64,000 nt of DNA from Allonocardiopsis opalescens (lineage in GTDB: Bacteria; Actinomycetota; Actinomycetes; Streptosporangiales; Streptosporangiaceae). Positions 1 through 64,000 of the stretch are shown here, one piece after another. The stretch lies in contig NZ_PVZC01000005.1 in assembly GCF_003002095.1 (NCBI RefSeq), positions 186,001-250,000 of the forward strand. The letters run 5' to 3'. Numbering within the stretch: the first letter of the stretch is position 1; each line of letters starts with the position of its first letter. Below the pieces are notes generated by a model. That model was not told where the DNA came from and did no database searches. It was given only the letters and a program-made list of their open reading frames with translations. The position numbers were made by a program, and so were the translations under genes.

Positions 1-1059
1 CTCCAGCCGCGCCAGCGGGGCGCCCAGGCACATGTGCGGGCCGTGGCCGAAGGCCATGTGCCGGGACTGGGTGCGGGTGATGTCGAAGACGTCGGCGCGC
101 TCGCCGTGCTGCGCGGGGTCGTGGTTGGCGGCGGCGAAGGCGAGCAGCACCGGCTCCCCGGCCGGGATGGTGTGCCCGGCCAGCTCCACCGGCTCCGTCG
201 GCCAGCGGAAGCCGAAGTACGGCACGGAGGTGTCGTACCGCAGCACCTCCTCGGTGACGGCCTCCCAGGCGACCTCGCCGGAGACGGCCAGCGCCAGCTG
301 GTCGGGATGGTCCAGCAGGGCGCGGACGCCGTTGAGGATGGCGCCCATCGTCGTCTCGAAGCCGGCGGAGACGAACAGCGCCACGGTGTCGGTCAGCTCG
401 GCCTGGCTGAGGCGGTCGCCGTGGTCGCTCGCCTCGATCAGCGCGGTGGTGAGGTCGTCGCCCGGCTGGGCGCGCTTGGCGGTGACCAGGTCGGAGAAGG
501 CCTGCATGGTGCGCTCGCGCAGCGTGTCGACGTCCTCGGGCTGCGCCGAGAACGCCTGGTGGACGAGGTGCTGCACACCGGGCTGGGCCGCCTCGGGCAC
601 ACCGAGCAGGTCGCAGATCACCCGGATGGTGAGCGCGAAGGCGTAGTGCTCCTTGAGGTCGGCCCGGCCGCCCAGGGCGTCGAGGCCGTCGAGCAGTTCG
701 GCGGTGACCTGCTGGACCCGGGGGCGCAGCCGCTCGACCCGGCGCGGGGTGAACGCCTGGGAGACGAGGCCGCGCAGCCTGCGGTGGTCCAGGCCGTCCT
801 TGTACAGCATGTTCTCGTAGTAGTCGACGAAGCCGCGGACCGGGTGGTCGGCGGGCAGCTCCTCCAGCCCGGGCCAGTTGTGCGCGTCGTGGGAGAAGCG
901 GGGGTCGGTCAGGATCCGGCGCAGCTCCGCGTCGCGGGTCACCGCCGTGACAACCAGCGACCCAGGGAGCTCAACCGGGACCACAGGCCCGGCCTCGCGG
1001 AGCCGGGCTGCTTGGGCGTGGATGCTGCGGGCGGTGGGGTCGATGACGATCGGCTCCAT
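1..1059 (-). CDS. Cytochrome P450, CYP154-like (3' end beyond window)
   Basis: Heme monooxygenase whose C-terminus runs off the left edge; about 353 residues are visible. The ATG has a GGAG Shine-Dalgarno just upstream. The N-terminus (MEPIVIDPTARSIHAQA) is of the type seen in CYP154 proteins. The I-helix shows an AGFET segment, the K-helix keeps ExxR (EEVLR), and the heme loop FGHGPHMCLGAPLARLE sits at the edge. Its start lies 121 bp inside the 3' end of the upstream P450, so the two are probably translated together. In Streptomyces, CYP157-CYP154 pairs often sit at the end of conservons (cvnA-D GTPase modules). None of those partners is present here. Substrate unknown. Confidence 0.92.
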   Translation of the reverse strand, partial: MEPIVIDPTARSIHAQAARLREAGPVVPVELPGSLVVTAVTRDAELRRILTDPRFSHDAHNWPGLEELPADHPVRGFVDYYENMLYKDGLDHRRLRGLVSQAFTPRRVERLRPRVQQVTAELLDGLDALGGRADLKEHYAFALTIRVICDLLGVPEAAQPGVQHLVHQAFSAQPEDVDTLRERTMQAFSDLVTAKRAQPGDDLTTALIEASDHGDRLSQAELTDTVALFVSAGFETTMGAILNGVRALLDHPDQLALAVSGEVAWEAVTEEVLRYDTSVPYFGFRWPTEPVELAGHTIPAGEPVLLAFAAANHDPAQHGERADVFDITRTQSRHMAFGHGPHMCLGAPLARLE

Positions 1060-2498
1060 GGAGCTCCGTTCGGTGCAGGGGACAGGGACGTGGGAAGCAG
1101 GGCCTGGGACGGGTCGAGTTCGGACGCGGTCGGGCGGCGGAAGGACCCGGTGGAGGTGGGCGGGGGCGTGTCGTCGGGGACGGCGGCGCGGGGCTCGGGC
1201 TCGCCGAGGCGGCTCATCGGGGTGAACTCGACCGGCAGCGCGGTGAACCCGGCCAGCCACGGCGAGGTCTGGCGCGGCAGTTCGTCGTCGGGGACGGCCA
1301 GCCGCAGGTCGTGCACCCGCTCCACCAGCCGGGAGACGGCGGTGGTGGCCATGTGCCTGGCGATGTCGACGGCCGGGCACTTGTGCGGGCCGACGCCGAA
1401 CAGCAGGTGCGCCCGGCTGACCTCGGTGGCGGTGTAGGGGCTGCCGCCCTCGCCGTCGAAGAGGACGGGGTCGGAGTGGGCCGGGGTGAAGCCGATCAGG
1501 ATGGCGTCGCCCCTCCTGACCTGGCGGCCGCCGAGCAGGACGTCACCGGTGGCGTACCGCGACAGCAGCACGTTCAGCGGCGGGCTCACCCACAGGCTGC
1601 GGTCGAGGGTGTCGGCGACCAGGGTGGCCGAGGAGGCGAGCGCGTGCCGGAACTCGGCCCGGGTGAGCAGCATGTGCACGGTGTTGGCGATGACGTTCTT
1701 GGAGGACTCGTGGCCCGCGGCGATCAGCAGCATCAGCTGGTCGCGCACCTCTTCGTCGGTCAGCCCGGCGGGATGGGCGCACATCCACGACGGGAAGTCG
1801 GGGCCCGGGTTCACCCGCTTGAGCCGGGCGAGCGCGAGCAGGCGTTCGAACAGCCACCGCTGCGCGGGGACCGACTTCTCGTTCATCTGCCACAGGTCGT
1901 TCATCGCCTCGCAGAGCTCGACGGTATCGGCGTCGTCCAGTCCGAACATGCGCGCCAGCGAGACCAACGGTACCCATTGCGCGTATTCGGTGACCAGGTC
2001 CGCGCTTCCCTGTTCGATGAATTCGTCGATCAGGCGGTCGGCGACCGAACGCACATCTCGCGCCAGCTGATCAGAACGGAATCGGGCGATGGCCTCCACG
2101 ATCGGCGCCCGGAAACGCTCGTGTTCCGCACCGTCGACGAAGAATGCGTTCGACTGCCATTGTGCGAAGGGGTAGAGCGGCGAGTCCGGCTTCAGCCGTC
2201 CGGAGCTGAGAACCGGCCACAGCCGCGAGTCCTTGGTGTAGTTCACCGGATCGGACAGGGCTCGGAGATTCTCCTGGTAGCCCAGCAGCAGCCAGGCGGT
2301 GATGGGCTCCTGGCCCGGCTCGGCGGCGGGTTCGAGCTCCACCCGCACCACATTGCCGAACTCATCGCGCAGCCGCTGCCACAGCTCCGGGGTGGCGAAC
2401 TGGAAGAAGGGGTCGTGCAGCGGCAGCGGCTCCTTGAAGGGCACCGGGCGGACCGCCTCGCCGCCGTGCGGGAACGGGCATGCGGCGTTATCGCTCAT
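939..2498 (-). CDS. Cytochrome P450, CYP157-like, lacking the K-helix ExxR
   Basis: P450 of 519 codons, starting at MSDNAACPFPHGG. A GGCGGAG ribosome site lies 7 nt upstream; an in-frame ATG 39 nt earlier is less likely. The heme-ligand loop is FGVGPHKC. The I-helix has AGHESSKN. Where the invariant ExxR should be, the protein reads LDRSLW, matching the known peculiarity of the CYP157 family, in which ExxR is lost. After the usual P450 end (about LPVEFTPMSRL) a further tail of about 95 Pro/Ser/Arg-rich residues runs into the next gene. This could be a real tail or the result of a lost stop. It is paired with the CYP154-like gene; redox partner and substrate are unknown. Confidence 0.88.
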   Translation of the reverse strand: MSDNAACPFPHGGEAVRPVPFKEPLPLHDPFFQFATPELWQRLRDEFGNVVRVELEPAAEPGQEPITAWLLLGYQENLRALSDPVNYTKDSRLWPVLSSGRLKPDSPLYPFAQWQSNAFFVDGAEHERFRAPIVEAIARFRSDQLARDVRSVADRLIDEFIEQGSADLVTEYAQWVPLVSLARMFGLDDADTVELCEAMNDLWQMNEKSVPAQRWLFERLLALARLKRVNPGPDFPSWMCAHPAGLTDEEVRDQLMLLIAAGHESSKNVIANTVHMLLTRAEFRHALASSATLVADTLDRSLWVSPPLNVLLSRYATGDVLLGGRQVRRGDAILIGFTPAHSDPVLFDGEGGSPYTATEVSRAHLLFGVGPHKCPAVDIARHMATTAVSRLVERVHDLRLAVPDDELPRQTSPWLAGFTALPVEFTPMSRLGEPEPRAAVPDDTPPPTSTGSFRRPTASELDPSQALLPTSLSPAPNGAPWSRSSSTPPPAASTPKQPGSARPGLWSRLSSLGRWLSRR

Positions 2499-2832
2499 CG
2501 GACGCTCCGCCCTTTCCGCCGGTCGGGCGGGCCGCATTCCCGGCGGCAGGGAAAATGATCTTGTGCATGCGAAGCCCTCGTCAGATCGGCATGTCGGCGC
2601 GCGAATTCACGGCACAAGTGAACCAGAGTGACGGAAGTTCTCCACGGCCTCTCCGGACATCTCGGCACTCGGCCGGACAACGGCCACCGCCTGGTGCGCG
2701 ACGACCTGCCCGAGGTGCGCAGCGGACCGCGGCGCGGCCGGATCCGGCCAATCCGTACCGGTGGACGCGGGCCCGGCCGGGCCGCGGCGGCCGGTGGCGG
2801 CCGGTGCGGAGCCCGTGGCTAGGCTGGCCGCC
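2499..2832. other. Divergent intergenic region, P450 pair / phzF-like
   Basis: 334 bp between divergently transcribed genes, so it must hold both promoters. I see no convincing -35/-10 pair. A separated inverted repeat (CTTGTGC near 2560 and GCACAAG near 2616) is the only notable structure. No gene is supported here. Confidence 0.5.
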
Positions 2833-3636
2833 ATGCCGCGCTTCCGTGTGATCGACGCCTTCACCGACCGCCCCTTCCAGGGCAACCCCGCCGCCGTGCT
2901 CGTCCTGGCCGAGCCCTGCGACGACGGCTGGGCGCAGCGGGTCGCCGCGGAGTTCAACCTCTCCGAGACCGCCTTCGCGGTGCCGCTGGACGGCGATCCC
3001 GGCGCCGACTACAGCCTGCGCTGGTTCACCCCGGCCGCCGAGGTCGACCTGTGCGGCCACGCCACCCTCGCCACCGCGCACGCCCTGGCCGAGGACGGCG
3101 TGCCGGGCCCGGTGCGCTTCCGCACCCGCAGCGGCGTGCTGACCGTCGCGGCCGAGGACGGGCGGCTGTGGCTGGACTTCCCGGCCAACCCGCCCAGGCC
3201 GGTCGAGGAGCCCGCGCTGGCCGCGGCGCTGGGCGGCGCCCCCGTCTGGACCGGCCACAGCGCCGTCGGCGACTTCCTGGTCGAGTACCGCACCGAGGCG
3301 GAAGTGCGCGCCCTCGCCCCCGACATGGCGCGGCTCGCGGCGCTGCCGGACCGGGGCGTGATCGTCACCGCCGCCGCCGACCCCGGCCGCCCCTACGCCT
3401 ACGTGTGCCGCGTCTTCGCACCCAATGTCGGCATCCCCGAGGATCCCGTCACCGGGAGCGCCCAGACGGCGCTCGCCCCGTACTGGGCGCCGCGCCTGGG
3501 CGCCGACGCCTTCGCCGCCCACCAGTGCTCACGGCGCGGCGGCCACCTTGCCCTGCGCCTGCCGGCCGACTCCCCCGGCCGCGTCCTGATCGGCGGTACC
3601 GCGGTCACCGTCACCGAGGGCACCCTGCACGCCTGA
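2833..3636 (+). CDS. PhzF-family isomerase/epimerase
   Basis: 267-residue protein of the PhzF/diaminopimelate-epimerase fold superfamily. The start at MPRFRVIDAFTDRPFQGNPA is the family's usual N-terminus; an in-frame ATG 72 nt upstream gives an uncharacteristic extension. Recognisable elements are GNPAAVL, FNLSETAF with the expected catalytic Glu, DLCGHATLA, and EDPVTGSAQTAL near the end. PhzF proper isomerises a phenazine precursor. No phenazine genes are present, and most family members have no assigned substrate, so only the fold-level call is supported. It converges on the next gene; the 35-bp gap holds a GGCGGC/GCCGCC palindrome that could act as a two-way terminator. Confidence 0.88.
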   Translation: MPRFRVIDAFTDRPFQGNPAAVLVLAEPCDDGWAQRVAAEFNLSETAFAVPLDGDPGADYSLRWFTPAAEVDLCGHATLATAHALAEDGVPGPVRFRTRSGVLTVAAEDGRLWLDFPANPPRPVEEPALAAALGGAPVWTGHSAVGDFLVEYRTEAEVRALAPDMARLAALPDRGVIVTAAADPGRPYAYVCRVFAPNVGIPEDPVTGSAQTALAPYWAPRLGADAFAAHQCSRRGGHLALRLPADSPGRVLIGGTAVTVTEGTLHA

Positions 3637-3671
3637 CGGAACCGGCGGCCAGGGTCGGCGGCGGCGCCGCC

Positions 3672-4724
3672 TTACCGGGCCTGCGCGTCGCAGCGGCCGG
3701 AGGCCCGGGGGCCGGGCGGCCCCGGCGCTTCGGCCAGCCACGGGGCGATCCGGGCGCGGGCCGTCTCGGCGACGAGGCGGCCCGCGGGGGTGAGGGCGTC
3801 GCCGGACAGGGCGGCGGACAGGGCGGCCGCCGCCGAGGCGCGGTGCCGGGCGAAGGCGTCGGCGGCGGCCGCGCGCTGGTCGGGCGGGCCGTACAGGCGC
3901 TCGATGCGCCAGAAGCCGGCGACGGCGGCGTCGGCGTAGCCGTGGCGCAGCGCGTCGGCGGCGGGCGCGGGCGGGGCGCCGGGCGACACGAGCGCGGTGA
4001 CGTCCTCGGCGGCGCCGAGCAGGACGTGCTGGACGGCGCGGACCAGGGCGAGGGCGGCCGCGGCCGGGCGGTCGGGGTCGGGGGGCGAGAGCGCGACGGC
4101 GCCGAAGGCCCAGCTCGACGTGGCGGTCGGCTCCGGGCCGTGCGCGGGGGCGGCGACGGGGACCAGCACGATCGGCAGCCCGGCCAGGGTGCGGGCGGCG
4201 TCGCGGTGGCGGGCGGCCAGCAGCCGCCAGGCCGCGGCCAGCGGCCGCTCCCAGCGGGAGGGCTCGCCGTCGTCGGGGCGGTGGTGGGCGCCGAGGTGGC
4301 GGCGCAGCGGCTCGCCGGGGTCCAGGGCGGGCTCCCAGCGCAGCCCTGCGGCGGCGAGCCGCAGGACGGTGCCGTGCTCGCGGCCTCGGCCGAGGTCGTG
4401 CAGGTGGGAGAGGTCGACGCGGTCGCCGCCGGCGCGCAGGGCGGCGATGGTGTCGGCGGCCCAGGCGCCGGTGCGGGCCGAGGCGAGCAGTTGGGCCAGC
4501 CGGACCGGCTCGCGCTCCTGGGCGTCGGCGACGGCGCGCCAGGCGGCGGCCGCCTCCGGGTCGGCCGCGCCGCGGCGCAGCAGTTCGAGCATTGCCAGCT
4601 GCCTGCTGAGCGCGCCGGTGCGCAGCACACGCAGCGTGCGGCGCGCGGGGACGCCCCGGCCGAGGGCGAGGAGGTCGTTGCGGACCAGGGTGACCGGCCG
4701 GGCCGGGCCGGGGAGGCCGTTCAT
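3672..4724 (-). CDS. Inactivated HExxH peptide beta-hydroxylase-like protein (FxsB-extension type)
   Basis: 350-residue protein resembling the aKG-HExxH-type peptide beta-hydroxylase domain found in FxsB-type RiPP maturases, or as an extension of the radical SAM enzyme FxsB. The N-terminal part matches the helical lead-in (LRVLRTGALSRQLAMLELL, then ASARTGAWAADTI). The C-terminal part has the expected GAVALS / LALVRAVQHVLLGA / GFWR / LTPAGR order. The metal motif is destroyed: HExxH is replaced by RAVQH, with only the last His kept, so catalysis is not expected. The ATG overlaps the stop of the small upstream gene (ATGA), implying coupled translation. No radical SAM gene lies nearby. Family assignment is from recognition of sequence pattern only. 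Confidence 0.68.
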   Translation of the reverse strand: MNGLPGPARPVTLVRNDLLALGRGVPARRTLRVLRTGALSRQLAMLELLRRGAADPEAAAAWRAVADAQEREPVRLAQLLASARTGAWAADTIAALRAGGDRVDLSHLHDLGRGREHGTVLRLAAAGLRWEPALDPGEPLRRHLGAHHRPDDGEPSRWERPLAAAWRLLAARHRDAARTLAGLPIVLVPVAAPAHGPEPTATSSWAFGAVALSPPDPDRPAAAALALVRAVQHVLLGAAEDVTALVSPGAPPAPAADALRHGYADAAVAGFWRIERLYGPPDQRAAAADAFARHRASAAAALSAALSGDALTPAGRLVAETARARIAPWLAEAPGPPGPRASGRCDAQAR

Positions 4725-4909
4725 CGGCACGCCGGCTCCCGGTCGGCCGCCCAGCGCCGGTTTGCGGTGCCGCCGTCGGGGTCGAGCAGCCGGACCAGCG
4801 AGCCGAGCAGGGTCTCGTCGGGCAGTTCGGCGAGCTCGCGCAGCGAGTGGCGCGAGAGGTCGGGCAGATCGGGGTGGACGCTCGTCGTCTCGGTGCGGGC
4901 AGCGGCCAT
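4721..4909 (-). CDS. FxsA-like small peptide, possible RiPP precursor
   Basis: 62-residue peptide. The middle (DLPDLSRHSLRELAELPDET followed by LLGSLVRLLD) resembles the leader of FxSxx-COOH (FxsA) precursors, which carry a short SLxELxxLxDxxL helix. The characteristic C-terminal FxSxx is absent; the peptide ends WAADREPACR. The chosen ATG follows AGGAAGGA at good spacing. A second in-frame ATG at 5053 has an equally strong GGAGGG site and would give a 110-residue form. The stop overlaps the start of the inactivated hydroxylase-like gene, linking the two. It may be a decayed or diverged precursor, or a partner peptide. Confidence 0.55.
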   Translation of the reverse strand: MAAARTETTSVHPDLPDLSRHSLRELAELPDETLLGSLVRLLDPDGGTANRRWAADREPACR

Positions 4910-5439
4910 ATGCGGTCCTTCCTGCGCGGACGCGGGTGGTGGGCACGGGCGGGGCGCGGCCGCCGGATACGCGAACGCGCCGCGGCCCGGTCCACGGCGG
5001 CGGCCGGTTCCGCGATGGCCGGACGGGCCCGCGGCGCACCTCGGAATGGCCATAGCGGACCCTCCAAAAAATGTGCGGCGTGCCAGCCGAATTTCACGGA
5101 CGGCGATCGGTTCGTTCAACGGCGCGCCAGGGGGTCAATACGTCCTTATTATACGCCATGGCACTTTATGCCGGGTGTCCGGAGCCGGACATCGCAGACA
5201 CCCCGGACGCACACCGCGAAACAGCTTCCCACCTGCGGATCCACTGAGCGGACCACGACGACCCCGGTCCATTAGCGGCGGAATCCAAAATGGTATGCGG
5301 CACACGTTTAGCGCACGATCCGCACGGAACAGGAAAACGCCCGCCGAGGCGTGCGCCGGCCGGACTCTCTTGATCGCCTGGAGAATGGCCGTACTTTATT
5401 CGCCAACCGCCTTTCCCCCGCCCGGACGGCGGACGGGGG
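4910..5439. other. Long AT-richer intergenic region
   Basis: About 530 bp, visibly less GC-rich than its surroundings, between the peptide gene and the GTP cyclohydrolase paralogue. It holds the alternative start at 5053 with its GGAGGG site (minus strand, 5060-5065) and a minus-strand TATAAT at 5148-5153, a likely -10 element with no clear -35. No further gene is supported. Confidence 0.5.
5148..5153 (-). promoter_or_regulatory. Candidate -10 element (TATAAT)
   Basis: Perfect TATAAT on the minus strand in an otherwise GC-rich genome, upstream of the FxsA-like/hydroxylase pair. No TTGACA-like -35 is visible at 16-18 nt, so the promoter is only a candidate. Confidence 0.35.
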
Positions 5440-6081
5440 TCAGCGCGCCGGGGGCCTCGGGGCGAGCGCCAGCACCTGTGCGCGCAGCGCGGCGTCGGTG
5501 CCGAACTCCCCCGCCAGGTGCGTGGTGACCATCGCCGCACCGTGCGCCTGCGCGCCGCGCAGCGTCATGCAGGCGTGCTCGGCCCGGATCAGGCAGGCGG
5601 CGCCCCGGGTGTCCAGCTCCGCGGTGAGCGCCGCCACGACCTGCTCGCCCAGCCGCTCCTGCACCTGCGGCCTGGCCGCGTACTCCTGGAGCAGCCGCGC
5701 CAGCTTGGACAGGCCCACGATCCGCGCCCCCGGCGCGGGCAGGTAGGCGACGGCGGCGCGGCCGGGGAAGGGCAGCAGGTGGTGTTCGCAGACCGCCACG
5801 AAGGGCACGTCGACGGCGGCGATGACGCCCTGGCAGGCCGACTCCGGCGGGAAGCGCACCCGCAGGTGCCGGCCGGGGTCCAGCCGCGTCCCCCGGGTCA
5901 GCTCGGCCAGCGCCCGCACGAAGCGCCGCGGCGTGTCCCGGGTCGACTCGGTGTCGCAGGCGATCCCCAGCAGGGAGAGCATCGCCTCGGCGTGCGCGAC
6001 CGCCTCGGCCGGCGGCTCGGCACCGCCGCCCGGCGCCAGGGCCCGCACCGCCGCGGGCGCGGCCTCGTGCGCGAGGGTCAC
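5440..6081 (-). CDS. GTP cyclohydrolase I paralogue
   Basis: 213-residue GTP cyclohydrolase I, converting GTP to 7,8-dihydroneopterin triphosphate. The zinc/catalytic elements are intact: VCEHHLLPF and RAEHACMTLRG, plus the ARPQVQERL segment. It starts at a GTG that overlaps the stop of the upstream pterin synthase gene (GTGA), so the two are translationally coupled. A second GTP cyclohydrolase I lies in the folate cluster at 26525-27118. That makes this copy more likely to feed a dedicated pterin or deazapurine pathway through its partner than general folate. It is more diverged at the N-terminus than the housekeeping copy. Confidence 0.92.
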   Translation of the reverse strand: MTLAHEAAPAAVRALAPGGGAEPPAEAVAHAEAMLSLLGIACDTESTRDTPRRFVRALAELTRGTRLDPGRHLRVRFPPESACQGVIAAVDVPFVAVCEHHLLPFPGRAAVAYLPAPGARIVGLSKLARLLQEYAARPQVQERLGEQVVAALTAELDTRGAACLIRAEHACMTLRGAQAHGAAMVTTHLAGEFGTDAALRAQVLALAPRPPAR

Positions 6082-6614
6082 GCGCCCGCCTCGCGCCACT
6101 CCGCCGCGTTGACGTGCGTCTCGGTGATGTGCACCCGGGTCACCCGGGCGCCGGGCGCCCGGTCGAGGCGGGCGACCAGGCCGGTGGAGACGCGGGCCAG
6201 CAGCTCGGCCACCGCCTCGACGGTGGGGTACGGCAGGTCGGCGGCGGGCCGCTCGTGCGGGAGGGGGTCGGCGGCGCCGAAGCGGAACACCCTGCTGCCG
6301 CAGTCGGGCAGCAGCTTGGCCAGCGGGTCGGCCGCGCCGAGCATGGCGCCGTGGTCGAGGTGGCGGTCGATCCACTCGCGCAGTTCGGCCTTGAAGGCGC
6401 TGAAGCGCACCACCGTGCCGTCCAGCAGGCCGGGCGCGGTGACCGTCACCTCCGCCCACCAGGAATGGCCGTGCAGGTTGACGCACTTGCCCGCCAGGTG
6501 CGGCAGCCGGTGCGCGGTCTCGAAGTTGTGCCGCACCGTCACCGCGAAGGCCGTGCGCACGGCGGCGGCCGGCCGCCGCACGGCGCCGGCGCCGCCGGTC
6601 GACAGGGTGTCCAT
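6078..6614 (-). CDS. 6-pyruvoyl-tetrahydropterin synthase / QueD-type enzyme
   Basis: 178-residue enzyme of the PTPS/6-carboxytetrahydropterin synthase family, acting on dihydroneopterin triphosphate, the product of the adjacent cyclohydrolase. Zinc histidines are visible in NFETAHRLP and NLHGHSW, with the catalytic Cys in KCVNLHGH and the late Glu in ITETHVNAAEW. The start ATG at MDTLSTGG has a GGGG-rich site upstream; earlier in-frame starts give an atypical extension. No queC, queE or sepiapterin reductase gene is in the window, so whether the product is a biopterin-type cofactor or a 7-deazaguanine precursor cannot be decided. Confidence 0.88.
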   Translation of the reverse strand: MDTLSTGGAGAVRRPAAAVRTAFAVTVRHNFETAHRLPHLAGKCVNLHGHSWWAEVTVTAPGLLDGTVVRFSAFKAELREWIDRHLDHGAMLGAADPLAKLLPDCGSRVFRFGAADPLPHERPAADLPYPTVEAVAELLARVSTGLVARLDRAPGARVTRVHITETHVNAAEWREAGA

Positions 6615-6825
6615 CAGGCGATCCCCAGCTGCTCGTGGTGGACGCGGCGGGGACCCGTCCCGCCGCTCGGGGAGCGCGCTGTGACCAGTGCGCCGCAACG
6701 AGGATCCCCCGTTCACCGGCGACAGAAACACACAGTCACCGTTAGGCCACCATTTGTCACCAAAGGTCGCTCGGCCCGGGCGGCCCCCGCATGACGACGG
6801 GGACCGCCCGGGCCGCGACCGGTGC

Positions 6826-9378
6826 TCACTCTCCGGCGAGCGCCGCCACCACCGAGTCGCGGGCCGCCCGCCGGGCCGGCAGCACCGAGGCGAGCACCCC
6901 GGCCAGCGCCGCCACCGCCAGGAAGACGCCGATCTGCCCGGCGGGCACCGTCGTCAGCACCTCGCCGCTCATGGTCGAGGTGAAGGCGGTCACCACGGCG
7001 GCCCAGCCGAAGACGACCCCCAGCACCACGCCGATCAGCGCGCCGATCACCGAGATCAGCACCGCCTCGACCAGCAGCATCCGGCGCAGCTGCCCCCGGG
7101 TGAGGCCGAGCGCCCGCAGCATGGCCGACTCGCGGGTGCGCTCCACCACCGACAGGGTCAGCGTGTTGGCGATACCGAACAGCGCGATCACCACCGCCAG
7201 CCCGACCAGCCCCGCCATCACCAGCAGCAGCTGGTCGAGCGCGGCCGTCATCTCCTGCCGCATCACGTCGACGGTCTGCACCTGGATGGCGGGCAGCTCG
7301 GCCAGGGCGCCGCTCACCGCCGCCTCGGCGGCGGAGCTGTCCTCGCGGTCGGCCGACGACACCAGCAGCCTCTCGGCGGGGTGGTCGGCGCCGAAGTACC
7401 GGTCGAAGTCGGTGCCGGCCAGCACCACGCCGGGCACCGGCAGGTCCATCGGCTCCAGCACGGCCACCACGGTCAGCTCGCCCGTGCCGCCGCCGCCGTC
7501 CAGGGCGACGGTGTCGCCCACGGACAGCCCTTCGGCGGCCGCGACGTCCTCGGCCACGGCCACCGTGCCGGGGCCCAGGCCGGCCGGATCGCCGGCGACC
7601 GCCCCGGTGGCGATATCGGCCAGCTCCGCCCCGTCGAGCGCCGCGACCCGCTGCTCGGTGCCGTCCAGCCGCGCCTCGGCGCTGCGCACCTCGACCACCG
7701 AGCGCACCGCAGGATCGGCGCGCAGCCCGGCCGCCACCTCGCGCGGGATGGCCCCCTCGGCCGACATCTGCGGCTGGGCCAGCACGTCGACGGGGTACCG
7801 GTCCTCCAGCGCCTGGTCGTAGCTGGCGCGCAGCGAAGCGGTCACCACCGCGAACAGGGTGATCAGGGTGACGCCCACGGTCAGCGCCACCGTCGTGGTC
7901 GCGGCCCGGCGCGGGTTGCGGCGGGTGTTGGCCACCGCCAGCCGGGTCGGCACGCCCAGCAGCCGGGCGGGCGCCCAGCCGAGCAGCCGGACCAGTCCGG
8001 CCACCAGGTTCGGACCGATGGCCAGCACGCCGAGGAAGGACACGATCCCGCCCGCCGCCACCAGCAGCATGCCCGGCTCCAGCGTCCCGCCGGTGCCCAG
8101 CACGATCCCGTACCAGGTGAGGGCGGTGCCGCCCGCCGCGAACAGCGCCGCCAGGCCGATCCGGACCGCCCCGGCCCGGCGGCCCTCGTCGGTCTCCGGC
8201 TGCGAGCGCAGCGCCGCCACCGGCGCGATCGTGGTGGCCCGGCGCGCGGGCAGCAGCGCGGCGACCACTGTGACGACGGTGCCCGCGACCAGCCCGACCA
8301 GCACGGTGTGCCAGCCGATCACCGGCGCGATCGGGGTGTCGCCCTGGACGGCCGACAGGGCGGCGTAGCCGCCCGCACCCAGCCCGATCCCGGCCGCCAC
8401 GCCCACGGCCGAGGCGAGCAGGCCGACCACCGCCGCCTCCAGCAGCACCGCGCCGAAGACCTGGGCGCGTTCCGCGCCGACGCAGCGCAGCAGCGCCAGC
8501 TCGCGGGTGCGCTGCGCGACCAGGATGGTGAAGGTGTTGTAGATGACCAGCCCGGCCACGAAGAGCGCGACCAGCGCGAACAGCAGCAGCCCGATGGCGA
8601 GCACCTGGTTGTCGCCGCCGCTCGCCTCCACCAGCGCCGCGGCGCGCTCGGCCCCGGTGACCACCTCGTAGCCGCCGCCCAGCGCGGCCGCGACGGCGTC
8701 GCGCAGCTCGGCCGGGTCGCCGCCGGCGCCCAGCACGTGGATCTCGGCGAAGTCGCCGCCGCCCGCCATCCGCTCGGCGGTCGCGGGCGCGAAGCCGACG
8801 CCGCCGCCGATGGCGGCCATGGCGTTGGCGCCGAGGTCGATCAGGCCGGTGACGGTGAAGCCGTGCCGCTCCTGGTCGGCGTCCAGCACCTCGACCCGGT
8901 CGCCGACGGCGAAGCCGGTGTCCTCGGCGGTGCCGGTGTCCAGGGCGACCTCGTCGTCCGCGGTGGGCACCGTGCCCTCCACGACCGGGTAGCGCAGCAG
9001 CTCCGGGTCGGCGGGCAGCGAGACCCCGTAGGTCGGCATGAAGCCGATGGCGCGCCCGTCGGCGTCGAGCAGCGGCGTCTGGGCGACGATCTCCCCGGCG
9101 GCGGCCGCCACCCCGGGCACCGCGCCGACCTCGGCCAGCACATCGGCGGGGATGGCCGGGTCCTCGGTCCGCTCGGCGCCCTCCTCGCTCTCCCCGGGCA
9201 GCACGATCACGTCGAAGCGGTCGGCGGAGCCGGCCAGCTGCCGGCTGACGGAGGCGCCCATCATGTCGGTCAGCACGAAGGTGCCGGACACGAACGCGAC
9301 GCCGAGGGTGATGGCCAGGCCGGTCAGCAGCAGGCGCAGCCGGTGCGCGCGCAGCCCGGCCAGTGTGGTGCGCAGCAT
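6826..9378 (-). CDS. ABC transporter permease, MacB/FtsX type
   Basis: 850-residue membrane protein with the layout of actinobacterial MacB/FtsX-like permeases. There is an N-terminal membrane segment (about 12-35), an extracellular MacB periplasmic-core-like domain, an FtsX domain with three helices (about 255-390), two further helices (about 405-465), a second core-like domain (about 490-700) and a second FtsX domain (about 730-845). Such proteins usually pair with a LolD/MacB-type ATPase and work as mechanotransmitters or exporters rather than importers. The ATPase gene ends 2 nt upstream of this start, so they form one operon. Substrate unknown. Confidence 0.93.
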   Translation of the reverse strand: MLRTTLAGLRAHRLRLLLTGLAITLGVAFVSGTFVLTDMMGASVSRQLAGSADRFDVIVLPGESEEGAERTEDPAIPADVLAEVGAVPGVAAAAGEIVAQTPLLDADGRAIGFMPTYGVSLPADPELLRYPVVEGTVPTADDEVALDTGTAEDTGFAVGDRVEVLDADQERHGFTVTGLIDLGANAMAAIGGGVGFAPATAERMAGGGDFAEIHVLGAGGDPAELRDAVAAALGGGYEVVTGAERAAALVEASGGDNQVLAIGLLLFALVALFVAGLVIYNTFTILVAQRTRELALLRCVGAERAQVFGAVLLEAAVVGLLASAVGVAAGIGLGAGGYAALSAVQGDTPIAPVIGWHTVLVGLVAGTVVTVVAALLPARRATTIAPVAALRSQPETDEGRRAGAVRIGLAALFAAGGTALTWYGIVLGTGGTLEPGMLLVAAGGIVSFLGVLAIGPNLVAGLVRLLGWAPARLLGVPTRLAVANTRRNPRRAATTTVALTVGVTLITLFAVVTASLRASYDQALEDRYPVDVLAQPQMSAEGAIPREVAAGLRADPAVRSVVEVRSAEARLDGTEQRVAALDGAELADIATGAVAGDPAGLGPGTVAVAEDVAAAEGLSVGDTVALDGGGGTGELTVVAVLEPMDLPVPGVVLAGTDFDRYFGADHPAERLLVSSADREDSSAAEAAVSGALAELPAIQVQTVDVMRQEMTAALDQLLLVMAGLVGLAVVIALFGIANTLTLSVVERTRESAMLRALGLTRGQLRRMLLVEAVLISVIGALIGVVLGVVFGWAAVVTAFTSTMSGEVLTTVPAGQIGVFLAVAALAGVLASVLPARRAARDSVVAALAGE

Positions 9379-9380
9379 CG

Positions 9381-10178
9381 TCAGGACTCCAGCCGCTTCA
9401 GCCGGTCCAGCACGGACTCCGCCGTCGGGCCGCTCAGCTCGTCCACGAAGGCGCCGTCGCGCAGGAACACCACCCGGTCGGCGTAGGAGGCGGCCACCGG
9501 ATCGTGCGTCACCATCACGATGGTCTGGCCGAGCGTGCGCACCGACTCGCGCAGGAAGCCGAGCACCTCGGCGCCCGACCGCGAGTCCAGGTTGCCGGTC
9601 GGCTCGTCGGCGAAGACCACCTCGGGCCGGGCGACCAGCGCCCGGGCCACCGCCACCCGCTGCTGCTGGCCGCCGGACAGCTGCGCGGGCCGGTGGCTCA
9701 GCCGGTCGGCGAGACCGACGGTCGCCACGACCCCCTCGAAGCGGGCGCGGTCCACCCGGCGCCCGGCGATGTCCAGCGGCAGCAGGATGTTCTGCTCGGC
9801 GGTGAGGGTCGGCAGCAGGTTGAAGGACTGGAACACGAAGCCGACGCGGTCGCGGCGCAGCCGGGTCAGCCGCTTGTCGCTCAGCCCGGTCAGTTCGGTG
9901 CCGCCCAGCAGCACCGAGCCGGAGGTCACGGTGTCCAGGCCGGCCAGGCAGTGCATCAGCGTGCTCTTGCCCGAGCCGGACGGGCCCATGATGGCGGTGA
10001 AGGCGCCGGCGGCGAAGTCGACGTCCACCCCGTCCAGGGCCCGGACGGCGGCTTCGCCGCTGCCGTAGGTCTTGACCAGGCGGCGGGCCGACACGGCGGG
10101 CGCCGCGCTCGGCCCGGGGTCGGGCGCCGGCCGGACGGGGGCAGGGTCCGGTCCGGTGCGGGTCGGCAGGTCCACCAC
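9381..10178 (-). CDS. ABC transporter ATP-binding protein, MacB/LolD type
   Basis: 265-residue ATPase energising the adjacent permease. Walker A GPSGSGKST, Q-loop VFQSFNLLPT, signature LSGGQQQR, Walker B VVFADEPTGNLDS and the H-loop VTHDP are all intact. DEPTGNLDS is typical of the MacB/LolD/FtsE group. The first 30 residues are a Pro-rich extension. Translation starts at GTG after GGGAGAACC. Confidence 0.95.
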   Translation of the reverse strand: MVDLPTRTGPDPAPVRPAPDPGPSAAPAVSARRLVKTYGSGEAAVRALDGVDVDFAAGAFTAIMGPSGSGKSTLMHCLAGLDTVTSGSVLLGGTELTGLSDKRLTRLRRDRVGFVFQSFNLLPTLTAEQNILLPLDIAGRRVDRARFEGVVATVGLADRLSHRPAQLSGGQQQRVAVARALVARPEVVFADEPTGNLDSRSGAEVLGFLRESVRTLGQTIVMVTHDPVAASYADRVVFLRDGAFVDELSGPTAESVLDRLKRLES

Positions 10179-10308
10179 GGTTCTCCCAGGGTCTCGGTGC
10201 GTGGGCGCGGCGGGCCGGTCGGCCCGGATCTGCGCCGGTACCCGGAAACGCTAGGGAGCGGGGCGGCCGGGGGCGTCGCCCTGCGAGCCGGTCCTCGGCG
10301 CGGCGATG

Positions 10309-10337
10309 GGCGGAGGCGGCGGGAGCCCGCCTCCGCC
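10309..10337 (-). terminator. Hairpin terminator after the DJ-1 gene
   Basis: Perfect 11-bp inverted repeat (GGCGGAGGCGG / CCGCCTCCGCC) with a 7-nt loop, about 50 nt beyond the stop of the DJ-1-family gene and before the ABC operon. There is no T-run, as is common in actinomycetes. Confidence 0.6.
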
Positions 10338-10385
10338 TGTGGTCGCAGTCCGGTACCGACTAAGGGCGGCCCGCCGGCGGTGCGG

Positions 10386-11015
10386 TCAGGAGCGCGCGGT
10401 CAGCCGGCCCAGCTCCGCCAGCACCTCCGGGTCGACGCCCTCCAGGCTGCCGGAGTCGTACGGCGGTTCCGGCGCGTACTCCACCAGCAGCTGGACGGCG
10501 CGGGCGGTGCGCTCGCCCCACAGCCGCGCCGCCAGGGTGAGCCCCATGTCCAGCCCGGCCGACACCCCGGCCGCCGTGATGACGTCCCCGTCGATCACCA
10601 CCCGCTCGGTGCTGACCCGCGCGCCGAGCCCTTCGAGCAGGCCGCGGGCCGCCCAGTGCGTGGTGGCCGGGCGGCCGGCCAGGATCCCCGCCTTGGCCAG
10701 CAGCGTCGAGCCGGTGCACACCGAGGTGGTCCAGGTCGCCGAGGGGTACGCGGCGGCCAGCCAGTCCACCAGCTCCTTCTCGTCGTCCAGCACCCGCTCG
10801 TACTCCCCGGAGCCGGGCACCACGATCACGTCCGGCCTGGGCAGCTCGCCGAAGGCGGCGGTGGCGGTGACCTCCAGGCCGGTGTCCGTGCGCACCGGTC
10901 CGGCGGCGGCCGCGAGGTAGTGCGCGGTGACCTCGGGGTGGTGGGCCAGCATCTCGTGCGGCCCGGCGAAGTCCAGGGTGGTCATTCCGCGGTAGAGCGC
11001 GAAGGCGATGTCCAT
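10386..11015 (-). CDS. DJ-1/PfpI family protein
   Basis: 209-residue single-domain DJ-1/PfpI protein. The nucleophile-elbow Cys is in TTSVCTGSTLL, followed by the conserved ATTHWA segment. This pattern resembles isonitrile hydratase/ThiJ-type members, but substrate cannot be inferred. It lies 86 nt downstream of a GlxA-type regulator that carries the same sensor fold, suggesting a small operon in which the regulator controls the enzyme. AGAGGA precedes the ATG. Confidence 0.88.
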   Translation of the reverse strand: MDIAFALYRGMTTLDFAGPHEMLAHHPEVTAHYLAAAAGPVRTDTGLEVTATAAFGELPRPDVIVVPGSGEYERVLDDEKELVDWLAAAYPSATWTTSVCTGSTLLAKAGILAGRPATTHWAARGLLEGLGARVSTERVVIDGDVITAAGVSAGLDMGLTLAARLWGERTARAVQLLVEYAPEPPYDSGSLEGVDPEVLAELGRLTARS

Positions 11016-11101
11016 GCCGGTGGTCCTCTCGTGCGTCGGATGGCCGGCGGGCCGGCGCGGTGCCGGGCCGCCGCTGCTGCGGGGGCGTGCGGGATGGGGC
11101 G

Positions 11102-12151
11102 TCAGTGCGACGGCACCGCGGTGCGGGGCTGCTGTTCCGCGGAGCGGCCGTGCTGCTGTTCCGCGGAGCGGCTGTGCTGCTGTTCCGCAGAGCGGAAGCG
11201 TTCGCGGTAGGCGCCGGGCGGGATGCCGAGTTCGCGCAGGAAGGCGCGGCGCATCGTCTCGGCGGCGCCGAAACCGCAGTGCCGCGCCACCGCCTCGACG
11301 CTGTCCGCGCCGGACTCCAGCAGCGCGCGGGCCGCCTCCACCCGGGCGCGCTCGACGTAGCGGCCGGGCGTGGTGCCGACCGCGCGGGTGAACTTGCGGG
11401 CGAAGTGCCGCTCGCTGAGCGCGGTGCGCCGCGCCATGGCGGGCACCGAGAGGTCGGCCGAGGGGTTGGCGGCGATGTGGTCGAGCAGCGCGCCGAGGGT
11501 GGCGTCATCGGTCCTGCGCACCTGGGTCCACGCGCTGAACTGGGACTGGCCGCCGGGACGGCGCAGGTAGACGACCAGCCAGCGGCCGATCGTGCGCGCC
11601 ACCTCGGCGCCGTGGTCCTCCTCGACCAGGGCGAGGGCCAGGTCGGTGCCCGAGGTGACCCCGGCGGCGGTGACGGTCGGACCGTCGCGGACGAAGATCG
11701 CGTCGGGTTCCACGGTCACCTTCGGATAGCGCGCGGCCAGGTCCGCGCAGGACGCCCAGTGGGTTGTGGCGCGCCGCCCGTCGAGCAGCCCGGCGGCGGC
11801 GAGCAGGAAGGCCCCGGTGCACACCGACGCCACCCGACGCGCCCCGGCGGCCAGCCGCCGCAGCTGCGCCAGCAGCTCCTCGTCGCCGATGCCGTCGGTG
11901 TAGCGCCGGCCGCCGACCACCAGCAGGGTGTGCGGCGGCTCGGCGACCGCGGCGAGGTCCCCGTCCACGCCGACCCGGACCCCCGACGATGAGGTGACCT
12001 CGCGTCCGCCGAGGGAGACGATCCGGACGCGGTAGCCGCCGGTCATGTTCGTGGCCCCGTCCAGCACCTCGACCGGCCCGGCCAGGTCGAGCAGCTGCAT
12101 GCCGTCGTACACCACGATGACCACGTCGCGCGGTGCGGCCTTCGCCTCCAT
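11102..12151 (-). CDS. GlxA-type AraC-family transcriptional regulator
   Basis: 349-residue regulator. The N-terminal DJ-1/PfpI-like domain covers about residues 9-180 and keeps the Cys in ASVCTGAFLL. The AraC helix-turn-helix pair covers about 215-315, with RTALSERHFARKFTRA in the first motif. The start at MEAKAAPRDVV follows the family's usual beginning; an in-frame ATG at 12214 is possible. The C-terminal tail contains an eight-residue unit (RSAEQQHS-like) repeated three times, encoded by tandem 24-bp DNA repeats. It probably regulates the DJ-1 gene just downstream and may self-regulate. Confidence 0.88.
   Translation of the reverse strand: MEAKAAPRDVVIVVYDGMQLLDLAGPVEVLDGATNMTGGYRVRIVSLGGREVTSSSGVRVGVDGDLAAVAEPPHTLLVVGGRRYTDGIGDEELLAQLRRLAAGARRVASVCTGAFLLAAAGLLDGRRATTHWASCADLAARYPKVTVEPDAIFVRDGPTVTAAGVTSGTDLALALVEEDHGAEVARTIGRWLVVYLRRPGGQSQFSAWTQVRRTDDATLGALLDHIAANPSADLSVPAMARRTALSERHFARKFTRAVGTTPGRYVERARVEAARALLESGADSVEAVARHCGFGAAETMRRAFLRELGIPPGAYRERFRSAEQQHSRSAEQQHGRSAEQQPRTAVPSH
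11128..11199. repeat. Three tandem 24-bp repeats inside the regulator gene
   Basis: Three adjacent 24-bp units beginning GCTGCTGTTCCGC; the first two differ at one base and the third has several changes. They encode the RSAEQQ repeats in the regulator's C-terminal tail. Confidence 0.85.
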
Positions 12152-12240
12152 GCCGCAAGTATCCGGGTGCGCCGGCGATGGCGGCAATGACGGCCACCCC
12201 TCGGATCCTGCCATCGGCGGCTCCGGCCGCACACGCGGGC

Positions 12241-12268
12241 GGCGCCGGCCCCCGAGGGGACCGGCGCC
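12241..12268 (-). terminator. Hairpin terminator after chaplin gene
   Basis: GGCGCCGG / CCGGCGCC arms with an inner CCCC/GGGG pairing, 28 nt beyond the chaplin stop on the minus strand and before the regulator start. Confidence 0.6.
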
Positions 12269-12295
12269 GCGCGAATATGCCGCCGGCTACCGGCG

Positions 12296-12547
12296 TCAGT
12301 CGATGACCTGGACGGCGGTGGCGCTGCTGTCGGAGTCCGAGCAGTAGGCGCCGGCCGCGCCGAACAGGCCGAGGGAGTTGCAGGAGACGTTCACGGCGGT
12401 GTTGGTCGGGATGGAGATGTTGTTGCCGCTGAGGATGCCACCGTGTCCGGTGGTCTCAAGGTCGGCGCTGGCGGCACCGGCGCCGACGACGGTGAATCCG
12501 AGGGTGGCGAACACGACAGCACTGGTGGCGAGGGCCTTCTTGAGCAC
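12296..12547 (-). CDS. Chaplin (short, single-domain)
   Basis: 83-residue secreted protein with a signal peptide (KK, hydrophobic core, cleavage near GAASA-D) and one chaplin domain. The domain begins GHGGILSGN and contains two cysteines (NVSC..., GAYC) spaced as in disulfide-bonded chaplins. Chaplins are amyloid-forming surface proteins that lower surface tension and coat aerial hyphae. The domain is followed by an acidic/Ser tail (SDSDSSATAVQVID). Start GTG is preceded by AAAGGGGA; the in-frame upstream ATGs give a non-signal extension and are rejected. There is no sorting signal, so this is a short-type chaplin. Confidence 0.85.
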   Translation of the reverse strand: MLKKALATSAVVFATLGFTVVGAGAASADLETTGHGGILSGNNISIPTNTAVNVSCNSLGLFGAAGAYCSDSDSSATAVQVID

Positions 12548-12735
12548 TGGTTCCCCTTTCGCACCGCCGGCTGGGGGGCCGGCGGCGGTGTGGCAGAAGT
12601 GGATCTCTGCTGCTTCTCGGAACAGTTCGGGTGCACCGGGTGCACCCGACAAGCTGGATACCCCTGCGAAATCTACGGCGAACCCGCCCCACCAGCGATA
12701 ATTACAAAGAGATAGTAAAGTGACACGGAACGTAA

Positions 12736-13443
12736 CTATCGATGTCCGGACTTCACCAGACCTGTCTCATAGGCCAGCACCACCGCCTGCACCCGGTCGC
12801 GCAGCCCCAGTTTGGCCAGGATCCGGCCCACGTGGGTCTTGACCGTCGCCTCCGACACCACCAGCTCCGCCGCGATCTCGCCATTGGACAGCCCCCGCGC
12901 CACCAGTACCAGCACCTCGCGCTCGCGCGCCGTCAACTCGGCCAGCCGTTCCGCCCCCTCCGGCTCCGGCGCGTCGAGGTGCGGTACGAAGCGGTCCAGC
13001 AGCCGCTTGGTCGTGCTCGGCGCGACAACGGCGTCGCCCGAGTGCACCGCGTGGATCGCGGTGACCAGCTCGGCCGGCGGCACGTCCTTCAGCAGGAAAC
13101 CGCTCGCCCCGGCCCGCAGCGCCGCGAAGGCGTACTCGTCCAGATCGAAGGTGGTCAAGATGATCACCTTCGGAACCGGGCGCCCGGAGTCACCGCCCTG
13201 GCAGATCCGCCGCGTCGCCGCCACCCCGTCCATCCGCGGCATCCGCACATCCATCAGCACCACATCGGCCCGCGTCACATCCAGCAGCGCCAAGGCCGCC
13301 CCACCGTCACCGGCCTCCCCCACCACATCGATATCGGGCTGCGCGTCCAGCACCATGGTGAACCCGGTCCTGACCAACTCCTGGTCGTCCACGAGCACCA
13401 CCCTGATCGGCCGCTCGGCACCCCGCGCCCCCGCCTCCGCCAT
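12736..13443 (-). CDS. NarL/LuxR-type response regulator
   Basis: 235-residue response regulator. The receiver domain (about 13-130) has the acidic pair VDDQE, phospho-acceptor Asp in [12 protein letters not shown], and Lys in FLLKDV. The LuxR helix-turn-helix (about 168-230) has [18 protein letters not shown] and VKTHV. It is encoded downstream of the histidine kinase gene on the same strand, 175 bp away, and is almost certainly its partner. Target genes are unknown; the chaplin gene just downstream is a possible one on position alone. Confidence 0.95.
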
Positions 13444-13618
13444 GCTCCCGCTCCCTCACCGATCGACGTCCACACCATCCGCGACCCGGCACCTTGGCCC
13501 CACGGCCATGCTTTCGCATCCCGGCCCGGGCGGACGGCCCGCGCCGCGCATCGCGCTCCCGCCCGGGCGCACTCCGGCGCTGCCGCGCCGCCCGGCGCCC
13601 TCTCCTGCCCGCCGGGGC

Positions 13619-14782
13619 TCACCCCGGCGCCTCGGCGAGGGGCAGGGTCGCGCACACCTCGAAGCCGCCGCCGGGCAGCGGGCCCGTGCGCAGCTCGCCG
13701 CCGTACACCGCGACGCGCTCGCGCATCCCGATCAGGCCGTGGCCGCGCCCGTCGGCCGCGGCCGCCGCGCCCATGCCGTCGTCGACCACCCGGACGCGGA
13801 CCGCGCCGTCGCCGTACTCCAGCCGGACCAGCGCGTGCGCGCCCGGGCCGCCGTGCTTGAGCGTGTTGGTCAGCGCCTCCTGCACCACCCGGTACACCAC
13901 GATCTGGCGGCCCTGCGGGATCGGCACCGGCCGGCCGGTGCTCCCGGACTCCACCGGCAGCCCGGCCGCGCGGAACTGCTCGAGCAGCTCGTCGAGCTGG
14001 TCCAGTCCCGGCTGCGGGGCCAGTACGACGGCCGCGTCGGAGTCGCGCAGCACGCCGAGCAGCCGCCGCATCTCCACCAGCGCCTGCCGCCCGGTGGCCG
14101 CGATGGTCTCCACCGCCTGCTTGGCGCGTTCAGGCGCCGAGTCGATCATGTAGCCGGCGCCGTCGGCCTGCACCACCATCACGCTCACGTTGTGCGCGAC
14201 CACGTCGTGCAGCTCCCGCGCGATCCTGGACCGCTCCTCGGCCACCGCGATCCGCGCCTGCTGGTCGCGCTCCGACTCCAGGCGCTCGGCACGCTCCTCC
14301 AGGCTGTCGTAGTACGCCCGGCGCATATTCGCGTAGAGCCCGCCGAGCAGCACGAGCAGGCACACCGCCGTGTTGAGCAGCATCTCCGCCAGCCACGGGG
14401 CGCCCAGCAGGAACAGCTGCGGCACGGCCCTGCCCACCGCGACCGCCGTCGCCCCCACCGCCCACGGCCAGCGGCGGTACTTCGCCACCGCGAACAGCGC
14501 CACGAACTGGCTGACCAGCGGGCTGAACGCGGCGACGTCCACGAACACCAGACCGGTCGCCATCGTGATCAGCACAAAGGTCCACACCGGATACCGCCGG
14601 CGCCACACCAGCGGCAGGCACGCCAGCGCCAGCCCCACCAGCGCCACCGCCGGCGCCCGCGACTCCCCCGCCAGCACCAGCACGCCGGTCGCCGCGGCCA
14701 GGCCGAACCACAGCGGCAGCACCCACACCACGTCGAGCACGACCCCGTGCCGCCGCCCCCACCGCCGCAGTCTGCCGAACAC
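13619..14782 (-). CDS. Sensor histidine kinase, NarX/DesK-like
   Basis: 387-residue kinase with about five to six membrane helices (about 15-165) and no sizeable extracellular domain. A coiled linker leads to the HisKA_3 dimerisation domain with phospho-His in RIARELHDVVAHNVSVM, then an HATPase domain (QEALTNTLKHG, VVDDGMG, GHGLIGMRERV). This is the DesK-like arrangement that pairs with NarL-type regulators, here the gene downstream. GTG start. Confidence 0.94.
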   Translation of the reverse strand: MFGRLRRWGRRHGVVLDVVWVLPLWFGLAAATGVLVLAGESRAPAVALVGLALACLPLVWRRRYPVWTFVLITMATGLVFVDVAAFSPLVSQFVALFAVAKYRRWPWAVGATAVAVGRAVPQLFLLGAPWLAEMLLNTAVCLLVLLGGLYANMRRAYYDSLEERAERLESERDQQARIAVAEERSRIARELHDVVAHNVSVMVVQADGAGYMIDSAPERAKQAVETIAATGRQALVEMRRLLGVLRDSDAAVVLAPQPGLDQLDELLEQFRAAGLPVESGSTGRPVPIPQGRQIVVYRVVQEALTNTLKHGGPGAHALVRLEYGDGAVRVRVVDDGMGAAAAADGRGHGLIGMRERVAVYGGELRTGPLPGGGFEVCATLPLAEAPG

Positions 14783-15015
14783 GAAGTCAGCCTAGGTTCG
14801 CCACCCCGCCCGCGGGTCAGCCCGCGGGCTGAACCCGCGTACGCGCAGGGTCGTAGCCGCCCACCGCGGCGGCAGCGGACCGAACGGCCCCGCCGCCTCG
14901 CCTCGGCCCGCGGTCGCACGCGCGGGCCGAGAACCGGGTCCGCAGCGGCGTCCGGGCCGCGGAACCGCCGTGGTCCTGACGGAACAGGGGCCATCCGCCC
15001 CCCACCGTCCGCCGG

Positions 15016-18000
15016 CTAACCCCGGATGCGGGTCGCCCAGCGTTCGGGGCCGACGGTCTCACGGCGGGCGCGTCCGGCGCGGGTGACGACCGCGTTGACG
15101 ATGCCGCGCGCCTCCACCGGGTCACGGCCGGACGCTCGGACCTGCACGGGGCCCGGCGGGCTGTCGACGTACACCGTCGCAGTGCCGCGCAGCCGCTGCC
15201 ACGGGCCGACGCTGAGCCGCACCAACTGGGCGCGGGCGTGCGCGATGACCTCGGTGGTGTGGCAGAACACGCCGCGCCGGGTGACGAACACCGTGTCGTC
15301 GATGCCCGCGGCGTCCACCGCGCCGGACGGGCGCGCCGCGCGGTGCAGCCGCACCTGCGACACCTCGGTGCCGGGGAAGAGCTGGTTCACCAGGCTGAGC
15401 GCGAGCCAGCGGGGCGCCACCGGGAGCAGCACCGACGACTCCATCTGCCGGTCGCCGACGTACCCGGCCACGTTCGCCTCCACCCGCGCGACCCCCATGG
15501 CCCGCCACAGCAGCGGCTCCACGATGCGGACGGCCTGCACTCGGCCGGGCGGCACCGTCTGCATCCGGCTGCGCACCAGCCCGTACCGCAGCCGCAGGCC
15601 GTCGGGGGAGATCGCGGCGCGGAAGGTCATGTACAGCAGCAGCGGCGACAGGAAGCCGCGGATCAGCCCGAGCAGCAGCGGCAGCATGCCGCCGAGGACG
15701 CCGGGCTCACCCACCCAGATCCCGGCCACGCCGAGCGCGATGAGCAGCGCGAACGCGGCCAGCACCGGCACCCGCAGCGCCATCGCGCCGATGAGCAGGC
15801 CGAAGGGCATCTGGTAGTAGTCGCGCTCGGGCGCGGCCGGGGTGCGCCCCGACAGCCCGGCGGCGCTGGCCAGCAGCGACGCGCGCAGCTGCTCGGCGGC
15901 CTTCCGGTTGAGGTAGCGGAAGCGGATCTCGCTGTCGTCGCCCCCGGCCAGCTGGAGCCGCAGCTCCGACAGGTCGAGCAGGTACATCAGCGGCGGCCTG
16001 ACGATGTCCACGGCCTGCAACCGACTCAGCGGCACCTGCTGCGCGTGCCGCCGCAGCACGCCGCGCTCCAGCACCAGCGCGTCGTTGAAGACGCGGAAGC
16101 GCAGCCCCCACCAGCCGCCGAACGCGCCCAGCACCGCGACCCCGGTCACCGCCATCGTCAGCAGCGCGACGAAGGGCAGCCCGAAGTCCAGCAGCGTCAC
16201 CCCGGCCACCGCCAGGAACACCCCGACGACCACCAGCACCCTCAGCGGCATGGTCGCCCAGTGCAGCCGGTGCACCCCGGTGGAGAAGTCGACCACGGGC
16301 TGCGGCGCCGGAACCACGGGCGCGTACCCCGGCCGCGCGAAGGGCGGATAGGCGTACCCGTACGGCGCCCCGTGCACCGGCCGCCCCGGCGCGGGATACC
16401 GCGCCGTCGCCCCCGGCCCGTAGGGCGCCGCGCCCATCCCGGGGTACCCGGGCCCGCCCGGCGGCCCCCCGGCAGGCGTCCCGCCGACCGGACGCGCCCC
16501 GCCGCCGGAGACATCAGGCGGCCGCCCTGGACGCATCGCCCCCGCGCGGGCCACGTCGGCCGACGCGCCCGGCGTCATCCCGTCGGCGTACCCGGTGTCG
16601 AGCGGCCCGCCATGACCGCTCAGAGCTGACGGGCCGCGCCAGGGCACATCGCCGGCGTCCGACGGCCCGCCCGGATCACCGTCCGCGCGCACGGATCCGC
16701 CCGCCGCGGACTCCGCCGGACCGGCCGACGCGCCCCCGTCCGACTCGCCAGAGCCCGCGTCCCCCAGCCCAGGCGCCGACGCCTCGGCCCACGACCGGAC
16801 CGGGTCTGAATCCGCGGCCGGGCCACCGTCCGACGCTCCGCCCGGTGTCGCGGCGCCCGGCTCCGACTCCGGCGTCGACGGATCGCGCTCGCCGCCCACC
16901 GCCCCTCGCGGACCGGACACGGCGCTCCGGGCGGCGCCCGCCCCCGCGCCGGATGTGTCGTCCGGACGGTCGCCCGCACCAGAGAGCTCGCGTACAGCAG
17001 GCAGCCCTCGTCCGGATCCGCTTTCTTCCGGTCCGGCGCCGTCCTGGCGCGGCCCCGCAGAGCCACCCGGAACCGGCCCCTGCGGACCGGACGCGCCGCC
17101 CCGACCAGCGGCCGTCCCATCCGGCCCGGCCGCATCCCGCCGTTCATCCGCACGTTCCGCGGCGCCCGAGGCGTCGCCCGGCCCGACCGGGCGGCCGTCC
17201 GCGCCTCCGACCGGTGCCCCCTCGGAAGGCACGTCCCGGCCCGGCACCGGAGCCTGCGGTCCCGGCGCGGCGTACGGCCCGCTCCAGTGCTCTCCCGCGC
17301 CGTTGGGCCCAGGGGGCGGCGCCTGGTGAGCGTCGTACGGCCCAGAACCGGGCGGCTGCGCCGGGTGCCACGGCCCGGGCGCGGCCGGTGGGGCGCCCTC
17401 GGCGCCCGGGGTCGGCGCGAAGCGCGGGTCCCGGCCGTACGGGCCGGGCTGCGGGTACGGGCCGGGCGGCGGACCGCCCGCGTAGGGGGCGGGATACCGC
17501 CCCTGCCACGGGTCCGGGCGGCGGGCCCGTCCGGTCGCGGTGGCGAGCGGCACGCCTTCGGGCGGCAGCATGTCGGGGCCGCGCCACGGACGCTCGCCGC
17601 GGCTCGACGGGTACGGTGCGGTGTCGTCGGGGCCGCGCGGCGGCGCTCCGCCGCCGTACGGTGTGCGCGGGTCGCCACCGGACGCGTCCGGCCCGATCGG
17701 CGGCGCTCCGGCGGGCGGCACGAAGACCGGCCGCCCGCTGCCGCCCGGTTCGGACGCGCCCGCGAGGGGTCCCGGTGCCGCGCCCTGCGGCGGACCGGTT
17801 CCGTCCGCGATCACCGGCACTCCGGTCGGCGGCACGATGGCCGGACGCGCGCTCTCGCCGAACCACCCTGGACCGCGCTGCTCCGGTCGCGGCACGTCCA
17901 CGTCGTCCGGACGCGACGGGCCGCCCTCCGCCGGGGCCCGCCCGCCGGAGTCCGGGCCGTGCCCCGGCCCTGTGTCGGGACCGTCCGGCTCAGGCTCGCC

Positions 18001-18027
18001 GTCGTGCGGGCGGTGGGCGTCGGACAT
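15016..18027 (-). CDS. PH-domain (YdbT-like) membrane protein with long Pro/Gly-rich N-terminus
   Basis: 1003-residue protein. The first 570 or so residues are low-complexity, rich in Pro, Gly, Ala, Ser and acidic residues, and predicted disordered by eye. The remainder is the YdbT-type core: paired membrane segments (about 590-635), a bacterial PH domain (VFNDALVLERGVLRR), another membrane pair, a second PH-like unit (ISPDGLRLRYGLVRSRMQTVP) and a third near the C-terminus. Translation starts 2 nt after the stop of the upstream YdbS-like gene. This PH-domain pair commonly follows the folate genes in actinobacteria; its role is unknown. The disordered region is far longer than in typical family members. 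Confidence 0.85.
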   Translation of the reverse strand: MSDAHRPHDGEPEPDGPDTGPGHGPDSGGRAPAEGGPSRPDDVDVPRPEQRGPGWFGESARPAIVPPTGVPVIADGTGPPQGAAPGPLAGASEPGGSGRPVFVPPAGAPPIGPDASGGDPRTPYGGGAPPRGPDDTAPYPSSRGERPWRGPDMLPPEGVPLATATGRARRPDPWQGRYPAPYAGGPPPGPYPQPGPYGRDPRFAPTPGAEGAPPAAPGPWHPAQPPGSGPYDAHQAPPPGPNGAGEHWSGPYAAPGPQAPVPGRDVPSEGAPVGGADGRPVGPGDASGAAERADERRDAAGPDGTAAGRGGASGPQGPVPGGSAGPRQDGAGPEESGSGRGLPAVRELSGAGDRPDDTSGAGAGAARSAVSGPRGAVGGERDPSTPESEPGAATPGGASDGGPAADSDPVRSWAEASAPGLGDAGSGESDGGASAGPAESAAGGSVRADGDPGGPSDAGDVPWRGPSALSGHGGPLDTGYADGMTPGASADVARAGAMRPGRPPDVSGGGARPVGGTPAGGPPGGPGYPGMGAAPYGPGATARYPAPGRPVHGAPYGYAYPPFARPGYAPVVPAPQPVVDFSTGVHRLHWATMPLRVLVVVGVFLAVAGVTLLDFGLPFVALLTMAVTGVAVLGAFGGWWGLRFRVFNDALVLERGVLRRHAQQVPLSRLQAVDIVRPPLMYLLDLSELRLQLAGGDDSEIRFRYLNRKAAEQLRASLLASAAGLSGRTPAAPERDYYQMPFGLLIGAMALRVPVLAAFALLIALGVAGIWVGEPGVLGGMLPLLLGLIRGFLSPLLLYMTFRAAISPDGLRLRYGLVRSRMQTVPPGRVQAVRIVEPLLWRAMGVARVEANVAGYVGDRQMESSVLLPVAPRWLALSLVNQLFPGTEVSQVRLHRAARPSGAVDAAGIDDTVFVTRRGVFCHTTEVIAHARAQLVRLSVGPWQRLRGTATVYVDSPPGPVQVRASGRDPVEARGIVNAVVTRAGRARRETVGPERWATRIRG

Positions 18028-18029
18028 GG

Positions 18030-18719
18030 TCACAGGCCCGTCGAGAAGGTCTCGCTGCGGGCGGTCAGCCGGTCGCGCAGCAGCACGGCCTCGTCGAGCG
18101 GCAGGCCGGGGATGCCGGCGTCGGTGGTGGCGGCGGCGGTGAACAGCCGGACGGTGGCCAGGCCCATCGCCTGTTCGAGCGGGTTGGTGATGACGTCGAC
18201 GAACTGGACGCGCCCGTACGGGATGGCGACCAGCTGGCGGACGTACAGGCCGTGGGTGATGTAGAGGTCGCCTTCGCCCTCGGCGAAGCCCCAGGTCAGG
18301 TAGTCGCGCCGTACGGCGAACCAGCCGTAGGCGCAGGCGGCGACGGCCAGCAGCGGCGGTACCGCCCCCAGCGGCCAGCTGCCGGTGAGCAGCACGGCAC
18401 CCGCCCCGGCCGCCAGCCCGGCCACTGCCGCGATCACCAGCAGCACCACCCGACGGTAGGTGACCAGCTCGGGCACCGGCCGCCGCCATGGCAGGCCCTC
18501 GGGCGGGCCGAAGGCGACGTCGAAGGGGTGCTGCCGCACGGATCCGGCGCTCTCGGGCTCCGACCGCCGCCGGGCGGCCGCCTCCTGGGCGGCCCGTTCG
18601 GCCTCGCGCTGGGCCAGGGGGCGGTCGTCGGGGACGAAGTTCGGACGCGCCGGACCGGAGGGGCCGCCCTGCGTGGCGCCGCTCTCCGGCTCCCGCTCGT
18701 TACCCGCCGAAATGTCCAT
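18030..18719 (-). CDS. PH-domain (YdbS-like) membrane protein
   Basis: 229-residue protein. A charged cytoplasmic N-terminus of about 85 residues is followed by two membrane segments (about 95-140) and a bacterial PH domain (WGFAEGEGDLYITHGLYVRQLVAIPYGRVQ, about 150-220). Start ATG at MDISAGNE is preceded by GGGGA. It is directly followed by the YdbT-like gene and is expected to form a membrane complex with it. Confidence 0.88.
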   Translation of the reverse strand: MDISAGNEREPESGATQGGPSGPARPNFVPDDRPLAQREAERAAQEAAARRRSEPESAGSVRQHPFDVAFGPPEGLPWRRPVPELVTYRRVVLLVIAAVAGLAAGAGAVLLTGSWPLGAVPPLLAVAACAYGWFAVRRDYLTWGFAEGEGDLYITHGLYVRQLVAIPYGRVQFVDVITNPLEQAMGLATVRLFTAAATTDAGIPGLPLDEAVLLRDRLTARSETFSTGL

Positions 18720-19003
18720 GTTCCCCACGTGCCCAGTCAACCATGTGCCGTGCCGCCCACGCAGCGTGCCGTCAGCACGGCATGTCCGGCCGCGCCGTCG
18801 CCCGGGTGCACGCGCGCCGAACGCCGTCGCGGGCATGCGCCACGGGGGCGTCGCCGCGAACTCCGCACACCGAACCGCCGCTGTCTCAGCGGTTGTCGCC
18901 GCTGCCGCCCAGCACGCCGCGGCTCCGGCGTCCGGCCGCTTGACCAGATTGGCCCTCGCGAGAACGCCGGCCCGGACACGCACCAGCAGCCCCTCGACGT
19001 CCC

Positions 19004-19504
19004 TCAGGCGCGGCTGCGGCCGGGCCCGTTCTTCTCGTCGGGGTCCTCGGGCACCCGGCACGCGTACTCCAGCACGATGGCGCAGACCACCAGCGCCGCC
19101 GCCGACAGGGCGGTGGCGCCGCCCACGACGGCGTCATTGCGCATGCTCTCGGCGTGCAGCCGTTCCAGCATCGGCAGGGTGTAGCCCGCGAAACCTCCGG
19201 CCAGCACGGCGCCCAGCAGCGCGCTCGCCTTGGCCAGCGCCAGGTAGCGGGCGGCGCTGATCGGGTCGACGGGCTCCGCGCCCGGCTTGCGCTGGATGCG
19301 TGCGCGCAGATTGCGCGCCCCGGCCAGCTCCGCGGCCCCGAGCAGCAGCAGCGTCGGCACCATCGTCCACGGCAGCACCGGCAGCACGGAGGAGTACGAC
19401 ACCGACACCGCCCAGCCCGCGACCGCCGCCACCAGGGCGGCCAGCAGCAGGACCCGCCAGCGGGTGGGCTGGGGCTTCACCACAGGAGCCGTCCCTTTCG
19501 TCAC
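19004..19504 (-). CDS. DUF3180 family membrane protein
   Basis: 166-residue protein with four predicted membrane helices (about 17-36, 45-62, 95-112, 130-150) and a basic segment RNLRARIQRKPG between helices two and three. It is the DUF3180 protein that regularly follows folK in actinobacteria. Function unknown. The C-terminus is charged and short. Confidence 0.88.
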   Translation of the reverse strand: MTKGTAPVVKPQPTRWRVLLLAALVAAVAGWAVSVSYSSVLPVLPWTMVPTLLLLGAAELAGARNLRARIQRKPGAEPVDPISAARYLALAKASALLGAVLAGGFAGYTLPMLERLHAESMRNDAVVGGATALSAAALVVCAIVLEYACRVPEDPDEKNGPGRSRA

Positions 19505-19571
19505 CTCGCCGCGGCCGCTCCCCGGCCCGGCTCGAAGACCCGTGCGTACCAGGCGCCGGGCGCGGTACAGC

Positions 19572-20111
19572 CTAATCGGGCGGCTGCAGCGCCAGGTCGA
19601 CCCGGAGCTGCATCCACTGGTCGCCCAGCCCGGCCAGCAACTCGGTGACGGCGCCGCGACCGGGCAGCTCGGCGTCGGGCTCGACGTCCAGCCACGGCCG
19701 CAGCACGAAGGCGCGCTCGTGCGCGCGGGGATGCGGGAGGGTCAGCACCTCGTCGTCGCGCCGCTCGGTGCCGACGGCGATCACGTCGATGTCCAGCGTG
19801 CGCGGCCCCCAGCGCACCTCGCGGGTGCGGTGGAAGGCGTCCTCCACCCCCTGCACCCGTTCGAGCAGTGTCAGCGAGGACAGCCCCGTGTCGGCGAGCA
19901 CGACGACGTTCAGGAAGTTCTGCTGCCGCGGGCCGCCCACCGGTTCCGTCTCGTAGATCGGCGAGATGGCCACCACGTCGATCTCCGGGGCGTCGACCAG
20001 CGCGTCCAGCGCGCCCTGGATGTTGTCGAAGCGGTCGCCGAGGTTGCTGCCCAGCGAGAGCACGGCGCGCCGTGTGCTGCGGTGCGATCCCGAAGGGGTC
20101 GGGGTGGTCAT
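19572..20111 (-). CDS. folK: 2-amino-4-hydroxy-6-hydroxymethyldihydropteridine pyrophosphokinase
   Basis: 179-residue HPPK, transferring pyrophosphate from ATP to 6-hydroxymethyl-dihydropterin in folate synthesis. Family motifs: SLGSNLGDR, the GPRTLDIDVIAVG metal-binding segment, and LPHPRAHERAFVL. Its ATG overlaps the stop of folB (ATGA). Confidence 0.96.
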   Translation of the reverse strand: MTTPTPSGSHRSTRRAVLSLGSNLGDRFDNIQGALDALVDAPEIDVVAISPIYETEPVGGPRQQNFLNVVVLADTGLSSLTLLERVQGVEDAFHRTREVRWGPRTLDIDVIAVGTERRDDEVLTLPHPRAHERAFVLRPWLDVEPDAELPGRGAVTELLAGLGDQWMQLRVDLALQPPD

Positions 20112-20503
20112 GGGCGCCTCCGTTGGATCGTGACGGTCACGTCGTCGAACGGGTACGAGATGGGCGCCTGCGGTTTGTGCACCGTGACCTCTACCTCGCT
20201 GACCAGCGGCTCTATCAGGCAGACATCCGCCAGCCGCTGCGCGAGCGTCTCGATGAGCCGGACCGGCTCGCCGCCGACCACCGCCACCAGCCGGTCGGCC
20301 AGCTCGCCGTAGTGCACCGTGCGGCCGAGGTCGTCCTTCTCGGCCGCCGGGCGGGTGTCGACGCTGAGCACCACGTCCACCACGAAGTCCTGGCCGTCCC
20401 GGCGTTCGAACTCGTACACCCCGTGGCGTCCGCGGCAGCGCAGGCCGCGCAGGGCGATCCGGTCGGAACCGGTGCCGTGGCCCGATGGCCGGTCTTCGCT
20501 CAC
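20108..20503 (-). CDS. folB: Dihydroneopterin aldolase
   Basis: 131-residue DHNA, releasing 6-hydroxymethyl-dihydropterin for folK. Motifs: LRCRGRHGVYEFERRDGQDF, the conserved HYGELAD stretch, and ETLAQRLADVCL. The GTG start overlaps the upstream stop (GTGA), and the gene's own stop overlaps folK, so this is a tightly coupled three-gene run. Confidence 0.94.
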   Translation of the reverse strand: MSEDRPSGHGTGSDRIALRGLRCRGRHGVYEFERRDGQDFVVDVVLSVDTRPAAEKDDLGRTVHYGELADRLVAVVGGEPVRLIETLAQRLADVCLIEPLVSEVEVTVHKPQAPISYPFDDVTVTIQRRRP

Positions 20504-21006
20504 GGTTCCTCTACGTCCTCGTCTTCGTCGTCGGAAATGATCGGTGAGGAGTGGTGCAGCCACAGCCGCCAGCCGCTCTCTGTGCGCACGAACGCATTGG
20601 TGGCGGCGATCCTTCCCGTCGCCACGAATGCGTTGGAGTCCTCGGCTCCGGTGAGGATGTTCTCCTCGCAGCTGAGCACGGCGACATCGCCCCGCACACC
20701 GATGTTGTCCTCGGTCAGCACGAACTGGATGTAGGTGGTGTTCGCCATGATCAGCGCCCACGAGCGCAGGACGTCGGCGCGGCCGCGCAGCGGCATCCAG
20801 CCCGGGTGCACGCAGATGATGTCGGCCGCCTCGTCGGGCTGCGCCCACACCCGCTCCATCAGGTCCAGGTCGCCGCGCTCGATCGCCTCGTACAGGTCGG
20901 CATTGGCCCGCCGCACCGCCGCCACGTCGTCGGGGTCGCCCAGCGCTCTGCCCTGCCCCTTGTCGCCGCCGGGCGTCCAGCCGCCCGGCTCGGCTCGGTC
21001 GTTCAT
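20500..21006 (-). CDS. SnoaL/NTF2-like protein
   Basis: 168-residue protein with an NTF2-like alpha+beta fold: the helix DLYEAIERGDLDLMERVWAQ, CVHPGW, GRADVLRSWALIM, and a C-terminal strand WRLWLHHSS. These proteins are often ketosteroid-isomerase-like or structural, and no catalytic role can be read. The tail is strongly acidic (DDEDEDVEEP). It starts at MNDRAEPGG after GGGGGGAGG. It is coupled to folB and is a regular companion of folB/folK in actinobacteria. Confidence 0.85.
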   Translation of the reverse strand: MNDRAEPGGWTPGGDKGQGRALGDPDDVAAVRRANADLYEAIERGDLDLMERVWAQPDEAADIICVHPGWMPLRGRADVLRSWALIMANTTYIQFVLTEDNIGVRGDVAVLSCEENILTGAEDSNAFVATGRIAATNAFVRTESGWRLWLHHSSPIISDDEDEDVEEP

Positions 21007-21533
21007 GCCGCCTCCCCCCGCGCTCGGGCGCCCGCGAGCGGCGCCCCCTCGGCCTGACGCACGCTCGGCGCGCCCGGCGCGCCCGACTCCGGCAGTACCG
21101 GCATCCATCCTCCACTCATCCGCCCCGGCGCATCACACCGGGCCAACGAAGCCGCCGCGACCGCCGCCCCCTTCGCGGCCATCGCGGGATCCCACTCTGG
21201 TACCCGGCGGCCCACCCTTCCACCCCAACGGCCCGGCCCGCTTCACCGCCGCACCGCCCACCGGGCGGCGGCAAGCCGTGACCTGGGCGGAGCGGGTCCG
21301 ATGGCGCTGAGGCGGTACCTGACGGACGGCATGCGCCCGTCCCGTGACGGATCGGACCGCCATGCGCACAGCCCCCGGCCCCGCCTTCCACGCCTGACCG
21401 CGCGACCGGCCACCGCCGACTCCGGTGCGCACGGCGGCGGCATCCTGGGTCTCATGACCGATCATGTTCCATGCCGCTGAAGCGGCGCCCGAAGAGCAGC
21501 CCTTTCCCCGCCACCGCGACCGATCGGACCGCC
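21007..21533. other. Divergent intergenic region with a partly duplicated gene start
   Basis: About 527 bp between the SnoaL-like gene and the DUF6518-like gene. An 18-bp sequence beginning GATCGGACCGCCATGCGC occurs at 21351 and again at 21521, where it forms the ribosome-site/start region of the downstream gene. The first copy opens an 11-codon frame ending TGA. Nothing else recognisable. Confidence 0.55.
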
Positions 21534-22172
21534 ATGCGCGCAGATTCCCGACCACCCGGCTCGCACCGCACCTGGCCTGCACCGCTGGCCATCGCCCTCG
21601 GCGCCGGTGCCGCGATCGGCTGCCTGACCTCCTACGCCCAGGGTCTGCTGCCCGACGGCCTCGCCCCGCTGGCCAACTCCGCCGGGTCGTGGAGCGCGAT
21701 CGCCTTCCTGCTCGGGACCCTCTCCCGGCACGCGTGGGTCTGCGCGCTGATCGGCGTGCTGTCGCTGGCGGCCATGGTCGTCGGCTACGACATCGGCTCC
21801 ATCCTGCGCGGTTACCAGCCCGCCATGGGCATGACGCTCTTCTGGCTGGCCGCCGCAGTAGTGGCCGGCCCGCCTCTGGGCCTCGGCGGACATGCCCTGC
21901 GCACCAGGTCCAGACTCACCCCCGCGGCGGTCGGCGCGATGAGCGGCGTGCTCATCGGCGAGGGCGGCTACGGCCTCAGCTTCATCGCCGCCACCACACC
22001 GCCCGCGTACTGGTGGTGCTCCATCGCCGCGGGCACCGCCCTGCTCGTGTGGGCGATCGCCCGGCGCTTCCCCGACCTCCGCTCCGCGACCGCGGCCACA
22101 GGCGTGACCGCCCTCGTCGCGATCGCGTTCGTCGCCGTGTATTCACTGAACCTGATCGGGCTGTTCACCTGA
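21534..22172 (+). CDS. DUF6518-like membrane protein
   Basis: 212-residue integral membrane protein with about six hydrophobic helices. The shape matches DUF6518-type proteins of actinobacteria (repeated LLG/ALIGVLSLAAMVVGYD segments, GSWSAIAFLLG). Start at MRADSRPPG, with CGGA upstream; an in-frame ATG at 21471 is an alternative. It lies on the opposite strand within the folate block, so it is probably a later insertion. Function unknown. Confidence 0.7.
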   Translation: MRADSRPPGSHRTWPAPLAIALGAGAAIGCLTSYAQGLLPDGLAPLANSAGSWSAIAFLLGTLSRHAWVCALIGVLSLAAMVVGYDIGSILRGYQPAMGMTLFWLAAAVVAGPPLGLGGHALRTRSRLTPAAVGAMSGVLIGEGGYGLSFIAATTPPAYWWCSIAAGTALLVWAIARRFPDLRSATAATGVTALVAIAFVAVYSLNLIGLFT

Positions 22173-22344
22173 CCCGGCCGCCACCCGCACCGCCGATCCG
22201 CACAACGGCCCCGTGGCGGCTCCGCCACGGCCACACGTGCTCGGGCGTGCGTGGCCCCGCCGCGTTCCGGACGTGCTCCGCCGACCCGCGTACCGGGTCC
22301 AAGGCGGACGCCTGCGCGACACCGGCCGCACCGGCCGTCGCCTC

Positions 22345-23238
22345 TCAGCGGGCGCCGCCGCGTCCCTCAATGCCCGCGCGCCAGGCTTCGGCCACTCGGA
22401 CCGCGTCGGCATTGGGCCGCACCTCGTGCACGCGTACGCACCAGGCACCCGCGGCCGCGGCCAGCGCGGTGACGGCGACGGTGGCGTCGTCGGACTCGGC
22501 GAAGGGGCGCGGCTCCCCGGCGGCGTCGGCCAGCAGGCGGCCGAGGAAGCGCTTGCGGGAGCCGCCGATCAGCAGCGGTCGGCCCAGCGAACGGAGCTCG
22601 GCGAGGTGGGCGAGCAGGGTCCAGTTGTGCTCGGGCACGTCGGGCCGCTTCGCGAAGCCGAGGCCGGGGTCCAGCACGATCAGCTCGGGGTCCAGCCCTT
22701 CGTCGACGGCGGCCGCCATCCGCTGCGCCAGCTCGTCGCGGACCTCCCCGACCACATCGCCGTACACCGCCCGCGACTGCATGTCGTGGCTGTGCCCGCG
22801 CCAGTGCATCAGCACGTACGGGACGCGCGCCCTCGCCACCAGCCGTGGCATGGCCGGGTCGGACAGGCCGCCGCTGACGTCGTTCACCAGCCGCGCACCG
22901 GCGTCGATCGCGAACTGGGCCACCTCGGCGCGCATCGTGTCGACGCTCACCACCAGCCCCTCGGCGACCAGCGCGTGCACGACGGGCTTGACCCGGCGCA
23001 GCTCCTCCTCCAGCGGCACCCGCTGCGCGCCCGGCCGGGTGGACTCGCCGCCGACGTCGATGATGTCGGCGCCCTCCTCGGCCATCCGCACGCCGTGCCG
23101 GATCGCCGCCGTGGCGTCGAACCACGCACCCCCGTCGGAGAAGGAGTCGGGCGTTACGTTCACCACGCCCATCACCAGGCAGCGCCCCGGGTCGGGCAGC
23201 CCGGGCACGGACCCGCGCGGTGTGGTGCTCTCGATCAT
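22345..23238 (-). CDS. folP: Dihydropteroate synthase
   Basis: 297-residue DHPS joining 6-hydroxymethyl-dihydropterin pyrophosphate to p-aminobenzoate. The pterin-binding elements are all there: VVNVTPDSFSDGG, IIDVGGESTRPG, VSVDTMRAEV, LVNDVSGG, LDPGLGFAKR and GGSRKRFLG. It starts at MIESTTPRG; the in-frame upstream frame is not DHPS-like. Confidence 0.95.
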   Translation of the reverse strand: MIESTTPRGSVPGLPDPGRCLVMGVVNVTPDSFSDGGAWFDATAAIRHGVRMAEEGADIIDVGGESTRPGAQRVPLEEELRRVKPVVHALVAEGLVVSVDTMRAEVAQFAIDAGARLVNDVSGGLSDPAMPRLVARARVPYVLMHWRGHSHDMQSRAVYGDVVGEVRDELAQRMAAAVDEGLDPELIVLDPGLGFAKRPDVPEHNWTLLAHLAELRSLGRPLLIGGSRKRFLGRLLADAAGEPRPFAESDDATVAVTALAAAAGAWCVRVHEVRPNADAVRVAEAWRAGIEGRGGAR

Positions 23239-23267
23239 GCCCGTCAGCTTATGTTCTCCCGCCGCCG

Positions 23268-23768
23268 TCACCGACGGGCGGACGCCGGTCCGCCGCCCCG
23301 CCCGCTCAGCGGCCCGATGGCCTCCGCCCAGCGCTGGACGCTCCCGCGCACCTCCGGCGTCAGCCGCGCCGCCGCCAGCTCGCCGAAGGGCAGCCACCGG
23401 TACCCGGTGTGCTCGTCGGACAGCACGATCGGCTCCCCGTCGTAGCCGACGGAGAAGGTGAACTGGCGCGACCTCCGCCGCCCGCGCCTGGACAGGTAGT
23501 CGAACCAGGTGGCGAAGCCGGCGTCGCGGACCAGCGGCCGGTGCCAGCCGACCTCCTCCGCCAGCTCCCGCGCCAGCGCGGCCGGCAGCGTCTCACCCGG
23601 CTCCACCCCGCCGGAGGGGAACTCCTCGAACCCGGGATAGGAGCTGTCGTCCGCACGGCGGCGCAGCAGCAGCACCCGGTCCCCGTCATGCACGACGGCA
23701 CCGACGGCGAAGGTCTCGACCCCCTCGCGGACGGCGTCGGCGAGCAGGCGGTCCGGATCGTCGTTCAT
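23268..23768 (-). CDS. NUDIX hydrolase
   Basis: 166-residue NUDIX pyrophosphohydrolase. The Nudix box is complete: GGVEPGETLPAALARELAEE, ending VG. It contains a FPSGG lead and a RRRR basic loop. The substrate cannot be read from sequence. It lies 29 nt upstream of folP; dihydroneopterin triphosphate is one possible substrate by context, but 8-oxo-nucleotides are as likely. Confidence 0.92.
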   Translation of the reverse strand: MNDDPDRLLADAVREGVETFAVGAVVHDGDRVLLLRRRADDSSYPGFEEFPSGGVEPGETLPAALARELAEEVGWHRPLVRDAGFATWFDYLSRRGRRRSRQFTFSVGYDGEPIVLSDEHTGYRWLPFGELAAARLTPEVRGSVQRWAEAIGPLSGRGGGPASARR

Positions 23769-23827
23769 GCCACGACGCTAGCCGGACCGGCAGTCCGACG
23801 CCGTCCGCCTCGACTCCGCGCCGCCCG

Positions 23828-26329
23828 CTACCCGGCCGGGCAGGGCGCCGCGGCGGCGCCGCCCTCGCAGCCGTAGTAGCGCCGGTCCTCGGTGCGGTCG
23901 AGCCCGGGGTGCCCGCTGAGCGGGCGGAAGCGCAGCAGCAGCGGATCGTGGTCGCTGACCTGGTCGTGGAAGTCGGCGTTGAGGTGCACCACGTCGAAGT
24001 CGACCCGGTGCGCGAGCGCGCCGCCCACCAGGATGTGGTCGAGCTGCTGCGAGTTGCCGTCGAAAACGTAGTTGTAGCGCTCTTCGACCGGCAGCGTGTC
24101 CGCCGAGTTCACCATGGCGCCGTCACCGGTGAAGGTCTGGAGCACCGGCGAGAACGGGAAGTCGTTCAGATCGCCGACCACCAGCACGTTCGCGTCCGGG
24201 TCGGCGGCCAGCAGCTCGTCCACGAAGCCGCGCACCAGCTCCGCCTGGGCGAGCCGCTGCACCTCCGAGGAGCGCTCCGGCGGCTGGAAGCGGCCGTGCA
24301 GCGGCTCGTCGCCGCCCTTGGACGCGAAGTGGTTGGCCACCACGAACACGTCCCGCCCCCGATAGCGGAACTGCGCCACCAGCGGCTTGCGGCTGGAGTC
24401 CCAGGCCGCGTCGGCCGGTGCGATCCGGCCCGGCGAGACGCTGAGCGCCGCCCCGCGCCGCCCGGCCACCACCTCCACGGGCGTGGTCGCGTCGCCCCCG
24501 GGCGCCGACACCAGGTCGACCTGCGCGGGGTCGTACAGGAAGACGTTGCGGATGTTGCCGCCCGGCTGGCCGCCGTCCTGGCCGTCCTGCGGGTCGATCC
24601 ACGCCGATGCGTAGCGCGGCCCTCCGGCCGCCTCGATCGCGTCGAGGAACCGCGCCACGGTGCGCTCGGAGCCGACCACGCCGTCGTCGGTGGGCCCGGT
24701 GTCGTCCTGGATCTCCTCCAGCGCCACGATGTCGGGCGCGGCCAGATGGGTGACCAGGCCCTCGGCCAGCCGCTCGAACTTCGCCGCGTCGTCGTTCACG
24801 GACAGGTTCTCGACGTTGTACGTGGCCACCGAGAGGGCCCATTCCGGCTGCGCGGAAGCCACGTCGCGGGTCAGCCCGCCGTCGGCGACCTGGCCCAGCT
24901 CGGTGGCCATCAGGGTGTAGCCGCCGAAGCTGTCGTAGTACAGCGGCCCCGCCGTGGTGCCGGTCAGCCGGTCGCCCGTGTCGGCCTGCGGGAACGGCCG
25001 CTCCCCGAACGGGATCAGCGATTCGATCTTCAAGCGCCCGGTGTTGGGCCGGTCGTAGGAGCCGTAGTGCACCCCGCCCGCCGGGGTGGCCACCTCCTCG
25101 GGACGGGTGGTGACCCACAGCTCGTTGAACTCGGTGCTCGGCCCGACCAGTGGCACGTCGGCGACGCTCACCCGCATGCCCAGCCGGGACGCCCAGTAGT
25201 CCAGCGCGTAGCGGTCGGGCTCCAGCGGCAGCGCCGAGATGTCGCCGCCCGCCTCGGGGGCCAACTCGGCGGGCACCTCGTCCGGCCCGATCGCCTCGGC
25301 CTCCGGCAGCGCGTTGCCCGACGACAGCACCGTCCACACCGCACCGCCCAGCTGCGTGATCGCCTGGTTCGGCCCGTTGGCCGCACCCGGCCGGTACGCG
25401 CTGACCTGCCCGGACACCAGCACCTCGTCACCCACCGCCACCTGCGGCGTCGACTCGCCGGTGAACACGAACAGCCCCTCGCTGGTCCGCTCGTCGCCAT
25501 CGCCCCGGACGTCCTGGAACCAGAAGCCGCGCCCGGACCCGAACCTGTTCACCGCCGTGACCACCCCGGGCACGCCCTCGACGCGCTCCCCGAGCAGCGG
25601 CGACACCCTGGTGGTGCCGGTCACGTCGTGCACGCGGTGCTCGCCGGGCTCCTCAGGACCGCCCGGCTCCCCGCCCCCGGGTCCCTCGCCCGCCGCGTTC
25701 ACCGGCGTCGGCGCCCCGGCGGCGAAGTCGGCCGCGTTGTCGTCGGTATCGGCGACGGACGCCAGGTCGGCACCGCGCGCCGCCGAACGCGTATTGCTCA
25801 GCTCCGGCGCCGGCGTCCCCTCGTAGCGGCGCGCCGCCCCGTAGCCGACCAGGTCGACCACCCGGCCGTCGGCCGCACAGCTCGTCGGATCACCGCAGGT
25901 CAGCGCCTCGGCGCTGTTCACCAGCGCCACCGAGCCCTGGCTCGCCGACATCGCGACGGTCCCCGACGCGTCCGGCTCCGGCAGCGCCGTGGTGCCGCCG
26001 CTCCCCCGCGCCTGCGCCACCAGGTAGAAGCCGCCCGGCTCGATCGTCCCGGTCAGCTGCGTACGCCCCGACCAGGCCGCCCCGCCCGCCGACGCGTACT
26101 GCACCGACCACCCGTCCAACTCAACCGGCGCGTCACCGAGATTGGCCAGCTCGACGAAGTCCTGCGTCAGCTCGGCCCCGGCGTTGCCGCCCCCGCCGTA
26201 CACCTCGGACACCACCACGGTCTCCGACACCGCCTGCGCCGGCACCGCCGGCACCGCGACCAGCCCGGCCGAGACCGCCACCGCCGCACACGCGCCGACC
26301 CACCGCCGGCACCGGGACAAGAGCCTCAC
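23828..26329 (-). CDS. ExeM/NucH-type secreted endonuclease with lamin-tail domain
   Basis: 833-residue exported nuclease. A signal peptide ends near PAQA-V; a lamin-tail domain covers about 35-150 (VVVSEVYGGGGNAGAELTQD); an OB-like ExeM segment covers about 235-340; and an endonuclease/exonuclease/phosphatase domain covers about 495-815. Catalytic landmarks are TYNVENL, ALEEIQ, VVANHFASKGG, VVGDLNDFP and VSDHDPLLLRF. Family members degrade extracellular DNA, in biofilm remodelling or nutrient uptake. Two Cys near the end (YYGCEGG, APCPAG) may form a disulfide. It sits between folE and folP and is not part of folate metabolism. Confidence 0.93.
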   Translation of the reverse strand: MRLLSRCRRWVGACAAVAVSAGLVAVPAVPAQAVSETVVVSEVYGGGGNAGAELTQDFVELANLGDAPVELDGWSVQYASAGGAAWSGRTQLTGTIEPGGFYLVAQARGSGGTTALPEPDASGTVAMSASQGSVALVNSAEALTCGDPTSCAADGRVVDLVGYGAARRYEGTPAPELSNTRSAARGADLASVADTDDNAADFAAGAPTPVNAAGEGPGGGEPGGPEEPGEHRVHDVTGTTRVSPLLGERVEGVPGVVTAVNRFGSGRGFWFQDVRGDGDERTSEGLFVFTGESTPQVAVGDEVLVSGQVSAYRPGAANGPNQAITQLGGAVWTVLSSGNALPEAEAIGPDEVPAELAPEAGGDISALPLEPDRYALDYWASRLGMRVSVADVPLVGPSTEFNELWVTTRPEEVATPAGGVHYGSYDRPNTGRLKIESLIPFGERPFPQADTGDRLTGTTAGPLYYDSFGGYTLMATELGQVADGGLTRDVASAQPEWALSVATYNVENLSVNDDAAKFERLAEGLVTHLAAPDIVALEEIQDDTGPTDDGVVGSERTVARFLDAIEAAGGPRYASAWIDPQDGQDGGQPGGNIRNVFLYDPAQVDLVSAPGGDATTPVEVVAGRRGAALSVSPGRIAPADAAWDSSRKPLVAQFRYRGRDVFVVANHFASKGGDEPLHGRFQPPERSSEVQRLAQAELVRGFVDELLAADPDANVLVVGDLNDFPFSPVLQTFTGDGAMVNSADTLPVEERYNYVFDGNSQQLDHILVGGALAHRVDFDVVHLNADFHDQVSDHDPLLLRFRPLSGHPGLDRTEDRRYYGCEGGAAAAPCPAG

Positions 26330-26524
26330 ACGTTCCTCCCACGTCAGGTGAGACTCAGATCCTCTCCACCTCCCATGAACAGCGGAAGACCTGTGCGGAA
26401 CCTACGCCCAATCGTTCTCGACCGAGTCACCCGGACCGCGTGACAGCGGGTGAGGCCGCTCACCGCCGTCCGACGGCGGCCGGTCGTACGCACCCATGGG
26501 CGGCCTCCGGGCGGGAGGGGGAGG

Positions 26525-27118
26525 CTACCGCGGTCCCAGGATGAGGCTCATCGCCTCGTGGCGGGTGGGTTCGTGGTCGCGGAAGCTGCCGCGGACGGCC
26601 GAGGTGACGGTCTTGGCGCCCGGCTTGCGGACGCCGCGCATGGTCATGCAGAGGTGTTCGGCCTCGATGACGACGATGACGCCGGCGGGCTGGATGTGGG
26701 CCATCAGGGCGTCGGCGATCTGGCTGGTGAGGCGTTCTTGGACCTGGGGGCGGCGGGCGAAGACGTCGACCAGGCGGGCGAGCTTGGACAGGCCGGTGAC
26801 CTGGCCCTTCTCGTTGGGGATGTAGCCGACGTGGGCGGAGCCGTAGAAGGGCACCAGGTGGTGCTCGCAGCTGGACACCATTTCGATGTCCTTGACGAGC
26901 ACCATCTCCTGGTGGTCGATGTCGAAGACGGTGCTGAGCACTTCGGCGGGGTCCTGGCCGAGGCCGGCGAACTGCTCGGCGTAGGCGCGGGCGACCCGGG
27001 CCGGGGTGTCGCGCAGACCGTCGCGATCCGGGTCCTCGCCGATGGCGAGCAGGATCTCCCGGATCGCGCGCTCGATTCGCGGGTGGTCGACGTCGAGCGG
27101 CCGCGAGAACTCCGTCAC
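26525..27118 (-). CDS. folE: GTP cyclohydrolase I (folate-cluster copy)
   Basis: 197-residue homodecameric enzyme making dihydroneopterin triphosphate for folate. Zinc Cys/His in [12 protein letters not shown] and [12 protein letters not shown]; the QVQERLTSQ element is intact. Its GTG overlaps the ftsH stop (GTGA). This is the housekeeping copy; a diverged paralogue lies at 5440-6081. Confidence 0.96.
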
Positions 27119-29145
27119 GCACCGTCCTCGGGGTCGGGGTCGGCCGCGTCGCGGCGGGCCTCACTCGGCGGCGGGGTGGACGGGCCGCTGCCGTTGGTGG
27201 AGCCGCGGGTCAGCTCCTCGACGTCCTTCGGGCCCATCAGCGCCAACTCCTTGGGGGAGAGCACCGGCGGGCGGTCGGACGGGATCCGCTTGCCGTAGCC
27301 GGTGTAGCCGCCCAGGGAGGTGCGCTTGCGCACGGGGGCGAAGACCTCCAGGACCTCGTCCTTGGAGAGGGTCTCCTTGTCGAGCAGCCGCAGCACCAGG
27401 TCGTCCAGCACGTCGCGGTACTCGACCAGCACCTCCCACGCCTGGTCGTGCGCGGCCTCGATCAGCCGGCGGACCTCGCCGTCGATGACGGAGGCGATCT
27501 CCTCGGAGTAGTCGCGGCTGTGCGACATCTCCCGGCCGAGGAAGGGCTCGCCGCCGCCGTCGCCGAACTTGCGCGCGCCCAGCCGCTCGCTCATGCCGTG
27601 CTCGGTGATCATGCTGCGGGCGAGCGCGGTCGCCTTCTCGATGTCGTTGGCGGCGCCGGTGGTCGGCTCGTGGAAGACCAGTTCCTCGGCGGCCCGGCCG
27701 CCCAGCAGCATGGCCAGCTGGTCGGTCATCTCCGAGCGGGTGGTGAGGAACTTGTCCTCCATCGGGAGGGTCATCGTGTACCCCAGCGCCCGGCCGCGCG
27801 GCAGGATGGTGACCTTGTGCACGGGGTCGGAATTGGGCAGCGCGTGCGCGACGAGGGCGTGGCCGCCCTCGTGGTAGGCGATCCGCTTCTTTTCCCGCTC
27901 CGACATGGCGCGGGTCTTGCGCTCGGGTCCGGCCATCACCCGGTCGATGGCCTCCTCCAGGGTGGCCATGTCGATCAGCTTGCGGTCGCCGCGTGCGGTG
28001 AGCAGGGCCGCCTCGTTGATGACGTTGGCGAGGTCGGCGCCGGTGAAGCCGGGGGTGCGGCGGGCGATGACGTCGAGGTCGACGCCCTCCTCCATCGGCT
28101 TGCCGCGCGCGTGCACCCCGAGGATGCCCTTGCGGCCCTCCAGGTCGGGGCGGTCGACCACGATCTGGCGGTCGAAGCGGCCCGGACGCAGCAGCGCGGG
28201 GTCGAGGATGTCGGGCCGGTTGGTGGCCGCGATCAGGATGACGCCGCCCTTGACGTCGAAGCCGTCCATCTCGACCAGCAGCTGGTTCAGCGTCTGCTCG
28301 CGCTCGTCGTGGCCGCCGCCGAGGCCCGCGCCGCGGTGCCGGCCGACGGCGTCGATCTCGTCGACGAAGATGATCGCGGGCGCGTTCGCCTTGGCCTGCT
28401 CGAAGAGGTCGCGCACCCGGGAGGCGCCGACGCCGACGAACATCTCCACGAAGTCGGAGCCGGAGATGGAGTAGAAGGGCACGCCCGCCTCACCGGCCAC
28501 CGCACGGGCCAGCAGGGTCTTGCCGGTTCCCGGCGGGCCGTACAGCAGCACGCCCTTGGGGATCTTGGCGCCGATGGCCTGGAACTTGGCGGGGGTCTCC
28601 AGGAACTCCTTGATCTCGTGCAGCTCCTCGATGGCCTCCTGGGAGCCGGCCACGTCGGCGAAGGTGGTCTTCGGGGTGTCCTTGCTGATGAGCTTGGCCT
28701 TGGACTTGCCGAAGTTCATCACCCGGGAGCCGCCACCCTGCATCTGGTTCAGGATGAACAGGAAGATCAGCACGAGGATGACGATCGGCAGCAGGCCGAA
28801 CAGGAACTGCAGGAAGACGCTCTCCTGCGGCACCTCGACGGTGTAGTTGTCGACGGTGCCGGCGTCGACCTGCTCCTGGAGCTGGTCGGCCAGCTGCAGG
28901 CCCTGCCCGGACACCCACGACGCCTGGTAGCTCTCGCCGTCGTCGGTGGTGATCTCGATCCGCTGGTCCCTGTCCGTGATCCGGGCGTCGCGGACCTCGC
29001 CGTCGGCGATCATCGCGTTGATCTCGGAGATGTCCGCCGGCTGGTGGGAATCCTGGCCGCCGACGAGGTTCATCGCGACGATGATCAGCAGACCGATCGC
29101 GACGATCCATAGAAACGGACCACGATAAATGCGCTTGAAGTCCAT
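27115..29145 (-). CDS. ftsH: ATP-dependent zinc metalloprotease FtsH
   Basis: 676-residue membrane AAA+ protease degrading membrane and some soluble proteins. Two membrane helices (about 10-28 and 108-128) flank the small FtsH extracellular domain. AAA motifs: Walker A GPPGTGKT, Walker B IIFVDEID, pore FVEMFVG, and the second region of homology around [18 protein letters not shown]. The zinc site is [12 protein letters not shown]. The tail is Pro/Ser-rich and acidic. It starts at [10 protein letters not shown]; the upstream in-frame extension is unlike the family. Confidence 0.97.
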
Positions 29146-29522
29146 CGATGCGGAACCCCGGTAGGGCCCGTCCCCTCCTGACCAGCGGTCCGCCCGCCGC
29201 GATCCTGACGGAGCTGCGGAGCGGGACCTATCGGATACGTCTTGCCGGCACGGGTGCCGGGATAATCGACGGTACACCGCGGCAGCCGTTTTCCCCACTG
29301 GGAGCCCGACGGCCGGGCGCGAAGCCCGCCGTAGCGTCAACGGTCGGCGCCCGGGGCCTTGTTCCCGGCGGGCGGCGCGGCCGCCCGCACGGCGTGTCGC
29401 CGCCGCTGGAAGGCGCCGGTCCGCCGCTCGTGGCGGGCCGGGGCGCCGCCGCCGCTCAGCCGGAGCGGCGCCGCGCTCCGATCGTACCTGCCGCGCCTGT
29501 GAGGGGTCTCACCCTCCGGGCG
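29146..29522. other. Intergenic region upstream of ftsH
   Basis: About 377 bp between hpt and ftsH, both read leftwards, so it should carry the ftsH promoter. It contains inverted repeats (GGCACC / GGTGCC region near 29250) and an AT-richer patch with GATAAT/TATC elements at 29230-29270. No clear -35/-10 pair or gene is seen. Confidence 0.45.
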
Positions 29523-30077
29523 CTAGCTGCTGTAGACGTGCGGGGCGAGGGTGCCGACGAAGGGCAGGTTCCGGTACTTCTCGGCGTAGTCCAGGCCGTA
29601 GCCGACGACGAACTCGTTGGGGATGTCGAAGCCGACGTAGCGCACGTCCAGCTCGATGCGCTGCGCCGCGGGCTTGCGCAGCATCGCGCAGACCTCCACG
29701 CTGGCCGGGCCGCGGGACTTCAGGTTGCCCAGCAGCCACGACAGGGTCAGCCCGGAGTCGACGATGTCCTCGACCACCAGGACGTGGCGGCCCTCGAGGT
29801 CGGTGTCGAGGTCCTTGAGGATGCGCACCACGCCCGAGGACTTCGTGCCGGAGCCGTAGGAGGAGATGGCCATCCAGTCCATCTCGGCGGGGGTGTGCAG
29901 GGCCCGGGCGAGGTCGGCCATCACCATGATCGCGCCCTTGAGCACGCCGACCAGCAGCAGCTCCTTGCCCGCGTAGTCGGCGTCGACGGCCTTGGCCAGC
30001 TCCTTGGTCTTCTCCCGCAACTGCTCTTCTGAGATCAGTACACGGTCCAGATCACGACCGAGATCGCCTGCGTCCAC
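29523..30077 (-). CDS. hpt: Hypoxanthine phosphoribosyltransferase
   Basis: 184-residue purine-salvage enzyme joining hypoxanthine or guanine to PRPP. PRPP motif LVVEDIVDSGLTLSWL, metal/active-site loop ISSYGSGTKSSG, and base-binding FDIPNEFVVGYGLDY. The GTG start (VDAGDLGRDL) is preferred for its strong AAGGGGA site; an ATG 30 nt upstream is possible. Confidence 0.95.
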   Translation of the reverse strand: MDAGDLGRDLDRVLISEEQLREKTKELAKAVDADYAGKELLLVGVLKGAIMVMADLARALHTPAEMDWMAISSYGSGTKSSGVVRILKDLDTDLEGRHVLVVEDIVDSGLTLSWLLGNLKSRGPASVEVCAMLRKPAAQRIELDVRYVGFDIPNEFVVGYGLDYAEKYRNLPFVGTLAPHVYSS

Positions 30078-30204
30078 GGGTCCCCTTGCTCTGTTCTCTG
30101 CCGGCACCGGTTCTCTGACGGCACCGTCGGTAGCGGATCAACCAGCCGATACATCAGCTTGGCACAAGCCCGGCCGGGGCGTGTCGGTGGGTCGGGCGCC
30201 GCGA

Positions 30205-31203
30205 TCACCGGCCCGGCGGCGCGGTGGTGGGGCCGAACACCAGGCGTCCGCCGGTCCGGCGGCCGGACAGCCCGCCGGGCAGGTCGGCGCCGGCCTGGCC
30301 GCGCCAGGCGGTGACCAGGGCGTCGAGCGCGTCGACGTGCACGGCGGCCAGCGTGCCGGCCGGGCTGCCCGCCTGGATCGCGGCGGCCCGCAGCACGCGG
30401 GTGCGCACCGCACGCGGCAGCGCGGCGAGGCGGGCGGTGTCCAGGCCGGGGCCGCCGGCCGACGCCTCGGCCAGGGCGTCGCGGGCGAGGGCGTCCAGCG
30501 CGTCGGCGTCGTCGCGCAGCCGGCGGGCGGTGCGGGCCAGCGCGGCCGCGATCCCGGGGCCCAGGGCGCGCTCCATCGCGGGCAGCAGTTCGTGCCGGAC
30601 CCGGACCCTGGTATAGCCGGGGTCGGTGTTGTGGGGGTCCTCCCAGGGGGTGAGGCCCATCTGGGCGCAGGCCCGGCGCACGGCGGCGCGCTCCAGGTCC
30701 AGCAGCGGCCTGCGGTAGCGGCCCGCCACCGGCGCCATCCCGGCCAGGGAGCGCGCTCCCGACCCCCTGGCCAGCCCGAGCAGCACCGTCTCGGCCTGGT
30801 CGTCGCGGGTGTGCCCGAGCAGGACGGCGGCGGCGCCGTGCCGCTGGGCGGCGGCGTCCAGGGCGGCGTAGCGGGCGGTGCGGGCGGCCGCCTCAGGGCC
30901 GCCCTCGGTGCCGACGGCGACCGTCAGCACCTCCACCGGCGCCAGGCCGAGCGCGCGGAGCGTGTCGGCGACGGTCGCGGCCCGCTCGGCCGAGCCGGCC
31001 TGCAGGCCGTGGTCGACGGTGACGCCTCCGGCGCGCAGGCCGAGCCGGGGCGCCGTGAAGGCGAGCGCCCCGGCCAGGGCCAGCGAGTCGGCGCCGCCGC
31101 TGCACGCGGCCAGCACGAGGGTGCCCGGCGGGCCGAGGGGCGGCTCCTGCAGCCACCGCCGCAGCTCTCGGCGCACCATGGCGACGTCGACGGGCGGTCC
31201 CAC
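30205..31203 (-). CDS. tilS: tRNA(Ile)-lysidine synthase
   Basis: 332-residue N-type PP-loop ATPase that converts C34 of the AUA-reading tRNA-Ile to lysidine. PP-loop [10 protein letters not shown], then [21 protein letters not shown] and GLARGSG are conserved. Actinobacterial TilS lacks the long C-terminal domain of E. coli, in line with the length here. GTG start; a second start at MVRRELRRW is 24 nt in. It lies between the metalloprotease gene and hpt, in the usual order. Confidence 0.94.
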
Positions 31204-31219
31204 GCGGGTGCCCGCGCCC

Positions 31220-32332
31220 TCAGGCGTTGGCGGCGGGCAGCTCTCCGGCCGGGCCGATGACGCGGGCCACCCACCGGTGCGGCTGCTGGATCTCCTCGCG
31301 GCTGGGCAGGGTGGCGGGCGACGACCAGACCTGGTTGAAGCCGTCCATGCCCGCGGCCGCGACGACGTGGCGGACGAAGGCGGCGCCCTCGGCGTACTGC
31401 TTCATCTTGAGGTCGACGCCGAGCAGCTGGCGGATGGCCCGGTCGAAGCGGGTGGTGGCCTGGCGGCGCTGCTGGAAGCGGGCCCTGATGGTGGCGACGG
31501 TGGGGACCACGCCGGGGCCGACGGCGTCCATGACGTAGTCGCCGTGCCCCTCGACCAGGGACATCACCGCGGTGAGCCGGTCGAGGATCTCGCGCTGGGC
31601 CGGCGACTGGATGGCCGTGATCAGGTTGGAGCCGGAGTCGCCCTCGCCGCGGACGGCGTCGGCGACCGTGTCGGTGATGTCGCGGAGGCGGTCCATGAAG
31701 GCGGCCGGGTCCAGGTCGGAGGCGAGGATGAACTCGCCCATCTGCTCCTGGACGTAGGGGCGCAGCCACGGGACGGCGGTGAACTGGGTGCGGTGGGTCT
31801 CCTCGTGCAGGCAGACCCAGAGCCGGAAGTCGTGCGGGTCGACCTTGAGGTCGCGCTCCACCATGACGATGTTGGGCGCCACCAGGGTGAGGCGGCCGGT
31901 CGGCGCCTTGCCGTCGGGGTCGGGCGGCAGGAACAGCTCGTACTGGCCGAGCACGCGGCCCGACAGGTAGGCGAGCACCCCGCCCAGCTGCACGCCGGTG
32001 ACGCGCGAGCCGACGGAGGCGGCGAAGGAGGTCAGCGCGTTGGGCGCGGAGTCGCCGCGGTTTCCCTGCATCCGCTTGAGCAGCGGTTCGAGCACGACGC
32101 GGAAGCCCTCGACATTGGCCCTGATCCAGCCCGGCCGGTCGACGATCTCGGCGGAGCCGGCCTCCTCCAGGCTCTCCATCCGGGTGAACTCCCGGACGTG
32201 GCGCTGGGCGGTGACGGACAGTTCGCGCAGCTCGCGCACTGCCTGGCGTGCGTCGGCGAGACTGACCTGGGGTCCGGGCCGCGCCAGCCGCACTCCGGTG
32301 GCAACGGCGAGATCCCAGTCGATGGTCTGCAT
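31220..32332 (-). CDS. Zinc-dependent metalloprotease (DUF2342 / F420-associated family)
   Basis: 370-residue actinobacterial protein with the HExxH-type motif [13 protein letters not shown] near residue 160. A conserved EGHGDYVMD further on probably supplies a further metal ligand. The family is annotated as zinc-dependent metalloprotease or coenzyme-F420-biosynthesis-associated; real substrates are unknown. It is always next to tilS/dacB. The ATG at MQTIDWDLA has GAGGG about 10 nt upstream; a GTG 9 nt earlier is also possible. Confidence 0.9.
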
Positions 32333-32920
32333 GTCACTCACGCCCTCACCGTATGCCCTTCTGGGTCCGACTGCCCGCGTGGCCGTCCCTGGCTCCGCCC
32401 CTAAGGGACCGGACGCCGCCACGGCCCGCTCCGGCGGCACCGCCCGCAAGGACGGGCCGGGCCCGCGCGCCGGCGCCCCCTCGGTGACCCGGCCGCGCCG
32501 GAGCTGATCCGGGGATTCCTTACCCCGTGCGTTATGGCTAACGCGCGGGCCCTGCGGATAGTTCTCGCCCGCGCGACGGTGCGCTCCGAACGCCGGGCCA
32601 CCGTCGACGGACGGGCCGAACGGACGGAGCCCCACCTGGACGGACGGGCCCGAACGGGCGGAGCCGCGCTCAGCGGACCGGCACGCCCCGCGTCAAAACC
32701 CCCGTCCACAGGCAGCGGCCCCGGCCGCCTCCGTCCACAGATCCCGCCCGCCCCCTCACGCGGCGCACGTCCGGCGCGGGAGAATGGTGGGGAGGGTGGC
32801 CCCCTGGGTGGGCGGGGGAATGAGCAGCAGAAGTCGGACCGAGCAACACCCGCCGCCGAACTCCGCTAACCGCTCCGGCGCCCCGTGCCGAGCGCCCCTC
32901 CGGAAGACGCCCCCGGACGC
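32333..32920. other. 588-bp intergenic region with imperfect direct repeats
   Basis: Region between dacB and the metalloprotease gene, both read leftwards. Contains two copies of a GGACGGGCC(C)GAACGG(A/G)CGGAGCC element at 32609-32632 and 32642-32665. Two CCGTCCACAG words lie near 32702 and 32734. No coding potential with a ribosome site was seen. It probably carries the promoter of the metalloprotease-tilS run. Confidence 0.5.
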
Positions 32921-34348
32921 CTAGCTGGGGTCCTCCCCCGTCTCCTCCTCAGCGCCGCCCTCGGGCGCCGGCCCCCCGGCCGAGCAGCCGCACTCCGCGA
33001 GCGCCGCGGCGAGCTGGTCCAGGGCGAGCGGGGCGTATCCGGCGGTGTCGTCGGCCATGAACGCGAAGGCGAGCAACTGGCCGTCGTCGGTCTGCACCAG
33101 CCCGGCCAGGGTCGACACGCCCGACAGGGTGCCGGTCTTGGCGCGCACCACCCCGGCGCCCTCGGCCGGGCCGCCCAGCGCCTCCACGTACCGCTGGTCC
33201 AGCGTGCCGGTGAAGCCACCGATGGGCAGGCCGCTGAGCGCGTAGCTCAGCTCGGGCCGCTCGGGGTCGGCGGCGACCATCAGGGTGTTCACCATGGTCT
33301 GGGCGCTGATCGCGTTGTTCCTGGACAGGCCGCTGGCGTCCTCCAGCCGCATCTCGCCGACGCCCAGTTCGGCCAGCGTCCGCGTCATGGCGGCGGCACC
33401 GCCCTCGAAGGAGGCGGGCTCGCCCAGCGCGATCGCCACCTGGCGGGCCAGCGCCTCGGCGATGTTGTTGTCGCTGGAGGTCATCATGTCCTCGACCAGG
33501 CTGGCCACCGGCGCGGACTGCACCGCCGCCAGCTCGGGCGCCCCGGCCGGGGCGGTGGTGGAGTCCACCCCGCCCTCCACCTCCAGGCCGGCCTCGCGCA
33601 GCAGTTCGGCGAAGGTCTCCGCCGCCGACGACGCGGGGTCGTCGTAGCGCGGGGAGTACATGATCGCCGGGTCGGTGCGGCCGCCGTCGACCATCAGCGC
33701 GGTGACGGGCGCCACGCTGCCCTCGGTGACGTAGCCCTCGCGCCAGCCCGGCGCCGTCTCGGGCCCCTCGTACAGCGAGGTGTCGTAGCGCACCCGCACC
33801 GCGCCGACCCCGGCCGCCTCCAGCGCCGCCGCCGTGGCGGTGGCGAGGTCGTCCAGGGTGGCGGCCTGCGGGTAGCCGTCGTCGTGGGTGGACCGGCTCA
33901 GGGTGGGGTCGCCGCCGCCGACGAGGACGACCTCCTCGGGACCGGCGCCCTGCACCACCCGGGTCGTCAGCCGGAACTCGGTGCCGACGGCGTTCAGCGC
34001 GGCGACGCCCGTGGCGATCTTGGTGGTGGACGCGGGCACCGTCTGGGCGTCGCCGTTGTGGTCGAACAGCTCCGATCCGGTTGCGGTGTCGGTGACGACG
34101 GCCGCTACGCTCGTTCCCAGCGCGTCGGCCTGGAGCGGCCCGGCGAGGCGGTCGGCCACGCTACCGGCGTCGACTTCGGACACCGAGCCGGCCGACACCG
34201 GCGCGGGTTCGGCCTGGACCAGACTCGGTTCCCACACCGGCGCGGTGTCGTCGGTGAGCGTGAAGACCACCACCGCCAGCGCGACGGTGATCGTGAACAC
34301 GTTCAGGAGCGCGAGTGCCGCCAGGGCCAGCGCCCGTTCTCGTCTCAC
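32921..34348 (-). CDS. dacB: D-alanyl-D-alanine carboxypeptidase/endopeptidase (PBP4 type)
   Basis: 475-residue class-C penicillin-binding protein trimming peptidoglycan peptides. A signal anchor covers about residues 5-28. The serine-peptidase triad motifs are ASTTK (SxxK), SSDNN (SxN) and AKTGTL (KTG). A Gly/Ser-rich insertion domain between SxxK and SxN is as in DacB. The acidic, low-complexity tail contains CGC. Start chosen at GTG ([14 protein letters not shown]) because GGAAGG precedes it; ATG 33 nt earlier adds an odd hydrophilic leader. Confidence 0.93.
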
Positions 34349-34521
34349 CCGGCACCAGCCTTCCGTGTCGCCGTGCGGCACCCTTGTGGTGCCGACAGGT
34401 GCGTTGCCCGCCGCGCCGCGCGCGGTGTGTCTGCGGAGGATTGGCGCCGTCGCGCGGTTGCACCGCCGTCGGACGCGCCGTTGATTACAGGAGCCTAGCC
34501 GCAGGGCCAGTGGAGGAAGCC

Positions 34522-35022
34522 ATGGAATTCGACGTGATCATCGAGATCCCCAAGGGGCAGCGCAACAAGTACGAGATGGACCATGAGACCGGTCGGATCA
34601 AGCTCGATCGGATGCTGTTCACGTCGACCCGCTACCCGCACGACTACGGGTTCATCGATCACACTCTGGGTGACGACGGCGACCCGCTCGACGCGCTGGT
34701 GATCCTGGACGAGCCCACCTTCCCCGGCTGCCTGATCACCTGCCGGGCCGTGGGGATGTTCCGGATGAAGGACGAGGCCGGCGGCGACGACAAGGTGCTC
34801 TGCGTACCGGCGACCGACCCCCGCATGGAGCACATGCGAGACATTCATCACATCTCCGAGTTCGACCGGCTGGAGATCCAGCACTTCTTCACCGTCTACA
34901 AGGACCTGGAGCCCGGCAAGTCGGTCGAGGGCGCCACCTGGGTCGGCCGCACCGAGGCCGAGGCCGAGATCGCCCGCTCCCGCAAGCGCCTGGCCGACCG
35001 CGGCGGCGAGCTGCCGCACTGA
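34522..35022 (+). CDS. ppa: Inorganic pyrophosphatase
   Basis: 166-residue family I soluble pyrophosphatase. Substrate and Mg-binding stretch: [24 protein letters not shown] and [11 protein letters not shown], with the conserved Asp cluster. It pulls biosynthetic reactions forward by hydrolysing PPi. The ATG follows GTGGAGGAAGC. It is divergent from dacB across about 170 bp. Confidence 0.97.
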
Positions 35023-35110
35023 CCGGCGCGCCACCGCGCTCCTGACACCGGGCTTCTGGCCAGCAGCGACGCCGCCCGCGACGGCACTGTCACCCGTCGC
35101 GGCGGCGTAC

Positions 35111-35647
35111 TCAGCTCCCGCCCGCGGGCCGATCGCCGTGTGCGGCCCGCACCGCCGCCACGACCTCGCGCCAGGACGGCGCCCGGTGTTCGCCGGAGGC
35201 CCCGGGGTCGTGCAGGACGGTGACCGGCGGCATGGCGCGCAGGGTCTCCAGGCTGCGCCGGAAGGCGGGGTGGGCGGCGAGCTGCGGCTTGCACTGCGGC
35301 ACGACGACCGTGGGCACGCCGTAGCCGGCCATCTCGCACAGCACACCGACGGCGAAGTTGTCGGCGAGGCCGAGCGCGAACTTGTTGACGCTGTTGAAGC
35401 TCAGCGGGCAGGCCAGGACGGCGTCGGGCGGCGGCAGGCTCTCGCCGGTGCCCGGCAGCCTGAACCGGACCCGCACCGGCTCCCCGGTCAGCGACTCCAG
35501 CTCGCCGGGGTCGTGGAAGCGGGTGCCCAAGGGGGTCGACAGCGCCGCCACCCGCCACCCGTCGGCCTGGAGCAGCCGCACCAGATCGGTGATCGGCTCC
35601 GGAGCGGAGGCCGCCGAAACGACGAGGTAGCAGACTGGCAGGCTCAT
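35111..35647 (-). CDS. Flavoprotein (Dfp/PPC-decarboxylase-like fold)
   Basis: 178-residue flavoprotein-like protein related to the phosphopantothenoylcysteine decarboxylase/UbiX fold. LVVSAASAPEP, the ACPLSFNSVNKFALGLADN FMN-pocket segment, and VVVPQCKP are seen. The family's usual substrate is unknown. The ATG at MSLPVCYLV is preferred; the larger in-frame extension is antisense to a real gene. Confidence 0.8.
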   Translation of the reverse strand: MSLPVCYLVVSAASAPEPITDLVRLLQADGWRVAALSTPLGTRFHDPGELESLTGEPVRVRFRLPGTGESLPPPDAVLACPLSFNSVNKFALGLADNFAVGVLCEMAGYGVPTVVVPQCKPQLAAHPAFRRSLETLRAMPPVTVLHDPGASGEHRAPSWREVVAAVRAAHGDRPAGGS

Positions 35648-35712
35648 GCCGAGAACCCTAAGGGCGTCGCGGGCCGGCCCATCGGCCGCGGGACGGGAAC
35701 GGAGCCCCGGAC

Positions 35713-36600
35713 ATGCAGGACGTCGTCGACATGCGCGACGGGATCGACGCCGAGCTGGTGCGTGCCCTGCTGCGCGAGCAGCACCCCGACCTGGCCGGCC
35801 GGGACCTGCGGCCGGTGGCGGGCGGCTGGGACAACCTGCTGTGGCGGCTCGGCGACGACCTGGCGGTGCGGATGCCGTGCACGGAGCGCGGCCCGGCGCT
35901 GCTGCGCAAGGAGTTCCATCGGCTGCCGCCGCTGGCGCGGCGCCTGCCGCTGCCGGTCCCGGTGCCGCTGCGGCTCGGGGAGCCCTCGGCGCGCTTCCCG
36001 CGGAACTGGACGGTCGTGCGCTGGGTGCCCGGCGAACCGGCGGACCTGGCCCCGGTCGCACGCGGCGCCCACGCGGCCGACGCACTGGCCGCCTTCCTCC
36101 GCGCGCTGCACATCAGCGCGCCCGCCGACGCGCCCGCCGGTTCGGATCGCGGCGTCCCGCTCAGCGCCATCGCGCCCGAATTCGCCGGCAGGCCGCTCCC
36201 CGCGCGGGTCCGCGATGTCTGGGAGGACGCCCTGGCCGCGCCCGCCTGGACGGGCCCGCCGGTGTGGCTGCACGGCGACCTGCACCCCGCGAACGCCGTC
36301 GTCACCGACGGCACGCTGTCCGGCGTGATCGACTTCGGTGAGCTGTGCGCCGGCGACCCGGCGACCGATCTCGCCGCCGCCTGGCTGCTGCTGCCGGCGG
36401 GCGCGGACCGGCGCTTCTTCGACTCCTACGCCGCGGCCGACGAGGCGATGATCCGCCGCGCACGGGGCTGGGCCGTGCGCTGCGCCCTCGCCCTCATCGC
36501 CATCGGCGAGGCCGGCGACAAGGGCCTGCCCGGCGGCAAGCCCAGCTGGGGCCCTGCCGGGCGAAGCGCGCTCGACCGCGTCCTCGCCTCCGCCGCCTGA
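35713..36600 (+). CDS. Aminoglycoside phosphotransferase family kinase
   Basis: 295-residue APH-fold kinase. It has the catalytic loop VWLHGDLHPANAVV, the metal-binding GVIDFGELCAGDP, and the N-lobe beta strands DNLLWRLGDDLAVRMP. Most such actinobacterial proteins phosphorylate small molecules of unknown type; resistance cannot be inferred. It is divergent from the flavoprotein, with a 65-bp shared promoter region. Confidence 0.9.
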   Translation: MQDVVDMRDGIDAELVRALLREQHPDLAGRDLRPVAGGWDNLLWRLGDDLAVRMPCTERGPALLRKEFHRLPPLARRLPLPVPVPLRLGEPSARFPRNWTVVRWVPGEPADLAPVARGAHAADALAAFLRALHISAPADAPAGSDRGVPLSAIAPEFAGRPLPARVRDVWEDALAAPAWTGPPVWLHGDLHPANAVVTDGTLSGVIDFGELCAGDPATDLAAAWLLLPAGADRRFFDSYAAADEAMIRRARGWAVRCALALIAIGEAGDKGLPGGKPSWGPAGRSALDRVLASAA

Positions 36601-36679
36601 GGGCTCGGCCCCCGCGACGGCGCCCGCCACTCCGGTGGCGCCATCGCGGCGGGCTCGTCGCCCGGTCTCTCCAGGGTCA

Positions 36680-36769
36680 CTACTTCTTCTCGTGCTTTCC
36701 GCCGCCCTCCTTCTTCGGCGGCGGCGCCGGCTCCGTGTCGCGCGAGGGGCCCGCGTGCTTCCCTGCCAT
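36680..36769 (-). CDS. 29-residue basic small protein
   Basis: Very short frame: MAGKHAGPSRDTEPAPPPKK then EGGGKHEKK. GGGAGGACT lies ideally before the ATG. Lys/Gly/Pro-rich, no hydrophobic core, no Cys. No family is recognised. The strong ribosome site and codon style support translation, but no homology evidence is available here. Confidence 0.45.
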   Translation of the reverse strand: MAGKHAGPSRDTEPAPPPKKEGGGKHEKK

Positions 36770-36980
36770 GAGTCCTCCCGAGGTGAGGGGGTGGGTGGGC
36801 ACACAATAGGCACGCACTGTCACGATCACGCCATGCGATGGCCGGATCGGGACAGGCCCGCTATAGGAGTCTTACCGGGAAGACACCCTGCGGGACCTGG
36901 GCTTTCACCCTGCCGCCACCTTCCGGACCCCGAGGGCCGCCATCGACCTCGTCGTCACTGTTCGTCACTGATCGTCCGGT

Positions 36981-37694
36981 TCAGCCGGCCGGGGCGTCGC
37001 GCGCCCGCAGCCGCAGCAGCCGGGCGATCCACGGGCGCAGGCCGGGCGGGCGGGGGTCGGGCACCGACGGGTAGGCGAAGACCGAGATCGGAGTGCCCTG
37101 GGCGCCGTGGGGTTCGGCCGCGGTGCACCAGGCGGCGGAGGTCCAGGTGGCCGCCCAGGCGGCGGCCAGGGCGGGGCGCAGTTCGACGTTGCGCTCCCAC
37201 AGCTGCGCCAGGGCGATCGCGGCGTGAGCGGCGGCGTAGCCGTCATCGGGGTAGGCCTGCCCGGCCAGGTACGGGGCGACCACGCGGCCGCCGTGGCCGG
37301 CGCTCACCGCCCACCTCCAGTTGGCGGCGACCAGCCCGTGCACGGGCTCGGCCAGCCCGGCCGCGGCACCGTACATGTACTCCTGCCGGGCGCCGCTCAG
37401 CCGCTGGTTGGGGTACAGCCACTCGGTGTCGTCGGGCGCCGCGCCCGCGGCCAGCCACGACAGAGCGGTCAGCCCGCGTGCGGTCTGCAGGCGGCACAGC
37501 TCCCCGAGGTCTCGCGCCACCAGCCGGTACGGCTCCGACCACAGCGGCCACGGCACCCGCTGCGAGCGCGCCACCACGGCGGCCAGCCCCGCGCCGACCG
37601 GCTTGGGCCGCAGCCGGCCGTTGCCGAGCACCGTGTAGGCGGGTTCGGGCTCAGCCTGCGGAGGAGCTGTGGGTGGGGTCAGGGCTCGGTTCAC
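36981..37694 (-). CDS. Hypothetical protein
   Basis: 237-residue protein of unknown function, rich in Trp and Ala (WPLWSEPYRLVARDLGELC, YMYGAAAGLAEPVHGL, LAQLWERNVELRP). No signal peptide or clear membrane helix. Its start overlaps the end of the sigma-factor gene by 44 bp in another frame, suggesting the two are co-transcribed and translationally linked. Confidence 0.7.
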   Translation of the reverse strand: MNRALTPPTAPPQAEPEPAYTVLGNGRLRPKPVGAGLAAVVARSQRVPWPLWSEPYRLVARDLGELCRLQTARGLTALSWLAAGAAPDDTEWLYPNQRLSGARQEYMYGAAAGLAEPVHGLVAANWRWAVSAGHGGRVVAPYLAGQAYPDDGYAAAHAAIALAQLWERNVELRPALAAAWAATWTSAAWCTAAEPHGAQGTPISVFAYPSVPDPRPPGLRPWIARLLRLRARDAPAG

Positions 37695-39168
37695 TACTCC
37701 AGGTCAGGCGCACCGTGTGTTCGCCCGGGCCGAAGCTCAGGGTGGCTTCGCCCTCCGGCTGCACGTTCCGGTCCACGTCGACGGTCAGGGTCACCTGCTG
37801 GTCCTCGGCGAGGCTGCCGCCGGCCGGGGCCACCGTGACGGCCGGCCCGGCGCCGCCCACCGTCCACTCGACCGGGCCGCCGACGGCGGTGAGGATGAGC
37901 CGCCCGCTCGACTGGGAGGTACCGAGGGAGAGAGTAGCGGTCGAGAGCCGGAGTTGTCCGGGAGCGGGCGCGGTCGGACCCGGGCCGGTGGCGGACGCGC
38001 TCGTCGGCGCCGGGTCGCTCTGGTGGTCGCGCGTCGGCGGCCCCGCGCCGTCGCCGCGCGGCGGCGCCGAGGGCTCGCCCGGGCCGCGTGCGGACGTCGA
38101 CGCGCTCGGATCGGCGGACAGCCGTCCGTCCGCGCCGCGTTCCGACGCCCCCGCCGAGCCGGGGACGGCGCTCCCCGCCGCCTCCTGCCCGCCGCCGTCG
38201 AACCAGTCGGTGCGCTGGGCTCCCGACCAGGTGCCGGCCGCGATGCTGGTCGCCGTCTCGGCGATGCCGCCGCCGAACTGGTGGAAGACCAGGGCGACGG
38301 CGGCCACCGCGCTGACGGCGGCGAGCAGTCCCGCCCACACCGGGGTGACGCCGCGCTCGGCGGCGCGCTGGGCGGGGAAGCCGTCGGGGCCGAAGTGCGC
38401 CCGCGCGGCGACGTGCCCCCGGTAGCCCTTCAGCTGCCGGTCGGTGAGGCAGCCGATCACCCGCACCCGCAGCCCGGTGGGTCGGCTCGCGACCGGCAGC
38501 AGGCTGAAGACCTTGGTGGCGGAGACATTGCGCGGGCGGTGCCGGCGGCAGGGTTCGCATTCGGCGGCGTGCCTGGCCAGCCGCTCCCGCAGCGCGCGGT
38601 CCATCCGGCCGTCCCAGTCGGCGAGCAGGCCGGCGCGTTCGGCGCAGCCGTCGTCGCCCTTGCGCGCCAGGATCTCCGCGGTCAGCGCGCGCTCCAGGTT
38701 CTCCCTGGCCCGGCGGAGCAGGGCCTGCGCCTCGCGGGCGGGGATCCCGAGCACGGCGGCGACCCCGATCGGCTCCAGCGCGTGCCGGGTGGTCAGCTCG
38801 ATCGCCTCGCGCTCCGGCGCGGTGAGCGTGTCGGCGGTGTTCCAGGCCAGTACGCGCAGGTCGACGTCGTCCTGGTCGGGGGAGGCGACGGGGATGTCGC
38901 CGGGCTCCCCGACGGGGGCGCGGTGGCGCAGGCTCTCGGCGCGGGCGATCGCGTACAGCCAGGGCCGGAACAGGCTGGGATCGCGCAGCTTGCCGATGTG
39001 GGCCTGGGCCACGATGAAGGTGTCGCGCACCGCGACCTGGGCGGCGTCCTGGTCGCGCAGGTGGAACCAGCAGTACTGGAACACGCGCTCGGCATAGTCG
39101 TCATAGAGCACGGTGAACGCGTCGGGATCCTGGCCGCGCAGCGCCCCCACCACGAGTCGGTCGTCCAT
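37651..39168 (-). CDS. Membrane-anchored ECF sigma factor with zinc-finger and BACON-like domain
   Basis: 505 residues. Sigma region 2 (about 15-75: DAFTVLYDDYAERVFQYCW, FRPWLYAIARAES) and region 4 (about 110-165: LTAPEREAIEL, IPAREAQALLRRARENLERAL) form an ECF-type core. Next comes an HxxxCxxC zinc motif (RHAAECEPCRRH) as in anti-sigma factors, then one transmembrane helix (VWAGLLAAVSAVAAVALVF, about 278-300). The C-terminus is a long Ser/Pro/Gly linker and a roughly 90-residue beta-rich domain (LSTATLSLGTSQSSG ...) resembling BACON modules, outside the cell. ATG at 39180 is an alternative start. It likely senses an external signal on one chain. Confidence 0.82.
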   Translation of the reverse strand: MDDRLVVGALRGQDPDAFTVLYDDYAERVFQYCWFHLRDQDAAQVAVRDTFIVAQAHIGKLRDPSLFRPWLYAIARAESLRHRAPVGEPGDIPVASPDQDDVDLRVLAWNTADTLTAPEREAIELTTRHALEPIGVAAVLGIPAREAQALLRRARENLERALTAEILARKGDDGCAERAGLLADWDGRMDRALRERLARHAAECEPCRRHRPRNVSATKVFSLLPVASRPTGLRVRVIGCLTDRQLKGYRGHVAARAHFGPDGFPAQRAAERGVTPVWAGLLAAVSAVAAVALVFHQFGGGIAETATSIAAGTWSGAQRTDWFDGGGQEAAGSAVPGSAGASERGADGRLSADPSASTSARGPGEPSAPPRGDGAGPPTRDHQSDPAPTSASATGPGPTAPAPGQLRLSTATLSLGTSQSSGRLILTAVGGPVEWTVGGAGPAVTVAPAGGSLAEDQQVTLTVDVDRNVQPEGEATLSFGPGEHTVRLTWSSEPSPDPTHSSSAG

Positions 39169-39450
39169 GACGGACGACATTAAAGCTTTTAAGGGTCGAG
39201 CCACTACCCATTCCGCCGAATGGATGTGCGACCCGTGTGCTTTGTCGTCCCGTGCACCATATTTCGCCGGGGTCAACGCGGGTCACTACGAAGCATCTTC
39301 GCAGTTCAGAGCCTTCTCAACCGCCACTTCGACGAATGTCCGAATCGACATTGACGGCATTCTCCGTCATTTCTGCGGACACATGCGCGGACATGCGCCT
39401 ATTACTATTCGGTTTAGTAGGGGGCGTCGCCGGAATACGGCCGGAGAACG

Positions 39451-40215
39451 TCAGCGCCGGCGGCGCACGATCCGCCGCAGGGTGCGGGCTATCAGATCGG
39501 CCTGAGCGGCGCTGAGCGTTTCAGGGCGCTCCGCCAGATACCGCACCGCCCCGCGCGGGCTCGCCACCACCGCGCCGCCGGCCCGCGTCACCGGCTCGCT
39601 CAGCCGCCCGCTGACCGTGATGACCGCGACCACCGCGGCCGCCGGCCCGCCGCCGTCCACGGGCTCCCCGCCGGCCACCGGCTCCCCGTCCGCCCCGCGC
39701 TCCGGCACGCCGGCCTCCCACAGCTCCGGCAGCCGGGCCCGCAGCGCCGCGGTGAGCCGCGCCGCGCGCCGCTCGGCGCGCTCGATCGCGGCCGAGGCGG
39801 GCCGGCTGCCGATCCACAGCTCGCCGCCGCGCCGCGACACCTGGTGCAGCCACGAGCGCGGATCCAGGTGGTACACCCCGCCCGGGCCCACCAGCAGCAG
39901 GTGCGCGGCCCCCTCCGGCAGCTCGCGGTACCCGGCGGCGCGCAGCGCGCGCACCAGCCGCGCCTGGCCCGGCGAGGCGGGCAGCCGCGGCCCGAGCACC
40001 GCCACCAGCAGGTATCCGAGCGCGGTCAGGCCGCCCACCAGCAGCCCCGCGCGCCAGTCCAGGAAGCCGGCCGCCATCACGCCGACGGCGGCCGCCACCA
40101 GCAGCCGCACCACCGCCCGCGCCGTGCGGGCCCCCCACTCGCCTCGCGGACCCGGGCGCACCGGATCTCCCCCTGCGTCGGCGGGCCGGCTGTCGGCGCC
40201 GGTAGGCCCGCTCAT
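39451..40215 (-). CDS. NERD-like membrane protein
   Basis: 254-residue protein. Two hydrophobic helices (about 30-70) are followed by a region like the nuclease-related NERD domain (HLLLVGPGGVYHLDPRSW, then GELWIGSRPA). The usual catalytic residues are not obvious. The ATG at MSGPTGADS follows GGGGGTGAG. Function unknown. Confidence 0.68.
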   Translation of the reverse strand: MSGPTGADSRPADAGGDPVRPGPRGEWGARTARAVVRLLVAAAVGVMAAGFLDWRAGLLVGGLTALGYLLVAVLGPRLPASPGQARLVRALRAAGYRELPEGAAHLLLVGPGGVYHLDPRSWLHQVSRRGGELWIGSRPASAAIERAERRAARLTAALRARLPELWEAGVPERGADGEPVAGGEPVDGGGPAAAVVAVITVSGRLSEPVTRAGGAVVASPRGAVRYLAERPETLSAAQADLIARTLRRIVRRRR

Positions 40216-40408
40216 CTCACCCCCGTCAGCTCGTCCGGGCCCCCCGGCGAGAGCGTCGGCGGGGGCCGGAGGCCGTGCGGCGGCGCGGGCGGCCCGCACA
40301 TCGCACCCGGGCGCCACCGCCTGCCATGCCATCACCGAATCGGAACCTCCGCAACGCCTTTGGCGCTGATCATCGCGCGTATGCGCTGCCGAGGCGCCGA
40401 AGCGGCCG

Positions 40409-41158
40409 TCAGCGCGGCGGCGTGGCGGCCTCGTCGGCCCGTACGGCCAGCAGCTCGGCCACCCACTCGGGACGGCTCAGATTCGGGCAGTGCCCGGTGG
40501 GCAGTTCGAGCACGCGCGCCTCGGCCATCGGGAATGCGGCCGAGACCAGCTCCGGCATCCGGTCGCGGGTGCCGCGCACGAAGGTGGCCGGCACGCTCCG
40601 TCAGCCGGCGCCGCGCAGCGGCTGGGTGCCGACGACCGGATTGGACGGGACCAGCCGGTCCAGCGCGGCCCGCGTCCGCTCCTCGTCGCAGTCGTGGAAG
40701 AGCCTGTGCCGGGCGGAGTCGGGCAGCAGCTCGATCATGCCGTCGCCGCGGACGCGCACGGACTCGCCCGCCTCCCCGCCGCCGGCCGCCGGCGGGGAGG
40801 CGGCGCGGGCCAGGTCGGCCATGCTCTCGCCGGCGTCGGGCACCGCGCCGGCCAAGTAGACCAGGTGCGCCACCGCGCCGTCCGCCTCCGCGGCGGCCTC
40901 GGTGACGACGGCTCCGCCGTAGGAGTGGCCGCACAGCACCACGGGGCCGTCCTGCCCGGCGACCGCCGCGCGCACCGCCGCGGCGTCGTCGTGGAGGTCG
41001 CCGCCGGGTCCGGCCGCCGAGGCGGTGGAGCTGGGCAGCGGGACGCTCACCGCGCGCATGCCTCGGCCGGCCAGGATCGCGGCCACCGGCTCCCAGGACC
41101 AGGGGCCGAGGAAGTTGCCGTGGACCAGCACCACGGTCAGGGGAGCACGCGTCGCCAT
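40409..41158 (-). pseudogene. Alpha/beta hydrolase with in-frame TGA
   Basis: Serine hydrolase of the alpha/beta fold, broken by one TGA at 40601-40603 after ...TQPLRGAG. Reading on in the same frame gives RSVPATFVRGTRDRMPE..., exactly the expected continuation, in which family members usually have Trp (TGG) at this point. Upstream part: VVLVHGNFLGPWSW, nucleophile elbow LCGHSYGGAVV. Downstream part: the acid in GTRDRM and the His in TGHCPNLS. A GTG with CGGAGC ahead of it at 40594 might allow reinitiation. It is a nonsense mutation, or a sequencing error. Confidence 0.85.
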
Positions 41159-41274
41159 GAAGCAGACGCTATACCGGATAACGGCCGAACACCGGATTCC
41201 GGCCGAGCCGGTCGCGACGGGGCCGCCGCGGGCGGGTCCCGCGGACACGCGGGGCACCGGAGTCGGCGTTCGGC

Positions 41275-41303
41275 TTGACACGGCCGACCGGGGTTGGTGT
41301 GCT
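41275..41303 (+). promoter_or_regulatory. Promoter for leader peptide
   Basis: TTGACA at 41275-41280, a 17-bp spacer, then TGTGCT (weak -10) at 41298-41303. The expected start site is at or just before the ATG at 41311, so the transcript would be leaderless. Confidence 0.45.
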
Positions 41304-41310
41304 TGCTGCC

Positions 41311-41397
41311 ATGCACGCGCACCCCTTCCCCACCTGGAAGGCACACTTCGGCAGCCGCCCCGTGGCCGGCGCCCTGTGTTGTTGTCGCGTGCGCTGA
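41311..41397 (+). CDS. Polycysteine leader peptide
   Basis: 28-residue peptide that ends ALCCCRVR. Three consecutive Cys (TGT TGT TGT) just before the stop match the cysteine-attenuation uORFs of actinobacteria, which sense charged tRNA-Cys. Its start lies at or next to the predicted transcription start. Followed by two GC hairpins and a cupin-like gene that may be cysteine-related. Confidence 0.6.
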   Translation: MHAHPFPTWKAHFGSRPVAGALCCCRVR

Positions 41398-41458
41398 CGC
41401 ACCGCTGAGCCGGCCCGCCCCTTCTCCACGGCGGAGCCGCCGCCCTCCCGTCTTCGCT

Positions 41459-41522
41459 CCGGCGCCTTCGCGCCGGTCGTTCCCGCGTTCCCGGACGCTC
41501 TCCGGCCGGCCCTGCGCCGGCC
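41459..41522 (+). promoter_or_regulatory. Candidate attenuator hairpins
   Basis: Two hairpins follow the leader peptide: CCGGCGC/GCGCCGG with a 4-nt loop (41459-41476) and GGCCGGC/GCCGGCC with a 5-nt loop (41504-41522). They share CCGG/GGCC sequence and could compete. Consistent with attenuation, but not shown. Confidence 0.4.
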
Positions 41523-41600
41523 GCCGCTCCGCCATCTTCCGGCCCACCGCCGCGCCGCACGCTCCGGCCCGGCGGGCGCCGCCCAGTGAAGGACCCCACC

Positions 41601-42062
41601 TTGGCCACCGACGTGACCACCGCAGCCGTCCGCTCCGACGACCTCGCCACCATCGGCGACATCGTGCTGGCCGGCCGGCCCAGCGGCTACGAACGGCTCT
41701 GCCCGTGCCCGGCCGCCGCCCGGCCGACCTACGGGCTGCTCGCCGAGGCCGCCGAGCGGGCGGCCGCCGCCCTGTCCGGCGCCGGCGAGCTCGGAACCGG
41801 CCATCCGGTCGTGCTGCGCGGCGACGGCTGGGAGGTGCGCGCGCTGGTGGTGCCCTCCGACCAGGTGGTCGCGGTGCCGCCCGGGGCGCTGCGCATCGTG
41901 TCGGGGCGCGGCCACCTGATCGCGAGCTCCCTGGACGGGCGCCTGCTGGACATCAGGGCGGCGGCGCGCGGCCGCACCCGGGTGCTCGGCTCCGGGCGGC
42001 GGCACGAACTGCTGAACGCCGGCGCCGAGCCGGCGGTGGCGGTCTACGCCCGCTCGCGCTGA
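41601..42062 (+). CDS. Cupin-like protein, degenerate cysteine-dioxygenase type
   Basis: 153-residue small beta-rich protein. The C-terminal stretch (GSGRRHELLNAGAEPAVAVYARS) resembles the end of bacterial cysteine dioxygenase cupins, but the HxH metal pair of the first cupin motif is absent (VPPGALRIVSG). It may be a non-metal paralogue or regulator. Start chosen at TTG, with GAAGGA 7 nt upstream; GTG at 41586 would add five residues. It is preceded by a polycysteine leader peptide, which supports a link to cysteine. Confidence 0.5.
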   Translation: MATDVTTAAVRSDDLATIGDIVLAGRPSGYERLCPCPAAARPTYGLLAEAAERAAAALSGAGELGTGHPVVLRGDGWEVRALVVPSDQVVAVPPGALRIVSGRGHLIASSLDGRLLDIRAAARGRTRVLGSGRRHELLNAGAEPAVAVYARSR

Positions 42063-42427
42063 CCCGACGGGGCCAGGGGCCGCCCGGCCAGCCCCCGCCG
42101 GATCAGCTCGATGCCGCGCAGCACCGCCGCCATCCGCTCGCCCTCCTCGGCGTAGAGCCGCATCAGCTGCTCCACGGCGTGCACCGGGACGGCGTCGCGC
42201 AGGTCGACCCGGGCGGTGCGGTATCCCGCGCGGGCCGCTTCGAGCGCGGCCGCGGTGTGGTCGCGGGCGATCCGGGCCAGGATGACGGGATGGCGCCGCA
42301 GCAGGCCGTGCACGCGGTAGTCGGCCGGGAGCCGGTCGAGCAGCCACTGCACGGCGCTGCGTTCGAAGGTCTCGGAACCGGGGGGATGCACCCCTTCGGG
42401 CCATTCGGGCGGAAGCTGCTCGGGCAT
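42044..42427 (-). CDS. Conserved hypothetical helical protein
   Basis: 127-residue soluble protein: MPEQLPPEWPEGVHPPGS, then HAVEQLMRLYAEEGERMAAV. All-alpha by pattern. No family recognised. It converges with the cupin-like gene, overlapping it by 19 bp. A long perfect palindrome lies 13 nt upstream of its start, implying regulation. Confidence 0.75.
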   Translation of the reverse strand: MPEQLPPEWPEGVHPPGSETFERSAVQWLLDRLPADYRVHGLLRRHPVILARIARDHTAAALEAARAGYRTARVDLRDAVPVHAVEQLMRLYAEEGERMAAVLRGIELIRRGLAGRPLAPSGQRERA

Positions 42428-42440
42428 GCCCCAAGAATAG

Positions 42441-42470
42441 AACAGAATCGAACGGATGTTCGATTCTGTT
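42441..42470. promoter_or_regulatory. 13-bp perfect palindrome (candidate operator)
   Basis: AACAGAATCGAAC / GTTCGATTCTGTT with a 4-bp spacer GGAT, AT-rich against the GC-rich background. It sits 13 nt upstream of the start of the small helical-protein gene on the minus strand. A repressor operator or 5' hairpin is the simplest reading. Confidence 0.6.
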
Positions 42471-42506
42471 CCCGGCCTCGTCGCGCCCGGCGCCCGGCGG
42501 CGCGCC

Positions 42507-42731
42507 TCACTCCGCGGCGGGCCTCCCCGACGCGCCCGCGCCGCTCTCGGCCTGCTGCTCCTCAAGCGCCACCCTGATGGCGTTCTCCGCGGCGTCCACC
42601 GCGGCGCGCGCCGTGATCGCGTTGGTGTGCGCGCGCTCCAGCTCGTCCAGCGCGATGCAGTCGAACGACACCCGCGCGTCGTGGATGGCGAGCTCCAGCT
42701 GGCGTGCCGCCTCGTCCAGGTTCAGGCTCAT
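42507..42731 (-). CDS. Small helical hypothetical protein
   Basis: 74-residue protein, almost entirely helix-forming (DEAARQLELAIHDARV, ELERAHTNAITARAAVDAA), possibly coiled-coil. Upstream neighbour of the gene above and likely in the same operon. No family recognised. Confidence 0.65.
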   Translation of the reverse strand: MSLNLDEAARQLELAIHDARVSFDCIALDELERAHTNAITARAAVDAAENAIRVALEEQQAESGAGASGRPAAE

Positions 42732-43040
42732 GTCCGGCGACTCCTTCGCAGGGCGCGTCGGCCCTCAAGATCGTTACTTTTCACCTGACTCAGATACCCA
42801 CTGTCTGCGGGCTAACCACCGGGGCGGACGCGCGGAGCCGGCCGCGCCGGCCCCTGGCGACGCGGCGCTGCCGGACGGCACAGCGGATGACTGTCAGTAT
42901 TGATTCGATAACAGCCGCGGGCGGGACGTTCCAAGTACCCGAAGCCGGGTAAGCCGCTGCAATTCGATCATCCCCGGCACCGGCCGCGCGGCCGGTGCGC
43001 GCCGACGAAAGGGGGAAGACGCCGACGGCGTCGACGACCC
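42732..43040. other. Divergent intergenic region upstream of BCCT gene
   Basis: About 309 bp. Contains a perfect GCACCGGCC/GGCCGGTGC hairpin near 42975-42996 and an AT-richer patch (near 42890-42915) with possible -10 elements (GATAAC). No gene is supported; a 21-codon frame at 42887 lacks a convincing ribosome site. Confidence 0.5.
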
Positions 43041-44903
43041 GTGCCAGACAAAGACCCCGGTCCCGTCCACCTGACGCCCGCCAACGGCTCGCTCCCCGAC
43101 GACGAAGGCCGGCTGCCCGCGTCGGCCGCTCCCCCGCCCGCCGCCGACGACGACGTGGCCGACATGCTCTACGAGCCGCCGGCGCAGACGGCCGAGCGCA
43201 GGCCGCGCACGGACTGGGCCGTCTTCGGCACCGCGGCCGCCGCGGCCCTCGCCTTCGTGGTCTGGGGCATGTCCAGCGCCGAAAGCCTGGCGGCCGTCTC
43301 CTCGGCCATCCTCGGCTGGCTGGTGCACAACGGCGGCTGGGCCTTCGTGCTGGCCGCGTCGGGCTTCGTGGTCTTCGCGCTGTGGATCGCCTTCAGCCGC
43401 TTCGGCAAGATCCGGTTGGGCCGCGACGACGAGGAGCCGGAGTTCCGCACCTTCTCGTGGATCGCGATGATGTTCGCCACCGGCATGGGCATCGGCCTGA
43501 TGTTCTACGGCGTCAACGAGCCGATCGCGCACTACACCTCCCCGCCGCCCGGCTCCGACGTCTCCACCGAGGCGCTGCGCGTGGAGACGGCGCTGGGCAC
43601 CACCCTGTTCCACTGGGCGCTGCACCCCTGGGCGATCTACGCGGTGGTGGGCCTGGCCATCGCCTACGGCACCTTCCGGCGCGGCCGGCGCCAGCTGATC
43701 AGCTCGGCCTTCGCGCCGCTGTTCGGCGCGAAGAACGTGCGCGGCACGGCCGGGAAGGCCATCGACGTGATGGCGATCTTCGCCACCCTGTTCGGCTCGG
43801 CCACCTCGCTCGGCCTGGGCGCGCTGCAGATCGTCGGCGGCTTCGAGCAGCTGGGCTGGGTGCCCGAGGTGAGCATCCCCGTGCTGGTGACCGTCATCGC
43901 CGTGCTCACGCTCGCCTTCGTCGCCTCGGCGGTGTCGGGGATCGCCCGCGGCATCCAGTGGCTGTCCAACATCAACATGGTGCTGATGGTGGTCTTCCTG
44001 ATCTTCATCTTCGTGGTCGGCCCCTCGATCTTCCTGCTGAACCTGGTGCCAACCACGATCGCCAGCTACCTCAACGAGCTGGTGCCGATGGCGGGGCGCA
44101 CCGAGGCCTTCGGCGGGCAGGAGACGGCCGAATGGCTCGCCACCTGGACCGTCTTCTACTGGGCCTGGTGGATCTCCTGGACGCCCTTCGTCGGCATGTT
44201 CATCGCCCGCATCAGCCGCGGCCGCACCATCCGGCAGTTCGTCGCGGGTTTGCTGCTGGTGCCCAGCCTGGTCAGCCTGATCTGGTTCGTCATCTTCGGC
44301 GGCACCGGCATCAGGCTGGAGCAGGGCGGGGCGAACCTGGGCGCCCTGGCCGACAGCCCCGAGGCGCAGCTGTTCACCATGCTCCAGGCCTTCCCGTGGG
44401 ACGTCGCGGTGAGCGTGCTGGTCATCGTGCTGGTCGCCATCTTCTTCGTCACCGGCGCCGACTCCGCCTCGATCGTGATGGGCACCCTCTCGCAGCGCGG
44501 CAGCATCTCGCCGCAGCGCCCCTTCGTCATCACCTGGGGTGTGCTGATCGGCGCGGTCGCCGCGGTCATGCTGCTGGTCGGCGGCGATACCGCGCTCAGC
44601 GGCCTCCAGCAGATCACGATCATCGTCGCGGCGCCGTTCACCGTGGTGATGGTGCTGCTGTGCGTCGCACTCTACCGCGACCTGCGCAGCGACCCCGTGG
44701 TGCTGCGCGGCGCGAAGGGCTCGGAGGTGGTCGAGGCGGCGGTGATCAGCGGCGCCACCACCTACGGCACCGACTTCCAGCTGGAGGTCTCCCCCGTCGC
44801 GGACGACGCCGACCCCGGTTCGGGCGCCGGCTCGCTGCCCGACGGGCCGCCGCCCGCCGACGGCGGCGCGGACTCTCCGCCGCCCGGGCCCGAGCGGCCC
44901 TGA
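43041..44903 (+). CDS. BCCT-family betaine/choline/carnitine transporter
   Basis: 620-residue transporter with twelve predicted membrane helices (about 60-555). The BCCT signature is present: HWALHPWAIY, AWWISWTPFVGMFIARISRG, and TGADSASIVMG. The long, disordered N-terminus (about 55 residues) and acidic Pro-rich C-tail are probably osmosensing regions. It imports compatible solutes, coupled to Na+ or H+. GTG start; no close Shine-Dalgarno, so a later start is possible. Confidence 0.92.
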   Translation: MPDKDPGPVHLTPANGSLPDDEGRLPASAAPPPAADDDVADMLYEPPAQTAERRPRTDWAVFGTAAAAALAFVVWGMSSAESLAAVSSAILGWLVHNGGWAFVLAASGFVVFALWIAFSRFGKIRLGRDDEEPEFRTFSWIAMMFATGMGIGLMFYGVNEPIAHYTSPPPGSDVSTEALRVETALGTTLFHWALHPWAIYAVVGLAIAYGTFRRGRRQLISSAFAPLFGAKNVRGTAGKAIDVMAIFATLFGSATSLGLGALQIVGGFEQLGWVPEVSIPVLVTVIAVLTLAFVASAVSGIARGIQWLSNINMVLMVVFLIFIFVVGPSIFLLNLVPTTIASYLNELVPMAGRTEAFGGQETAEWLATWTVFYWAWWISWTPFVGMFIARISRGRTIRQFVAGLLLVPSLVSLIWFVIFGGTGIRLEQGGANLGALADSPEAQLFTMLQAFPWDVAVSVLVIVLVAIFFVTGADSASIVMGTLSQRGSISPQRPFVITWGVLIGAVAAVMLLVGGDTALSGLQQITIIVAAPFTVVMVLLCVALYRDLRSDPVVLRGAKGSEVVEAAVISGATTYGTDFQLEVSPVADDADPGSGAGSLPDGPPPADGGADSPPPGPERP

Positions 44904-44912
44904 GCCGCGGCC

Positions 44913-44943
44913 GTCCGCCCGGGCCCGGTGGGCCCGGGCGGAC
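44913..44943 (+). terminator. Intrinsic-type hairpin after BCCT gene
   Basis: Perfect 14-bp stem GTCCGCCCGGGCCC / GGGCCCGGGCGGAC with a 3-nt loop, 9 nt beyond the stop. Confidence 0.75.
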
Positions 44944-45042
44944 CCGCGTCCGGCCGCTTCCGCCGCCGGCAGCGCCCGGTATCGGCGTTTCGTCCCGTCC
45001 AGGTTCGGTAACCCGTGGAGTACCCGACCCAGGAGGAGACAG

Positions 45043-45528
45043 ATGGCCGAGACGCCGTCGCAGTCCGGCACGAACGGCGAGGAGAGCGAGAAGCAGCGCG
45101 TCGACCGCAACTTCGCCGAACTCCTCCAGGCCGCGAGGGTGGCCGTCACCGGCGTCCAGGTCCTGTTCGCCTTCCTGCTCACCGTGCCCTTCTCCGAGCG
45201 CTTCGAGGACGTCACCAGCACCAGCCACTGGCTGTTCTACGTCTCGCTCGTCGGCGCCGCCATCGCCTCGGTCTGCTACATCACCCCCGCCGCCCAGCAC
45301 CGCATCCTGTTCCGCCAGGGCCTCAAGGACCAGCTGGTCCGCCGCTCCAACCACTACGCCATCGCCGGAGGGGCCGCCCTCGCCGTCTCGATGACCGCCG
45401 CCACCCTGCTGGTCACCGACTTCCTGTTCCACAACTGGCTGGCCGTCGCCACCGCCGGAGTCATCGCCCTGTTCGCCGCCTGGGCCTGGTTCGTCCAGCC
45501 CGCCATCGCCCGCCGCAACGGCCGGTAG
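45043..45528 (+). CDS. DUF6328-type membrane protein
   Basis: 161-residue membrane protein with four helices (about 36-52, 63-82, 106-126, 130-150) between hydrophilic ends. Resembles DUF6328 proteins. GGAGGAGACAG precedes the ATG. Function unknown. Confidence 0.8.
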   Translation: MAETPSQSGTNGEESEKQRVDRNFAELLQAARVAVTGVQVLFAFLLTVPFSERFEDVTSTSHWLFYVSLVGAAIASVCYITPAAQHRILFRQGLKDQLVRRSNHYAIAGGAALAVSMTAATLLVTDFLFHNWLAVATAGVIALFAAWAWFVQPAIARRNGR

Positions 45529-45551
45529 CCGCGGCGCCCGGGCCGGACCGC

Positions 45552-47438
45552 TCAGGTGACGGGCGCCGTCCAGGCGGCCCGCCAGGTCTCCGGTCCGACC
45601 ACCCCGTCGACCGCGAGCCCCTTCTCCGCCTGGAACGCGCGGCAGACCCGCTCGGAATCGGGCCCGTACCGCCCGTCGGCGACGATGGTCCAACCCCGGT
45701 CGCGCATCCGCCGCTGCCAGGTGCGGGCCGCGTCGGACTCGCGCACCGGCGGCTGCGACAGGTACACACCGGGCCAGGCGGGGATGCCGTCACCGCCCGG
45801 CTCACCCGGGTCCTCCCCGCCGCCCACCGAGCCGTCCCCCTCGCCTCGGAAGCCGCCGTTCTCGACCAGCGCGTACAGCACGTCGCCCGGGCACTCGGTG
45901 GCGATGAAGTCGCGGTGCCCGCGCACCGCCCCCGCCACCCCGCGGTCCATCAGATAGGCCCGCAGGTCGCGCACCCCCCGCACCTGCTCGTCCGTCGGCC
46001 GCTCGCTGCCGCCGAGCATCAGCGTGACGGAGTACCAGTTCGCGTTCCCCGAGGTCGTCCCCTGCGCCGCCTGGTACCGGTTGAGTCCGCGGCCGGTGAA
46101 GACCTCGCCGTGGCGGCAGGCGGAGAAGCTGTTGCCGGTGAAGTAGACCGTCCCCTTGCGCCGGGCCAGCCAAGTGGCGTTCGGGGTGGTCGGGCACCAG
46201 ATGTGCCCGGCGTAGGTCCGCGTACCGATGGAGAACGCCGACCTCGGGGCGGCGGCCGCCGGCTTCGGAGCGAAGTAGGACTTGCGCCTCAGCTCCACCT
46301 TCCACATGTCGTAGGCGGTCGACGCGGTGGGCGGCCTGCGGCGCAGTGATGTCGCGTAGCCGGCGACCGTGGCGGCGAACTGGAACGCCTCCGCGGCCGA
46401 CCGGTCCTTCCGGCTGAGCGCCCGGGAGTCGTTCGTGCGGTGGTTGTGCCCGCCGCCCAGCAGTGAGACCGCGATGAACAGTTCGAGCTGCGCCTTCGTG
46501 AGGGACAACAGGAACGCATGGCTCGGCACCCGGCCCGGCGCGTGTTCCAGCAGGACCCGGCCGGCGTCGACGGACAGGTGGAACTCGGCCGAGTGGCGGT
46601 TGTGCGCCTCACGCCACCGCGGCGCGCCGTCCGTGCCGGAACCCGTACGGGGGAAGCGGTCGGATGGCGGGCCGAAGAGGACGTGCAGGGCGGCCCGGAT
46701 GCGGTCGGTGTCGGCCGGGTTCCGCACGAGGGGCTGGTAGATCGTCACCCCTGTGCTCGCCTCGCGGCTCCCGCTCTGCGGCTCGATGTGCCCCTCGGTC
46801 CAGAACCAGGCCACCAGTTCGACCAGCGCGTCCGACCACTTCTGCTCGGTCGGGAGATCGGCGCGGGGGGCGGCCAGCGGCACCCTGTCCCGGTACGTGA
46901 GGGTCCCGGTGGTGGCCCATCGGCGTTCCCTGCCCTGGACGCTGAGCGGTGCGGCTCCGGTGGCCGCCCCGGTGCCGTCCGCCTCGTGCCGGCGTTCGGT
47001 TCCGGTCTTCCGGTAGAAGCGCTCCACCGGCCAGCGGTGGTTCGGGGTCGTCAGGGAGGAGTGGCCGGAGCCCTCCATCAGGACCAGTTCGCGCGGCATC
47101 GCGGGGAAGACGTTCACCGCCAGCAGGGGCTGCCACTCCGACATGCCCGTCTCGTGGTCGAGGGTGAGGACGGGGTCCCCCGGCTCGATCTGCCGGAACG
47201 TACGCCACCCGGCGGCGGTGAGGATCTCGGTCTCCTCGTCGACGCAGTACCCCACGTCCGCCCACCCGTTGCCGTTGATGTGGTCGGAGCGGATGCGCTT
47301 CCAGTAGGCGACGCACTCGTCGTGGCCGTCGAGGTCGGTGGCGGGTCCGTTGTAGTGGACGACGAGGCCGGAGCGCGGGTTCGCGTAGTCGGCGCCGGAC
47401 GGGCCCCAGCCGAAGTAGGAACGGGGTCGAAGGATCAC
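45552..47438 (-). CDS. N-acetylmuramoyl-L-alanine amidase (PGRP) with intein and peptidoglycan-binding domain
   Basis: 628-codon gene. Removing residues 65-436 (intein) joins ADVGY to SFSACRHGEVF and gives a normal PGRP-type zinc amidase. Ligands: His in VVHYNG (residue 28), His in GHRDF and Cys in ATECPGD. A peptidoglycan-binding domain lies at the C-terminus (WQRRMRDRGW ... DGVVGPETWRAAW). GTG start with AAAGGGG upstream; the in-frame ATG 60 nt earlier gives an unlikely leader. No signal peptide, so export may be non-classical, or the gene may be an endolysin relic. It cleaves the glycan-peptide amide bond once spliced. Confidence 0.9.
   Translation of the reverse strand: MILRPRSYFGWGPSGADYANPRSGLVVHYNGPATDLDGHDECVAYWKRIRSDHINGNGWADVGYCVDEETEILTAAGWRTFRQIEPGDPVLTLDHETGMSEWQPLLAVNVFPAMPRELVLMEGSGHSSLTTPNHRWPVERFYRKTGTERRHEADGTGAATGAAPLSVQGRERRWATTGTLTYRDRVPLAAPRADLPTEQKWSDALVELVAWFWTEGHIEPQSGSREASTGVTIYQPLVRNPADTDRIRAALHVLFGPPSDRFPRTGSGTDGAPRWREAHNRHSAEFHLSVDAGRVLLEHAPGRVPSHAFLLSLTKAQLELFIAVSLLGGGHNHRTNDSRALSRKDRSAAEAFQFAATVAGYATSLRRRPPTASTAYDMWKVELRRKSYFAPKPAAAAPRSAFSIGTRTYAGHIWCPTTPNATWLARRKGTVYFTGNSFSACRHGEVFTGRGLNRYQAAQGTTSGNANWYSVTLMLGGSERPTDEQVRGVRDLRAYLMDRGVAGAVRGHRDFIATECPGDVLYALVENGGFRGEGDGSVGGGEDPGEPGGDGIPAWPGVYLSQPPVRESDAARTWQRRMRDRGWTIVADGRYGPDSERVCRAFQAEKGLAVDGVVGPETWRAAWTAPVT
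46131..47246 (-). mobile_element. Intein (372 residues) inserted in amidase
   Basis: Starts at Cys (block A CVDEETEILTAAGW), block B has GSGHSSLTTPNHRWPV, block F/G has WCPTTPNATWLARR and GTVYFTGN, followed by Ser as the +1 residue. The penultimate residue is Gly, not His. An internal endonuclease-like region has LVELVAWFWTEGH and LFIAVSLLGGGHNH, resembling LAGLIDADG motifs. The block F/G style resembles inteins in phage terminases. The second LAGLIDADG motif has Gly in place of the catalytic Asp, suggesting weak or lost homing. Confidence 0.9.
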
Positions 47439-47664
47439 CGCAAGCCCCTTTCTGTGGCGGGAGCCGCTGGCGCGCGGGCTCCCGCTGGCATCGTGCACAG
47501 AGGGTGTCGGCTTCGACCATGGGCGTGACGGACCGTTGTGAAACCGTAGCCGTCGCGCTCCGCGCGTCGCCTTGACAACGATGTCAGGCCGGTCGTGCCC
47601 TGAAGGAGGAAGGGCGCGTCCGTCCTGTCCCGTTTCTCACGGCGCCGGCGGTTACGCTGTCCCG

Positions 47665-48513
47665 ATGGGCATGATGATGGCGGTCAGCTTCGAACGCTAC
47701 GGCCGGCTGTACTACCTCGACCCCGGCTCGACCGCCCCCCGCGTCGGCGACAAGGTGCTGGTGCCCACCGAGTCCGGGCCCGAGGTGGCCGAGTGCGTCT
47801 GGGCGCCGCAGTGGGTGAGCGACGACGTCGACGGCTTACCCGTCTGCGCCGGGCTCGCCGGCGACGGCGACCTCGCCCGCGACGAACGCAACCGCGCCCG
47901 CCGGGCCGAGGCCAGGTCCGTGTCCAAGCGGCTCATCCGGCGCCACGGCCTGCCCATGAAGGTGGTCGGCGTCGACTACCTCGACCGCGCCGGCAGCTTC
48001 ACCGTCTTCTTCTCCGCGCCCGACCGGGTCGACTTCCGCGCCCTGGTCCGCGAACTGGCCCGCGCGCTGCACGCCCGCGTCGAACTGCGCCAGGTGGGCC
48101 CGCGCGACGAGGCGCGGCTGCAGGGCGGCATCGGGCCGTGCGGCCGCGACCTGTGCTGCGCCACCTTCCTGCGCGACTTCGAGCCCGTCTCGGTGCGGAT
48201 GGCCAAGGACCAGGACCTTCCCGTCAACCCCATGCGCATCGCGGGCGCGTGCGGGCGGCTGATGTGCTGCCTGAAGTACGAGCACCCGCTCTACCAGGAG
48301 TTCAAGGCCACGGCGCCGCGCACCGGCAGCCGGGTCTCGACCCCCGAGGGCGAGGGCACCGTGGTCGGCCACAAGGTCCCGTCCGACTCGCTGGTGGTGC
48401 GCCTCAACGACGGAGGGCGCCGCTGCGTGTGCTCCAGGGCCGAGGTGTGCGGCCCCCGGCAGTCCTATGAGAAGGCCCACCGGGATCCGGGCGGTGACGG
48501 CGGCACGGAATGA
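47665..48513 (+). CDS. ricT: RicT/PSP1-domain protein
   Basis: 282-residue RicT (PSP1) homologue. Cys-rich motifs GPCGRDLCCATF and GACGRLMCCLKYE are as in iron-sulfur-containing RicT. In Bacillus it works with RicA/RicF in RNA processing; in actinobacteria its role is less clear. Start ATG at MGMMMAVSFER; TACGCT 6 nt upstream suggests a leaderless transcript. Upstream in-frame starts give no family homology. Confidence 0.9.
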   Translation: MGMMMAVSFERYGRLYYLDPGSTAPRVGDKVLVPTESGPEVAECVWAPQWVSDDVDGLPVCAGLAGDGDLARDERNRARRAEARSVSKRLIRRHGLPMKVVGVDYLDRAGSFTVFFSAPDRVDFRALVRELARALHARVELRQVGPRDEARLQGGIGPCGRDLCCATFLRDFEPVSVRMAKDQDLPVNPMRIAGACGRLMCCLKYEHPLYQEFKATAPRTGSRVSTPEGEGTVVGHKVPSDSLVVRLNDGGRRCVCSRAEVCGPRQSYEKAHRDPGGDGGTE

Positions 48514-48651
48514 CGCTCCGCCGCGTCCAATCTTCGGCCGTCCCGCTCCGGCCGGCCCCGTCCCGTCCCGCTGCTTCGTGTCGCTTCCTGCGCTAATGCG
48601 ATGATGCGGGATGATGGCCGAGGTCGTCCGCACGTCGTACGAAGGATTCCG

Positions 48652-50172
48652 ATGCGCCCAGCCGCTCCCGCCGCCGCTCTGCTCGCGCTTGCCATGCTCG
48701 CGGCCTGCAGCTCCGCCAACGGCTCCGAGCCGGAGGCGTCGGCCTCCGACCTGCTGGGCGGCACCCCCGAGCTGGCCGAGTTCTACGGCCAGGAGCTGGC
48801 CTGGGAGGACTGCGGCGACGGCTTCCAGTGCGCCACCTTCGAGGTGCCGATGGACTACGAGGCGCCCGACGGCGACCGCGTCGAGATCGCGGTGAACCGG
48901 CTGCCGGCCGCGGAGCCCTCAGAGCGCATCGGCTCGCTGGTCCTCAACCCCGGCGGCCCCGGTGGCTCCGGCATCGAGTACGCCGCGGCCGCCCGGCTGG
49001 TCACCTCGGCCGGGCTGCAGCAGCGCTTCGACATCGTCGGCTTCGACCCCCGCGGCGTCGGCCAGAGCACCCCGCTGTCGTGCATGTCCGCCGATGAGAT
49101 GGACGAGGTCTTCTTCGAGTCCGACGGCGGCGACGAGATGGCGGAGCTGGAGGCCGACAGCCGCGCCTTCGCCGAGGCCTGCGAGGCCAACGCCGGCCCG
49201 CTGCTCGGCCACGTCGGCACCGACGACGTCGCCCGCGACCTCGACGTGCTGCGCGCCCTGCTCGGCGACGAGCAGCTGAGCTACATGGGCGCCTCCTACG
49301 GCACCTACATCGGCGCCTACTACGCCGAACTCTTCCCCGACCGCGCCCGCGCGCTGGTGCTGGACGGCGCCGTCGACCCCCAGCTGGACGCGCTGGAGGT
49401 CGCCATCGAGCAGGCCGAGGGCTTCGAGACGGCCTTCGACGCCTACGCCGCCACCTGCGTCGTCAAGGACGACTGCCCGCTGGGCACCGGCGTCACGGTG
49501 GAGGAGGCGCGCGCCAACCTCACCGAGCTGGTCGAGAGCGTCGAGGGCGAGGACCTGGAGAACAACAAGGCCGGCGGCGAGCCCATCGACTCCGAGGTCG
49601 TCCTGGAGGGCGTGCTCGCCGCCCTCTACAGCCCCGACAGCTGGACCCAGCTCAACCAGGGCCTGACCGACGTCGCCGAGGAGGGCAACGGCACCCGCAT
49701 GCAGGCCCTGGTCGACGCCCTGTACGAGCGCGAGGACGAGGAGGCGTACACCAACTCCACCTCGATGCTCTACGCCGTGAACTGCCTGGACTACCCCACC
49801 CCGCGCGAGACCGACGCCTTCGAGGAGGCCGCCGAGGAGGCCGAGGAGGCGGCCCCCCTGTTCGGCGCCGACGTGGTGTGGGGCTCGCTGCCCTGCGCCT
49901 ACTGGCCCGTCGAGGGCCCGGCCGAGCCCCCCGTCCTCACCGGCGCGGGCGCCGCCCCCATCCTCGTCGTCGGCACCACCCGCGACTCCGCCACCCCCTA
50001 CGTCTGGGCCGAGGCCCTCGCCGAGCAGCTGGAGTCCGGCGTCCTCCTCACCCGCGACGGCGACGGCCACACCGGCTACATGATGGGCGACAGCTGCATC
50101 GACCAGGTCGTCGACACCTACCTCATCGACCTGGAGGTCCCCTCCGAGAGCACCGTCTGCTGGGGCGGCTGA
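48652..50172 (+). CDS. TAP-like lipoprotein peptidase (alpha/beta hydrolase)
   Basis: 506-residue lipoprotein: lipobox LAMLAAC at the N-terminus. Alpha/beta hydrolase with nucleophile GASYGTYIG, oxyanion VLNPGGPGGSG, acid in TTRDSATPY and His in DGDGHTGYM in the C-terminal TAP domain. Resembles tripeptidyl aminopeptidases of actinomycetes. GAAGGATTCCG precedes the ATG. Confidence 0.93.
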   Translation: MRPAAPAAALLALAMLAACSSANGSEPEASASDLLGGTPELAEFYGQELAWEDCGDGFQCATFEVPMDYEAPDGDRVEIAVNRLPAAEPSERIGSLVLNPGGPGGSGIEYAAAARLVTSAGLQQRFDIVGFDPRGVGQSTPLSCMSADEMDEVFFESDGGDEMAELEADSRAFAEACEANAGPLLGHVGTDDVARDLDVLRALLGDEQLSYMGASYGTYIGAYYAELFPDRARALVLDGAVDPQLDALEVAIEQAEGFETAFDAYAATCVVKDDCPLGTGVTVEEARANLTELVESVEGEDLENNKAGGEPIDSEVVLEGVLAALYSPDSWTQLNQGLTDVAEEGNGTRMQALVDALYEREDEEAYTNSTSMLYAVNCLDYPTPRETDAFEEAAEEAEEAAPLFGADVVWGSLPCAYWPVEGPAEPPVLTGAGAAPILVVGTTRDSATPYVWAEALAEQLESGVLLTRDGDGHTGYMMGDSCIDQVVDTYLIDLEVPSESTVCWGG

Positions 50173-50296
50173 CCCGCCGGCCACCAGGGCGGCCGACCCG
50201 CCCGCCCCGCAATCCGGATGCGCCCGAACCCCCGATCCACTAGGGTCCGAGCGTATGCCCGCTGCGCTAGACTCATAGAGCCTCGCGGCCCGTCCG

Positions 50297-50381
50297 CGAG
50301 CACCCGCCGCCTTAGCTCAGTCGGCCAGAGCGACGCACTCGTAATGCGTAGGTCAAGGGTTCGATTCCCTTAGGCGGCTCC
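50297..50381 (+). repeat. Left 85-bp direct repeat (att-like)
   Basis: Starts CGAGCACCCGCCGCC and ends GGCGGCTCC; identical base for base to 61784-61868. Contains tRNA-Thr. Confidence 0.9.
50306..50379 (+). tRNA. tRNA-Thr (anticodon CGU)
   Basis: 74-nt cloverleaf: acceptor GCCGCCT pairs AGGCGGC, D arm AGCTCAGTCGG, anticodon stem ACGCA/TGCGT with CTCGTAA loop (anticodon CGT), T arm AGGGTTCGATTCCCT. No encoded CCA. Confidence 0.97.
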
Positions 50382-50383
50382 GC

Positions 50384-50420
50384 AAAGCCCCGGGTCAGAT
50401 GGCATCTGACCCGGGGCTTT
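50384..50420 (+). terminator. Strong intrinsic terminator after tRNA-Thr
   Basis: Perfect 17-bp stem (AAAGCCCCGGGTCAGAT and its complement) with a 3-nt loop, ending in TTT. 5 nt after the tRNA. Confidence 0.9.
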
Positions 50421-50656
50421 GATGTACCTACGCCTTGCAGGCTCAGCAGGTGCGACCTTGTGAAGCCACGTGTGGGAGCGAGGCGTGAGCGGAGGTGCAC
50501 TTGATCGTGCGCTCGTCTTCGTGAAGCGTCTTCCAGCACCTATCGCCAAAACCATGTAGCGGAAGGCTTTATAGGGCTGCAATCCTCATACGAGGCTGGC
50601 ACGCTCTGTTTCGATAGTCTGAGCAGTTCTGTCGGGAGCGGTCGTTGGGAGAGCGG

Positions 50657-52828
50657 ATGGGTAACGGCGCGCCAGGGATGCCCCTCGAGGTGCAGCACAT
50701 CAGGAGGGCTCTGCTGCGCGAGTTCGAAGGCCGGATCTCCATGGACGATTTCGAAAAGAAGGATCCCAAGGAGCGCGAGACGGCATTGCTGTCAAGGGCC
50801 ATGTCCGCGAAGGCCGCCCGAATCCTCGCTGACTGCACCTCAGACGAAGCGGCGGCGTGGGTGATCGACGGCCGGGACGACTTCGGTATCGACTGCGTCG
50901 CGTTCTCCGCCTCAGGGTCCGAACTCTGGCTGATCCAGGCCAAGTGGAAGGACAAGGGTACGGCCGGATTCGACACGGGAGCGGCGCTCAAGTTGGTCCA
51001 TGGGCTGAAGAAGCTCGACAACCGTGATCTCGACCACTTCAACGAGCGCTTGCAGTTGCTCGCGGATCGCGTGCACGGCGTCCTCAGGCTGCCTACGTGC
51101 AAGGTGAACCTGGTCGTCGCACTCATGGGGGACGGTCATCTCTCCCGGGAGACCCGCAAGATCCTGAACGAGGCGGCCGAGGAGTTCGGCGGACGCGGAC
51201 GCACCGTGGAGTACCGGGTGCTGGACCAGAGTGACTTCCACCGAGCGATCCGGGAGGACCTGGAGCCGCAGCCGATCACTCTCGAGGCGACCATGGACCG
51301 CGAATGGTACAGCCGCGAAAATCCGTACAAGGCAGTGATTGGTGAGATCAGCGCTGATCAGCTCGCGCGCTGGTACGGCGGCAAGGGCAATAACGAGGGA
51401 CACGGCGAACGCCTCTACCACCGCAATGTCCGAAAGTCACTGGGGCTCACCGGGGTCAACCAGACCATGGTGGAGTCGATGCTGGAGGACCCGGAAGGAT
51501 TCCTCTACCGCCACAATGGCATCACGGTACAGTGCGACAAGATCGAGCAGGGGTATTACGCCAAGAGAGCGGTCGGCCATCCCACCACCCTCACCCTGCA
51601 CAACGCCAGCGTGGTCAACGGTGCTCAGACGGTGACCTCCGCCTTCCGGGCGTACGAGAGAAACCCCGACGCCGTCGTGGAGGCGTATGTCCTGGTACGA
51701 ATCATCTCCCTGGAGGGAGCACCGGAGGGCTTCGGAAACTCCATCACTAATGCCACCAACACGCAGAACCACATGGAGCGCCGGGACTTCATCGCCATCG
51801 ACGCCGTCCAGAGTGAGATCCAGAAGGACTTCCGTCTCTCCCTCGACAAGGAGTACGTCTTCCGGCGGGGCGAACTGGACCCTGCCCCCGAGTCGGGCTG
51901 CTCGGTAACAGAGGCGGCCACGGCCCTGGCGTGCATGCACCGGGACCCGTCGCTCGCCGTGCGGGTCAAGGGCTCCACGAACGCGCTGTGGGCGGAAGGC
52001 CCGGGAGGCGCCTACACCATGCTCTTCGGCCAGCAGCCAGCCGCCCAGCAGATTTGGCGTGCGGTGCAGGTCTTCAGGCTGGTGCGAGACCGACTGACAG
52101 AACTACGAGCAAAATTCAGCGGACGCCCGGCCGCCATCGTGGACAGTGGAGCACTGCTGGTGGCCCATTTGGTTTTCCAGCGGATCGGCAGAGAGCGGTT
52201 CGACGAGCCGGATGACGAGTGGGCCGCAGTGCTCGCCGACGTACCCGATCAGGTACGCGCCGTGCTTCCCTGCCTCATCACCATGGTGGACACCCTTTTC
52301 ACGAACAAGAGTTACGTCACGAGCACCTTCGCCAACGAGGAGCGCTGCGCGCGACTGGTCGCCGCGGTTCTGGGGGTTCTCGAACGCGGCACCGGTCCGG
52401 ATTCCCCCATGAACCTCAAGGCCCTCATGGCGGGCACGAAGCGGAGGCGGCAACGGCGGCCCCAGACGGTCCGCATACTCGTCGACCACGAGGCCATCAG
52501 CGACGGCACGCCCCTCGTATACGCCCCCACCACCGTGGAGGAGCTGGCCATCGGCGCATGGCTCGACGAGGACCCCCGCCGTCGCCGGGCGAGTTGGGTG
52601 AACGACCGAAGGACCCCCATCCTCTGGGAGGCCGACGGCAAGCGGTACTCGCCGACGGGACTGGTCGCCCAGATGTGGAACGCGGCCGACTGGAAGGAGC
52701 AGTGGAGCGCGGTTCAGGGCCCCAAGCAGTGGAAAGTTCCGGGCGAGGGCACCTTGGTGGAGATCGCTGAGGGGGTCTGGCAGCGAATCACGGACGAAGG
52801 AGAGGCGGGGGAAGAGAACTCGGCGTAG
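50657..52828 (+). CDS. AIPR-family (abortive phage resistance) protein
   Basis: 723-residue protein. The N-terminal part contains a restriction-endonuclease-like core (FGIDCVAF ... LWLIQAKWK, D ... QxK). The central AIPR domain has LYRHNGITVQCDK and ASVVNGAQTV, its characteristic pair. Genes of this family are linked to abortive infection and to restriction islands. ATG at 50657 has GGGAG upstream; TTG at 50645 is possible. It is convergent with the methylase operon. Role in defence is inferred from family and context. Confidence 0.85.
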   Translation: MGNGAPGMPLEVQHIRRALLREFEGRISMDDFEKKDPKERETALLSRAMSAKAARILADCTSDEAAAWVIDGRDDFGIDCVAFSASGSELWLIQAKWKDKGTAGFDTGAALKLVHGLKKLDNRDLDHFNERLQLLADRVHGVLRLPTCKVNLVVALMGDGHLSRETRKILNEAAEEFGGRGRTVEYRVLDQSDFHRAIREDLEPQPITLEATMDREWYSRENPYKAVIGEISADQLARWYGGKGNNEGHGERLYHRNVRKSLGLTGVNQTMVESMLEDPEGFLYRHNGITVQCDKIEQGYYAKRAVGHPTTLTLHNASVVNGAQTVTSAFRAYERNPDAVVEAYVLVRIISLEGAPEGFGNSITNATNTQNHMERRDFIAIDAVQSEIQKDFRLSLDKEYVFRRGELDPAPESGCSVTEAATALACMHRDPSLAVRVKGSTNALWAEGPGGAYTMLFGQQPAAQQIWRAVQVFRLVRDRLTELRAKFSGRPAAIVDSGALLVAHLVFQRIGRERFDEPDDEWAAVLADVPDQVRAVLPCLITMVDTLFTNKSYVTSTFANEERCARLVAAVLGVLERGTGPDSPMNLKALMAGTKRRRQRRPQTVRILVDHEAISDGTPLVYAPTTVEELAIGAWLDEDPRRRRASWVNDRRTPILWEADGKRYSPTGLVAQMWNAADWKEQWSAVQGPKQWKVPGEGTLVEIAEGVWQRITDEGEAGEENSA

Positions 52829-52994
52829 TAAGCGGGCACGGCTCTGAGCGCCGAGAGATCCGGCTGCTCCGCTTCGAATCGCACCCCCGGCGCCACGACG
52901 CTCAGGTGGAACGGGGCAGACCGGTAATGACGCAGGAAGGGGTGGCGACGACCGGGGCCGCCGGACTTGTACCGGAAGCGCCCGATCGTTGCGT

Positions 52995-54512
52995 TCACTG
53001 TTCGGGCAGCGCCTCTGCGACCTGGCGGAAGTGGGCGGCTGCCTCCTCGAGCCGATCCGCCACTTCCAAGGCGATTTCCTTGGGGGAGCCGAAGTCGTCC
53101 AGTTCCGGAGCCAGATGGGCCTTGAGGTCGAGGCTCGTCTTCGGGCGAGCGAGGAGTTCCGCCACCGGGTAGCGGCGGAAACGTCTCGACTCGGTCCGTG
53201 CGGTGAAGCCCTTCTCCGGAAGGCAAGAGGCGACGAAGTCGTCGAAGTCGGCCTCGGCGACCGGATTGCCGGTGTCGGTGTGGTGGTTGCCCGTCCGGGC
53301 GTCGTACACCCACAGGTGCTGGGTTGCGGGTTCACCGCTCGGCTTGGGCGCGGACTTCGTGAAGAAGAGGATGTTCGACTTCACGCCCTTGCGGTGGAAC
53401 AGCCCGGTCGGAAGTCGAAGAAGGGTGTGGACATCGCAGTTCCTCAGCAGGTTCTGACGTACGGTGACCGCCGCACCGCCGCCGAAGAGGACTCCGTCCG
53501 GCACGAACACCGCCGCCCGCGCACCCTGCGGCAGGGTGATAGCCAGGTGCTGGAGGAAGTTGGTGGGAAAGTCCCCGTACGCCCAGAAGTCATCGCGCAT
53601 GGTGGCGTCGGGCTGGACGCCGTTGCTCTTGAACGGCGGGTTGCAGATCGCCACGGTGGGCGCAGAAGACTCGGCGCGGGCCACCGGGGTCTTGCGCTTG
53701 AGGGTGTCCGCGAGCCGAACGGGGGCAGGATCGGCGAACGGACGGCCGGTGTGCAGGAGGATGTTCAGCATGGCGAGCCGGCACATCTGCGCGTCGAGGT
53801 CGGCGCCCGCGAGGGCGGTCGGCGGCAGCTGACGGTTCGCGGCGAGCATTGCATAGTACGCGGCGATGAGCGTCGTGCCCGTACCGCACGCAGGATCGAT
53901 CACGATGTCCTCGGGGCCCACGCCGAGCACCTTGGTGATGGCGTTCAGGACCGGGAGGGGTGTGAGGGTCTGACCGGTCTCGATCTTGAGGTCGATGTCG
54001 TCGCGGCAGTCCCGGAGCATCCGTGAGAAGGCACGGCCCAACTCGGTCTGGGGAACGGCCAGCCATCGGTAGGGGTCGATCCGCTCGACGATCAGTTTGT
54101 TGAGCTCGGCCATGCGGTCGAGGTCCCAGGGCTGGGCGTCACGGAAGACGACGCTCGCGGTCTCGCGGTCGGGATGGCCGGAGAGTTGCTGGTCACCAAG
54201 ATCGTTCAAGAGCTTGGTGAACCCGGTGTGCAGGGCGTCACCGCTGAGCAGAGCCAGATCCGGCCAGGCGCCAACGGGCGCTACGGGCTGCTGCGCGAAG
54301 CGGCCTGCTCTCTGAGCGCGCTCGTGGTCCAGCTTGAGGAACAGCAGATAGCCGACGTGCTCCACGAACTGGAGGCGGGTGATGGCTCGAGTGCTCGTTT
54401 CCTCGCGGTAGAACTTCCAGAAGCGGTCCGCTATCACGTCACCGGTCCAGGACGCCTCTGGTCTTACGCTTGCCGCTGCCGCGCTGTCGCCTCGGCCGAA
54501 CCCGTTGGCCAT
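52995..54512 (-). CDS. N6-adenine DNA methylase, HsdM-like (second)
   Basis: 505-residue class-I type methyltransferase. SAM motif IDPACGTGTTL, catalytic NPPFKSNG; HsdM N-terminal helical domain precedes it. Distinct from the hsdM at 54681 (low identity by eye), with a 168-bp gap between the two. Possibly a second modification subunit or a separate methylase. Confidence 0.87.
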   Translation of the reverse strand: MANGFGRGDSAAAASVRPEASWTGDVIADRFWKFYREETSTRAITRLQFVEHVGYLLFLKLDHERAQRAGRFAQQPVAPVGAWPDLALLSGDALHTGFTKLLNDLGDQQLSGHPDRETASVVFRDAQPWDLDRMAELNKLIVERIDPYRWLAVPQTELGRAFSRMLRDCRDDIDLKIETGQTLTPLPVLNAITKVLGVGPEDIVIDPACGTGTTLIAAYYAMLAANRQLPPTALAGADLDAQMCRLAMLNILLHTGRPFADPAPVRLADTLKRKTPVARAESSAPTVAICNPPFKSNGVQPDATMRDDFWAYGDFPTNFLQHLAITLPQGARAAVFVPDGVLFGGGAAVTVRQNLLRNCDVHTLLRLPTGLFHRKGVKSNILFFTKSAPKPSGEPATQHLWVYDARTGNHHTDTGNPVAEADFDDFVASCLPEKGFTARTESRRFRRYPVAELLARPKTSLDLKAHLAPELDDFGSPKEIALEVADRLEEAAAHFRQVAEALPEQ

Positions 54513-54680
54513 GTGCCACTCATCCTTGTGTTCAGTCCCTGGCGGGCCGCCCGCGTCCGTGCTGCCGGTACGAACGCAAGGGGACCATGCCTTTCCGTTC
54601 CAGGGAGCGGACCCCGGTAAGCCCTCACGCCACCGGGAAGCCCGTGCGTGGCTTGGCGGGGAGCGAGAGGGACCGGAGGG

Positions 54681-56294
54681 CTATTGCTCCTGAGTTGTGC
54701 CGTCGTCCGTTGTACCGTCGTGGGAAGTGCTGGTGGTAGCAGTGAAGCCGTCGGTCGTCCTGCTGCTCGCGGCCTTCTTCAAGGCCTGTGCCACTGCGGT
54801 GAACTCCGCCAGGGCCGTCTCCAAATCCTCCACGATCTGCTGCGCGATCACGTCTGGGGGCGCGAGCGTCGCGGAGGAGGCGGAGGCCGACTGAAGCACG
54901 GTCAGGTCGAGGTTGACCTTGTCACGGGCGATCAGTTCATCGTACTCGTACGATCGGAAACGCTCACTTGGCTTTCGGGCCGAGTAGTCCGTGCCGCCGG
55001 AGTGGAACGCGGCGACGAACTCGTCGAGGTGCTCGCGGCGCAGGGCGCGCTGCTTGAGCGTGAAGCGCTGATCGGTGCGGAAGTCGTAGACCCAGAGCCG
55101 TTTGGTCGCGGGCTTGCCGCCGGGGCGGGGCGGACGCTTGTCGAAGAAAAGAACGTTCGCCTTGACGCCATTGGCGTAGAAGATGCCGGTGGGCAGACGC
55201 AGCAGGGTATGGACGTCGGTGAGGTCCAGCAGGCGACGGCGGATCTCCGCACCCGCACCGCCCTCGAACAGCACATTGTCGGGCAGGACCAGGGCGGCGC
55301 GGCCGTTCGTCTTCAGCAGGGTGTAGATGTGCTGGACGAAGTTGAGCTGTTTATTCGTAGTCTGCGTCCAGAAGTCCTTGCGGGAGGTGTACGCCTCGCC
55401 GGTGACCGAGCCCACGCCGAAGGGCGGATTGGCGAGCACGATGTCGTAGAACTTGTGCGGCGACTTCGCGAGAGAATCTTGGATGGTGATCAGCGGGCGG
55501 GCCTCGGATGTGCCGATGCCGTGCAACAGCATGTTCATCAGCGCCAGCCGGGCTGTCTCCCGGACCAGTTCGTAGCCGGTGATGGCACCTGTCTGGAGCT
55601 TGCGTGCCTCGTCGCCGTAGAGTTGCTCTTCGTAGCGCTCGACGATGTGGGCATACGCGGCGATGAGGAAGCCGCCGGTGCCGCAGGCGGGGTCGGTGAT
55701 CGATTCGCCGGGACGCGGCTGCACGCAGTCGACCATGGCGTCGATGAGCGGGCGCGGTGTGAAGTACTGGCCGGCGCCTGTCTTGCGATCCTCGGCACCA
55801 CGCTGGAGCAGGCCTTCATAGGCGTCGCCCTTGAGGTCCAGGTTCTCGCGGGTCCAGGTGTAGGGGTCGATCAGATCCTTGATGAGGCGTTCCAGGACGG
55901 CGGGCTCGTGGATCTTGTTCTGCGCCTTGGTGAACACCTCGCCGAGCATCGTCCCGCCCTTGCGGCCCAACTGGCGCAGGACGTGCTCGTAGTGGACCAC
56001 AAGCTCCTCGGCCGACCGACTGGTGAGACTCGGCCAGTCCAGGCCCGGCGGTACCAGCGGCTCCTCCGGCATATTCCGGCGGAACCTGGCCGGCCGGTTG
56101 GCACGCTCGTCCGCCATTTTCAGGAAGAGGAGGTACGTCAACTGCTCGACGTAGTCGAGGGTGGAGACGCCCGAGTGGCGCAGCAACTCGCAGTACGACC
56201 AGAGCCGGTTGACGAGCGTCGATGTCGTCTCCCCGGCGGAGCGGCGGAAGCCTGGGGCGGTGGCGCTGTTCATGAGGGCGGCGGTGGTGCTCAC
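54681..56294 (-). CDS. hsdM: Type I restriction-modification methylase HsdM
   Basis: 537-residue methylase subunit. SAM motif TDPACGTGGFLIAAY, catalytic ANPPFGVGSV. N-terminal helical domain (about 20-150). Its start overlaps the end of hsdS (ATGA). Acts with HsdS to methylate adenines in the recognition site. Confidence 0.95.
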   Translation of the reverse strand: MSTTAALMNSATAPGFRRSAGETTSTLVNRLWSYCELLRHSGVSTLDYVEQLTYLLFLKMADERANRPARFRRNMPEEPLVPPGLDWPSLTSRSAEELVVHYEHVLRQLGRKGGTMLGEVFTKAQNKIHEPAVLERLIKDLIDPYTWTRENLDLKGDAYEGLLQRGAEDRKTGAGQYFTPRPLIDAMVDCVQPRPGESITDPACGTGGFLIAAYAHIVERYEEQLYGDEARKLQTGAITGYELVRETARLALMNMLLHGIGTSEARPLITIQDSLAKSPHKFYDIVLANPPFGVGSVTGEAYTSRKDFWTQTTNKQLNFVQHIYTLLKTNGRAALVLPDNVLFEGGAGAEIRRRLLDLTDVHTLLRLPTGIFYANGVKANVLFFDKRPPRPGGKPATKRLWVYDFRTDQRFTLKQRALRREHLDEFVAAFHSGGTDYSARKPSERFRSYEYDELIARDKVNLDLTVLQSASASSATLAPPDVIAQQIVEDLETALAEFTAVAQALKKAASSRTTDGFTATTSTSHDGTTDDGTTQEQ

Positions 56295-57742
56295 TGAGGC
56301 AGTTCTTCCTGACCGGGCGGGGTGGAGCGCGGCTTACGGGCCGCACGCTTGCGAGGCACCTTCCGGGCGGTCGCGCGCTCGGCGCGGATGCGGTCGAGCA
56401 GGACGGAGGCGTGCTCGTTGGCGGGATCCTGAGGGACGAGGATGCCGGTGAAGGCGGCGTTCAGGAGGGCGGCACGAAGGTCCCGAGCATGGCCGACCTG
56501 TTCCATTAGTGGCGTTCGGAACTCTTCAACCAGTTCGATACGGGAATTTATCGTCTCGGCGATCTCTTTGCGCGTCGAATCGCATTCTGGAATGGGAATC
56601 CTGGCTTCACGGACGACCTTCTGCGAGATGTTACGCATTGAGTCGCTTGTGCCGGTGGCAGCTTCTGAATACTGTGCCCGAACGGCTGGCGAAGCGAGCA
56701 TATGAACAAGCCAGTTGACATCTACATCTCGCTTAGGAACGAGACGTAGACTTTTATCACTCAACAGCAGCCTTCCACGCGTCGCCCCGACCAGCACAGG
56801 AGCACCCACGTAGTCAACAGTGTTTGCTCGACTGACCAATATGTCGCCGCTGCGAATTTCATGAGCAGGATTCGGCTCTCTTTCCGGGGGAATCGCCTTG
56901 TTCTCCTCCGGTCGAAACTCGCCCCAAGTCATTGCGCTGACCTTTATAATGCCCCACTCGTCGCGATTTGCGGGGCGCGGGAGACAGGTGAATGACTTTC
57001 CCGCTTCAATGTCGTCTAGAACATCGCCAACAGTACCCCACGACCAATCTGTTGGCAGCACGGTACCTACCGGCCAAAGCGCATCGGTTCGGATCGCCTG
57101 AACCAAATTTGCCATCCGCTTGCTTGCTATGTTTACCGCATCTTCACCCGCCTCGATATGGCTGATCTGCCGCTCGATCTCGGTAACGATGCGGTGTTGC
57201 TCCGCAAGCGGCGGCACCGGAATTTCAATGGATTCCAAATAAGGTCGCGGCACGCGACGTTGGCCGACTGCGCCGGACATGTTCTGCTCTGCATTGGCGC
57301 GCACATCACGCTGCAACAAATAGTGCATCAGATACTCGGGGAGAATTGCACCGAAGCTGCGTAGCACATGGAATTCGGTGCTACCGAGAGCGCGTCCGTC
57401 TAGTAGCCCTCGGGCTACCGCAATCTTTCCGTTCTCCATGCAGGGTGTAATCTTGGCAAAGAGAACATCGTTCTCCTGGAAGCGAGTCAGCGACTTCTGT
57501 TTGAAGTCGCCGTACCGCACTTGACTGGACGCGTCCATACGTCCTGTCTCGGCCTCGACTGCGGCCATGGGAACTTGTGAGATGAAATCATCGTCTCCGG
57601 GCTCTTCATCGAAGTAGCGCGGGTTGATATCGCACAGTTCCGCCAGCGTCACCCGAGCCCACCCGCGAGGCAGCTCCCCAGTGCCACCGCCAGGAAGTTC
57701 CTCCTGGCCGTCACCGGACTCCGCACCCAGCCCCAGCGTCAC
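56291..57742 (-). CDS. hsdS: Type I specificity subunit HsdS
   Basis: 483-residue specificity subunit with two target-recognition domains (about 20-185 and 230-385). Each is followed by a helical spacer (PPLAEQHRIVTEIERQISHI, and RKEIAETINSRIELVEEF). The coding DNA is markedly less GC-rich than the neighbours, as expected of horizontally acquired hsdS. Overlaps hsdR (ends share 4 bp). The C-terminus is basic (Arg/Lys-rich). Confidence 0.93.
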   Translation of the reverse strand: MTLGLGAESGDGQEELPGGGTGELPRGWARVTLAELCDINPRYFDEEPGDDDFISQVPMAAVEAETGRMDASSQVRYGDFKQKSLTRFQENDVLFAKITPCMENGKIAVARGLLDGRALGSTEFHVLRSFGAILPEYLMHYLLQRDVRANAEQNMSGAVGQRRVPRPYLESIEIPVPPLAEQHRIVTEIERQISHIEAGEDAVNIASKRMANLVQAIRTDALWPVGTVLPTDWSWGTVGDVLDDIEAGKSFTCLPRPANRDEWGIIKVSAMTWGEFRPEENKAIPPEREPNPAHEIRSGDILVSRANTVDYVGAPVLVGATRGRLLLSDKSLRLVPKRDVDVNWLVHMLASPAVRAQYSEAATGTSDSMRNISQKVVREARIPIPECDSTRKEIAETINSRIELVEEFRTPLMEQVGHARDLRAALLNAAFTGILVPQDPANEHASVLLDRIRAERATARKVPRKRAARKPRSTPPGQEELPQ

Positions 57743-60700
57743 GCCCCCAGCTCCCTGTCAAGTTCGTCGAGGATCTTTTCCGCCCGCGTCTCGCCGAAAT
57801 CGGCGAGGAACCCGTCCGTGCCGTTCCTCTTCGTGAACGGAGCGTAGTCGAGGTCGGCGGTGTCGAAGCGTACACGCTCGATCGTGGCGCCGACGATGTG
57901 GTCGAGCCACCAGAGTTCGGTGTCGGTGAAGGTCACGCCCGCTTGTACCTGCCTGGTGCGCCAGGCAGCGTACCGCTCCCGTACCGCCTCCTCGTGCGGG
58001 CGCGGCGGTGTGGCGCCCTCGTTTGCGCCGCCTGCCAGCTCGTAGCGCACCAGGACCAGCAGATCGGCCACGGTGCGGGCGGCGGAACGGTCAGCCGTCA
58101 CGGCCTCGCCCACCTGCTCATAGCAGCGCCACAGCCTCTCTGCTGTCCAGGCACGCGGCGGACGCGCCACGGCCCGCTCCAGGTCCTTGAGGCGCTGCAG
58201 GGCCTCGCGGGGCGGTACCGGCGAGTCGGGCGAAAAGGCGGCGGCGAGTTCCGCTATCTCTTCGCGGTGCTCCTTGACGTACGCCTGCCAATCGCGGAGG
58301 GTCTCGCGCGCCGTCGACTCGTCCTCCGGGACAGCACCGGCCGACACGAGGGCGTCACGGCTCGTCTCGTCGTACAGGATGTCCTTCGCGCGGCGCATCT
58401 CCAGCAGTCGGCTGCGCAGTTCAGGGTTGGAGGCCAGCGGGCGCAGCGCTCGTTCCGTCGCGTCCCGTACGGCCTGGTCGGGATCGAGGCCGACGAGTTC
58501 GGCGGCCTCGCGGGTCTTGGCCTGCTCGTCGATTGAGACGGCGTCGACCATATTGTGCACGATGTGCTTCAGCGGTACGCCGCCGGTGAGCCCTTCGATC
58601 TCGGCGCGCTCCTCATCGGTCATCTGGATGTCCAGCTTGGCCAGACGAGATGCCAGGGTGGAGATATGGCTGTCCTCCGCGACACCCCGGGCGGTGAGGC
58701 GGAGGAGCCTCTCAAGATTGAGGTCCTTCTCCGTGTGCTGCTCCAGCGGACCGGCGTCCACCTTCGGCTTCCGGGTCACGCCCACCGCGTCGACGATCAC
58801 AAAGCGCGTCTTGGGCCCGACACCCGGCGTGACACGCTCGAACTCGGTCAGCGAGAGGGTACGGGCGCCGCGGCCCTTCATCTGCTCGAAGTAGGCCCAG
58901 CTCTTGACGTCCCGCAGGAAGAGCAGGCATTCGAGCGGCTTGACGTCGGTGCCGGTGGCGATCATGTCCACGGTGACGGCGATGCGCAATTGCGGGAGGT
59001 TGCGGAAGTCGGAGAGCAGTTCCGCCGGGTTCCTCGCCGCGTGTGTGATCTTCGCGCAGAAGTCGTTGCCCTTGCCGAAGACATCCCGGATTACCTCGAC
59101 GATCTCCTCGGCGTGGTTGTCGTTCTTGGCGAACACGAGGGTCTTGGGGACGTACATCTCGTCCCACAGCAGCTCGCCGGTCTCTTTGTCGCGCTTGGCG
59201 CGATCGGGGAAGATCTCGGTGAACAAGCGCTCGCGGAAGGTATGGATGACCGTGCGCAGCTGGTCCTTGCTGATCACGCCAGCGCCGACTTCCGTCGCGC
59301 CGTAGGAGACGTCCTCGTCGAAGTCCTCGTAGCGCTGGCGGCGGGTCCGGCGGTCGCGGACGGGGATGGTGCCGCGTGCGATGACGCCGCCTTCGCCCGT
59401 GATCCGCGTCAGGATCTCGTACACCTGGAAGTCGACGTTGACGCCGTCGGCGACCGCCTCCGGGTAGGTGTACTCGCTGACCAGATTGCCGTTGAAGTAG
59501 CCGAAGGTCTGCGCGACGGGGGTCGCGGTGAGGCCGACCACGGGTGCGTCGAAGTACTCCAGTACCGAGCGCCACTTGCCGTAGATGGAGCGGTGGCACT
59601 CGTCGACGACGATCAAGTCGAAGGACTCGGGTGGGATGCCGGGGTTGTAGCCGACGCGGATGTCACCCGCCACGTCGTACGCGTACTCCTCCTCGCCGTC
59701 CTCGCCCTGCGTGGCGGGGACGGTCGCCCCCGTCAGCTCCATGTACAGGCGCTGCACCGTGGAGACGACGACCTTCGCGGACGGGTTCATGCCCTCGGCG
59801 CCCAGGCGCTGCACATTGAACAGGTCGGCGAAGGTGCGGTTGGTGTCGGGCGTCGTGAAGTTCTCGAACTCGTTCTGCGCCTGGGCGCCCAGGTTGTTCC
59901 GGTCCACCAGGAACAGAACCCGCTCGGCCTGCGCGTACTTGAGCATCCGGTACGAGAACGTGACCGCTGTGTACGTCTTGCCGGCGCCGGTCGCCATCTG
60001 GACGAGCGAGCGGGACTGGCCCGTGCCCTGCTGGCCCTGGCTCAGGGCCACGGACCGCTCCACGCCGCGCACGGCCTTGATCTGAGCCGGGCGCAGGGGA
60101 CGCTCATCCAGATCGGGCATGCGCAGGCGTAGCCTGGCGCGATAGGAGGGCGCCTGAGGGTCCTGTTCGGCCTGGCGGATCCAGCGGGACAGGGTGCGGG
60201 GCTGGTGGAAGGAGAAAATCCGCCGACTCCGCGAGTCGGGATCGAGGGTGTTGCGGAAGCGGGTCTCGCCGCCGTCCGACACATAGCGGAACGGGAGTGG
60301 GGTGCGCCAGGCGATCAGGCGCTGCTGCGCCTCGGTGGGATTGTCGGCGTACCGGTCGGCCTGGGCTTCAGCGGCCGTCAGGTCGGCGCCCTCTCGCTTG
60401 GCCTCGATCACGCCGACGAGTTTGCGCTCCACGTACAGGGCGTAGTCGGCGCGGCCCGCGGCGGTGGTCATCTCGCGGACGGCGACACCACTGCCACGGC
60501 GGTCGCCCTGCACATACAGGTTGAGGCTGCCGCCCGCGTCCTGGACGCTCCAGCCCGCCTCGGTGAGCATCTCGTCGATACGGGTGCGCACCTGCGCCTC
60601 GGTGAGAGGCTCACGAGCTGCCTGCTCGGCGTTCTCCAGGAGACGGGCACGCTCGGCCACCGCCGCAGACGCGGCGGCGGAGCTCGTCAACTGCTCGCGC

Positions 60701-61419
60701 AGCAGTCTGGCGTCGGCCGCGGACTGGGCCTGCTGGAGCGCCGCGAGCTGATAATGCATGGCGGCCACTTGACGGGCCAGCTCCTCGCGCTCCGCCGCAG
60801 CGTCGGCGAGTTCCTTCTCCGCCGCGAGGCGTGCGGCCTGCTCGGCCTGTGCCTGGGACGCCTGGCCCTCGTAGGTGAGCCGGGCCTCCTCCAGCGCACG
60901 CCGAGTCTCCTCCACCTGTGCGCGCAGGGCCGCGTTCTGCGCGGCCGGCGTGCGTGCCGGGTCCGGTGGCACGAACGTGCGCTGTTCGCGGGAGCCGGTG
61001 ATCAGGCGGTGGTACCAGACACCGAGCCGGTGACAGGTCCGCAGGGCACGGAAGGCGTCGTCCGCGTCGTCGTAGCCGTCGTGGTTGGCCTTGTTGCCGA
61101 GGACGCGGACCTCATGGAAGGCGGGCCCCACGTTGCCGTGCAGGTAACCTTCCCTGTCAAGGGCTGCCAGGCGCTCGACCTGCTTGGTCCCGGTGAAGTG
61201 GACACGCCCCCTGCGCACCAGATCGGAGGCGAGGGCCTCACCGAACTGCCGGGACTTGATGAGCGAGGTGTTCGGATCGGTGAAGACGTTGGCCTCGGCG
61301 CCCGAGCCGTAAGCGACGAGCAGCGGCAGATGGTCGTACAGGAAACCGAAGTTGCGTGACGTCCGGGCGAGCTCGACGAGTCTGGGGGCCGGTGTCTGTG
61401 CCGCGTCACCTGCGCTCAT
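57739..61419 (-). CDS. hsdR: Type I restriction endonuclease HsdR
   Basis: 1226-residue motor/nuclease subunit. A DUF4145-like N-terminal domain (about 20-120: RNFGFLYDHLPLLVAYG) is followed by a long coiled-coil (about 165-285). The PD-(D/E)xK nuclease is around 335-370 (ADYALYVERKLVGVIEAKR). The DEAD-like helicase has Walker A QMATGAGKTYTAV, DECH box VVDECHRSIYG, GLTATP, and late motif MKGRGAR. ATG at MSAGDAAQTP; the frame upstream is non-family sequence. Confidence 0.95.
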   Translation of the reverse strand: MSAGDAAQTPAPRLVELARTSRNFGFLYDHLPLLVAYGSGAEANVFTDPNTSLIKSRQFGEALASDLVRRGRVHFTGTKQVERLAALDREGYLHGNVGPAFHEVRVLGNKANHDGYDDADDAFRALRTCHRLGVWYHRLITGSREQRTFVPPDPARTPAAQNAALRAQVEETRRALEEARLTYEGQASQAQAEQAARLAAEKELADAAAEREELARQVAAMHYQLAALQQAQSAADARLLREQLTSSAAASAAVAERARLLENAEQAAREPLTEAQVRTRIDEMLTEAGWSVQDAGGSLNLYVQGDRRGSGVAVREMTTAAGRADYALYVERKLVGVIEAKREGADLTAAEAQADRYADNPTEAQQRLIAWRTPLPFRYVSDGGETRFRNTLDPDSRSRRIFSFHQPRTLSRWIRQAEQDPQAPSYRARLRLRMPDLDERPLRPAQIKAVRGVERSVALSQGQQGTGQSRSLVQMATGAGKTYTAVTFSYRMLKYAQAERVLFLVDRNNLGAQAQNEFENFTTPDTNRTFADLFNVQRLGAEGMNPSAKVVVSTVQRLYMELTGATVPATQGEDGEEEYAYDVAGDIRVGYNPGIPPESFDLIVVDECHRSIYGKWRSVLEYFDAPVVGLTATPVAQTFGYFNGNLVSEYTYPEAVADGVNVDFQVYEILTRITGEGGVIARGTIPVRDRRTRRQRYEDFDEDVSYGATEVGAGVISKDQLRTVIHTFRERLFTEIFPDRAKRDKETGELLWDEMYVPKTLVFAKNDNHAEEIVEVIRDVFGKGNDFCAKITHAARNPAELLSDFRNLPQLRIAVTVDMIATGTDVKPLECLLFLRDVKSWAYFEQMKGRGARTLSLTEFERVTPGVGPKTRFVIVDAVGVTRKPKVDAGPLEQHTEKDLNLERLLRLTARGVAEDSHISTLASRLAKLDIQMTDEERAEIEGLTGGVPLKHIVHNMVDAVSIDEQAKTREAAELVGLDPDQAVRDATERALRPLASNPELRSRLLEMRRAKDILYDETSRDALVSAGAVPEDESTARETLRDWQAYVKEHREEIAELAAAFSPDSPVPPREALQRLKDLERAVARPPRAWTAERLWRCYEQVGEAVTADRSAARTVADLLVLVRYELAGGANEGATPPRPHEEAVRERYAAWRTRQVQAGVTFTDTELWWLDHIVGATIERVRFDTADLDYAPFTKRNGTDGFLADFGETRAEKILDELDRELGA

Positions 61420-61601
61420 TGGAGGGGTACCGCTCTTCCTGGGGTGCTGTACGAAGTGACGTGCCTGGGTTGTTCCGGGTGCGGTGGAGGGAGCATCGAG
61501 CCTACCGGCCGGGAGTGCGCTGACGCCAAGCGTTTCGCTGGCGCCGGCCCACGGCCTGCCGGCTCCGCCGCCCACCGAGACGGTGCTATACGTCGTCGGC
61601 C

Positions 61602-61769
61602 GTGCGTGCAGACCGGATGAACCGCGAGGAGTTCTTCGCCTTGCTCGCGGGGCTGGACGAGGAGCGGTGGTACACCGATCTTGTGGTCGTCCTTGAAGAT
61701 CGCTTGGCCAGGCCACCGCCTGCCTGGGCGGTGAGTTCCAGCGCGTCGCTGATCAGCCGGTCCGCGTGA
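61602..61769 (+). CDS. Short frame at island right edge, possible gene remnant
   Basis: 55-residue frame, MNREEFFALLAGLDEERWYTD in the middle, looks like the N-terminus of a longer regulator-type protein, then runs into an atypical Ser-rich end. TATACG about 10 nt upstream of the GTG could be a -10 for a leaderless start. May be a truncated gene at the insertion boundary. Confidence 0.35.
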   Translation: MRADRMNREEFFALLAGLDEERWYTDLVVVLEDRLARPPPAWAVSSSASLISRSA

Positions 61770-61783
61770 ACGGGGTGAGGAGC

Positions 61784-61868
61784 CGAGCACCCGCCGCCTT
61801 AGCTCAGTCGGCCAGAGCGACGCACTCGTAATGCGTAGGTCAAGGGTTCGATTCCCTTAGGCGGCTCC
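61784..61868 (+). repeat. Right 85-bp direct repeat (att-like)
   Basis: Exact copy of 50297-50381. Confidence 0.9.
61793..61866 (+). tRNA. tRNA-Thr (anticodon CGU), second copy
   Basis: Identical to the tRNA at 50306-50379, full length with all arms, so both copies may be functional. Confidence 0.97.
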
Positions 61869-61884
61869 AGCGGACACACACGTG

Positions 61885-61917
61885 ACCAGGCGCTTCCCTC
61901 GTGGGGAGCGCCCTGGT
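61885..61917 (+). terminator. Terminator after second tRNA-Thr
   Basis: Imperfect stem ACCAGG-CGCTTCCC with GGGGAGCG-CCTGGT (one bulge, one G-T pair), loop TCGT, followed by GTGTGTTT. Differs from the terminator at 50384. Confidence 0.65.
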
Positions 61918-61990
61918 GTGTTTCCGGGGTGCGGTGCTATGCCGTCGCCCAGGAGCGGCCCGGGCGCGCGTCCGCCGGCTCGGCGACGGG

Positions 61991-62317
61991 TCACTTCTCG
62001 GCTGTGCCGTGTTCCGCGCGGATGGACGCCTGGTAGAGGTCCGCGTAGGTGGGTGAGTCCTTGATCAGCTCGTCGGCGAAGGCGGCGACGTCGGTGCCGA
62101 TGAGGTCGAGGACTCCTCTGTCGGTCGCGGCGCCTTCCTCGAAGAAGTCGACGAGTCCTGAGAGCAGGTTTCCGTCGGCCAGGTCGACCGGTCCGACCTT
62201 GAAGAGGTACCGCTGGATCTCCTGGTAGACGATCTGGTAGTCGGGCGGGAGCGCCTTAACCCGCGCCAGGTGCGCACGCCACTGCTTCTTGCCCTGGATG
62301 ATGTCCTGGACGCCCAC
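61991..62317 (-). CDS. DUF1048 family protein (second)
   Basis: 108-residue all-alpha DUF1048 protein: QWRAHLARVKALPPDYQIVY, DLADGNLLSGLVDFFEEGA. Often encoded after PadR regulators. GTG start with GGAGG 5 nt upstream, one base after the previous stop. Probably a PadR-operon effector of unknown function. Confidence 0.85.
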   Translation of the reverse strand: MGVQDIIQGKKQWRAHLARVKALPPDYQIVYQEIQRYLFKVGPVDLADGNLLSGLVDFFEEGAATDRGVLDLIGTDVAAFADELIKDSPTYADLYQASIRAEHGTAEK

Positions 62318-62318
62318 G

Positions 62319-62675
62319 TCAGCCTCCTAGCCGGCCCAGTTTTCTCGCGACCTTGCGGTTCAGTTGTTCGCGCCACCGGTCGCGATGGGTCCGGACGCCT
62401 TCCCTGCCGGCCAGGGCGGCGCAGAAGTCGGCGATGTCGTCGTCCAGCACTTCGTTGACGCTCTGGCCGTCGGCCGCCGTCTCTTCGAGCAGCCCGAGGG
62501 CGCCGTCGAGAGCGGGGATCAGCTTGCGGCCGGTGAAGTCGGAGTAGGGGGAAAGGTGGCTCTTGATCTCTTCCCACGCCGCCCGGTGGCCGGCCGGCAG
62601 TGCCTCGGCCCGGGATTCGAAGGCCGTCCATTCCCGGGTGATGTCGCCGCCCGACATGGTCTCCCAGAGATTCAT
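62319..62675 (-). CDS. DUF1048 family protein (first)
   Basis: 118-residue DUF1048 paralogue: WTAFESRAEALPAGHRAAWE, RKLIPALDGALGLLEE. ATG overlaps the padR stop (ATGA). Confidence 0.85.
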   Translation of the reverse strand: MNLWETMSGGDITREWTAFESRAEALPAGHRAAWEEIKSHLSPYSDFTGRKLIPALDGALGLLEETAADGQSVNEVLDDDIADFCAALAGREGVRTHRDRWREQLNRKVARKLGRLGG

Positions 62676-62998
62676 CCTCCGCCCTCCCTGAGCTTGTCGA
62701 TTCGTGATGAGAGGTACTCCCATTTCGTCCAGAACCGCGCGAGTTCCGCGCGTCCCGCGTCGTTGAGCGCGTAGAACTTGCGCGGCGGCCCCATCCCGGA
62801 CGGTCGTTTCGTCACCCGGACGAGACCGTTCCTCTCCAGCCTCAGCAGGATGGTGTAGACCGTCCCCTCGACGACATCGGCGAAGCCGAGGTCGTTCAGC
62901 CGGCGCGTGATGGCGTAGCCGTAGGTCTCCTCGCCGCCGATGATCTCCAGCACGCAGCCCTCGAGTGTGCCCTTCAGCATCTCCGTCAGGTCGTCCAT
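62672..62998 (-). CDS. PadR-family transcriptional regulator
   Basis: 108-residue winged-helix PadR protein: EMLKGTLEGCVLEIIG, TYGYAITRRLNDLG, VVEGTVYTILLRLERNGLV. The C-terminal dimerisation helix follows. Strong GGAGGGGG site. It likely represses its own operon through the boxes upstream. Confidence 0.93.
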   Translation of the reverse strand: MDDLTEMLKGTLEGCVLEIIGGEETYGYAITRRLNDLGFADVVEGTVYTILLRLERNGLVRVTKRPSGMGPPRKFYALNDAGRAELARFWTKWEYLSSRIDKLREGGG

Positions 62999-63010
62999 CG
63001 CGCCCCCTCC

Positions 63011-63060
63011 TCAGTACTTTGTAACACCGAGTACCGCTATAAAGTAGCACAGAGTACTGA
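63011..63060. promoter_or_regulatory. PadR operator/promoter
   Basis: Two related 14-bp boxes GTAACACCGAGTAC (63021-63034) and GTAGCACAGAGTAC (63044-63057), 23 bp apart. They are enclosed by perfect arms TCAGTACT (63011-63018) / AGTACTGA (63053-63060), with a minus-strand TTTATAG -10-like sequence (63036-63042) between them. Lies 13 nt upstream of padR. Confidence 0.7.
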
Positions 63061-63142
63061 AGTCCACTCCTGTTCACGGTTCCCGTTGACCCCTTGCGGC
63101 CATGTCCGGTGGTCCGTGCGGGGGCGCTGCTAGCGTCGCCGG

Positions 63143-63799
63143 ATGCCTCAGGATGATCACGAGCAGGACGCCGCAGCGCCCGGATGGGACGCGCTCGGCG
63201 CCGCGCTCAGCGAGTTGTACGGCGGCGCCGAGCCCTTGGGCGACTTCGCCCCGGAGGTGCCCTACATGCTGGGCGGCAAGGAGCCGCTGGACGCGGTACG
63301 CGTCTACGCCACGAGCGACCCCGTGCCGCACTGGCACCTGGTCGGCTTCGGGCTGTCGGAGCTGTACGAGAAGACCGGCTCCGACCCGGAGTTGTCGGGC
63401 TTCGGGATCGAGTTCAGCATCCGGGTCGCACGCGGCCCGGACGAGTCCGCCCCGCCCGGGTGGCCGGTCATACTGCTGCAGCAGCTGGCCAAGTACGTCT
63501 TCGCCGAGCGCCCCTTCGCCCCCGGGCACACCATCCACGTGGCCCGCGGCACCTTCGGCCAGGGACCCGGGCAGGAGGGCCCGGCGCCCACCCTGCTCGC
63601 CGCGCTGGCCTTCGACATCGACCCCGAGCTGGGCGTGGTGGACACGCCCAACGGCGCCGTCGCCTTCCTCCAGGTCGCGGCGCTGACCGAGGCCGAGTAC
63701 GCCGCCGCCCGTGGCGGCAAGGCCCTGGAGGTGCTGGCGCGCGTCGCCGAACAGGTGCCGCTGCACGTGGTCGACCGGGAGCGCGCGAGCGTGCTGTGA
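63143..63799 (+). CDS. Suppressor-of-fused (SUFU) domain protein
   Basis: 218-residue SUFU domain: WHLVGFGLSELYEK, GFGIEFSIRVAR, PVILLQQLAKYVF. In bacteria SUFU proteins are often immunity factors in polymorphic toxin loci; no toxin is in view. Alternatively a stand-alone unknown. Confidence 0.85.
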   Translation: MPQDDHEQDAAAPGWDALGAALSELYGGAEPLGDFAPEVPYMLGGKEPLDAVRVYATSDPVPHWHLVGFGLSELYEKTGSDPELSGFGIEFSIRVARGPDESAPPGWPVILLQQLAKYVFAERPFAPGHTIHVARGTFGQGPGQEGPAPTLLAALAFDIDPELGVVDTPNGAVAFLQVAALTEAEYAAARGGKALEVLARVAEQVPLHVVDRERASVL

Positions 63800-63892
63800 G
63801 GGGCACGGGTCCGGGCGGGTGGCGCGCCACGGGGCCGCCCGCCCTGACAGTGCCGGGCGCCGTTTCTCCGCGCCGCCGTCGCCCCGCGGCGG

Positions 63893-64000
63893 CTACTCGG
63901 GCACGTTCTCGTCGCACCACTCGTGCAGCAGGCGGAAGCCCTCCTCGGCGTCGCCGCCGGAGTCGGCACGGAAGTGCTCTTCGGCGATCTCGCGCAGGGC
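63893..64000 (-). CDS. Partial hypothetical protein (C-terminus)
   Basis: Last 35 residues of a minus-strand gene cut by the window edge: EEHFRADSGGDAEEGF, HEWCDENVPE. Acidic. Too short to classify. Confidence 0.5.
   Translation of the reverse strand, partial: ALREIAEEHFRADSGGDAEEGFRLLHEWCDENVPE

Follow-up and report, generated by a model that had tools for sequence, protein, structure and literature searches.

The window analysed here, a 64,000-nucleotide stretch of the Allonocardiopsis opalescens genome, carries on its minus strand a frame that is open over 648 codons (45552-47498). The precursor gene in this frame (45552-47438, minus strand), which encodes an endolysin-type amidase together with an intein, probably starts at the GTG at 47438, because AAAGGGG lies six bases upstream and the paralogue L035 starts at the same point; a precursor of ~628 aa would result. 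Comparison with the paralogues and with PGRPs delimited the N-extein (47247-47438, minus strand), which contains the first part of the PGRP/Amidase_2 domain and ends in ...GWADVGY. The C-extein (45555-46130, minus strand), delimited by profile matches, contains Ser+1, the remaining amidase and a PG_binding_1 domain (45576-45731, minus strand; Pfam, E 5e-11). The host protein matches the phrog_1493 endolysins (PHROGs profile, E 1.9e-47) and is assigned by profile to PGRP/Amidase_2, and its exteins also match sequences of PGRP crystal structures; Amidase_2 scores 24.0 bits on the interrupted protein, under the 26-bit cut-off of Pfam. No signal peptide was seen in the precursor sequence, so the precursor would fold, and could splice, in the cytoplasm. 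The gene is surrounded by ordinary chromosomal genes (a BCCT transporter, DUF6328, PSP1 and a hydrolase), none of which turned up at the related loci L035-L045 and L056-L147 (mostly ~5 kb on each side). Since these neighbours are not recognised phage genes, residence of the window gene in a prophage was rejected.

The intein, delimited by translation, homologue alignment and predicted fold, comprises 372 aa from C1 to N372 (46131-47246, minus strand; frame residues 85-456) and lies in a single open frame throughout, with VGY before it and SFSACRHG after it. Block A (47208-47246, minus strand) contains Cys1, which is present in 48/48 amidase-site rows and 46/46 viral rows. Homologue alignment placed block B, HSSLTTPNHRWPVE, at 47022-47063, block F, GHIWCPTTPNATWLAR, at 46161-46208 and block G, TVYFTGN, at 46131-46151, all on the minus strand. 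Block B contains SSLTTPNHRW with Thr B:7, His B:10, Arg B:11 and Trp B:12, and block F contains IWCPTT with Cys351 (F:4). Block G, which carries Thr370 (G:5), Gly371 (G:6) and Asn372 (G:7) and is followed directly by Ser, ends in TGN, the usual penultimate His being missing. The element possesses blocks A, B, F and G, the terminal Asn and the +1 Ser of an intein, and it is an exact in-frame insertion into a protein whose intact homologues lack it. Curated models miss the intein, because Pfam cut-offs are not reached and there is no NCBIfam or PHROG match. In the search with Pfam, Hint and intein profiles suggested in the first-pass annotation, no Pfam family other than Hint_2 and PT-HINT touched the intein, and neither reached its threshold (Hint_2 scored 15.6-16.6 bits, with 28.4 required); the intein alone matched nothing in NCBIfam or PHROGs, and PF14890 had no match at the intein position in the own genome at an E threshold of 0.001.

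In the same genome, three paralogues (L035, L036 and L037) have an uninterrupted site, with the junction intact in protein and DNA. Around the junction, 31/36 bases are identical between the window and L035 and L036, and the window protein groups with these two on the extein tree (support 100/96). L035 and L036 adjoin tape-measure and other tail genes, indicating that they are prophage endolysins. Two PGRP crystal-structure sequences also run uninterrupted across the insertion site (DIGYNFLVG) in the two alignments inspected. The Tyr preceding the intein is presumably the catalytic Tyr of T7-lysozyme-type amidases. The genome holds one copy only of this intein family, and its other inteins were therefore rejected as the source. 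Among the latter, the DnaB helicase L153 (G000:C3:134114-136363) contains a class 3 intein of 318 aa with Ala1, the triplet and a THN end, which is not among the PF14890 matches, and the RecA L046 (G000:C1:1499047-1500312) contains a class 1 intein whose middle part is long. In addition, two HINT domains occur in L047 and L048 (G000:C3), proteins resembling polymorphic toxins.

Beyond this genome, the intein occupies the same amidase site at 47 named-genome loci and on one viral contig (L103), where the inteined amidase adjoins an ORF of a holin family. The loci belong to Nocardiopsis, Nonomuraea, Herbidospora, Thermobifida, Streptomonospora, Actinomadura, Microbispora and related genera, and one of the 47 records is labelled Glycomyces. 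We take most of these genera to belong to the Streptosporangiales (the order and Nocardiopsis alone were confirmed). The rows overlap in part: of the first eight proteins, seven reappear among the 47 named loci, a single genome supplies both L085 and L101, and the viral set contains several near-copies. L085 and L101, on one contig of Nocardiopsis metallicus, are two inteined amidases with inteins of 371 and 280 residues. The record labelled Glycomyces fuscus TRM 49117 (L061) may be mislabelled or its region transferred, as the amidase and its neighbours fit the Nocardiopsis locus; at that locus, the amidase of L044/L093 and of L203 is directly preceded by another amidase-like ORF, partial and in tandem. 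In L036, L041, L075, L079 and L103, a short ORF of one family (79-143 aa) adjoins the amidase; that of L041 and L103 is phrog_10742, for which PHROGs gives the function as unknown, and a role as lysis partner is possible.

All 48 amidase-site homologues (the 47 named loci plus L103) carry Cys1, Thr B:7, Trp B:12, Cys F:4, Thr G:5, Gly G:6 and Asn G:7; the residue after the intein is Ser in 37 and Thr in 11 of them, and Arg at B:11 is constant. Because the genome and viral scans were seeded with peptides that include T-G-N (GTVYFTGN or TVYFTGN, together with P..E.KW.D), the constancy of these three residues is to some extent built in; the search patterns contained neither Cys1 nor Trp B:12 nor Cys F:4. 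Residues 135-325 of the intein form a LAGLIDADG homing endonuclease domain (46272-46844, minus strand), whose predicted model is matched by I-DmoI chains with Z 14.3-14.7. The acid of the first motif, ELVAWFWTEG (46791-46820, minus strand), is kept as E151 (E in 23 and D in 2 of 49 rows), and that of the second motif, LELFIAVSLLGGGH (46446-46487, minus strand), is lost (G265; D in 17 and E in 1 of 49 rows). The predicted model has the fold of a LAGLIDADG endonuclease but the sequence does not have an acid in each motif, and the window endonuclease has probably ceased to home. The loss of the second acid fits the empty prophage copies of the own genome.

The evolutionary rates of the two parts differ. 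Amidase-site inteins range from 258 to 373 aa (49 rows), and mean pairwise identity is 0.71 and 0.77 for the two splicing parts, 0.48 for the endonuclease and 0.52-0.55 for the exteins. In 13/13 disjoint close pairs, dN/dS was lower in the splicing part than in the endonuclease (medians 0.16 for the splicing part, 0.38 for the endonuclease and 0.23 for the exteins), and it was lower than in the exteins in 9/13 pairs only. Over 1156 pairs, where synonymous sites are mostly near saturation, the medians were 0.70 for the exteins, 0.28 for the splicing part and 0.55 for the endonuclease. In two Herbidospora pairs the endonuclease is still constrained (dN/dS 0.09 and 0.17). These data indicate that the splicing part is under selection for retention. 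Moreover, the copies make up a natural series: full-length inteins that retain both acids, such as that of L056 (Streptomonospora nanhaiensis), stand at one end, increasingly decayed ones follow, and copies of 258 residues stand at the other end, while no member has lost the splicing residues.

An AlphaFold model of the intein (60 family members) had a pLDDT of 92.5 and predicts an intein fold of the HINT type. The whole model matched endonuclease-containing inteins (TliVMA, Z 24.3, 302 residues aligned). For the splicing part, the top match was the split class 3 intein of AceL NrdHF, with Z 18.2 and an rmsd of 1.9 over 144 residues, and further class 1 and class 3 inteins reached Z of at most 16. 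Since class 1 and class 3 structures both match, the fold does not decide the class. The model of the precursor had a mean pLDDT of 73.9 with low confidence in the amidase part, and is thus silent on whether the unspliced enzyme is inactive.

The insertion is exact, it is sporadic at one locus, and its splicing part is under selection. Judged from sequence, it is highly probable that a chromosomal N-acetylmuramoyl-L-alanine amidase of the endolysin type harbours a cis-splicing intein whose LAGLIDADG endonuclease has decayed. The intein would be placed directly after the conserved Tyr of the DIGY strand, and the precursor would fold in the cytoplasm. A Cys would then attack the N-terminal peptide bond and the N-extein would be transferred to Ser+1, after which Asn372 would cyclise and VGY would be ligated to SFSACRHG, yielding an intact amidase. 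We infer that splicing occurs, with Cys1 as the likely first nucleophile, Cys351, Thr370 and Trp72 as probable active-site helpers, and Arg71 probably in place of the missing penultimate His; most likely the intein is active in splicing and inactive in homing. The first-pass annotation had proposed that an intein splits a PGRP-type amidase, and the exact empty sites in paralogues and orthologues, the conserved splicing residues and the predicted fold bear this out. Its description of 372 residues that begin with Cys and end in Asn followed by Ser was also confirmed, with the key residues present in 48/48 copies; its reading of blocks A, B, F and G stands, but overlooked the class 3 triplet and the endonuclease domain.

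It is unlikely that this genuine intein has lost splicing in this genome and has left a dead orphan amidase beside intact prophage endolysins elsewhere. The window copy may be dispensable, as the genome has three paralogues free of the intein, of which two lie next to phage tail genes, and its endonuclease already lacks one acid; however, all splicing residues and the open frame are intact, and purifying selection acts on the splicing parts of the homologues. It is very improbable that the insertion is a HINT autoprocessing domain, Hedgehog-like or bacterial-intein-like, which would cleave the amidase instead of splicing it. The sub-threshold Hint_2 and PT-HINT matches and the further HINT proteins of the genome would suit such a domain, but it does not account for a terminal Asn followed by a +1 Ser or Thr in 48/48 copies, a full C-extein, exact empty orthologues and an endonuclease domain. 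A splicing intein is therefore the preferred reading of the insertion.

Many of the inteined amidases sit at fixed chromosomal loci, beside methylmalonyl-CoA mutase genes in Nonomuraea and relatives and beside a YjeF-family gene and rhodanese in Nocardiopsis. Among 18 loci from these two genera, which were picked rather than drawn at random so that 5/18 is no frequency, all 18 retain these neighbours, 5 with the intein and 13 without it. The methylmalonyl-CoA mutase locus (genus of G003) has the intein in 3 cases and lacks it in 8, and the YjeF/rhodanese locus (genus of G046) has it in 2 and lacks it in 5; four of the 18 repeat genomes already in the data set, the extein rows of L208, L209, L210 and L219 being identical to those of L098, L096, L077 and L083. 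By counts made by eye from hit ranges, and among the matches listed, an inteined copy is present in 17/54 genomes of the G003 genus and 28/40 of the G046 genus, with none in 37/54 and 12/40, respectively. On the extein tree (89 rows, 54 with and 35 without the intein, some of them duplicates; L015, L020, L029 and L033 were left out as the regular expression did not find the site), 18 changes are needed to account for where the intein is present, and a minimum of 11 is imposed by well-supported branches. Over 49 amidase-site rows, the distances between splicing domains correlate with those between exteins (Spearman 0.675, with 0/1000 permutations as high). The correlation and the forced state changes together indicate that the intein is mostly inherited with the gene, with repeated loss or gain. 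The long retention with the gene that this rho of 0.675 reflects would also suit a structural insertion domain of the amidase that does not splice, but many syntenic orthologues exactly lack the segment, at least 11 state changes are forced by the tree and the same element occurs in unrelated phage proteins, so that this reading has a negligible probability. A chance open frame was rejected on the exact empty paralogue sites and the uninterrupted PGRP sequences.

The comparison with intein-free amidases of related strains, which the first-pass annotation had recommended, thus supported its proposal, with 13/18 same-locus orthologues and three paralogues free of the intein; the contrary case that it had named, in which all homologues carry the segment without splicing residues, does not hold, as many lack the segment. 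It had also called a cell-wall hydrolase an unusual host. In keeping with this, we found no inteined endolysin or cell-wall amidase in the literature searched, most subscription papers lying outside its reach, and the accessible part of one paper describes 224 mycobacteriophage endolysins as all free of inteins (PMC3314691); the site itself, however, is recurrent, with 47 named loci and one viral contig. Its further claim that the splice state controls lytic activity found no support, as no inteined copy is present in 37/54 and 12/40 genomes among the listed matches, and regulation of lysis by splicing is a guess. The host is nevertheless of interest as an endolysin-type cell-wall hydrolase at fixed chromosomal loci in several actinomycete genera, with the intein coming and going.

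Relatives of the intein are found in phages. The family occurs in portal and terminase genes of Gordonia phages, in gp135 of Mycobacterium phage Pinkcreek and in the portal gene of GX15bay, and also in a gut-phage polymerase and many proteins of viral contigs. The inteins of Gordonia phages Hail2Pitt, Woes, Belphegor, GMA3, GordDuk1 and GordTnk2 (portal/terminase) and of Pinkcreek gp135 have 36-42% identity to the window intein over all 372 residues, and in Hail2Pitt, GMA3, Pinkcreek and Belphegor, where the junctions were inspected, Cys1 and the B, F and G motifs of the window intein recur; in contrast to the window intein, these phage inteins sit in other host proteins and at other sites. 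In the 22/46 viral rows in which a simple pattern picked up the second LAGLIDADG motif, its acid is Asp, whereas the window copy has no acid there. Among 50,697 phage records, 27 match the intein, none of them in a gene annotated as lysin or amidase, and no record covers 80% of the precursor. The amidases of Thermobifida phages P318 and P1312 belong, like the phrog_1493 endolysins, to the same protein family as the window host, but their matches skip the intein, and the window gene is not beside recognised phage genes. In the splicing-domain tree (120 columns with four motif columns removed, 108 rows of 119 after near-copies were dropped, L140, L143, L144, L145 and L146 left out), viral and amidase copies lie on opposite sides of a branch (98/90), class 1 and class 3 rows aside. 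Two changes are required for the amidase group, since long branches place the class 1 and class 3 rows within it; the tree is compatible with one single entry into the amidase site but does not demonstrate it. These data indicate that a phage-borne intein family is now resident in one amidase site of Streptosporangiales-type genera.

Further elements came to light in these searches. The intein of the Mycobacterium phage Willsammy methyltransferase (L054), present as 100%-identical copies in several phages, has Cys1, Cys F:4 and TGN without Trp B:12, which is the residue set of the amidase family minus one. Phage DP SC_2_H4_2017 from human faeces (L151) has a DNA polymerase I intein with Cys1, HRW, WC and TGN motifs and well-formed LAGLIDADG motifs. 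Streptomyces plasmids (L148 and L149) encode free-standing intein relatives without Cys1 or terminal Asn, two in tandem in L148, which look like dead or repurposed relics.

The residues of the family combine features of two intein classes. As in class 1, Cys1 is present in 94/94 rows (48 amidase-site and 46 viral, some near-copies; the partial L140, L145 and L146 were left out) and Thr B:7 of TxxH in 93/94, but the Asp F:4 and penultimate His that are usual, though not obligatory, in class 1 are absent, the positions being Cys F:4 and Gly G:6. As in class 3, the triplet of Trp B:12, Cys F:4 and Thr G:5 is present in 48/48 amidase-site rows, with a spacing from F:4 to the Asn of 21, as in 16/16 DnaB-i1 class 3 references. 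The 46 viral rows have Cys1 in 46, Trp B:12 in 44 (not in L143 and L147), Cys F:4 in 43 and Thr G:5 in 46. Three viral rows lack a Cys exactly 21 before the end, L134 and L143 having WC one residue further from the end and L144 none there. The last residue of L134 is Gln, and B:7 of L050 is Ser. The mycobacteriophage Catera Gp206 intein is said to combine the triplet with Ser1 and, if this is right, would offer one precedent, with Ser, for a first-residue nucleophile beside the triplet.

Class 3 inteins are described as lacking a first-residue nucleophile in the accessible parts of three papers (PMC3196547, PMC5050341, PMC7891396) and as merely not requiring one in those of a fourth (PMC5222942). 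As Cys1 is present in all rows, the family is not filed as class 3 under the stricter wording. According to the available text of the respective sources, the Trp-Cys-Thr triplet is found in class 3 only (PMC7664689) and the Thr of TxxH is generally missing in class 3 inteins (PMC6195587). Going by its available text, the collection of 1701 class 3 inteins in PMC7891396 was restricted to sequences that do not start with Cys, so the amidase-site family would be left out. The missing penultimate His is also not without parallel: in the portions at hand, a phage RDF intein with penultimate Gly is reported to splice completely, a change of Gly to His slowing splicing (PMC5050341), and AceL NrdHF, with penultimate Gly and B:11 Arg, is reported to splice using this Arg in place of the penultimate His, a change of Gly to His impairing all activity (PMC7891396).

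We consider it conceivable, though doubtful, that the phage-derived family is a living hybrid of classes 1 and 3 in which Cys1 and the Trp-Cys-Thr triplet are both functional. The acyl group might start at either Cys, or might pass from Cys1 to Cys351 and on to Ser+1. The constancy of Cys1 in every row makes a working Cys1 the simpler guess; Cys F:4 hardly drifts either, which suggests that both Cys may matter. The window intein contains no Cys other than these two candidate nucleophiles, at positions 1 and 351. In the splicing-domain tree, class 1, class 3 and the amidase/phage family form separate groups with no order among them, and in profile searches no solved class 3 structure matched the intein significantly. 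A sister relationship to class 3 was rejected on these two results, and the hybrid reading is accordingly drawn from residues and spacing, not from descent. If true, it would represent a progenitor such as has been postulated for class 3, in which a phage intein subsequently loses its first residue, and would mean that the triplet arose before Cys1 was lost. Such an origin, by first-residue loss from a phage class 1 intein, is proposed in the accessible part of PMC3196547, and an alternative origin from a protease-like ancestor in that of PMC7664689. A family with Cys1 and the triplet in 94 rows, some of them near-copies, makes this question testable by point mutants.

AceL NrdHF (6zgq) shares Cys F:4, Thr G:5, Gly G:6 and Arg B:11 with the window intein and, as far as the available text of PMC7891396 goes, also has no His at the block F and G positions. 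In contrast, AceL NrdHF has Glu at position 1, Met at B:12 and Ser at B:7 and is split, and its sequence similarity to the window intein is not significant (E ~0.2). The actinobacterial class 3 DnaB intein 1 (16/16, one from the own genome) has Trp B:12, Cys F:4, Thr G:5 and a spacing of 21 as in the window, but it carries Ala1, DxxH and a penultimate His (THN end) and forms a group of its own in the tree. Seven class 1 DnaB inteins from six genomes share Cys1 and TxxH with the window intein, whereas they have Asp F:4, a spacing of 18 (7/7), Trp B:12 in 0/7 and a His-Asn end.
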